Positions 1 through 32,543 of a stretch of DNA of 32,543 nt are shown here, piece after piece. The translations under genes were made by a program, and so were the position numbers. The stretch is taken from NCBI GenBank assembly GCA_007135605.1, contig SLIN01000255.1, positions 1 through 32,543 of the forward strand. The letters run 5' to 3'. The first letter of the stretch is position 1. Each line of letters begins with the position of its first letter. This stretch comes from Spirochaetales bacterium (GTDB taxonomy: Bacteria; Spirochaetota; Spirochaetia; DSM-27196; SKKC01). The notes beneath the pieces were generated by a model. The model was not told the origin of the DNA, did not search any database, and saw only the letters and a program-made list of their open reading frames with translations.

Positions 1-98
1 ACGAATACGACTACACCTCCCGGCTTGATGATCCCCCGTCCCTCGTACTCGAGGTCGACTACTTCCTGCCGCTCGTAACTCTTCCTGCGCTTGGACAC
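1..98 (-). CDS. N-terminal fragment of a TrmA/RlmD-type RNA (uracil-C5) methyltransferase (partial)
   Basis: Only the first 32 codons lie in the window; the gene runs off the left edge. Read from a GTG at 98 on the minus strand, it begins VSKRRKSYERQEV and continues VDLEYEGRGIIKPGGVVVF. The phrase LEYEGRGI..PGGVVVFV is the opening beta-strand pattern of the TRAM domain that begins RumA/RlmD/TrmA RNA uracil methyltransferases, which methylate C5 of uridine in 23S rRNA or tRNA using SAM. Nothing catalytic is visible, so the substrate cannot be named. A second in-frame GTG at 107 overlaps a TATAGT hexamer (111-106), so I prefer 98. Other TRAM proteins, such as MiaB-type enzymes, carry this domain at the C-terminus, which makes them less likely. 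Confidence 0.55.
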   Translation of the reverse strand, partial: MSKRRKSYERQEVVDLEYEGRGIIKPGGVVVF

Positions 99-105
99 GC
101 CGGTC

Positions 106-111
106 ACTATA
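106..111 (-). promoter_or_regulatory. Candidate -10 box (TATAGT) of the methyltransferase-like gene
   Basis: TATAGT on the minus strand ends 7 nt before the GTG at 98, so transcription would start at or next to the start codon. No Shine-Dalgarno sequence is visible. The -35 region at 17-18 bp is poor (TTCCCG-like), so the promoter is tentative. Confidence 0.3.
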
Positions 112-240
112 GCCAATACGCAACGCCGACGGGAACCGTATGCGCCGCAGCTGCACGGTAGGACGACAGTGAAAAGGCGTACGCATGGCGCATTGCCGCG
201 GCGCTCGGCGGGAGAGAGCGGAGTGCAAATCGTACCGTCA

Positions 241-270
241 GAAAAACAGCCTGCGATTGCTGTTTTTCTT
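241..270. terminator. Bidirectional terminator-like hairpin (A-stem-U type)
   Basis: Perfect 10-bp inverted repeat GAAAAACAGC (241-250) and GCTGTTTTTC (259-268) around an 8-nt loop, followed by TT. The A5/T5 arms give a U-run in either direction. It sits in a divergent promoter region, so it may end a small RNA or attenuate a leader. Confidence 0.55.
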
Positions 271-282
271 GAAAATAGGCTT

Positions 283-309
283 TTGCCGTATTCGCCATTC
301 TCGTAGTAT
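283..309 (+). promoter_or_regulatory. Weak promoter candidate for the 423 lipoprotein operon
   Basis: TTGCCG (283-288) and TAGTAT (304-309), 15 bp apart, which is shorter than usual for a sigma-70-type promoter. It is the best pair seen upstream of 423 and would leave a leader of about 105 nt. Confidence 0.25.
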
Positions 310-422
310 CCTGTGCATCCAGGCTTGATGAAAGCGACGGTGTCGGAGTCATTTTCCGGCATATCGGGTCCCGGTGGGGCCGAAGACGCGAGAATTCACG
401 AGAGAGGAAAGGAAGGTTTCCA

Positions 423-1310
423 ATGAAGGCACTGAAATACGCGCTTACCGTCACAGCGTTACTGCTGTTTGTCGTTGCGTGCGCCACCCCTCCGGAGGAT
501 GATCCGGTTGACGTTATCCCCGACGAGCTCCCTCAGCTGCGAGCACAGGCGCAGGATATGCAGTCGACGATCGCACAGTACGGACTGGACGACTACGAGC
601 AAGACGAGTTCGCATTAGGCGTCGCCGCATACGAGCGAGGAGAAGCGATGCTCGAAGAGGATCCGCCTGGTGCGGTTGAAGATTACGAACAGGCTATCGG
701 CCACTTTGAGGTGGTCATTGAGCGCGGCTTCGGTGCGCTGCTCGTGGACCGGCAGAGTGAGGTCGAAGGAGCGCGACAAGCGGCGATAGACGCACGCGCA
801 CCGACCGCCGTTGCGCCCGAATTCGACGAAGCGGAGGAAGTACTCGCTCAGGCGATCGAGCTGCGAGAGGCCGGCTCATACGAGGAATCGTATGCGTCCT
901 TCGCCGATGCGGAAGAGCGCTTCGATACAAGCCGACAAACGGCCGAACGGCTCCGCGAGGATGCGGTCGCCCGGCAGAGTGAGGTCGAAGCGGTGCGACA
1001 GTCGGCTATAGACGCGCGTGCGCCGAGTGCCGCCACATCCGAGTTCGAGGCAGCCGAAGAGCTATTCGCACAGGCGAGCGAGCTGCTGGAGGAAGGGGCT
1101 TACGAGGAATCGATTGCGTCCTTCGACGATGCCGAAGAGCGATTCGATGCAAGCCGACAAACGGCGGAACGGCGCCGCGACGAGGCGAGGGCCGCTCTCG
1201 ACCGGCTCGAAGAGCGTTTCAGCGAGACCGAAACGCGTGCATCCGAACTCGAGCGCGAGCTCGAGGAGGAAGAACGAGCACTCGAGGAAGCCGAAGAGGA
1301 AGAGGAATAG
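423..1310 (+). CDS. Acidic lipoprotein with 74-residue tandem helical repeats
   Basis: Predicted 295-residue envelope lipoprotein. Residues 1-20 form a signal peptide with lipobox VVAC, so Cys20 would be lipidated. Residues 110-183 and 184-257 are two near-identical 74-residue repeats, each starting RQSEVE and containing AIDARAP, then helix pairs with YEES.ASF and AEERFD.SRQTAER. This is a TPR-like helical hairpin pattern. Residues about 60-105 look like a more diverged copy. The last 35 residues are almost all E, R, L and A and should form a charged coiled coil. A strong GGAAAGGAAGG site precedes the ATG. The next gene starts 9 bp after the stop, so they form an operon. I do not recognise a named family. 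A periplasmic scaffold or cell-wall-associated role beside the LysM protein is inference. Confidence 0.75.
   Translation: MKALKYALTVTALLLFVVACATPPEDDPVDVIPDELPQLRAQAQDMQSTIAQYGLDDYEQDEFALGVAAYERGEAMLEEDPPGAVEDYEQAIGHFEVVIERGFGALLVDRQSEVEGARQAAIDARAPTAVAPEFDEAEEVLAQAIELREAGSYEESYASFADAEERFDTSRQTAERLREDAVARQSEVEAVRQSAIDARAPSAATSEFEAAEELFAQASELLEEGAYEESIASFDDAEERFDASRQTAERRRDEARAALDRLEERFSETETRASELERELEEEERALEEAEEEEE
750..1193 (+). repeat. Two tandem in-frame 222-bp repeats (750-971, 972-1193)
   Basis: Both units begin with CGGCAGAGTGAGGTCGAAG and run exactly 222 bp (74 codons). They stay similar at DNA level through the ends, for example AGCCGACAAACGGC.GAACGG near 932 and 1154. This suggests fairly recent internal duplication. 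Confidence 0.8.
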
Positions 1311-1319
1311 GGGGCGACC

Positions 1320-2123
1320 ATGAAGTCATTACGAATAGCGATAATTGCAGGGCTTGCCGCCCTGGTGGCGGCCGCACCGCTCGTTGCGCAGAATCTGCTG
1401 GACAACGAGGAATACCGTCGAGCGCAGGAACTCAGAGCACAGGCCGAGGAGGCGTTCGAAGAGGGTGAATACGATCGCGCGATAGAGCTCGCCGACGAAG
1501 CCGACTACTATATCGAGCGTGCCCGCGAGGTTGGCTTACGGCGCCGGGACGGCTTTCGCGCGGCCAACGCTCGCACGTTGGCACAACGTCGTCTCGATCT
1601 CGTCGACGGCTTCGACGCGGAAACGCACTTTCCCGACGAGTACGGTGAGGCGGTGGCCCGCTTCGACGACGGCCAATCGCTCTACGATGAAGAAGAATAC
1701 GTTGACTCACGGGAGTCGTTTCTCTCTGTGCTCGATGTGCTCGATGACGATATCGTTGCGGAACTCCGCGACATCGCTCGCCGCCTAGCACAGGCGGAAG
1801 AAGAGGCACGAGTTGCCGAAGAGGAGGATGTTCGGCCGACTGAAGAACCGGAACCGGAGCCGGAGCCCCAGATCGAACTACCGGAATACTACGTTGTTCG
1901 ACTCATTCCCGAGCGTCGTGACAGCTTCTGGAGAATCGCAGAGTACGAGTTCGTCTATGATGATCCGTGGGAGTGGCCGAGGCTCTATGAAGCCAATCGC
2001 GATATACTCCGCGATCCGGACAACCCCGACCTGATCCATCCCGGAATGCAGTTCCGCATTCCGAGCCTCGACGATGAAGAGCGAGACGGTGTCTGGCGGG
2101 ACGGAGAGATTATCCGCGACTGA
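1320..2123 (+). CDS. Secreted LysM-domain protein with TPR-like helices
   Basis: 267 residues. Residues 1-23 are a signal peptide ending APLVAQ, so the protein is exported. Residues 24-165 are acidic alpha-helical hairpins with the AEEAFEEGEYDRAIELADEA type pattern seen in TPR repeats. A short E/P linker (about 166-190) leads to a C-terminal LysM-like domain (about 190-252) with YYVVRLIPERRDSFWRIAE, an EWPRLYEANRD segment and the closing IHPGMQFRIP motif. LysM domains bind N-acetylglucosamine-containing glycans, so it probably associates with peptidoglycan. The ATG follows a GGGGGCGACC stretch that can act as a ribosome-binding site. It is co-transcribed with the repeat lipoprotein. Helical-repeat plus LysM proteins of this kind are common in spirochaetes. 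The specific role is unknown. Confidence 0.8.
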   Translation: MKSLRIAIIAGLAALVAAAPLVAQNLLDNEEYRRAQELRAQAEEAFEEGEYDRAIELADEADYYIERAREVGLRRRDGFRAANARTLAQRRLDLVDGFDAETHFPDEYGEAVARFDDGQSLYDEEEYVDSRESFLSVLDVLDDDIVAELRDIARRLAQAEEEARVAEEEDVRPTEEPEPEPEPQIELPEYYVVRLIPERRDSFWRIAEYEFVYDDPWEWPRLYEANRDILRDPDNPDLIHPGMQFRIPSLDDEERDGVWRDGEIIRD

Positions 2124-2155
2124 GAGCGGCTGATATCGTCCGAATACCGGTGTGT

Positions 2156-2180
2156 GGGGGCAGGCGCGAGCCGTGCCCCC
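2156..2180. terminator. GC-rich hairpin between convergent genes
   Basis: GGGGGCAGGC (2156-2165), GCGA loop (2166-2169), GCC with one bulged G, then TGCCCCC (2174-2180). The GNRA-type tetraloop and 10-bp stem favour folding, but no U-tract follows. It lies between the stops at 2123 and 2209 and can serve both strands. Confidence 0.45.
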
Positions 2181-2208
2181 GCGCTCGCCTCCTTCACCGG
2201 GAAGGATT

Positions 2209-4134
2209 CTACGCGCCGAAGTCCCTGAGCACTCCCGCCGATTCGTGAAGGCCTGCGCTTTCGGCGAACTGCAGCGGCGTCCAGATCGTTCCGTCTATTC
2301 GTACACGTTGCTCGACACGGGCCCCGGCACTCGCAAGCAAACGGACGACTTCGGCGGGGTCATACCCATGATCGGCACCGAGGGCGAGCGCGGTCGCGAG
2401 TGGACTGAGCAGGCGCCCTTCGTAGACAACGGTGATTGAAGCATCGCTTCCCGCATCCAGTAGCCGTCCGATGAGCTCGGTTTCCACGTATCCGTTCTCT
2501 ATTCCAATGATGATCGGCAATGCGAGTGCGGTTACGCGCATCTCGCCGGTTTCCATCACAATATCGGGGGTCGCGCCGGCATCGAGCAGGAGGTCGACAA
2601 TCGGGTAGTCGACACTGTCGCGAAACAGCCCGGAGAGAATAACGCTCGACAGGGGGGTCAGGCTCGAATCGGGTGCATCGGCGGAGCCGAATACCGTGTC
2701 CGGGTCGGCACCGGCGTTGAGCAGCAGCTCAACGATCTCCAGATCGGGATCAAATGCCGCCATGAGCTCGTCAATACGGAGACCGGCACCGAACGCGACC
2801 GACAGCACGTCGTATTCACCGGCTATCGTGGCGTTGGGATCGCCACCGGTGCGAAGGTACTCCTCGACGACCTGCGCATCGCTCCGGCGGATCGCCTGTA
2901 CAAGCATCTCGTCGCTGATCGTCGGCTCGAGACGCTTCAGCTCCACCGATATCTCTTCGTCGAGTTCCGGCTCGAATGTCACCTCAATCTCTTCGGTCTC
3001 ATAGCCCTGTCTCCGTATCGTCAGCTTGACCGTCTCTCCCGGCTCGAAGAGCGAGGAGAATATCTCCGATCCTATCGCCAGTCCGTCGAGAAGCACCTCG
3101 GCATCCGGTGGATCGGTAACAACGCGCAAGCGGGACAAGTCACTTCCCGGCGGTTCGGGCGACCGTTCGTCGACGCTGAGCAACGGACGCTCGGCAAGCT
3201 CCCGCACACCGGAGATCCTGCCGGGATCGGCACTGCGAACTTCCGGCTGTGTCGCGCTCATGCGCCCGCGGGCGTATCGAAGCAAGGCACCGATCTCCTC
3301 GACCTGCTCCGGCTCAGGACGTTCGGCCGTACCGTATCGGGCGAGCTCATCGCGCATATCGCGGAGAATTTCGGTCGTCGTCTTCACATCCTCCGGCCGG
3401 ATAGCAACCTCACCGTCGGCGTCCACGAACACCGCGGTTTCGGAAATCTCCTCGATCACCGACAGCAGCTCCTCCACATCGGTAAGCTCGGACAGCTCCT
3501 CCGGATCGATTCCGCTCGGAAGTACCCGCACCCGTCCCTCGGCAACGCTTACAAGCGTTTCGCCCGTTTGCTCGCGCGATACCATGAACCCCGTGGCTCC
3601 CGTATTCACGACGCTGCTGTCGGTGGTGACCCTGACTCGCCGGGCCGTGTTCTGAGGGTCACGGCGTACGATCACGCTGCCGTCGATCAGGTGTAGCATG
3701 AGTCCGGGACGGCCGTCCCGTGCCAGCCGAGTGCGCACCTCGGCGCTCGCCGGTCCGTCTATTCGGAGGAGAGCGGCGTCGGCGTACTGCAGCTCAGCAA
3801 CAGCTCCCGCCGGCACCCGGACTACGTCGCCGGAGGCGGCACGCTCGCCGACCTCGAACGAGAGTCGCTCCTCGTCGCGTTCGAGCTCGATCGCCCCGAA
3901 AGCAAAGCGCAGAAACGGTTCTTCGTAAGCCGCTCCGGATGCGGGCTCTTCGACCGCCGGCTCGACATCATCCGGCTCCTCCGGCCGCGCGAGAAAGCGT
4001 TCGCAACCGACCACAATCAGCGCAAGCGCGACACCGGCCAGCCCGACATAGAAGATCCGGTGCTGTATCCTGCCGATTCCGGTACGCCGGGATTCGCCTG
4101 TCGGAGGCGTGGAGAAATCACTACTATGCCGCAT
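2209..4134 (-). CDS. FecR-PEGA-ankyrin repeat membrane-anchored protein
   Basis: 641 residues. Basic residues 1-27 precede a hydrophobic segment (28-43) ending VVGC, a relaxed lipobox with Cys44; a plain transmembrane anchor is the alternative. Residues 92-215 match a FecR domain: GDVVRVPAGAVAELQYAD, LLRIDGPASAEV, then SSVVNTGATGFMVSRE and LVSVAEGRVRVLPSG. Residues 335-402 are a PEGA domain (VVTDPPDAEVLLDG, GETVKLTIRRQGYE). Residues 407-641 carry about five degenerate ankyrin repeats, for example EIVELLLNAGADPD, PIVDLLLDAGATPD and LIGRLLDAGSDA. FecR domains in such proteins probably act as periplasmic or surface modules rather than in iron signalling, and ankyrins bind proteins. A GAGG site lies 9 nt before the ATG. 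It converges with the LysM operon. Function beyond envelope protein-protein interaction is not known. Confidence 0.85.
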   Translation of the reverse strand: MRHSSDFSTPPTGESRRTGIGRIQHRIFYVGLAGVALALIVVGCERFLARPEEPDDVEPAVEEPASGAAYEEPFLRFAFGAIELERDEERLSFEVGERAASGDVVRVPAGAVAELQYADAALLRIDGPASAEVRTRLARDGRPGLMLHLIDGSVIVRRDPQNTARRVRVTTDSSVVNTGATGFMVSREQTGETLVSVAEGRVRVLPSGIDPEELSELTDVEELLSVIEEISETAVFVDADGEVAIRPEDVKTTTEILRDMRDELARYGTAERPEPEQVEEIGALLRYARGRMSATQPEVRSADPGRISGVRELAERPLLSVDERSPEPPGSDLSRLRVVTDPPDAEVLLDGLAIGSEIFSSLFEPGETVKLTIRRQGYETEEIEVTFEPELDEEISVELKRLEPTISDEMLVQAIRRSDAQVVEEYLRTGGDPNATIAGEYDVLSVAFGAGLRIDELMAAFDPDLEIVELLLNAGADPDTVFGSADAPDSSLTPLSSVILSGLFRDSVDYPIVDLLLDAGATPDIVMETGEMRVTALALPIIIGIENGYVETELIGRLLDAGSDASITVVYEGRLLSPLATALALGADHGYDPAEVVRLLASAGARVEQRVRIDGTIWTPLQFAESAGLHESAGVLRDFGA

Positions 4135-4151
4135 GGTATTGCCTCAATCTG

Positions 4152-4557
4152 TTACGGTAATCCGGCTTCCGGATTTTCTGTACCTGTATGTGCGAGCTCG
4201 AGAGCGTTCGGGTGATAGCCCGGTATCCGGTCACGATGGAACAGTATATCGCGCTCATAGTCGAATTCTATGCGATCGCTCGCGATCGGCTCGGTGTAGT
4301 TGCTTCATTCGGCGTGGTCGGCACGCGCGATACAACATCGTCGCCGAATCGTGGCTGCCGCATCGGCGATAAACGCCACGTCTTCGGTTTCCGGGTCACG
4401 CCCCTCCAGGCCGAGCACGGCCACCGCACTCCTCCCGAAGAGTACTCACGAAACGGCGTGCCGCCTGCCACGGCCCCATCGTATGCGAGGAGCTCGGACC
4501 GACTCCGGTTTTGATTATCTCGAATACACTGACTCGCTCGGTCGGATAGCGTCCCAC
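4152..4557 (-). pseudogene. sdaA: Decayed N-terminal remnant of L-serine dehydratase (SdaA)
   Basis: On the minus strand from a GTG at 4557 the peptide includes [20 protein letters not shown], the signature start of iron-sulfur L-serine dehydratases, which convert serine to pyruvate and ammonia. That frame stops at 4398-4396. The homology resumes in another frame from about 4430 as [18 protein letters not shown], with roughly 20 residues of the usual YGSLA.TGKGHGTD segment missing. It then meets an in-frame TGA at 4307-4305 and continues FDYERDILFHRDRIPGYHPN, matching the IxFHxDxxLPxHPN region, until TAA at 4154-4152. The rest of the enzyme, including its Fe-S cysteines, is absent. A frameshift with deletion, a nonsense codon and a truncation indicate a true pseudogene rather than one read error. 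It begins 2 bp after the stop of the upstream gene and ends 17 bp before the FecR gene. Confidence 0.8.
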
Positions 4558-4559
4558 GA

Positions 4560-4994
4560 TCAGCCGGCGTTGTCGTGGTGCTCTCTTACATCTCCGAGCG
4601 GCCCATAGCCGCCCTGCAGGCGAGCTATGATCTCGGGGAACTCGTAGATCATGAGTCCGTTCGAAGAGACTTCCATGCGAACCCGCTGATTGTCGACGAG
4701 ACGTTCGAGCATGCGCTCGGCCTCGTCCACGCTCAGGCCGGTATCGACGACGACATCGGAGACGGTAAGCCGCCCCTGCAGCCGATAGGCAAGTTTGAAG
4801 ATCCTCGCTTCGATACCGCGCAGACGCTGATGGCGCGGTTCATCGCCGTAGGTATCGGTATACGGTGGTCCCCAACGCCCGACCGGATCACGCCGCGAGT
4901 CGTGGGAGAAGTAGCGGGAGCCGGCCCGCACGGCGAGCAAGGCGAGAAAAAACGGAAGGAGAAATATAAAGGGGTAGCCGAACAGAAAAAACAA
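4560..4994 (-). CDS. Membrane-anchored protein with winged-helix-like domain
   Basis: 144 residues starting at a TTG (4994) that follows an AAGGAGG site at 7 nt; no ATG is available. Residues 2-24 are one strongly hydrophobic helix. A polar linker (28-58) leads to a compact domain at 60-123: [20 protein letters not shown], then [19 protein letters not shown] and a beta-wing-like [17 protein letters not shown]. This helix-turn-helix plus wing order resembles winged-helix DNA-binding domains, but here it is tethered to the membrane. I do not recognise the family, and the fold is inferred from the pattern alone. It has its own good -10 box (5018-5023) and lies downstream of the FGGY kinase and just upstream of the serine dehydratase remnant. 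Confidence 0.7.
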
Positions 4995-5017
4995 CGTCGC
5001 GCCTCCTTCGTACTCTC

Positions 5018-5046
5018 ATTATACCGTCGAACCGACGGTTTCGGAA
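5018..5046 (-). promoter_or_regulatory. Promoter with palindromic spacer upstream of the 4994 gene
   Basis: On the minus strand TTCCGA (5046-5041), 17-bp spacer, consensus TATAAT (5023-5018). The spacer holds a perfect inverted repeat, ACCGTCG/CGACGGT (5023-5029 and 5033-5039) with 3 bp between. It could be an operator, or a weak terminator hairpin for the kinase gene ending at 5071. Confidence 0.5.
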
Positions 5047-5070
5047 AGCGTAAACCCCCGATTCGACGCT

Positions 5071-6495
5071 CTACAGACCGCGACTGCCGACCGGCGAGCG
5101 TGCGTTAAAAGCCGCACGAAATCGCTCGTAATTCTCGAGATAAAGCGGAAAGAGCTCGGCATACATACGTTCGGTTTCCGCGACCGGCTCAAAGCGCCGT
5201 CGCACGCGAACGAGCTCACCCGCCGCCTCTTCCACACTGTCGTATACTCCGAGTGCGCTGAAGCCCGCCGCAGCATTGCCGACGATCTCGGCGTCGGGCA
5301 CCTCCATGATCGCCACCGGTTTGCCCACCATATCGGCCTTCATCTGGTTCCAGAGATCGTTCTTGCTCTGCCCGCCGCATGCCCGCAGCTCGCCGACCGG
5401 AAATCCGGCTGACTCGATCGTCTCCACGGCCTCTCGCACCGCGTACCCGATACTCTCGACAACCGCCCTGCCCATCTCGGCCGGTCCGTGCTCGGCCCCG
5501 AGCCCGATAAACATACCCGAGGCGAACTCCCAATCGGCCCCTTGATGGAGCGACGGAAAGAACCACGGTTCGACACCGGCGGGAGTAGCGAGGATATCGT
5601 TCATCATCTTCTCGTAGCTGGTTCCGCGCTGACCGCTGATGCGACGGTACCACTCGAAGAGCCGGCCGGTGCTCGAAAGCACCCCGGCGACATTATGAAG
5701 TCCTTGTATGAAGTGCGGCAGCGACCGCAGCCGCCGATCGGTCGAAGGATTCTCGGAGCAGTGATTGATACCTTCGGAGGTACCGGCCCGATCGCAGGTA
5801 CGCCCCGCATGCAGGGTATCGGTGCCGACGAGGCTCATGAGGAAATCGTACGCGCCGGCGACTACGGGGAGCCCCTCGGGGATTCCCCACTGCCGGGCGT
5901 GCTCGGCATCCACATGCCCGATCAGGTCGCCCGTGTACGCGAACGGCGGAAGCTTCGCCGAATCCACGCCATATCGGGCGGCCTGTGCATCATCCCAGAT
6001 ATACGGGGTGAACGCATCGTGCGGTCTGATGGTAATGGCGCTGCCGGTCACCAGGTAGACCAGGTATTCCGGGCAGCTGAGAAACCATCGAACGCGTTCG
6101 GCGCAGCTCGGGTCATTGTGAAAGAGCCACCCGATTCGGGGGAGAAAGAAGCTCGGACAATCGGGGAGCTTCTCGATAACACGATCGTCGTACCAGAGAA
6201 GCGTTTCACAGACCTCCTCTCCGGCGGCATCCACAGCCACAACGGACGGGCCATTGCCGCTGAAAATCATCGCCTCCGGAGGGCCGGCGCCGTATGACTC
6301 GGCGGCGGAAACCGCCTCGCCGGCGGCGAGTGCACAAGCCTCCCGCCAGCGTTCGGCGCCAGGACTTCCGACGCGGTGAATCGACCGTGAGATGATAGCT
6401 CCACTCGACGAGACGCATGCCGCCTTGACACTCGTGGTGCCGATATCTACGGCGAGAATCTGCCGGTCAACGCGCGGTCTATCGCTCGGGAACAA
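5071..6495 (-). CDS. FGGY-family carbohydrate kinase (xylulokinase-like)
   Basis: 474 residues from the TTG at 6495, which has GACGGGAG 7 nt upstream and puts the phosphate-binding strand ILAVDIGTTSVKAA near the N-terminus. Upstream GTGs at 6561 and 6546 would add an unconserved tail inside argH. The enzyme should transfer the ATP gamma-phosphate to a sugar or polyol in the cytoplasm. Visible motifs are DIGTTS, FSGNGPSVVAVD, LLWYDDR, the nucleotide-site DRAGTSEGIN and the second FGGY signature region ACGGQSKNDLWNQMKADMVG followed by AEIVGNAAAGFSALG. Xylulokinase is the closest named relative, but FGGY specificity cannot be read from sequence and no sugar isomerase lies nearby. Its start overlaps the last 17 bp of argH, implying translational coupling. 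Confidence 0.85.
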   Translation of the reverse strand: MFPSDRPRVDRQILAVDIGTTSVKAACVSSSGAIISRSIHRVGSPGAERWREACALAAGEAVSAAESYGAGPPEAMIFSGNGPSVVAVDAAGEEVCETLLWYDDRVIEKLPDCPSFFLPRIGWLFHNDPSCAERVRWFLSCPEYLVYLVTGSAITIRPHDAFTPYIWDDAQAARYGVDSAKLPPFAYTGDLIGHVDAEHARQWGIPEGLPVVAGAYDFLMSLVGTDTLHAGRTCDRAGTSEGINHCSENPSTDRRLRSLPHFIQGLHNVAGVLSSTGRLFEWYRRISGQRGTSYEKMMNDILATPAGVEPWFFPSLHQGADWEFASGMFIGLGAEHGPAEMGRAVVESIGYAVREAVETIESAGFPVGELRACGGQSKNDLWNQMKADMVGKPVAIMEVPDAEIVGNAAAGFSALGVYDSVEEAAGELVRVRRRFEPVAETERMYAELFPLYLENYERFRAAFNARSPVGSRGL

Positions 6496-7852
6496 TGCGA
6501 AACTCCCGTCCGGTAAGGTGCCGGATCGCCGCCGCGGCCTCGGCACGTCTGAGCCGTTCACCGGAGAGCACAGCGGCCAGTGCCGCCTGCGGTTCGGAGA
6601 GGTTGAGATTACCCGGACTTCCGATGGAGGTTCGCTGCGAGATCACATCATCAAAACTGTACTCTTCCAGCTCCGACAGGTGCGTTCCGACGTAGCGATA
6701 CGCATCGCGGAAGCTCTCCCCGTCCCGAACCCGGGCGAGCGCGGCATCGGTTGCGTAGATTTCCGGTTGCAGACCGCGCTCGAGCGCGTCGCGGTTCACC
6801 GTCATGCGCGAGACGGTACGCTCGGCCACGCGCAACGACAGGAGACAGGTTTCCACGCCGCGGAGAAACGGCTCCTTCGTATCCTGGAAATCCCGGTTAT
6901 ATCCGCTCGGCAGTGCACGGATAATGGAGCGCACCGCCGTCGCCCATCCGCCGACCGTCGCAGCACGCGCGCGCAGCAGCTCGAGCGCGTCCGGGTTCTT
7001 CTTCTGCGGCATGATACTCGACCCGGAACAGAGCTCCTGCGGCAGCTCGACATACCCGAGCTCCGGCAGCGAGAAGAGCATGAGATCGGTGGCGAACTTC
7101 GAAAGAGTGAGCATGACGGCCTCGGCAGCGTCGAGCACAACCGCCTCGAGCTTGCCGCGAGAGTTATTCACTGCGAGGACGTTGTTTTGCGTACGCTCGA
7201 AGCCGAGAAGGCCGGCAGTGTACTCCCGATCGAGCGGAAGCGGAACCCCGTAGCTCGCTGCCGCACCGAGCGGAGAACGGTCGCAAAGCCGGCGCGCGGC
7301 GACGGTCAGCTCGAGGTCGTCGATCAGCGCCTCGGCGACCGACGCGGCCCACAGTCCAAAGGTGCTCGGCATTGCGATCTGCAGATGCGTACGCCCCGGC
7401 ATCGGGGTGCGTTCGTGAGTTTCGGCGCACTCCAGCAGTGCGCTGACGAGCTCGGCTGCGGCATCCTGTATTTCCCACAGCGCACTGCGGCCGTACAGCC
7501 TGAGCGCGGCAATTACCTGATCGTTTCGCGAACGACCGGTGTGGATGCGCTTGCCCGTGTCACCGAGGCGATCGGTCAGCCGTGCCTCGATCGCCGTGTG
7601 CCCATCCTCGAGCTCAGCAGGAATCTCGAACACTCCCCGCTCGGCCTCATCCGCGATCTCAACCAGCTCGGCGAGCAGCCGGTCGGCGTCGTCGGCGCCG
7701 ATCACGCCGGCTCGTTCGATGGTACGCGCATGCGCCATGCTCGCCACACAGTCGGCGACGAGCAGGCTGCGATCGAGTTGCGTGTCGTTTCCCACGGTGA
7801 AGCGTTCGACGAGGCGGTCGAGCGAGTAGTCCTTTTCCCAGAGTTTCGCCAT
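6479..7852 (-). CDS. argH: Argininosuccinate lyase
   Basis: 457 residues from the ATG at 7852 (MAKLWEKDYS), matching the usual ArgH start. A GTG at 7882 would add ten unconserved residues. ArgH cleaves argininosuccinate to arginine and fumarate, the last step of arginine synthesis. The fumarase/aspartase-superfamily signature GSSIMPQKKNPD is at 277-288 with the catalytic serine. Also visible are TGRSRNDQV (105-113), GRTHLQIAMPSTFG around His156, and SPLGAAASYG. Length is normal for the family. No argG or other arginine gene is in the window. No Shine-Dalgarno precedes the ATG, while a TTGACA promoter lies just upstream. The sugar kinase start overlaps its 3' end. Confidence 0.95.
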   Translation of the reverse strand: MAKLWEKDYSLDRLVERFTVGNDTQLDRSLLVADCVASMAHARTIERAGVIGADDADRLLAELVEIADEAERGVFEIPAELEDGHTAIEARLTDRLGDTGKRIHTGRSRNDQVIAALRLYGRSALWEIQDAAAELVSALLECAETHERTPMPGRTHLQIAMPSTFGLWAASVAEALIDDLELTVAARRLCDRSPLGAAASYGVPLPLDREYTAGLLGFERTQNNVLAVNNSRGKLEAVVLDAAEAVMLTLSKFATDLMLFSLPELGYVELPQELCSGSSIMPQKKNPDALELLRARAATVGGWATAVRSIIRALPSGYNRDFQDTKEPFLRGVETCLLSLRVAERTVSRMTVNRDALERGLQPEIYATDAALARVRDGESFRDAYRYVGTHLSELEEYSFDDVISQRTSIGSPGNLNLSEPQAALAAVLSGERLRRAEAAAAIRHLTGREFRIVPER

Positions 7853-7860
7853 AGCGTGCT

Positions 7861-7892
7861 TTGACGCTACCGACGCGGGCACCCGCTGTCAA
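7861..7892 (-). promoter_or_regulatory. argH promoter candidate with internal inverted repeats
   Basis: On the minus strand a perfect TTGACA (7892-7887), 17-bp spacer and TAGCGT (7869-7864), ending 11 nt before the argH ATG. The same stretch contains TTGAC/GTCAA (7861-7865, 7888-7892) and GCGGG/CCCGC (7875-7879, 7882-7886) as nested inverted repeats, which could be an operator. Confidence 0.45.
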
Positions 7893-7956
7893 TGAGTGCA
7901 TCGGGGGACACCGGCGGCGCGTGCTTACACACGTCGAAGTTCCGGCGCACCCGATG

Positions 7957-7985
7957 TACACAAGTGGGGCGGTTCGGGTTATTCT
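7957..7985 (+). promoter_or_regulatory. Promoter candidate for the gamma-glutamyltransferase gene
   Basis: TACACA (7957-7962), 17-bp spacer, TATTCT (7980-7985), 11 nt before the ATG at 7997. Each box matches four of six consensus bases. Confidence 0.35.
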
Positions 7986-7996
7986 GGGAACGTCCT

Positions 7997-10252
7997 ATGA
8001 GCAAGCAGCCCCCCTATCGCATTACATGTGTCGGTTCCGGCCGCTCGGCCGGACCAGGAACCGTCTTCGCCACGATCCTCGCAGCCGCAGCGTTGGTTCT
8101 CTCGGCCTGCGGACCCACAACGGTTCGCGACGGCGATTACATCGTATATACCGCCTCGTCGACGTCGGACGGGTGGCACGCCATCGTCCGGCTGGTTGTG
8201 GAAGATGCGGAGATCGCCGAGATCGACTTCGACTACTTGAACGAAAGGGGCGAAGTGCTCAGCGAACAGTCGGCGTGGCACGAGCGGCTTCGCGCCGCGT
8301 ACGGGACCGGACCGGCGGAAGCGTTCGAGCGCTTCGCCGATGAGTTGCGTCGCGAGCGGGAATTCGATCCGGAGGCGCACACGTACAACTCCGGAATCCT
8401 GCACGACGTTCGCCGCTACGGCGCAGCCGCAATAGCGGCAGCCACCGACGGCGAGGCGGGTGTTATCCGGCTTAGCGGCACGGAGCGGGAGGTAATCGCC
8501 GAAGGCGATATCGCGCCGGACGAGAACGCGCTCTGGACGGCGGTGAACGAGTATCTGCAGGGTGATTCACACCGGCGCCACCGGCGAGCCGTACGCGGAG
8601 GCCTTGTCGCCTCGGAGTCGCGTGGCGGTCTCGCCGCCGTTTCGCAGGATGAGCTGGCCACCGAAGCCGGAATGCGCGTGCTGGAAGCAGGCGGTACCGC
8701 CGCCGATGCGGTTTTCGCCATGTCGTCGGTGCTTTCGGTCGTCGAGCCGATGCTCTCGAGCGTTTTCGGAGGCGGTACGTGGCTGCTCTATTACGATGCG
8801 ACCGCCGACGAAGTAGTTTCGCTCGGTGGTGTCGGCCCGGTTCCGCAGGCGGCAAATATCGAGCGGTTCCAGGACTCGAGTTTTTTCGGACGACGCGGCA
8901 TTCATCGCGCGATCGTTCCCGGCGCGTGGGCGGGCTGGATGACGCTGCTGCGTGAGTACGGACGGACGTCGCTCGGCGATCTCATGAGCGATGCGGAGCG
9001 TATCGCACGCGAAGGTCACTCGATGCGGGCGATGACGAACCAGTACCTTTCAGGCCGGCGGGACGAGGTGCGTGGCTGGCCGTATGCTGCCGAGGTCTAT
9101 ATGCCCGGCGACCGGAATCTCCGGGCCGGCGACACAATTCGCCATGAGAACATGGCCGACACCTTCCGGTCGGTTCGACGGGCCTACGACGATGCGCGCT
9201 CGCAAGGTGAAATGGCGGCGCTCGACGCCGCCGAGGATCACTTCTATCGCGGGCGGATCGCCGAAGAAATCGCCCGTTTCTCCCGCGAGAACGGCGGACT
9301 GCTCACATACAGCGATTTCGCAAACTTCGACGGTGCTGATATTGTCGAGCCGATTTCGATCGACTATCGCGGCTACGATGTCTACCAGAACCCGCCCAAC
9401 AGCCAGGGAATCGTTATGTTACAGGCGCTCGGCATGTTGCGAAACTTCGATTTCTCCGGCCTCGGCCCGCACGATGCCGAAACCGTTCATCGTCAGGCGG
9501 AGGCGCTCAAACTCGGCTTCCTCGACCGCCATCGCTATATCGGCGATCCGGATTTCGTCGACATGGATATCGACTTTCTCCTCTCCGATGACTACCTGGC
9601 CGACCGTGCATCGCTGATCAGCCCGAACATCATCAGGAGGTGGCCGATGGACGATGTCGACAGCCTCATGGCGGACGCAGGGAACACGACCACACTGCAC
9701 GCGGTTGACCGCTATGGAAACGTTGCCTCGGTCACGACATCGATCGGAATCAGCTTTATCGTCGCCGGAGAAACCGGCATTCATATGAACGAGCGTATCA
9801 GTTTCATGAGCAACGATCCCGATCACCCGAATGCGATCGAACCGGGCAAGAGGGTCCGCCACACCTCGATGCCGTATCTGGTGTTCGACAACGGCCGCCC
9901 GTATATCGCCGGCGGAGTAACCGGGGCGGATTTCCAGCCGATGGGACAGCTCCAGCAGCTCATGCACATCGTAGACTTCGGAATGACACCGCAGGAGGCG
10001 GTCGAAGCGCCGCGATTCGACGTTCGCACCTTCCCGCAGACCTTCTTCCCGTACGCGGTTCAGAACCGGCTGCTGTTCGAGCCCGGATTCCCGGAGGGGA
10101 CGCGAAATATCCTCTCAAACCGCGGGCACGATACCGGAACCGGTACATACTGGGGCCACGCAACGGTCATTACCATAGACGACCATGCATCCGGCGACAT
10201 GCGCGTCGGCGCGGAAACGCGCGAGGTCGATGCGCTCGGGCTGGTCCGATAG
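7997..10252 (+). CDS. ggt: Gamma-glutamyltransferase lipoprotein with N-terminal FMN_bind-like domain
   Basis: 751 residues from the ATG at 7997, which gives a clean lipoprotein signal (lipobox LSAC, Cys38); the frame stays open upstream to 7892 without a signal. Residues 40-165 resemble the FMN_bind-like part of COG4939 lipoproteins: DGDYIVYTASSTSDGWHAIV, IAEIDFDYLNERGEVLSEQS and TGPAEAFERFADEL. The usual SGA(T/S) flavin-attachment motif is not seen. Residues 200-751 are gamma-glutamyltransferase: GGLVASESRGGLAAVSQDEL, LEAGGTAADAVFA, SVFGGGTWLLYY, the nucleophile region NTTTLHAVDRYGN with candidate Thr564, and GGVTGADFQPMGQLQ near the end. The enzyme hydrolyses or transfers gamma-glutamyl groups, for example from glutathione, after self-cleavage before the threonine. 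The usual TTH is TTT here, so activity needs checking. It diverges from argH. Confidence 0.85.
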   Translation: MSKQPPYRITCVGSGRSAGPGTVFATILAAAALVLSACGPTTVRDGDYIVYTASSTSDGWHAIVRLVVEDAEIAEIDFDYLNERGEVLSEQSAWHERLRAAYGTGPAEAFERFADELRREREFDPEAHTYNSGILHDVRRYGAAAIAAATDGEAGVIRLSGTEREVIAEGDIAPDENALWTAVNEYLQGDSHRRHRRAVRGGLVASESRGGLAAVSQDELATEAGMRVLEAGGTAADAVFAMSSVLSVVEPMLSSVFGGGTWLLYYDATADEVVSLGGVGPVPQAANIERFQDSSFFGRRGIHRAIVPGAWAGWMTLLREYGRTSLGDLMSDAERIAREGHSMRAMTNQYLSGRRDEVRGWPYAAEVYMPGDRNLRAGDTIRHENMADTFRSVRRAYDDARSQGEMAALDAAEDHFYRGRIAEEIARFSRENGGLLTYSDFANFDGADIVEPISIDYRGYDVYQNPPNSQGIVMLQALGMLRNFDFSGLGPHDAETVHRQAEALKLGFLDRHRYIGDPDFVDMDIDFLLSDDYLADRASLISPNIIRRWPMDDVDSLMADAGNTTTLHAVDRYGNVASVTTSIGISFIVAGETGIHMNERISFMSNDPDHPNAIEPGKRVRHTSMPYLVFDNGRPYIAGGVTGADFQPMGQLQQLMHIVDFGMTPQEAVEAPRFDVRTFPQTFFPYAVQNRLLFEPGFPEGTRNILSNRGHDTGTGTYWGHATVITIDDHASGDMRVGAETREVDALGLVR

Positions 10253-10254
10253 CC

Positions 10255-10272
10255 CCGCGCCGGGCGGCGCGG
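10255..10272. terminator. GC hairpin between ggt and the nitroreductase gene
   Basis: CCGCGCC (10255-10261), GGGC loop, GGCGCGG (10266-10272): a perfect 7-bp GC stem starting 3 bp after the ggt stop and before the convergent stop at 10292. There is no U-tract. Confidence 0.45.
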
Positions 10273-10291
10273 CGGCACTCCCATCATTTCG

Positions 10292-10855
10292 CTACTCGAA
10301 TGGAAACGCGCTTCGCGAGGCGACCTTGTTGACCGGCATGCGGGAGCGCTCGCTGTGCTCGCTTTCGAGGTGCTTTTCGCTGAGATGGTCCTCGCTCCCC
10401 GGATAGCCCACGGCGATCACGGTAATCAGAATTATCTCATCGTCGAGCCCGAGCGCCTCTTTGAGCGCCGGTGCGTCGAACCCCGCCATCGGGTGCACAT
10501 ACAGCCCTTCCCGCGTGCCCTGCAGAATCAGGTGAGCGGTCGCCATGCCGGTGTCGAAGAGCGCATAGTTGCGGTTCGCATTGAGCCGGCAGTCGTCCGC
10601 CTCGCGCGTGGCCACTGCGATCAGGACCGGCGCCTTTTTCGCCCAGTAGTTGCCACCGAGCAGATGCTCCTGCAGCGTCTCACGGATCTCGCCGGAGTCG
10701 CCGATCAGAAACCGCCACGGCTGCTTGTTCGAGCAGCTCGCCGCAAGGTGTGCGGCCTCGATCATGCGATCGACCGTCTCCCGCGGCACCGGTTTGTTCT
10801 CGTCAATTGCGCGCCTCGCCCTCCGGCCCGTGACTTCCTCGAGTATTTCGGCCAT
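10292..10855 (-). CDS. Nitroreductase-family FMN oxidoreductase
   Basis: 187 residues from the ATG at 10855, which has AAGGAG 8 nt upstream; a GTG at 10864 would overlap that site. Nitroreductase-fold enzymes bind FMN and reduce nitroaromatics, quinones or flavins with NAD(P)H. Visible features are the RRARRAI start, the FMN-phosphate site AASCSNKQPWRFLIG, NYWAKKAPVLIAVAT, the dimer region FDTGMATAHLILQGTREGLYVHPMAG and a C-terminal IAVGYPG. The substrate cannot be assigned. It lies 64 bp downstream of clpB in the same direction, and a hairpin at the clpB stop suggests partly separate expression. Confidence 0.85.
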   Translation of the reverse strand: MAEILEEVTGRRARRAIDENKPVPRETVDRMIEAAHLAASCSNKQPWRFLIGDSGEIRETLQEHLLGGNYWAKKAPVLIAVATREADDCRLNANRNYALFDTGMATAHLILQGTREGLYVHPMAGFDAPALKEALGLDDEIILITVIAVGYPGSEDHLSEKHLESEHSERSRMPVNKVASRSAFPFE

Positions 10856-10906
10856 CTGTGACACTCCTTATCGCGTAAGATTTGATGGATGATGATGCGT
10901 CGCCGG

Positions 10907-10934
10907 GCGGCGACCGCCGTCACGCGGTCACCGC
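10907..10934 (-). terminator. Hairpin enclosing the clpB stop codon
   Basis: Arms 10907-10917 and 10924-10934 pair over 11 bp in the clpB mRNA with one G-U wobble. The loop CGTCAC holds the TGA stop (10922-10920). No U-tract follows, so it may be a terminator or a 3'-end stabiliser. Confidence 0.45.
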
Positions 10935-13514
10935 TGCCTCCACCCTCTCGAAAGTCAGCTCCTCGCCGTCGACACCGACTCGGATCGTGTCGCCGTCGAC
11001 GAAATCGTCGCTGAGCAATCGTTTCGCCAGCGGATTCTGAAGCTTACTCGTGATCGCCCGCTTCAGCGGCCGCGCTCCGAACGCCGGATCGTACCCGATG
11101 CGCGCGATCAGCGCCCGTGCCTCCGGTGTAATATCGAGCTTCATCTTCCGTTCGGCAAGCCGCTGCTCGACACGCGCGACCTCGAGGTCGACGATCTTCG
11201 CGATCTGCTCCTCGCTCAGGCGATGGAACATGATGATCTCGTCGAGCCGGTTCAGGAACTCCGGCTTGAACGTGTTGTGAAGAAGCTGCCGGATCTGCGG
11301 CCAGCTCTCCTCCGGATCGTCGGCGCCGAGGATCACATCGCTTCCGAGGTTGCTCGTCATGATAATGATCGTGTTTCGAAAGTCGACTTGACGCCCCTGA
11401 CCGTCGGTCAGCCTTCCTTCATCGAGCAGCTGCAGCAGCACGTTGAACACGTCGGGATGCGCCTTCTCGATTTCGTCGAAAAGCAGCACCGAGTACGGGC
11501 GGCGCCGGACGACTTCGGTCAACTGACCGCCCTGTTCGTAGCCGACGTAGCCCGGTGGAGCGCCGATCAGGCGGCTGACCGAGTACTTCTCCATGTACTC
11601 GCTCATGTCGATCCGCGTGAGCGCCCGCTCGTCGTTGAAAAGGAAATCGGCGAGCGTCTTCGCGAGCTCGGTCTTTCCGACGCCGGTGGGACCGATGAAC
11701 ACGAACACACCGCTCGGCCGGTTCACGTCGCTCAGCCCACTCTTGTTCCGCCGGATCGCGTCGCTTACGGCGGTAATCGCCCGCTCCTGCCCGATTACGC
11801 GACGACCGAGGATACTCTCGAGCTCGAGTAGCTTCTGCATCTCGCTCTTGAGCATCTTGGAGACCGGAATGCCGGTCCACGTGGAGACAACTTTCGCCAC
11901 GTCCTCGTCGGTGACCTCCTCGCGCAGCAGTCGGTTCTCGGCGGAGAGCTCCTCCATCTCCTGTGTCTTGCGATCGAGCTCAACCTGCGCCTCCGGAATA
12001 AGACCGTGCTTGATCTCCGCGGCCCGGTTGAGATTCCCGGCGCGCTCCTCCTGCGCCTCTTCGATGTGCAGCTGCTCGATCCGTTGCTTGAGCTCGCGGA
12101 TCTGTTCGATGATGCTCTTCTCGTTCTGCCACTGCAGCTGCATCGCATCGCGCCGTCCGCGCAATTCGGAGAGCTCCTGCTCGATCTTCTCACGCCGTTC
12201 GGTACTCGCCGCGTCGGTCTCCTTGGAAAGCGCCTGTTTCTCGATGTCGAGCTGGAGAATCCTGCGCTCGAGCTGATCGAGCTCGACAGGCTGACTCTCG
12301 ATCTCCATCTTCAGTCGACTCGCCGCCTCGTCCACCAGATCGATCGCCTTGTCCGGCAGAAATCGTGCGGTAATATAGCGGTCGCTCAACGTCGCCGCGG
12401 CGATCAACGCCTCGTCGGTAATACGCACCCCGTGGTGCACCTCGTAGCGCTCCTTCAGCCCGCGCAGGATCGCGACGGTCGACTCGACGCTCGGCTCCCC
12501 GGTTATTACCATCTGGAAGCGCCGCTCGAGCGCCGCATCCTTCTCGATATGCTGCCGGTACTCGTCGAGCGTCGTCGCGCCGATACAGCGAAGCTCGCCG
12601 CGGGCGAGCGCCGGTTTCAGCAGATTCGACGCATCGACCGCACCCTCGGCGGCGCCGGCGCCGACGAGTGTATGCAGCTCGTCGATGAAAAGCACGATCT
12701 GTCCGTCGCTCTGCGAGATCTCGTTAATCACCCCTTTCAAGCGCTCTTCGAACTCGCCGCGGAACTTCGTTCCGGCGACGAGCGCGCCGAGGTCGAGGCC
12801 GAGCAGTCGCTTGTCCTTCAGGCTGTCGGGCACATCGCCGGAGACGATTCTGCGGGCAAGCCCTTCGGCGATCGCCGTCTTACCGACGCCCGGCTCACCA
12901 ATGAGCACCGGATTATTCTTCGTACGGCGACTGAGAACCTGCATCACCCTGCGGATCTCCTCGTCGCGGCCGATCACCGGATCGAGCTTCTCCCGCCGCG
13001 CGAGCGCGGTCAGATCGCGGCAGTACTTGTCGAGCACCTGATACTTGCTCTCCGGGTCCTGATCGGTCACCCGCTGATTTCCGCGCACACTCTTGAGCGC
13101 GCTCATGACCGCATCGCGCGTGATCCCGAGCCGCTTACATTTCTCACCGGCTGCGTGCTTCGACTCAAGAATCGCAAGCAGAAGGTGCTCGGTGGAGACG
13201 TAATCGTCCTTGAGATCGCCCGACTCCTTTTCGGCGCGGTTGAGAATGCCGGTCATCGAGGAGGCAAGCTGCATCTGCGCGCCTTCGCCGTGGACCTTCG
13301 GCTTGGCCTTCAGCAGCTGTTCGATCTCCTCCTCGACCGCGTGCCGGTCGACACCGATCCGGTCGAGCAGCGGGGGTATGACGCCCCCGTCCTGGCGGAG
13401 CATCGCCAGCAGCAGATGATCCGCATCCAGCGTCGCATGTTTGTGTTCCTGGACAATGCTTGAGGCCGCCTGCAGCGCCTCCTGTGCCTTTACTGTCATT
13501 CTATCGTAGTTCAT
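10920..13514 (-). CDS. clpB: ClpB disaggregase (Hsp100 AAA+ chaperone)
   Basis: 864 residues, normal for ClpB. The hexameric ATPase works with DnaK to pull apart protein aggregates in the cytoplasm. Domains in order: Clp N-terminal repeats (1-145), first AAA+ module with Walker A GEPGVGKT (206-213) and Walker B VLFIDEL (274-280), a long coiled-coil middle domain (about 405-530) rich in E, L and R that separates ClpB from ClpA/ClpC, and second AAA+ module with GPTGVGKT (608-615), [13 protein letters not shown] and a C-terminal FGARPLKR sensor-2 region. I chose [14 protein letters not shown] as the start. A second ATG 12 bp inside is possible. There is no clear Shine-Dalgarno and no CIRCE element upstream. 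Confidence 0.97.
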
Positions 13515-13520
13515 ACTTCT

Positions 13521-13549
13521 AATATCTCCACAATCTGTAGCAACGGCAA
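13521..13549 (-). promoter_or_regulatory. clpB promoter candidate
   Basis: On the minus strand TTGCCG (13549-13544), 17-bp spacer, GATATT (13526-13521), only 6 nt before the ATG at 13514. If real, the clpB mRNA is leaderless. Confidence 0.35.
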
Positions 13550-13613
13550 GCGAAAACTACCGTGGCGGTCGTCTCCAACGAGGGGCTGCGAGTGCCGCCA
13601 CAGCCGAAGCCGC

Positions 13614-13643
13614 TTGTCATACGCCGCGCCGGGCGACTATCCT
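13614..13643 (+). promoter_or_regulatory. Promoter candidate for the DUF3783-hisC operon
   Basis: TTGTCA (13614-13619, five of six consensus), 18-bp spacer, TATCCT (13638-13643), 6 nt before the ATG at 13650. No Shine-Dalgarno separates them. Confidence 0.45.
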
Positions 13644-13649
13644 TGCGCC

Positions 13650-13967
13650 ATGTCCGAACAATCGAAATCTCGGGACGAGAAGCACCCGTCGCTCGAGAAC
13701 AAAGTCGTAATCATGAACGGCTTCAGCTACGAAGAAATTACCAGGATCATGCGTGCGGTCAAGGCTCTTTTCGATAATCCACGCGACCTTATTTTCGCGA
13801 AGACCACCGACAGCAGCCTCGAGATGAAATTGAGCGATCTCATCATCGACATGAGCGAAGACCACGAGTATCTCAAGAACAATCCGCCCAACGTGAACAG
13901 CCGCGGCGGCGCCGGAAACGGCGAGACCGACGATACGGGCTCCGGAAGCGGCGGAACCGACGCATGA
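13650..13967 (+). CDS. DUF3783-like small protein
   Basis: 105 residues from the ATG at 13650; an upstream TTG at 13614 lies inside a promoter-like hexamer and is less likely. The core KVVIMNGFSYEEITRIMRAV, FDNPRDLIFAKTTDSSLEMK and LIIDMSEDHEYLKNNPP matches the pattern of DUF3783 proteins, which have an alpha/beta core with a conserved MNGF motif and no known activity. The last 20 residues are a Gly/Ser/Asp/Thr-rich flexible tail. The stop overlaps the hisC start as ATGA, so the genes are translationally coupled. A regulatory link to histidine synthesis cannot be read from the sequence. Confidence 0.75.
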   Translation: MSEQSKSRDEKHPSLENKVVIMNGFSYEEITRIMRAVKALFDNPRDLIFAKTTDSSLEMKLSDLIIDMSEDHEYLKNNPPNVNSRGGAGNGETDDTGSGSGGTDA

Positions 13968-15061
13968 AGATAAAGCCGAATATCGAGCCGATGAAGCCCT
14001 ATACCCCCGGCAAGCGCGCGCCGGGGGGAATCAAGCTGTCGAGCAACGAGAACCCGCTCGGCCCCTCACCGGCCGCTATCGACGCCCTTCGCGCCGCCTC
14101 CGAATCGATCCATATCTACCCCGACCAGCTCGGCGAGCCGTTGCTGCAAAGATTGGCCGACACGCTCGAGCTCGACCCGTCGCGCCTCATTATCGGTAAC
14201 GGCTCCGACGAGCTCATGGTGCTCGCCTGCGCGGCCTATCTCGATCGCGGCGAAAACAGCATATGCGCCCGACACACCTTCAGCCAGTACGAGTACGCCA
14301 CGCGTCTCTTCTCCGCCGAGTACCGCCCGGTGTCGATGCGCGACTATCGATTCGACGCCGACGCGATCGTGTCGGCCGTAGATGAAAGCACGCGCGTGGT
14401 CTGGCTCTGCAACCCGAACAACCCCACCGGTACGGCCATGCCGCCGGCGGAAATCGACCGTATTCTCCGGTCGCTCGATCCGGCGATCCTCGTGATTCTC
14501 GACGAGGCGTACCACGATTATGTGGATGATGATGAATTGCGCCTCGAGACCCGACGCCTCGTCGATCGGTACCCGAACCTGCTGGCGTTACGCACATTCT
14601 CGAAGATCTACGGACTTGCGGCGCTACGCGTCGGGTACGGCTTCGGCTCGGCCGAAGTCATCGAAGGTATGCGCAGAGTGAAGCAACCGTTTAACGTCAA
14701 CGGGCCGGCGATCGCCGCGGCCCACGCCGCACTCGGCGACCGCGGACACTACGAGCGCTCCCTCGAGGTGAATTGCACGGGCAAGCGGAGGCTGTACGAG
14801 CGCTTCGCGGCACTCGACGTCGAATACCTCGAAACGCAGGCGAATTTCGTGACAATCCGGCTACCGTTCAACGCAACGCCGTTCGCCGCGCAGATGCTCG
14901 ACGAGGGAGTCGCGGTGCGACCGCTTGCCTCGTTCGGCCTTCCGGATTGGGTTCGGGTTACCGTAGGAACGAACGAGCAGCTTGGCCGCTTCTTTGAGGC
15001 TTTCGAGCCGGCGCTCGAACGGACCCGCCGCCGGCGGGGGGCAGCGCGCGACGGCACGTGA
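13964..15061 (+). CDS. hisC: Histidinol-phosphate aminotransferase
   Basis: 365 residues, class-II-type PLP aminotransferase that converts imidazole-acetol phosphate and glutamate to histidinol phosphate. Motifs in order: SSNENPLGPSP (26-36), IYPD, IGNGSDELM (77-85), the PLP-pocket NPNNPTG (150-156), DEAYHDYV (180-187) and the lysine motif RTFSKIYGLAALRVGYG, with Lys214 forming the Schiff base. The substrate-phosphate-binding arginine is probably in the C-terminal WVRVTVGT segment. Related enzymes acting on aromatic amino acids share these motifs, so the exact in vivo substrate is likely but not certain. It is coupled to the DUF3783 gene. No other his gene is in the window. Confidence 0.9.
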   Translation: MKIKPNIEPMKPYTPGKRAPGGIKLSSNENPLGPSPAAIDALRAASESIHIYPDQLGEPLLQRLADTLELDPSRLIIGNGSDELMVLACAAYLDRGENSICARHTFSQYEYATRLFSAEYRPVSMRDYRFDADAIVSAVDESTRVVWLCNPNNPTGTAMPPAEIDRILRSLDPAILVILDEAYHDYVDDDELRLETRRLVDRYPNLLALRTFSKIYGLAALRVGYGFGSAEVIEGMRRVKQPFNVNGPAIAAAHAALGDRGHYERSLEVNCTGKRRLYERFAALDVEYLETQANFVTIRLPFNATPFAAQMLDEGVAVRPLASFGLPDWVRVTVGTNEQLGRFFEAFEPALERTRRRRGAARDGT

Positions 15062-15062
15062 T

Positions 15063-15081
15063 CCGGCGGCGCGGCCGCCGG
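15063..15081 (+). terminator. Perfect GC hairpin after hisC
   Basis: CCGGCGGC (15063-15070), GCG loop, GCCGCCGG (15074-15081), 2 bp after the hisC stop. Eight perfect GC pairs, no U-tract. Confidence 0.5.
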
Positions 15082-15120
15082 GACACGACGGTGGCGCCGG
15101 CGAACGACCGCCGAGCGCTA

Positions 15121-15150
15121 TTGAAGACCTCGCCGAGTTCGGTGTACGCT
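15121..15150 (+). promoter_or_regulatory. Weak promoter candidate for the Mrp antiporter operon
   Basis: TTGAAG (15121-15126), 18-bp spacer, TACGCT (15145-15150), lying between the hisC hairpin and mnhE. The -10 match is poor. Confidence 0.25.
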
Positions 15151-15187
15151 CACGCGGATTCCGCACCACGATAGCGAGGAAGCACCC

Positions 15188-15739
15188 ATCACACTGCAGA
15201 GAATCGGGAATTCGGCGGTAACGCTGCTGGTCCTGCTGGTAAGCTGGATTCTGTGGAACGAGTCCGTCGAGCTGAAAGTCATCATTCAGGGTGTCATCTT
15301 CGCCCTGATCAGTCTCATAGTTACCGACCGCTATCTGCTCAGGGGTTCGTATTCCGACCAGTATCGTGTCCGGCCGTGGGTAATCGTGCGTTACATCGCG
15401 GTGGTGTTTGTGGAGATTTACAAGGCCGGATTCCATGCAATCCGGTTGACGCTGACCGATCGCCTGAATCTCGGAATTGTGGAAATCGCAACCCGAAGGC
15501 GCAGCGACATCCACGGCACCTTTATCGCCAATGCGATTACGCTGACTCCCGGAACGGTCACGATCGATTACGACGACGGAACACTTAAAGTCGTATGGAT
15601 GGATTGTCAGACCGACGACCCGGAGCTTGCCGGCGAAATAATCAAGGGGAACTTCGAGCGCGTGTTCGCCGATTCGGTGAAGCCGATCATTGAGCCGGCG
15701 GGAACAGATGACATCGATTACAAAGGAGGAGATAGCTGA
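15188..15739 (+). CDS. mnhE: Na+/H+ antiporter subunit MnhE (MrpE), non-canonical start
   Basis: About 183 residues if translation starts at the ATC at 15188, 7 nt after GCGAGGA. The frame has no ATG, GTG or TTG between the upstream stop at 15122 and a GTG at 15386, which would delete the first two helices. CTG at 15194 is the other option. MnhE motifs are clear: LLVSWILW and GVIFALISLIVTDRYLL (helices 1-2), VVFVEIYKAGFHA (helix 3), then the soluble hallmark ANAITLTPGTVTIDYDDGTL.V.WMD. The subunit is part of the multisubunit membrane complex that expels Na+ in exchange for protons. It is the first gene of an eight-gene operon. The stop abuts the mnhF GTG, and the AAGGAGGAG site for mnhF lies inside the mnhE end. 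Confidence 0.85.
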   Translation: MTLQRIGNSAVTLLVLLVSWILWNESVELKVIIQGVIFALISLIVTDRYLLRGSYSDQYRVRPWVIVRYIAVVFVEIYKAGFHAIRLTLTDRLNLGIVEIATRRRSDIHGTFIANAITLTPGTVTIDYDDGTLKVVWMDCQTDDPELAGEIIKGNFERVFADSVKPIIEPAGTDDIDYKGGDS

Positions 15740-16000
15740 GTGAGCATCGAAATCGTGGCTTTATCCGTTCTCGTGGTTCTCATTCTCGGCACAATCGTAC
15801 GGATCGCAATCGGTCCGACCACTTGGGATCGCTTGATCGGTATCGGGCTGATCGCGAGCAAAGTGACGATTGCGGCGGTGATCATGGCGCTCTACTTCGA
15901 GGAGAGCTACATCCTCGATGTGGCGCTCATCATCGCTATTATCGGTTTCCTCGCGAAAGTGCTCATTGCGAGGTACATCGAGAGATCGGGTAACGTGTAA
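15740..16000 (+). CDS. mnhF: Na+/H+ antiporter subunit MnhF (MrpF)
   Basis: 86 residues, three hydrophobic helices, the normal size for MrpF. Pattern: IVALSVLVVLILGTIVRIAI, then GPTTWDRLIGIGLIASKVTI, which matches the family's RGP.. DR..ALD.. region, then YILDVALIIAIIGFLAKVLI. It starts at GTG directly after the mnhE stop with AAGGAGGAG upstream. Its TAA stop overlaps the ATG of mnhG by one base. It is an integral subunit of the cation/proton antiporter. Confidence 0.9.
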   Translation: MSIEIVALSVLVVLILGTIVRIAIGPTTWDRLIGIGLIASKVTIAAVIMALYFEESYILDVALIIAIIGFLAKVLIARYIERSGNV

Positions 16001-16347
16001 TGGATATCGCCGGCCGGATTCCGACATTCGTCGGAGCTACGTTAATTATATCCGGGCTGATTATGCTCGGCTTCGGTGTGTATGCAATTCTGAAGCTCGA
16101 TCGATTCTACGCCCGATTGGTAGTCACGTCGAAGGTCGAATCGATGGGATTCATCACCATCCTCATCGGCGCGATGGTGCTTACCGGTTTTTCCTTCTTC
16201 TCGGTGAAGATCCTGCTCATCCTTATCTTCGAGATGCTTACGCTCCCGGTCGGCTCTCACGCGATCGCGCGCTCGGCGTACGCCAACGGATATCGAGCCA
16301 GGACATTGATCCGCCGGAAGACGGAGAGGTCGATTCACGATGCTTGA
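16000..16347 (+). CDS. mnhG: Na+/H+ antiporter subunit MnhG (MrpG)
   Basis: 115 residues, three helices. The family pattern is clear: LGFGVYAILKLDRFYARLVVTSKVESMGFITILIGAM (three segments of the MrpG/PhaG domain), then helix 3 ILLILIFEMLTLPVGSHAIARSAY. The MrpG family typically reads L.R.pD.y.RlHa..k..tlG; here the position corresponding to the usual HA is VV. It is translationally coupled to its neighbours: TAATG overlap with mnhF and an 8-bp overlap with the next gene. Confidence 0.9.
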   Translation: MDIAGRIPTFVGATLIISGLIMLGFGVYAILKLDRFYARLVVTSKVESMGFITILIGAMVLTGFSFFSVKILLILIFEMLTLPVGSHAIARSAYANGYRARTLIRRKTERSIHDA

Positions 16348-16894
16348 TGTCGCGATCGTACTCTTCATGATTCTCTTTGCCGCGATTGCAATTCAGTCCA
16401 AGCTGCTGCGGCATGCGATCATCGCGCTAACGATATTCTCGCTGTTCGCCGCGGTGCTTTTTCTCGTCTATGCGGCACCCGAGCTCGCCATCGCCGAGGT
16501 GGTCATGGGCAGCGGGCTCGTTACTCTGCTTTATCTGACCGCGCTCAAACGCTACCGCTTCTACCGCATCTGCATTGTTTCCGAGCTGCCCGAAGACATA
16601 AACGACCGGTTCATTTCCGAAATCAAGTCAACCTACGCAATGCACGAGATCAGAATGTTCTGCCGGCGGCGCGAGCGTGAGCTGCAACTCGTCTTCTCGA
16701 ACGACCCGTTGAACGACGTACTCCGGGACCCGCGGTATCACCTCGTGATGAAAACCGGTCTGAATACGATCACGATCTACGGGGTTGTCGACGACTACAT
16801 GGTCGTCGAAATGGAGCTCGTGTTCCAGATGCGCCGCTTCGGTGCAGGCATGGGAGTAAACTTCGTCTACTACTCACCGGAGGATTTGCCATGA
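16340..16894 (+). CDS. MbhD-like (DUF4040) antiporter subunit with extra soluble C-terminal domain
   Basis: 184 residues. Residues 1-75 have three helices and the DUF4040 pattern LLRHAIIALTIFSLFAAVLFLVYAAPELAIAEVVMGSGL, split here as LLRHAIIALTIF, VYAAPELAIAEVV and GSGLVTLLYLTAL. This domain corresponds to part of the C-terminal region of MrpA and to MbhD of membrane-bound hydrogenases. Residues 80-184 form an additional hydrophilic domain (RICIVSELPEDINDRF, HEIRMFCRRRERELQLVFSN, NTITIYGVVDDYMVVEMELV) that a minimal MbhD subunit of about 90 residues would not have. I do not recognise it. It could be regulatory or structural on the cytoplasmic side. It overlaps mnhG by 8 bp and the next gene by 4 bp (ATGA). 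Confidence 0.8.
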   Translation: MLDVAIVLFMILFAAIAIQSKLLRHAIIALTIFSLFAAVLFLVYAAPELAIAEVVMGSGLVTLLYLTALKRYRFYRICIVSELPEDINDRFISEIKSTYAMHEIRMFCRRRERELQLVFSNDPLNDVLRDPRYHLVMKTGLNTITIYGVVDDYMVVEMELVFQMRRFGAGMGVNFVYYSPEDLP

Positions 16895-17196
16895 GATATA
16901 TAGTGCTCGCGCTCGTATCGCTCCTCCTTTTCGTTGTGGTGACCGCGGTAACGGTGCGGCACGACGAACGCCTCGACCCGGTTCTCTACGAGTACGTAAC
17001 CGCGAACTTCCGGGACGACACCTCGGCGCGGAACGCGGTGGCCGCGGTACTCCTGAACTACCGAATGTACGACACGCTGCTCGAGGCACTCATTCTGCTC
17101 ACTGCGATTATCGGCATGCTCCAGTTTCTTCCGGGATATCACGGCGAAAAAGGTAGCGAAGACAGCGGCGAACGCGACGGAGGCGGCAATGAGTAA
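16891..17196 (+). CDS. MbhE-like antiporter subunit (MrpA C-terminal helix region)
   Basis: 101 residues with two helices: YIVLALVSLLLFVVVTAVTV near the N-terminus and LLEALILLTAIIGMLQFL near the C-terminus, separated by a periplasmic-type loop containing NAVAAVLLNYRMYDTL. The phrase V.NYR..DTL.E is the hallmark of the MbhE/MrpA-C-terminal domain family. The last 20 residues are polar and Gly/Glu-rich. Position between the DUF4040 gene and mnhB is exactly that of mbhE in hydrogenase operons. It overlaps both neighbours. Confidence 0.85.
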   Translation: MRYIVLALVSLLLFVVVTAVTVRHDERLDPVLYEYVTANFRDDTSARNAVAAVLLNYRMYDTLLEALILLTAIIGMLQFLPGYHGEKGSEDSGERDGGGNE

Positions 17197-17608
17197 TGTG
17201 CGCGAGCTGAGCGAACCGTCGACGATCACGCGCGTGGTCGTATCCATACTCTATCCGTTCATGCTCATGCTCGGCTTCTATATCATAATCAACGGCCACT
17301 ATACACCGGGAGGAGGATTTCAGGGTGGCGCGACGCTCGCCTCGGTCTTCATCGCCCGTTACGTCGTTTTCCCGGTGGAGGACATACGCGACGAGACGGT
17401 ACACGGCTGGGAGCGACTCTTTCTCGCGCTCATCGTGCTCGGGCCGATTCTGCTGCTGTTCACCGGCTTCGTGAATGACCATCCCGAGTATCAGATCGCC
17501 TACCTCACGCTCATGGACATCCTCATCGGATTGCAGGTAGGACTCGGGCTGTCGGTCGTCGTATTTCGATTCGCGTTCTTTCGAGGAGTGGGGAAGTCAT
17601 GGCGCTGA
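17189..17608 (+). CDS. mnhB: Na+/H+ antiporter subunit MnhB (MrpB domain)
   Basis: 139 residues, four helices. The signature GHYTPGGGFQGGATLASVFI is the best-known MnhB/MbhF motif and is intact. Flanking helices are VVVSILYPFMLMLGFYIIIN, LFLALIVLGPILLLFTGFV and a final LTLMDILIGLQVGLGLSVVVF. In Mrp complexes this subunit forms part of the core membrane arm next to MrpA and MrpC. The start overlaps the previous gene by 8 bp and its end overlaps mnhC by 10 bp. Confidence 0.93.
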   Translation: MSNVRELSEPSTITRVVVSILYPFMLMLGFYIIINGHYTPGGGFQGGATLASVFIARYVVFPVEDIRDETVHGWERLFLALIVLGPILLLFTGFVNDHPEYQIAYLTLMDILIGLQVGLGLSVVVFRFAFFRGVGKSWR

Positions 17609-17949
17609 TTCGGATGCTTGATGTCTCGCACCTGACGGTGCTGCTCTTTTTCGTGGGGCTGTACGGGGCCCTGACGCAACGCAACATTATCAAAACCGTA
17701 ATCTCGGTCGGCGTTATGGATATCGCGGCGATTTCGTTCTTCATGCTCGCCAACTACCCGGACGACGGCAAGCCGCCGATCGCCGGTACGCCGGTTGAGA
17801 TGATGGCCGACCCCGTACCGCAGGCGCTTATGATTACCGCGATCGTTATCGGGGTGTCGGTCACTGCCATGTGTCTGGCCATGGCAATGCGGGTGGCCTA
17901 CCGCTACGACACCTCCGACTGGGACATCCTCATCTGGCGAAACAGGTAA
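17599..17949 (+). CDS. mnhC: Na+/H+ antiporter subunit MnhC (NuoK-like)
   Basis: 116 residues, three helices, homologous to NuoK of complex I. Visible are VLLFFVGLYGALTQRNIIKTV (helix 1 with the conserved loop), VGVMDIAAISFFMLANY (helix 2) and the typical third helix DPVPQALMITAIVIGVSVTA. The DP.PQALMLTAIVIG phrase is diagnostic for the family. Shorter or absent acidic residues in helix 2 compared with NuoK are usual for MnhC. It is coupled to mnhB by a 10-bp overlap and followed by mnhD after 19 bp. Confidence 0.93.
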   Translation: MALIRMLDVSHLTVLLFFVGLYGALTQRNIIKTVISVGVMDIAAISFFMLANYPDDGKPPIAGTPVEMMADPVPQALMITAIVIGVSVTAMCLAMAMRVAYRYDTSDWDILIWRNR

Positions 17950-17968
17950 ACGGAGCAGAACGAACTTC

Positions 17969-19588
17969 ATGACGGCCTTACCGACGATTCCGCTGCATCT
18001 TCTCGCGCTGCTGCCCGTCACGGTAGCCGCGTTCGGATTCTTCCTGCCTCGCCGCGCGTTTCAGCTGCTCGGTCTGCTGACCACGGCGGTAGTCGCGTTT
18101 TTCGCCCTCGCCCTCTTTGTCGAGGTGCGGTGGGGAGCCGAGGTGGTCGAGCTGCTTGCCGGCTGGGAGGATCGGATCGCGATCAAGCTCGTAGCCGACG
18201 GGCTTTCCGCACCGCTGGTGCTGCTGACCGCTCTGTTCATGCTGGGAACATTCCTCTTCAGCACGCGCGCCTCCTACATGGACAACACCTTCCTCTTTCT
18301 GATCATGCTCCTGGAGACGGCGATTATCGCGGCGTTCCTCAGCGGCGATATTTTCAATATCTACGTTCTCTTTGAGCTCGGCATGCTGACGATTGCGATC
18401 CTGATCATGTACAAGAAGGACAAGCAGTCGGTCTACGACGGCATCTTTTACCTGATGATGAACTTCATCGCGATGGCGTTCATGCTGCTGGGAATCGGCT
18501 ACCTGTATCGCACCACCGGCGTGCTCGACCTCTTCGCGCTGCACACGCGCATCGGCGAGCTGTCCGACCCGCGAAGCGTTGTCGTGCCGTACGCGTTTAT
18601 TATGACGGCGGTCGCCCTGAAGGCCGCGCTCATGCCGCTGTTCGGTTGGCTGCCGCGGGCACACGGCGCGCCGAGCGCTCCGAGTATCGTTTCGGCGATT
18701 CTGTCGGGTGTGCAGGTGAAGTTCGGCGTCTATCTCCTCGTTCGGATCCAGTGGGTCTTCTCCCCGGCGATCGACGCCGCGCCGTTCTTTGCGGTCGTCG
18801 GGTTCGTCACCGCGGTCGTCGGCTTTCTGCTCGCGATCGCACAGAAAGACATCAAACTCATTCTCGCCTACCACACCGTCAGTCAGGTCGGCCTCATCGT
18901 GCTCGGGCTCAATCTCGGTCCGGAGGTCGCATACTGGGGCGGGTTGATGCACATTGTGAACCACGCGCTCTTCAAGGGGCTGCTCTTCCTTACCGCCGGT
19001 ATCATCATCGAGGAGTACGGCACACGCTACTACAACGAGATTCGCGGCGTGTTCCGGAGAATGCCGATAGTCGGTATCGCTGCGCTCGCCGGTGTGCTCG
19101 GCATAACCGGGGCGCCGTTTTTCAACGGCAGCATCTCCAAGTATTTCATCCAGCGTGGCATGCAGGGCAACCTCGGAGAGCTCGGGATGTTCATCATCAA
19201 CTTCGGAACGCTCCTCTCGTTCGTGAAGTACTCGACGATTCTCTTCGGAAAGCCCAGCACCGATGCACCGGCAGACCGCGATCCGTTCGTCGGAGGAGTG
19301 TCGCTGACCTTCGGCCTCGCCTGCCTGGCAGGCGGAATCTTCGGTGGGGCGGCGATCGCGCTCCTCTTCGGGCAGGAGTATTCGATCGCCGGCGCCTACG
19401 ACGCGGAGAAAATCATCGCGTTCGTCGCGACCCTCGTGCTCGGCGTCTTGAGTTACCGCTTCATCGTCGAGCGAATCGGCGACTTCCTCGAGTCGGTACG
19501 TACCTACCGGTTCAACTTCAATCAGGTGACGATGTTCCTTTCGGCATTCTTCGTTTCGCTGTTGGCCTACGCGTACATCACGGTGTGA
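17969..19588 (+). CDS. mnhD: Na+/H+ antiporter subunit MnhD (NuoN/NuoM-like proton-translocating subunit)
   Basis: 539 residues with about 14 transmembrane helices. It is the only large ion-translocating subunit in this cluster. Complex I-type antiporter features are present: NIYVLFELGMLTIAILI with the conserved glutamate of helix 5, AVALKAALMPLFGWLPRAHG with the helix 7 lysine and HGAPSAPSIVSAILSG broken helix, LILAYHTVSQVGLIVLGL, and MHIVNHALFKGLLFLTAG with the helix 12 lysine. It starts at ATG 17969; GGAG lies 14 nt upstream, a longer spacing than usual. It ends the operon and converges with the TauE/SafE gene. Confidence 0.93.
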   Translation: MTALPTIPLHLLALLPVTVAAFGFFLPRRAFQLLGLLTTAVVAFFALALFVEVRWGAEVVELLAGWEDRIAIKLVADGLSAPLVLLTALFMLGTFLFSTRASYMDNTFLFLIMLLETAIIAAFLSGDIFNIYVLFELGMLTIAILIMYKKDKQSVYDGIFYLMMNFIAMAFMLLGIGYLYRTTGVLDLFALHTRIGELSDPRSVVVPYAFIMTAVALKAALMPLFGWLPRAHGAPSAPSIVSAILSGVQVKFGVYLLVRIQWVFSPAIDAAPFFAVVGFVTAVVGFLLAIAQKDIKLILAYHTVSQVGLIVLGLNLGPEVAYWGGLMHIVNHALFKGLLFLTAGIIIEEYGTRYYNEIRGVFRRMPIVGIAALAGVLGITGAPFFNGSISKYFIQRGMQGNLGELGMFIINFGTLLSFVKYSTILFGKPSTDAPADRDPFVGGVSLTFGLACLAGGIFGGAAIALLFGQEYSIAGAYDAEKIIAFVATLVLGVLSYRFIVERIGDFLESVRTYRFNFNQVTMFLSAFFVSLLAYAYITV

Positions 19589-19716
19589 ACGGCACAGCAT
19601 AATCGAACCCGGGTCGGTGCGCGACGGTCGGCACCGGTGCGATCGATACCGCGCCGGTCCGCCGGCCTGGTCGCCGGCTGCGCGCCCCGGCCGCCGGGGG
19701 GGGGGGAACCCGGCGA
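19589..19716. terminator. Convergent intergenic region with GCCGGC hairpin and G11 tract
   Basis: GCCGGC (19661-19666) and GCCGGC (19673-19678), a self-complementary pair with a CTGGTC loop, could terminate both convergent operons. A run of eleven G residues occupies 19696-19706. No gene is visible in these 128 bp. Confidence 0.4.
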
Positions 19717-20520
19717 CTACGCGAGCGTTGCGTAGACCATGAACGCACCGACGGCGACGACCGCCACCGCGAAAATGGTGCGCAGCAGCTGCGACGGCAG
19801 ATATCCCTTGGCGACGGCCCCGCCCTGCATCCCGAAAAAGCTGCCGGCGGCGAAGAGCAACGAAGCAACGACGGGAATAGTGTTCGCGGCGCCGACGTTG
19901 GAGATGAAACCGGACACCGAAGTCAGCGCGATAGCGACCAGCGAGGTTGCCAGCGCGTGCTGAATGGAAACGCCTCCGACGAGCAGAAGCGCCGGTACGA
20001 GCAGGAATCCGCCCCCGACTCCGAAGAGGCCCGAGAGAAACCCGGTCAACGCACCGGCCCCGAGCAGCTTCGACGCACACGAGAGACTCGCCTGTGGGCG
20101 CCCGCGCTCGTCGGTTTTGCAGGCAAACGCACGGGTAACCGGAATTTCCGTACTCTTAGCGCCACGCAACATCTGCACGCCGACCGCCACCATGAGCGCC
20201 GCGAACAGGATTACCACCAGATCGTCGGACATACCGGCGCCGGCGAGCGCGCCAAGCGGCGCGACCGCAATACCTCCGATTCCGAGGATCAATCCGGCCC
20301 GCCACAGCACCTGTCCGCTTTTCGCCTGGATAATCGCGCCGAACAGCGATGTTGTTCCCACAATAACCAGCGACATCGCGACGGCGGTACGAAGCTCCAT
20401 TCCGAGCCCGTATACCAGTAGCGGCACCGCGAGAATCGAGCCCCCGCCCCCGGTCAGTCCGAGGGAGAGGCCCACAAGCAGACCGAACGCCGTCGCCAGC
20501 GCGACTGTTACAAGTTCCAT
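19717..20520 (-). CDS. TauE/SafE-family (TSUP) sulfite/organosulfonate permease
   Basis: 267 residues, about eight helices in two homologous halves, typical TSUP size. Half one has GLSLGLTGGGGSILAVPLLVY and half two has GFLSGLFGVGGGFLLVPALL; the GxxGxGGG-P motifs are the family hallmark. A central cytoplasmic loop contains CKTDERGRPQASLSC. TSUP proteins export sulfite or move sulfur-containing organic anions. It lies 16 bp downstream of the CstB-like gene in the same direction, which makes export of sulfite formed by that enzyme a reasonable inference. The exact substrate is unknown. Confidence 0.9.
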   Translation of the reverse strand: MELVTVALATAFGLLVGLSLGLTGGGGSILAVPLLVYGLGMELRTAVAMSLVIVGTTSLFGAIIQAKSGQVLWRAGLILGIGGIAVAPLGALAGAGMSDDLVVILFAALMVAVGVQMLRGAKSTEIPVTRAFACKTDERGRPQASLSCASKLLGAGALTGFLSGLFGVGGGFLLVPALLLVGGVSIQHALATSLVAIALTSVSGFISNVGAANTIPVVASLLFAAGSFFGMQGGAVAKGYLPSQLLRTIFAVAVVAVGAFMVYATLA

Positions 20521-20536
20521 AGGATCGCCTGAACCG

Positions 20537-21961
20537 TCATGCCGCGGCGGCGGTCATGCAGTGCTCGCAGTCACCGTCGAGCAGCACCACGTCATAGCCG
20601 ATGCTCGCGAGAAAAGACGCGGCAACCGCGGCTCGACGTCCCGTTCGGCAGTAGACGTAGTAGCGCTTACCCGTATCGAGCTTCTCGAGCCGTGTTCGGA
20701 TGCGCGTGTGCGGAATGTGGATGGCGCCCTCCACGTGCGCGCTGCCGTACTCATCGCTCCGCCGTACGTCGAGCACAACGTCGTTTTCACCGAGCTTCTC
20801 CGCGGTGAAGTCCTGGAACCGCTCGGCTGCGAGCGTGGTCAGGTTGTTCGGGACCTGCGCCTTCAACTCCTCGAAGTGGACATATCCGACGATGCGGTCG
20901 AGACCGATTCGGTACAGCAAGCGCCGCGCGATATCGGCGTCCTCCTCGGACTCGAGCACGAGGAGAATGCGCTCGTCTTCGGTTACCACGGATCCGGCCG
21001 CATTCGTGAACTCCGAGCCCTTCATCGGCGCGTTGATCGCCTGCGGGAGCCGTTCGGAGAGAAACGCCTCGCGGCTTCGCCGTGTATCGAGCACACGCGT
21101 CTGCGAACGCTCCGCCTCTGCGAGGAAGCTCTCCGGATCGAGATGGGGTGCCTCAGGGGGCCCGCCGGTGACTTCGATACCGTCGCGGTTGACCTGCTTC
21201 ATCCGCGCGAAGTAGAGCGGAGGCTCCGGCTGGCCGGTCAACACATCGCCCACGAAGCTCTCCGGCCTGGTTCGCGCAAGCGAGAGCGCTCCGTTGAAGC
21301 GGCGTTCGTACCCGAGTGTCGAGGTGGGCACCGCGCCGAGCGCCTTTCCGCAGGCGCTTCCGGCTCCATGGCCCGGGAGTACCTGGAGGAACTCCGGCAG
21401 GTCTTCGAGCTTCGTACCGAGAGAGTCGGCGAGCGTGCGGGCGGACGGTTCCATCGCCCCCGTTACGCCGGCCGCCGACTCGAGCAGATCGGGTCGACCG
21501 ACATCACCGACGAAGAGAAAGTCGCCGGTGGCGATTGCGATCGGTTCGGTTGCCCCACCGCCCCGGTCGGTTACGAGAAAACTCATGTGCTCCGGTGTGT
21601 GCCCCGGGGTATGCACCGCCTTGAACTCGATATTGCCGACGGCGAACGTGCTTCCATCTTCCAGGAACACCGTGTTCGGCCGATTGCCGACCCACTTGTA
21701 CGACCAATCTTCTCCACCCATCGCCGAGAGGTAGAGCGTAATATCGTGATCCTGAGCGAACTCCCGCGCGCCGCTGACGAAATCGGCGTGGATATGGGTC
21801 TCCGCGACTGCGGTAATCCGCAGGTCGTTCTCCCGAGCGATACGGTGGTACTGGTCGATATCGCGTTCGGGATCGATCACGATCGCCTCGCCGGTCACCT
21901 GACACCCGATAATGTAGGCGGCCTGGGCAAGTCCGGTATCGTATACCTGTTTCATGAACAT
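20537..21961 (-). CDS. CstB-like persulfide dioxygenase-rhodanese (MBL fold + pseudo-rhodanese + rhodanese)
   Basis: 474 residues from the ATG at 21961, 7 nt after AAGGAG; a longer frame has no such site. Residues 1-245 are an ETHE1-type metallo-beta-lactamase domain: ETHIHADFVSG (54-64), HTPGHTPEH from His117, ATGDFLFVGDVGRPDLL with Asp147, and VLPGHGAGSACGK with His198. These bind the mononuclear iron that oxidises persulfides to sulfite. Residues about 275-370 are a rhodanese-like domain with no cysteine at the active loop (LLVLESEEDA). Residues 380-470 are an intact rhodanese with YVYCRTGRRAA and Cys438. This three-part order is that of CstB, which removes sulfide-derived persulfides and yields thiosulfate. 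Its neighbours are sulfur transporters. Confidence 0.87.
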   Translation of the reverse strand: MFMKQVYDTGLAQAAYIIGCQVTGEAIVIDPERDIDQYHRIARENDLRITAVAETHIHADFVSGAREFAQDHDITLYLSAMGGEDWSYKWVGNRPNTVFLEDGSTFAVGNIEFKAVHTPGHTPEHMSFLVTDRGGGATEPIAIATGDFLFVGDVGRPDLLESAAGVTGAMEPSARTLADSLGTKLEDLPEFLQVLPGHGAGSACGKALGAVPTSTLGYERRFNGALSLARTRPESFVGDVLTGQPEPPLYFARMKQVNRDGIEVTGGPPEAPHLDPESFLAEAERSQTRVLDTRRSREAFLSERLPQAINAPMKGSEFTNAAGSVVTEDERILLVLESEEDADIARRLLYRIGLDRIVGYVHFEELKAQVPNNLTTLAAERFQDFTAEKLGENDVVLDVRRSDEYGSAHVEGAIHIPHTRIRTRLEKLDTGKRYYVYCRTGRRAAVAASFLASIGYDVVLLDGDCEHCMTAAAA

Positions 21962-22106
21962 ATGCGTTCTCCTTCTGTTCGTCTCTTTACTAGTCGAATC
22001 TCTTGTATACACAAAACTATATTAAGAAATCTATACATTGACAAGAGGGAATATATGTATTATTTCATTCGAAACAGAGCACAACGGATGAAGGAGAACG
22101 GTTTAT
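21962..22106. promoter_or_regulatory. AT-rich divergent control region of the sulfur module
   Basis: This 145-bp gap is far more AT-rich than its surroundings. It contains a perfect TTGACA (22038-22043) on the plus strand with TATTTC 17 bp on, or TATTAT at 14 bp, for the transporter operon. It also has the palindrome TGTATACA (22004-22011) within TTGTATACACAA, a possible operator or reverse -10 region. Shine-Dalgarno sequences AAGGAG precede both start codons. Confidence 0.55.
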
Positions 22107-22670
22107 ATGTTGGAAGCAATTACCGGACCGTGGCCATGGTACGTGACAGGTCCACTTCTGGGATTAATGGTACCGATCCTCATGTTCGCGGGGAACAAAC
22201 ACTTCGGTGTGTCGACATCGCTGCAGCACATCTGCGCGGCGACGATCAAGCCGAAGACCAAGTACTTCCAGTATGACTGGAAGAAGCAGGCGTGGAGCCT
22301 CGTATTCGTAGCGGGAACGATCATCGGCGGAATTCTCGCGGTAACGCTGTTCGGCGCCGACTCGTCGCCGGCGCTCTCCGAAGGTGGTCGCGGGCTCTTC
22401 GCATCATGGGGAATGGAGGACCCGGCGCAGCTGCAGCCGGCGGAGATTTTTGCGATTACCGGCGGAAATGTCGTCCGTCCGCTGCTCTCACTCGGGCTCG
22501 GCGGCTTTCTCGTCGGATTCGGCGCCCGATACGCGGGCGGATGTACCTCCGGCCACGCAATCATGGGCACATCGCTGCTGAATCCCGGCTCATACGTGGC
22601 CACCATTTCGTTTCTCGTCGGCGGTTTCGCCGTCTCGAATCTCATCGTTCCGCTTATCATGAGCCTGTAG
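22107..22670 (+). CDS. YeeE/YedE-family sulfur transporter, first half
   Basis: 187 residues with about five helices. The conserved substrate-path motif RYAGGCTSGHAIMG, with its cysteine, is characteristic of YeeE/YedE (COG2391) proteins, some of which import thiosulfate. Helices include LLGLMVPILMFA, WSLVFVAGTIIGGILAVTLF and VATISFLVGGFAVSNLIVPL. A strong GGAGAACG site precedes the ATG. The single-chain thiosulfate importer is made of two such halves; here they are separate genes 6 bp apart. The divergent CstB-like enzyme suggests import of sulfane sulfur or thiosulfate for oxidation, or the reverse for detoxification; direction is inference. Confidence 0.88.
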   Translation: MLEAITGPWPWYVTGPLLGLMVPILMFAGNKHFGVSTSLQHICAATIKPKTKYFQYDWKKQAWSLVFVAGTIIGGILAVTLFGADSSPALSEGGRGLFASWGMEDPAQLQPAEIFAITGGNVVRPLLSLGLGGFLVGFGARYAGGCTSGHAIMGTSLLNPGSYVATISFLVGGFAVSNLIVPLIMSL

Positions 22671-22676
22671 GAGGAG

Positions 22677-23096
22677 ATGTCCATGGCACTATTGAAATAC
22701 CTGATCATCGGAATCTACTTCGGCATCGTGCTGGTGAAAGGCGAGGTCGTCTCCTGGTACCGCATTCAGGAGATGTTCCACCTCCAGTCGCCGTACATGT
22801 ATCTCGTGATCGGCAGCGCGGTCGTCGTCGGAATTATCACCGTGCTGCTGGTGAAGACGTTCGCCCTCAAGTCGTTCGGAGGCGAGGAGCTGAACCTCAA
22901 GGGCAAGCCGTTTAACAAGATCGGCAATACCGCCGGCGGCGTGATATTCGGCTTCGGCTGGGCGCTTGCGGGAGCATGCCCGGGGCCGATGTACGCGCTG
23001 ATCGGCGCCGGATACTGGAGCATACTTATCGCCGTGTTTTTCGCCCTTCTCGGAGCGCTCGTATACGGTTACCTGAAGCCGATGCTGCCGCATTAG
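22677..23096 (+). CDS. YeeE/YedE-family sulfur transporter, second half (DUF6691-like)
   Basis: 139 residues with about four helices. The second conserved cysteine motif of the family, FGWALAGACPGPMYALIGAGY, is intact, split as GWALAGACPG and PMYALIG. Helix 1 is LLKYLIIGIYFGIVLVKGEV, followed by SWYRIQEMFHLQSPYMYLVIG, as in small partner subunits of this transporter class. GGAGGAGATGTCC precedes the start; ATG at 22677 or 22683 (MALLKY) could serve. It presumably pairs with the preceding gene product to form one channel. Confidence 0.88.
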   Translation: MSMALLKYLIIGIYFGIVLVKGEVVSWYRIQEMFHLQSPYMYLVIGSAVVVGIITVLLVKTFALKSFGGEELNLKGKPFNKIGNTAGGVIFGFGWALAGACPGPMYALIGAGYWSILIAVFFALLGALVYGYLKPMLPH

Positions 23097-23252
23097 ACGG
23101 TTTCACAGAGGTGCGGAGGTCGTCATTGCTACGTGCGACGGCTGCCGGCACCCGCTTGCCGCGCGCAGGTGGTGCGGAGGTCGTTTCGTGCGCCACCTGC
23201 TTGCCCCGGAAGGGCGCCGCGGGCTACCATCGGCGCTGATGGATGGCCTACA
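23097..23252. other. Intergenic region with direct and inverted repeats
   Basis: A 14-bp direct repeat GGTGCGGAGGTCGT occurs at 23110-23123 and 23171-23184. The second copy lies inside an inverted repeat GCAGGTGG/CCACCTGC (23165-23172, 23193-23200). This could be a hairpin after the transporter operon or a regulator site for the cNMP gene. No coding sequence is convincing here. Confidence 0.45.
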
Positions 23253-23798
23253 ATGAGAGAGGTAACCCCGGATCGCCGCACGGTAATCGAGCGCCTGGCG
23301 AAGAGCCGGCTCTTCAAACACCTCAGCGAACAACAGATCGAACGAATCGCAAATCGCGCCGATTTCCTGCACTACGAGCGAGGCGAACGGATTATCGACG
23401 AACACTCCGTCGACGACTCCCTCTACGTGATTCTCAATGGAAACGTGTCGGTTCACGTGAAGCGCGATGAACGCGACGTCTACATCACCACCCTCGGCCC
23501 CGCCGACATCTTCGGTGAGTCGGGCGTCTTCGTGAACCTTCAACGTACCGCAAGCGTATACAGCACCGACGGAACCACCCTGTTGCGTATCCGGCGCGCG
23601 AGTTTCATGACGGCCCTCGCCGACGATCCGCGAGCCGGCATGAAGATTCTTCTGGTGATGGTATACAGCCTGCTGCGCAAGTTACGCGAGGTGAACGTCG
23701 AGCTCGCCTTCGAACGTGCCTCCGAGGCCGACCAGGAGAGCGTCGACCTACTCGTCGAGCAGATGATGCCGTCCGACGCCCGCGAGATGCTCGAGTAA
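23253..23798 (+). CDS. Stand-alone cyclic-nucleotide-binding domain protein
   Basis: 181 residues from the ATG at 23253. Residues 15-140 form a CRP-type cNMP-binding beta-roll: FKHLSEQQIERIANRADFLHYERGERI, DDSLYVILNGNVSVHV, then the phosphate-binding cassette region FGESGVFVNLQRTASVYS. In place of the usual R-T/S-A after FGE the segment reads QRTASV, so nucleotide binding is plausible. There is no C-terminal helix-turn-helix; residues 140-181 are helical and acidic (ESVDLLVEQMMPSDAREMLE), so it is not a DNA-binding CRP. It probably acts as a ligand-dependent protein switch. The target is unknown, and the link to the sulfur genes upstream is positional only. Confidence 0.8.
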   Translation: MREVTPDRRTVIERLAKSRLFKHLSEQQIERIANRADFLHYERGERIIDEHSVDDSLYVILNGNVSVHVKRDERDVYITTLGPADIFGESGVFVNLQRTASVYSTDGTTLLRIRRASFMTALADDPRAGMKILLVMVYSLLRKLREVNVELAFERASEADQESVDLLVEQMMPSDAREMLE

Positions 23799-23880
23799 CA
23801 AGAGCGACATGCGACGGCCGGGAAGATGCCGGAGCGGTACGATCGTGATGCTGTTTTCCCCGACCCCGGGCTGTGATACC

Positions 23881-24516
23881 ATGTCACGCATGAAAAACGC
23901 CGTACTCGCTGGATTTCTCGTCGTACTGTTCGCCTTGACGGCGGTCGGCAGCGCGATGGCTTACGATAACGATACCTACTTCGAGATCGCCAACGAGGTT
24001 CTCTCCGGTGAGCCCTCGCTCGAGGAGTTCGCTTCGCTCCGTGAAGCGTATACACGTACGAGCTGGTACAACCCCGTACCTGACCGGACGTCGCTCGAGC
24101 CGCTCGACGAGGCGATCGAAACCGGCGATCTCGAAACAGCGAACAACTTCATCAATTCCAACTACTTCTATTACATGCCGATCGTCGACTTTCACCTCTC
24201 CGCGATGGCCACCTACCGCGAGCTTGAGGATACCGAGACCCACGAATGGCACGAGTGGTTTCTACAGCGATTGCTCGATTCCATCTTCGAGAGCGGCGAC
24301 GGCCAAAGCGCGGAAACCGCCTTCTTCAGCGTCTACGAGCGCGAGCAACTCGTCGTGCTCGAGATACTGGGACTCGATCCGCGCGATCGTCGAGAAGAGT
24401 CTTCGGGAGGGCGTCTGATCTACATCTATGAGGCGGTCGACGAGACGGGCGAGCCCCGGGACGTTTACTTCGACTTCACCGTTGCCGAGGAGTGGCGCGC
24501 TCGCGAAACGGAATAG
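23881..24516 (+). CDS. Secreted DUF4919 protein
   Basis: 211 residues from the ATG at 23881; an ATG at 23890 gives a tidier signal peptide, and neither has a clear ribosome-binding site. Residues 4-27 are a signal peptide (FLVVLFALTAVGSAMA). The mature part follows the DUF4919 pattern: FASLREAYTRTSWYNP, the H.SAM..YRELEDTETHEWHEWF segment, LLDSIFESGDGQSAETAFFSVYERE, LGLDPRDR and the closing YEAVDETGEPRDVYFDF. The family has no established function. The protein should be periplasmic. It converges with the MarR gene. Confidence 0.8.
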   Translation: MSRMKNAVLAGFLVVLFALTAVGSAMAYDNDTYFEIANEVLSGEPSLEEFASLREAYTRTSWYNPVPDRTSLEPLDEAIETGDLETANNFINSNYFYYMPIVDFHLSAMATYRELEDTETHEWHEWFLQRLLDSIFESGDGQSAETAFFSVYEREQLVVLEILGLDPRDRREESSGGRLIYIYEAVDETGEPRDVYFDFTVAEEWRARETE

Positions 24517-24546
24517 CCGAATATCGGATATCTGTCGGACAAATTC

Positions 24547-25029
24547 CTAGAGCCCGATGTCACTGGTGTCCAGCAGTGATGCGAGCCGGTCGATTGCCTG
24601 GACGATCTCATCCTTGTCTTTTTGCGATAACTGCTCGAACCGTTCGATGAAATCGGCATTCAACGGCGGGGGTGCATCGGCGAGTACGCGCATGCCGATC
24701 TCGGTGATTTCCACAGTGATCTGGCGCCGATCGACGGCACTTCGCACTCGTTGGACGAGTTTTTCCCGCTCCAGTCGATCGACTATTCCGGTCGTTGTGG
24801 AGTTGTTCAGCGCGAGTATGTGAGTTAACCTGCTGAATGTAATCGGTCCGTGCTCGTGAATCTCCCGAAGGCAGATTATCTGGGGCAGCGTAAACTTGAA
24901 ATTCTCCTGAAGGTACTTGGAGTGTTTGTTGATGGCGTGCGCTATCTTGCGAAGTCGCTTCGTGATATAGATATAAATGGGATCAACAAGAACTTCTTCC
25001 GAGTGTGTTACCTGCGCCATCTCAAGCAT
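24547..25029 (-). CDS. MarR-family transcriptional regulator
   Basis: 160 residues from ATG 25029; the in-frame ATG at 25020 has better spacing to AGAGGA and may be the true start. The winged-helix core is clear: FTLPQIICLREIHEHGPITF, the recognition helix SRLTHILALNNSTTTGIVDRLE, then the wing REKLVQRVRSAVDRRQITVE with the DRR motif, and dimer helices at both ends. MarR proteins usually repress divergent genes and release on ligand binding. It diverges from the betaine-synthesis operon, with palindromes in the shared gap, so it is the obvious candidate regulator. The effector is unknown. EctR1, a MarR-type repressor of ectoine genes in methylotrophs, is a functional parallel rather than proof. 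Confidence 0.9.
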   Translation of the reverse strand: MLEMAQVTHSEEVLVDPIYIYITKRLRKIAHAINKHSKYLQENFKFTLPQIICLREIHEHGPITFSRLTHILALNNSTTTGIVDRLEREKLVQRVRSAVDRRQITVEITEIGMRVLADAPPPLNADFIERFEQLSQKDKDEIVQAIDRLASLLDTSDIGL

Positions 25030-25043
25030 TTCCTCTTATCTCA

Positions 25044-25073
25044 TAAGTACACATGCCGCTCAAGGGTTGTCAA
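25044..25073 (-). promoter_or_regulatory. marR promoter
   Basis: On the minus strand a perfect TTGACA (25073-25068), 18-bp spacer and TACTTA (25049-25044). The inverted repeat CAAGGG/CCCTTG (25061-25066, 25082-25087) straddles the -35 box, which would suit autoregulation. Confidence 0.5.
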
Positions 25074-25107
25074 TATATTATCCCTTGGGAGGTGAAATAT
25101 TTTCACC
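25061..25107. promoter_or_regulatory. Candidate operators in the marR-metK gap
   Basis: Two palindromes lie side by side. CAAGGG (25061-25066) pairs with CCCTTG (25082-25087) around an AT-rich centre containing AATATATT. GGTGAAA (25091-25097) pairs perfectly with TTTCACC (25101-25107) with TAT between. Both are of a size and AT content typical of MarR-type operators. Confidence 0.5.
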
Positions 25108-25197
25108 GCAAGCGATCTTTCTGTTGAAAAAGGCGAAAAATTCGAGATAGGGGGTTTGCGAACTCGCAGAAACTGGTTATTCTTCTTGTCGCGATAT

Positions 25198-25225
25198 TTG
25201 GTACTGAAATCTTATGGGTTACACT
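25198..25225 (+). promoter_or_regulatory. Promoter candidate of the betaine operon
   Basis: TTGGTA (25198-25203), 16-bp spacer, TACACT (25220-25225); each matches four of six consensus bases. The leader to metK would be about 45 nt. I see no known SAM riboswitch between here and the start at 25277. The rest of the 247-bp gap is AT-rich with no gene. Confidence 0.35.
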
Positions 25226-25276
25226 GTTCGGTGTGCCCATGAGTCTGCAATCGAATCAAACGATAAGGAGTTACCC

Positions 25277-26470
25277 ATGAAAGACAATCGTTATCTGTTC
25301 ACATCGGAGTCGGTCAGCGAAGGCCACCCGGACAAGGTCGCCGACCAGGTTTCGGACGCCGTTCTCGATGCGTGTCTCAAAGAGGACCCTGAATCCCGAG
25401 TCGCGTGCGAAACCTTCACCAGCACCGGTATGGTGCTCGTCGGCGGTGAGATTACGACCGAGGCCAACTACGACGTACAGGAGATTGCGCGGAACGTTGT
25501 ACGCGAGATCGGGTATACCGACCCGTCCTTCGGCATCGATGCCGACAGCATGAGCGTTGTGAGCACCCTCCACGCCCAGAGTCCGGACATCTCGCAGGGC
25601 GTGTCCGACGGCGAAGGGCTGTTCGAAGAGCAGGGCGCCGGCGACCAGGGAATGATGTTCGGCTACGCGTGTACGGAGACCGAAGAACTGATGCCGGCTC
25701 CGATCATGTTTGCACACCGCATTCTCCGAAAGGCAGCCGATCTGCGCCACAGCGGCAAGATCAAATGGATGCGCCCCGACTCCAAGAGTCAGGTGTCGGT
25801 TGAATACGAGGGCGACAAGCCGGTCCGCATCGATACAATTGTCGTCAGTCATCAACACGACGACCAGGTCTCCTACGATGAGGTGAAGAACGACATTATC
25901 CGGAAGGTCGTCATGCCGGAGCTCGAAGGCAGCGGCCTCGTCGACGACGACACCAGCTTCTTCATCAATCCGACGGGACGGTTTGCGGTCGGTGGTCCGC
26001 ACGGCGACTCCGGTCTTACCGGACGCAAGATTATCGTGGACACCTACGGCGGAATGGGCCGACACGGCGGCGGCGCCTTCAGCGGAAAGGACCCGAGCAA
26101 GGTCGACCGTTCGGCGGCGTACATGGCTCGCTACGTTGCGAAGAACATCGTAAAAGCCGGTCTCGCTACCCGCACCGAAGTTGCGCTTGCCTACGCAATC
26201 GGCGTTCCGTTCCCGGTAAGCGTGCGCATCGACACCTTCGGCACCTCGGTGGTACCGGAAGCAAAGATTTCGGAGGCGGTTCGCGAGGTATTCGATCTCT
26301 CACCGGCCGGCATTATCCGGACGCTCGATCTGAAGCGCCCGATCTATCGCAAGAACTGCATTTACGGGCACTTCGGCGACGATGCCCCGGAGATCAGCTG
26401 GGAGCAGACGGACAAAGCCGAAGAGCTCGCCGGGATATTCAAGACCGCCGGAGTCGAGGTACGCTCATAG
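25277..26470 (+). CDS. metK: S-adenosylmethionine synthetase
   Basis: 397 residues from the ATG at 25277 ([20 protein letters not shown]), 6 nt after AAGGAG; the frame is open to 25214 but lacks that site. It makes SAM from methionine and ATP. Motifs: [18 protein letters not shown] (substrate and metal site), [33 protein letters not shown] with the phosphate-binding loop, [20 protein letters not shown] and a normal C-terminus. Length is typical. As the first gene of the cluster it supplies the methyl donor for three methylations per betaine. Whether another metK exists elsewhere cannot be seen; a dedicated copy would be notable. Confidence 0.97.
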
Positions 26471-26471
26471 T

Positions 26472-27497
26472 ATGTCGGTACCGAGGATTTACGGAATCGG
26501 AAATCCGCTCGTCGACGTCTCGGTCTCGGTCGAGGACCGGGACCTCGAGACGCTCGGTTTGACGAAGGGCACGATGCTTCTCATCGATACCGAGAAGCGC
26601 CGGCAGATTCTCGATCATATCGAGGGTAAGGCGGTCAGCTACGGGTGCGCCGGGTCGGCCCCGAACACGATCATCACGATCGCCTCGCTCGGTCGCCCGA
26701 CGACGCTCGGCGGTGCAGTCGGCGACGATGAGCTCGGCGGCGTGTACCGCGAGCGGCTCAAGGAGACGGGCGTCGAGGATCGCCTCGCCGTCTGTCCGGG
26801 AGAGACGGGAACGAGCATTATCCTGGTCACCCCCGACGGTGAACGGACGATGTGCACCTTTCTCGGAGTCTGCGATCGGTTCTCGTCGAATGACGTCGAT
26901 ACCGAGCGTGCGAAGAACGTCGACTGGATCCACTTCACCGGCTACATGTTCGACACCGACAGTCAGCGAGCGGCGATCGCGTACGCGGTTGCCGCGGCGA
27001 GAAAGGGCGGAGCGAAGGTATCGTTCGACGTCGCCGATCCGTTCGCGGTCGACCGCCACGGCGATGCGTTCCGAGAGATTATCGAGCGCGATGTCGATCT
27101 GCTGTTCGCGAATCAGGCGGAGGCGGAAATGCTCACCGGAATGTCGGATCCGGCTGAAGCGGCGCAGTCACTCTCGAAGAGTGTCGAGGTTGTCGCCGTG
27201 AAGGACGGAAAGAACGGATCGGTAATCGCCACCGCGGGTAATCTCTACCGGATCGAGGCGGACTCGGCATCGCTCGTCGATTCGACCGGCGCGGGGGATA
27301 CATACGCAGCCGGCTTCCTCTATTCGCTGACGGATGGATCCGACGTGCAGGAAGCGGCCCGATTCGCATCATTTCTCGCCGCTCGAATCGTAGAGCGCCG
27401 TGGCGCGCAATTCGACGCCGCCGAGTCGAAACGACTCGGTGAGCAGTATTATTCACGTGCGCGAACCGAAAACGGTTCAACCGCCGTTCGCGGGTAG
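26472..27497 (+). CDS. Adenosine kinase (PfkB family)
   Basis: 341 residues from the ATG at 26472, one base after the metK stop. Ribokinase/PfkB fold with [15 protein letters not shown] at the N-terminus, the [19 protein letters not shown] substrate-site segment, [13 protein letters not shown] and the signature [13 protein letters not shown] (270-282) whose Asp276 is the catalytic base. The GNPLVD and NQ.EAE pattern is that of adenosine kinases rather than sugar kinases. In this operon it would convert the adenosine released by SAH hydrolase to AMP, which pulls the reversible SAHH reaction forward. A nucleoside or sugar specificity other than adenosine is possible but the context argues against it. 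Confidence 0.88.
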
Positions 27498-27534
27498 GCG
27501 CACACCAGAGAGACCAGATGAAACAGGAGAGTGT

Positions 27535-28992
27535 ATGAGTACAGTGCAAGCAGCACCGAAAGTCTCGTACAAGGTGAAGGACATCAACCTCGCCGAATAC
27601 GGACGTAAAGAAATTGAAATTGCGGAGAAGGAAATGCCCGGCCTCATGGCCACGCGCGAGAAGTACGGGTCGGAGAAGCCGTTGAAAGGCGCCCGGATCA
27701 CCGGAAGCCTTCATATGACCATCCAGACGGCTGTTCTTATCGAAACGCTCGTTGAGCTCGGAGCCGATGTGCGCTGGGCGAGCTGCAACATCTTCTCGAC
27801 ACAGGACCATGCCGCCGCCGCGATCGCGGTGGGACGCCCGGAAACCGGTGGAACGCCGGATAATCCGAAGGGAGTTCCGGTGTTCGCCTGGAAGGGCGAA
27901 ACGCTCGAGGAGTATTGGTGGTGCACCAAGCAGGCGCTGACATGGCCTGACGGAAGCGGCCCCACGCTGATCGTCGACGACGGCGGAGATGCCACGTTGC
28001 TCGTCCACCGCGGAGCGAAAGCGGAGAAAGATGCATCGATACTCGACGAGCCGACCGACAACAAGGAGCTCCAGTGCGTGAACGCGATTCTCAAGGAGAG
28101 TCTCGCCGAGGACTCCCACTTCTTCACGAAGACCGCGAAGCAGCTGAAAGGGGTTTCGGAAGAGACGACCACCGGCGTTCACCGGCTCTACCAGATGCAG
28201 AAGAACGGCGAGCTGCTCTTCCCGGCGATTAACGTCAACGACAGCGTCACAAAGAGCAAGTTCGATAACGTCTACGGATGTCGCGAGAGTCTCGTCGACG
28301 GGATCAAGCGTGCGACCGACGTTATGATCGCCGGCAAGACCGCGATGGTCTGCGGATTCGGCGACGTGGGCAAAGGTTCGGCCGAGGCGTTGGCTTCTCT
28401 GAAGGCCCGCGTGCTCGTCAGCGAGATCGACCCCATCTGTGCGCTCCAGGCGTCTATGGCCGGGTATACGGTGACGACCGTCGAAGACGCGCTCCCGGAG
28501 GCGGACATCTACGTGACCACGACCGGAAACCGGGACGTGATCACCGCCGAACACATGTCGAAGATGAAAGACCAGGCGATCGTCTGTAATATCGGACACT
28601 TCGACAACGAAATCGAGGTCGCTAAGCTTGAACAACTTGCCGGGGTACAGAAGATCAACATCAAGCCGCAGGTTGACGAGTATCGATTCCCGGACGGGCA
28701 CAGCATATTCCTGCTTGCCGAGGGACGTCTCGTGAATCTCGGCTGTGCGACGGGACATCCGAGCTTCGTCATGTCGAACTCGTTCACGAACCAGACGCTC
28801 GCCCAGATCGAGCTCTGGAACAACAAGCACGAGATCGACGTCTACCGACTGCCGCAGCACCTCGACGAAGAGGTAGCGCGACTTCACCTCGACCGCATCG
28901 GCGCCAAGCTCACCAAGCTGCGCCCGGAACAGGCCGAGTACATCGGCGTGCCTCTCGAGGGCCCCTTTAAGCCAAGCCACTACCGCTACTGA
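27535..28992 (+). CDS. ahcY: S-adenosylhomocysteine hydrolase
   Basis: 485 residues from the ATG at 27535, 5 nt after AGGAG. It splits S-adenosylhomocysteine into adenosine and homocysteine with tightly bound NAD. Motifs: [64 protein letters not shown], the NAD-binding [13 protein letters not shown] (274-286), [10 protein letters not shown] and the C-terminal PSHYRY with the conserved Lys/Tyr tail. An insertion near residues 105-155 is the bacterial long form. SAH strongly inhibits methyltransferases, so this enzyme keeps the two methyltransferases downstream active. Confidence 0.97.
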
Positions 28993-29010
28993 GACGAGAG
29001 AATTCTTAAC

Positions 29011-29043
29011 GACGCCGGTGACTGCTCGGGCAGTGCCGGCGTC
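29011..29043 (+). terminator. Strong two-tier hairpin after ahcY
   Basis: GACGCCGG (29011-29018) pairs with CCGGCGTC (29036-29043), and inside it ACTGC (29021-29025) pairs with GCAGT (29030-29034) around a TCGG loop. There is no U-tract. It may terminate part of the transcripts, or protect the ahcY 3' end and set the ratio of upstream to downstream genes. Confidence 0.55.
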
Positions 29044-29048
29044 ACGCA

Positions 29049-29116
29049 CTTCCGTGAGATCGAACATGGCAACCGGTCTCCGGGAGGGTTCGACGGCCGC
29101 CTGTCACAAACGGAAG
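29049..29116 (+). ncRNA. Foldable leader before the glycine methyltransferase gene
   Basis: Nested complementary segments: CTTCCGT (29049-29055) with ACGGAAG (29110-29116), TCGAAC (29060-29065) with GTTCGA (29088-29093), and CCGG (29073-29076) with CCGG (29080-29083). It ends 34 nt before the ATG at 29151. I match it to no known riboswitch class, so this is a candidate only. Confidence 0.35.
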
Positions 29117-29150
29117 GCGCGCTCGGAAACCACCCAGGAAGGAGAGCAAT

Positions 29151-29990
29151 ATGCCAACGATGGAAAAGCAGGACTTCGGGACTGATCCGACACAGGTTCG
29201 CGAAAGCGATCACTACGTCGACGAATACATCTCCGGTTTCGTGGACAAATGGGACGAGCTGATCGATTGGGATAGTCGTGCCAAGGGAGAGGGCGACTTC
29301 TTTCTCCGAATGCTCAAGGAGCGAGGAGCACAGAGGATCCTCGATGCGGCAACCGGCACGGGATTCCATTCGATCAGGTTGATGGAGGCCGGCTTCGACG
29401 TGGTGAGCGCCGACGGCAGCCCGGAGATGCTCACGAAGGCGTTCGAAAACGGGCGCAAGCGCGGTCACATACTCCAGACCGTACACGCCGACTGGCGATG
29501 GCTGAACAAGGACCTGAACGAAACGTTCGACGCCGTCGTCTGTCTCGGCAATAGCTTCACGCACCTCTTCTCCGAGAAAGACCGTCGCAAGGCACTCGCG
29601 GAGTTCTACGCGGTGCTCAAGCACGACGGGGTGCTCATTCTCGACCAGCGCAATTACGACGCCATTCTCGACCACGGCTTCTCGAGCAAGCACACCTACT
29701 ACTACTGCGGCGACAGCGTCTCGGCCGAGCCCGAGTTCGTCGACGACGGCCTCGCTCGCTTCAGATACCGGTTCCCGGATGATTCCCAGTATTACTTGAA
29801 CATGTTCCCGCTGCGCAAGCGATACGTGCACCGGCTTCTGCTCGAGGTCGGATTCCAGAAGATCGACACCTACGGTGACTTCCAGGAGACATACCGTGAG
29901 GACGATCCCGACTTCTTCGTGCACGTCGCCGAGAAGGACTATTTCTCCGAGGACGAAGGCGAGGACGCCGCGATCAAGGAGCAGAAATAG
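29151..29990 (+). CDS. gsmt: Glycine/sarcosine N-methyltransferase
   Basis: 279 residues, start supported by AAGGAGAGCAAT. It uses SAM to methylate glycine to sarcosine and sarcosine to dimethylglycine, the first two steps of betaine synthesis from glycine. Motifs: YVDEYISGFVDKWDELIDW at the N-terminus, SAM motif I ILDAATGTGFHSIRLMEAG (63-81), VVSADGSPEML, CLGNSFTHLF, LKHDGVLILDQRNYD and YYYCGDSV. This set is the GSMT signature known from halophiles such as Halorhodospira, Actinopolyspora and Aphanothece. The protein is acidic, as cytosolic enzymes of salt-adapted cells often are. The next gene follows after 12 bp. Confidence 0.93.
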   Translation: MPTMEKQDFGTDPTQVRESDHYVDEYISGFVDKWDELIDWDSRAKGEGDFFLRMLKERGAQRILDAATGTGFHSIRLMEAGFDVVSADGSPEMLTKAFENGRKRGHILQTVHADWRWLNKDLNETFDAVVCLGNSFTHLFSEKDRRKALAEFYAVLKHDGVLILDQRNYDAILDHGFSSKHTYYYCGDSVSAEPEFVDDGLARFRYRFPDDSQYYLNMFPLRKRYVHRLLLEVGFQKIDTYGDFQETYREDDPDFFVHVAEKDYFSEDEGEDAAIKEQK

Positions 29991-30002
29991 GGAGGACACA
30001 CT

Positions 30003-30842
30003 ATGAAAACCTACACTGAAGAAGCAACGAAAACCGCACAGAGCTACTACAACTCCACGGATGCGGATAACTTTTACTTCACAATATGGGGCGGAGAGGA
30101 TATACACATCGGCCTGTACAAGTCCGATATCGATCCGATTGCGCCTGCGAGCCAGCGCACCATCGAACGTATGGCCTCCAAGGCGACCGATCTCGGGAAG
30201 GACTCCTACATTCTCGATCTCGGAGCCGGCTACGGCGGCTCATGCCGATACCTCTCGAAGACGTACGGATGCCGTTCGGTCGCGCTCAACCTCAGCGAAG
30301 TCGAAAACGAACGCGACCGCGAGAAGAACAAGGCCCAGGGACTCGACCATCTCGTCGAAGTTGTGGACGCCACCTTTGAGGACGTTCCATACCCGGACAA
30401 GACGTTCGACCTCGTTTGGTCGCAGGACGCGTTCCTCCATAGCGGCAATCGCGAGAAGATCTTTCGGGAGATCGATCGGGTGTTGAAACCCGGTGGCGAG
30501 ATAATCTTCACCGATCCGATGAGAACCGATAATTGTCCGGAGGGAGTACTCGATCCCATCCTCGCGCGGTTGCAACTCGACGACCTCGCCTGCCCGGCGC
30601 TCTATCGCGACTTCGCGACGAAGTTCGGATTCGACGAGATCGAATTCGAGGAGCACGCCGAGCAGCTTCCGCGCCACTACCAGCGAGTTCTCGACGAGAC
30701 GATTGCCAATGAATCGCGACTCAAAGATGCCGGCGTTTCGGATGACTATCTCGAGCGCATGAAGAAGGGTCTGCGTCACTGGGTATCCGGCGGCAAGAAC
30801 GGGTATCTCACGTGGGGCATCTTCCACTTCAGGAAGCGGTAA
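30003..30842 (+). CDS. sdmt: Sarcosine/dimethylglycine N-methyltransferase
   Basis: 279 residues, start supported by AGGGAGGACACACT. It completes betaine synthesis by methylating dimethylglycine (and sarcosine) with SAM. Motifs: TAQSYYNSTDADNFYFTIWG, GGEDIHIGLYKSD, SAM motif I ILDLGAGYGGSCRYL (69-83), NLSEVENERDREKN, DLVWSQDAFLHSGNREKIF and LKPGGEIIFTDPM. The WGGEDIH.G.Y and QDA.LHS pair is diagnostic for this methyltransferase family. Its TAA overlaps the metF ATG. Confidence 0.93.
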   Translation: MKTYTEEATKTAQSYYNSTDADNFYFTIWGGEDIHIGLYKSDIDPIAPASQRTIERMASKATDLGKDSYILDLGAGYGGSCRYLSKTYGCRSVALNLSEVENERDREKNKAQGLDHLVEVVDATFEDVPYPDKTFDLVWSQDAFLHSGNREKIFREIDRVLKPGGEIIFTDPMRTDNCPEGVLDPILARLQLDDLACPALYRDFATKFGFDEIEFEEHAEQLPRHYQRVLDETIANESRLKDAGVSDDYLERMKKGLRHWVSGGKNGYLTWGIFHFRKR

Positions 30843-31756
30843 TGCATATTCGAGACGTATACCAGCGGGGCCGTCCCGCGTTCAGCTTCGAGTTCTTCCC
30901 TCCGAAAACCGCGAAATCGAGCGAGCAGCTCAAACGCGCAGTCAAGGAGCTGGAAGAGCTCGGTCCTGACGCGGTGAGCGTCACCTACGGCGCGGGCGGC
31001 TCGACGCGCGAGCTCACGCACGAACTCGTGCTTCAGCTGTTGAAAACGACGAATCTGACGGTCGTATGCCACCTGACGACCGTCGGAACCACGAAAGATG
31101 AGACCGCACGAATTCTCGACACATACGTCGAAAGCGGCGTGGAGAACATAATGGCTCTCCGCGGCGACCCGCCGGGCGGCGGCGTTCTGAACTTCGAAAC
31201 GACTCCCGGCGGCTTTGAGTACGCCGCCGACCTCGTTGAGTTCATCAAGAAGCGCCACCCCCAGCTCGGTATCGGAGTAGCCGGCTTTCCGGAAGGACAC
31301 CCGGCCACACCCAACCGACTGAAGGAGATCGAGTATCTGAAGGCAAAAGTCGATGCGGGCGCCGACTACGTGTGTACGCAGCTTTTCTTCGACAACCACG
31401 ACTTCTACGATTGGCGCGAACGCTGCCGCTATGCCGGAATCGACGTTCCGCTGGTCGCCGGTATTATGCCGATAACCAGCCGCAAGGGTATGGCAAAGAT
31501 GGCGGAACTTGCCGCCGGCAGTCGATTCCCCGCGCCGTTGCTGAAGGCGATAGACCGCGCCGAAGACGACGCCTTAGTGGAAAACGTCGGCGTCCATTGG
31601 GCGACTCAGCAGGTATGGGACCTTCTCGACAACGGAATCGACGGCATTCACTTCTACACGCTGAACAAGTCACGCGCCACTCGCCGTATCTACGAGTCGC
31701 TCGGTGTCTCGAGCGGTGAGGCGCTCGGCACGGATCCGCAACCCGCCGGGGTATAG
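30842..31756 (+). CDS. metF: Methylenetetrahydrofolate reductase
   Basis: 304 residues from the ATG at 30842, overlapping the stop of the preceding gene, with AGGA 8 nt upstream. FAD enzyme that reduces methylene-THF to methyl-THF, the methyl source for making methionine from homocysteine. Motifs: AFSFEFFPPKTAKS, DAVSVTYGAGGSTRE, NIMALRGDPPGGG, GVAGFPEGHPATPN, DYVCTQLFFDN and VPLVAGIMP, all typical of MetF. With SAH hydrolase producing homocysteine, it closes the methyl cycle apart from methionine synthase, which is not in the window. It is the last gene of the operon. Confidence 0.95.
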   Translation: MHIRDVYQRGRPAFSFEFFPPKTAKSSEQLKRAVKELEELGPDAVSVTYGAGGSTRELTHELVLQLLKTTNLTVVCHLTTVGTTKDETARILDTYVESGVENIMALRGDPPGGGVLNFETTPGGFEYAADLVEFIKKRHPQLGIGVAGFPEGHPATPNRLKEIEYLKAKVDAGADYVCTQLFFDNHDFYDWRERCRYAGIDVPLVAGIMPITSRKGMAKMAELAAGSRFPAPLLKAIDRAEDDALVENVGVHWATQQVWDLLDNGIDGIHFYTLNKSRATRRIYESLGVSSGEALGTDPQPAGV

Positions 31757-31768
31757 CCCGGGCGGGTT
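31740..31768 (+). terminator. Hairpin over the metF stop codon
   Basis: AACCCGCC (31740-31747) pairs with GGCGGGTT (31761-31768), with GGG/CCC able to extend the stem. The metF TAG (31754-31756) lies in the loop. No U-tract follows. Confidence 0.55.
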
Positions 31769-31778
31769 CGTTCGCTCC

Positions 31779-32543
31779 TCACTGCCCTCCACTCGCCGCC
31801 TTTTTGACCAACTGATCGATCGCCTCCTCGGGAACCTTACCGCCGGTAAGCTGTGGGACTTTCCGCAGCGGGATGTTGAGAAACATTTCCCGTTCCGCGC
31901 GCATTCCTCCCGACAGCCGGTCGACCAGGTCGGCCCCGATCACCGAGTCGAACGCCTCACGTCCGCGCTCGTCGTCGAGCCAGTCGCGAATCGGATTCCA
32001 GCCCGAAAGCTCTCGTCGCAGGCTTCGCGACGCTTGGACGTGAACCGTTACGCGGTGCCGAATATCGTCGGGTGTCGAGCCCATCTGCAGCTCATATTCA
32101 CCGTCGTCGACTATCCAGTCGGAGAAGGTCGGATCGTAGTAGGCGAAATCGCGACGCGAGAGGACAAACGCCACTTCACCGCGTTCGCCGGCGGCGAGAC
32201 GGAGCTTACGAAAGGCCTTGAGCTCGCGCGGCGGCCGTTTCAACCGTGCCTGCTTCGGCGACACATACAGCTGCACAACCTCCGCGCCGTCGCGCTCGCC
32301 GACGTTCGTCACCGGCAGAGCAACCGACAACGAATCGGTGTCGACGATCGAATCGGAGCTCACATTCGCCGCTCCATACTCAAACTCGGTGTACGAGAGC
32401 CCATGGCCGAACCGATACCGCGGCTCGATTCCCTTCGCATCGTGATACCGATATCCCACGAATACGCCCTCGCCGTAACGAACCTCGCCGTTTTCACCCG
32501 GATAATTCAGCCAGGCGGAGGTCTCCTCGAGCCGCTTCGGAAG
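31779..32543 (-). CDS. Glycoside hydrolase family 3 beta-glucosidase, C-terminal part (partial)
   Basis: The last 254 residues of a gene whose start lies beyond the right edge. It begins LPKRLEETSAWLNYPGE and GEVRYGEGVFVGYRYHDAKG, then YRFGHGLSYTEFEY, the classic end of the GH3 second catalytic domain. A fibronectin-III-like domain follows: VALPVTNVGERDGAEVVQLYVSP, RPPRELKAFRKLRLAAGE, FVLSRRDFAYYD and WIVDDGEYELQMGSTPDDI. The final 80 residues are an extra helical tail (LSGWNPIRDWLDDERG) seen in some GH3 enzymes. GH3 enzymes remove glucose or xylose from the non-reducing ends of oligosaccharides. The catalytic aspartate is outside the window, so specificity is open. It converges with metF. 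Confidence 0.88.
   Translation of the reverse strand, partial: LPKRLEETSAWLNYPGENGEVRYGEGVFVGYRYHDAKGIEPRYRFGHGLSYTEFEYGAANVSSDSIVDTDSLSVALPVTNVGERDGAEVVQLYVSPKQARLKRPPRELKAFRKLRLAAGERGEVAFVLSRRDFAYYDPTFSDWIVDDGEYELQMGSTPDDIRHRVTVHVQASRSLRRELSGWNPIRDWLDDERGREAFDSVIGADLVDRLSGGMRAEREMFLNIPLRKVPQLTGGKVPEEAIDQLVKKAASGGQ

Follow-up and report, generated by a model that had tools for sequence, protein, structure and literature searches.

The described systems closest to the gene analysed here are the PplA-type FMN_bind lipoproteins (NCBIfam model NF041941; PDB 3o6u, the uncharacterised CPE2226), for its N-terminal part, and PDB 2nlz, named cephalosporin acylase, which we take to be a Bacillus halodurans protein, for its enzyme part.

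FMN is loaded by ApbE onto the last residue of the motif D-x-x-[S/T]-G-A-[S/T]. In a published model, as given in excerpts of PMC12052999, single changes of the Asp, Gly or Ala of this motif halved flavinylation or had minor effects; replacement of Thr by Ser at the attachment residue was tolerated with a loss of 10 to 55%, and replacement of Thr by Ala abolished flavinylation. For gamma-glutamyltransferase (GGT), the roles of R114, T391 and D433 are described in excerpts of PMC8062742: activity was left in BsGGT D445A (40%), EcGGT D433N (82%) and BlGGT R109S (85%), and was not detectable in EcGGT R114L. A survey of 47 GGTs (PMC4568574) found the TTH and TXN motifs replaced in extremophile and archaeal clades and the LSS motif variable across the whole branch holding these enzymes, and states that the motif His helps to activate the nucleophile.

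The window, i.e. the whole stretch of 32,543 nt that was analysed, contains on its forward strand a gene (7997-10252) encoding a protein of 751 aa, in which an FMN_bind-derived lipoprotein domain is followed by a GGT-like Ntn hydrolase. The listed open frame spans 7892-10252 (+); the in-frame ATG at 7997 was chosen as the start because a compact signal peptide results. The initial annotation had ended the gene at 9700, a position inside the catalytic motif and just past the nucleophile, and therefore omitted nearly all of the small subunit; the true end is at 10252. A sequencing error or chance as the origin of this frame was ruled out, since it is open, conserved and under selection (see below).

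The signal peptide (7997-8110) ends in a lipobox, as the initial annotation had noted; it was read by eye as LSAC, with the putative lipid-attachment residue Cys38 at 8108-8110; a lipobox-like stretch with a Cys was seen, by eye or by pattern, in all 19 fused proteins listed. The FMN_bind/PplA-like domain covers residues 43-158 (8123-8470) and is followed by the end of the N-terminal module and a variable linker (residues 159-207; 8471-8617) ahead of the GGT-like portion of the large subunit (residues 208-563; 8618-9685). Thr564 (9686-9688) aligns with the E. coli GGT nucleophile Thr391. Self-cleavage is predicted immediately before it, and the predicted small subunit (9686-10249) has 188 aa; among the chains listed, this subunit measured 185-193 aa in eight of nine and 225 aa in the other.

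Residues 43-158 matched the second half of the PplA model NF041941 (E 1.5e-10, or 4.3e-11 when the region was searched alone); the score of the gene, 40.7 bits, lies far under the model's own cut-off of 325. PDB 3o6u matched the N-terminal region from the single sequence (E 3.2e-6), and a profile built from 18 fused N-terminal domains matched 3o6u (E 1.2e-12) and 2kzx (E 1.2e-5). NF041941 was matched individually by 16 of the 18 fused domains. Pfam FMN_bind (PF04205) was matched neither by the window domain (E limit 10) nor by any of the 18 fused domains (E limit 1), indicating that the domain has diverged past that model, which is matched by a stand-alone protein of the same genome (contig C295). 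The best Pfam match, a family of plant-virus proteins hit by 3 of the 18 fused domains (best E 5.7e-5), was taken as chance.

AlphaFold models calculated from two and three input sequences were of low confidence (mean pLDDT 44.4 and 30.0). A Foldseek search with the N-terminal model of pLDDT 44.4 ranked 3o6u first (E 5.1e-3, TM 0.22), a result that was given no weight, the model being too poor.

Together with the Pfam match of the enzyme part to the GGT superfamily PF01019 and the lipobox, the matches to NF041941 and to 3o6u bear out the proposed fusion of a GGT with an FMN_bind-like lipoprotein domain. At the sequence level, the similarity to FMN_bind is present and shows descent of the N-terminal domain from a PplA-like FMN carrier. 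When compared with the PplA-type lipoproteins, the window protein has the same N-terminal domain by sequence and a lipid anchor, but it is fused to a hydrolase, lacks the flavinylation motif and has one recognisable repeat rather than two.

In the joint alignment, the position of the flavinylation motif is occupied by EAHTYNS (residues 126-132; 8372-8392) in the window and by EAHTYNA in the sister genome. The motif was kept in none of the 18 aligned fused domains, as the initial annotation had said for this protein, and its suggestion of a redox-like domain is thus left without support. Ser stands at the attachment place in 4 of the 18, including the window (Ser132), and the remaining 14 have neither Ser nor Thr there. 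None of 21 proteins showed [ST]GA[ST] within the 200 residues that follow the Cys. Among the 14 stand-alone domains of the joint alignment, drawn from 20 proteins matching the fused-domain profile, 12 kept [ST]GA[ST]; presence of the motif had been the reason for including 9 of the 14. The pattern [DN]x(1-3)[ST]GA[ST] occurred anywhere in 15 of the 20 stand-alone proteins, a set chosen by closest similarity to the fused domain and not at random. To judge from these alignments, the fused domain has probably lost the ability to receive flavin by the usual route.

The host genome encodes ApbE and 13 FMN_bind stretches, 12 of them above the cut-off, and the C295 protein is a two-repeat lipoprotein with two TGAT motifs. 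No match to the fused-domain profile was obtained for six other FMN_bind loci of this genome (L063-L068). The flavin-loading enzyme is thus encoded, yet the fused domain has most likely left that system.

Two stand-alone lipoproteins resemble the fused N-terminal domain, one in the host genome (contig C355, 593-1429, minus strand; profile E about 1e-22) and one in the sister genome (contig C352, 89-1006, plus strand; about 1e-23). They too lack the motif (DVEDGPR), and their genes adjoin a gene which by eye resembles a histone-deacetylase-type amidohydrolase. FMN_bind domains were also seen in frames of 595, 532 and 504 aa on the host contigs C219, C361 and C223, perhaps further fusions.

The enzyme part matched PF01019 at residues 227-743 (E 9.2e-114, 381.5 bits against a cut-off of 27), and missed the cut-off of the equivalog model TIGR00066 (324.3 against 357.85 bits). 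Alignment with E. coli K-12 GGT placed Thr564 at T391, Ser at T409, Gly at G483 and Ala at G484. R114, N411, D433, S462 and S463 correspond to V, G, F, H and T in the window, with a possible shift of one column at D433; the lid residue Y444 aligned to a gap. The nucleophile Thr, the Ser at T409 and the Gly at G483 were kept in all clade rows that extend to these positions. In this alignment, the catalytic region is reached by the C-terminal pieces of L045 and L051, but not by the N-terminal ones of L045 (two), L051 and L055.

An altered nucleophile motif had been noticed before, and the window does read NTTTLHAVD where TTHxS is usual; the nucleophile itself, Thr564, is retained. Among the 36 clade rows showing the motif, 30 have TTT, two TST, two TTS, one TTG and one TTM, which makes the alteration a trait of the clade. 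Outside the clade, 13 GGT-like rows other than E. coli have TVY (11), TTC (1) and TTS (1). Activity could be lower, since the usual motif is altered at H393 and S395 and the His is reported to assist the nucleophile (PMC4568574). The extremophile and archaeal GGTs of the same survey show the same kind of motif change, but the replacing residues differ from those of the window.

PDB 2nlz was the best solved GGT relative by sequence (E 5.2e-69). In that alignment it has, like the window protein, no lid-type insertion, H-T in place of S462-S463 and a Ser at T409. The window differs from it in having TTT and not TVY at the nucleophile, Gly at N411, Gly-Ala and not Gly-Gly at the oxyanion pair, and in the addition of the N-terminal FMN_bind-derived domain and the lipobox. 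Class IV cephalosporin acylases are related to GGT and have D433 replaced, as in the window (excerpts of PMC8062742); these have Asn there, whereas the residue aligned in the window appears to be Phe.

Relatives were found in 38 of the 61 genomes searched, the host genome counted. At least 18 full fusions were identified, in at least 13 genomes (families f1, f4 and f7) out of 46 from the order to which the window belongs; in addition, G010, G021 and G038, also from this order, carry a divergent, longer fusion. No fusion spanning both parts was found among the matches listed from 348 other genomes of the class, and in the phylum search of 296 genomes, with matches listed at E up to 1e-10, no protein but that of the window aligned over the full profile. 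The profile, covering the N-terminal domain and the GGT start, had been built from the fused proteins themselves; at most six first-look candidates per genome were scored in the search of order and class, and at most nine in that of the phylum. The initial annotation had considered the fusion unusual, a view that does not hold given that the extension is routine in this subfamily: the FMN_bind-derived/GGT-like fusion is real, conserved and ordinary within its clade.

On trees of the GGT part, the distribution of fusions requires no fewer than three changes between fused and unfused. We read the second tree as showing one loss of the fused state besides two gains; five changes would be needed if the fusion had arisen only once. 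The branches deciding this are weakly supported (85/79, 90/88 and 86/89). Eight short rows were dropped ahead of both trees. The divergent fusions L026 and L028 were labelled outside the fused group in the first tree and counted as fused in the second, from which three long rows were omitted. The member from genome G045, nested in the fused group, keeps the enzyme and is missing the N-terminal domain, showing that the domain is not essential. The fused gene adjoins an unfused GGT paralogue in six genomes (G009, G028, G032, G036, G040 and G043), as do the divergent fusions of G010, G021 and G038.

The divergent fusions L058, L026 and L028 have a longer N-terminal part, by eye maybe two degenerate FMN_bind-like repeats, hinting at a two-repeat PplA-like protein as the fusion partner. 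Fused genes broken by one stop codon each were seen at L045 (contig C266 of G003; TAA) and L051 (contig C312 of G040; TAG), representing either a pseudogene or an assembly error; the L045 locus includes another fused gene, truncated at the contig end.

Both parts of the protein are under purifying selection, the N-terminal part less strictly. The FMN-like part had a dN/dS of 0.107 and the GGT part one of 0.062 between the window and its sister genome; for the pair G004-G005 the values were 0.074 and 0.020. For G004-G006, the GGT part gave 0.027 and the FMN-like part was saturated, giving no ratio. In the distant pair, window and G004, the N-terminal part evolved faster (0.284 against 0.122). 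The signal peptide was freer (0.36 for the window and its sister, 0.21 for G004-G005), and the linker, of only 22 codons, less clearly so (0.25 and 0.08).

Besides the fused gene, the host genome has unfused relatives (contigs C269 and C48), and its contig C356 carries a C-terminal fragment. The C269 paralogue (1330-3339) has a low-complexity, Gly/Ala-rich insert just ahead of its nucleophile motif TTTFH. In the C48 gene (718-2760), another GGT-like one, three tandem copies of a short, AGTPPHHGTERGP-like repeat are inserted in the small subunit.

No common pathway was indicated by the 20 neighbouring or nearby genes scanned, four of which are not neighbours of a fused gene (two beside the C269 paralogue, two or more further off in the window). 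They include radical SAM and thiolase genes at L050 and L053, a glutamate dehydrogenase gene at L048 and an AbrB gene beside the unfused C269 paralogue; as the genes differ between genomes, no pathway was inferred. At L048, in G004, the fused gene (5857-8124) lies directly upstream of the glutamate dehydrogenase frame (8128-9876). The window also has an open frame of 770 aa (19964-22276, +) with no Pfam match at E up to 0.001, and the frames overlapping it on the opposite strand may be the real genes.

A phage origin was rejected: 10 of 50,697 phage records matched, all of them below 60% identity and short of 80% query coverage. For the five matches listed, coverage was 67-72%, and the alignments, which start at residue 193 or 208, involve the GGT part only; the two annotated ones among these five are Salmonella gamma-glutamyltransferase genes. 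No relatives were found in two scans of viral contigs. Literature searches pairing 'FMN_bind' with 'gamma-glutamyltransferase' returned nothing, the titles and abstract openings retrieved with lipoprotein terms show no such fusion, and a word search of the main text of the flavinylation survey PMC8238504 did not find 'glutamyl'.

The interpretation that we favour, and hold to be reasonably probable, is that of a lipid-anchored, self-cleaving Ntn amidohydrolase of the cell envelope with the GGT fold and a non-classic donor pocket, in which the FMN_bind-derived domain is a spacer or docking module. The protein would be exported and then lipidated at Cys38. The conserved nucleophile suggests that it would cleave itself before Thr564 into a large subunit, on which the FMN_bind-derived domain would stay, and the small subunit of 188 residues. 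The mature enzyme would hydrolyse the amide bond of a small peptide or an acyl-amide, most likely for nutrient scavenging, through a donor pocket that, judging from the aligned residues alone, would differ from the classic gamma-glutamyl pocket. The N-terminal domain, its flavin-attachment motif lost, may have been retained between membrane and enzyme as a spacer or as a docking module.

The GGT fold, clear by sequence, and the presence of the nucleophile would also suit a true gamma-glutamyl hydrolase that has a rearranged binding pocket and acts on glutathione or poly-gamma-glutamate, and some canonical mutants without the Asp or the Arg still hydrolyse (excerpts of PMC8062742). Here, however, R114, N411, D433, S462 and S463 are replaced all together and the TIGR00066 cut-off is missed; these residues bind the gamma-glutamyl moiety in the E. 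coli enzyme, and the classic chemistry assumed in the initial annotation is therefore doubtful. The undetectable activity of EcGGT R114L, reported in the same excerpts, argues in the same direction. We consider such a hydrolase rather unlikely, and a gamma-glutamyl substrate appears less likely than another N-acyl or amide substrate. That the GGT fold serves binding only, as the initial annotation had offered in its alternative of a non-enzymatic derivative, is improbable: the residues adjoining the nucleophile are altered, but the nucleophile Thr, the Ser at T409 and G483 are kept wherever the clade rows extend to them, and the GGT ratios were low in the three nearer pairs and in the distant pair. 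The enzyme part is thus probably active, as far as conserved residues can tell.

A redox-coupled enzyme, its N-terminal domain binding FMN non-covalently or flavinylated at Ser132, would fit a genome with ApbE and many FMN_bind stretches, the Ser at the attachment place in the window and three other fused domains, and the partial tolerance of single motif changes, with Ser able to stand for Thr (PMC12052999). In the window, though, Asp, Gly and Ala are replaced together (by E, Y and N), the sister genome has at the attachment place the Ala that abolishes flavinylation in the published model (same excerpts), and 14 of 18 fused domains have no Ser or Thr there. Flavinylation of the window domain is therefore disfavoured, and we regard a redox-coupled enzyme as very improbable. 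A bolder version of the spacer or docking interpretation, which we put forward as speculative and unlikely, is that the retired flavin-carrier domain serves as a docking or sensing module placing a new, lid-less, non-gamma-glutamyl Ntn amidohydrolase at the envelope, perhaps beside the flavinylated lipoproteins apparently encoded by the same genome.

As the fusion recurs across one spirochaete order, it represents a modest new variant and not a one-off oddity. It provides a case, repeated across that order, in which an electron-carrier domain lost its cofactor site and stayed under purifying selection inside an enzyme. It also marks a GGT-like group that is probably labelled gamma-glutamyltransferase by default, and whose real substrate is likely to be different.
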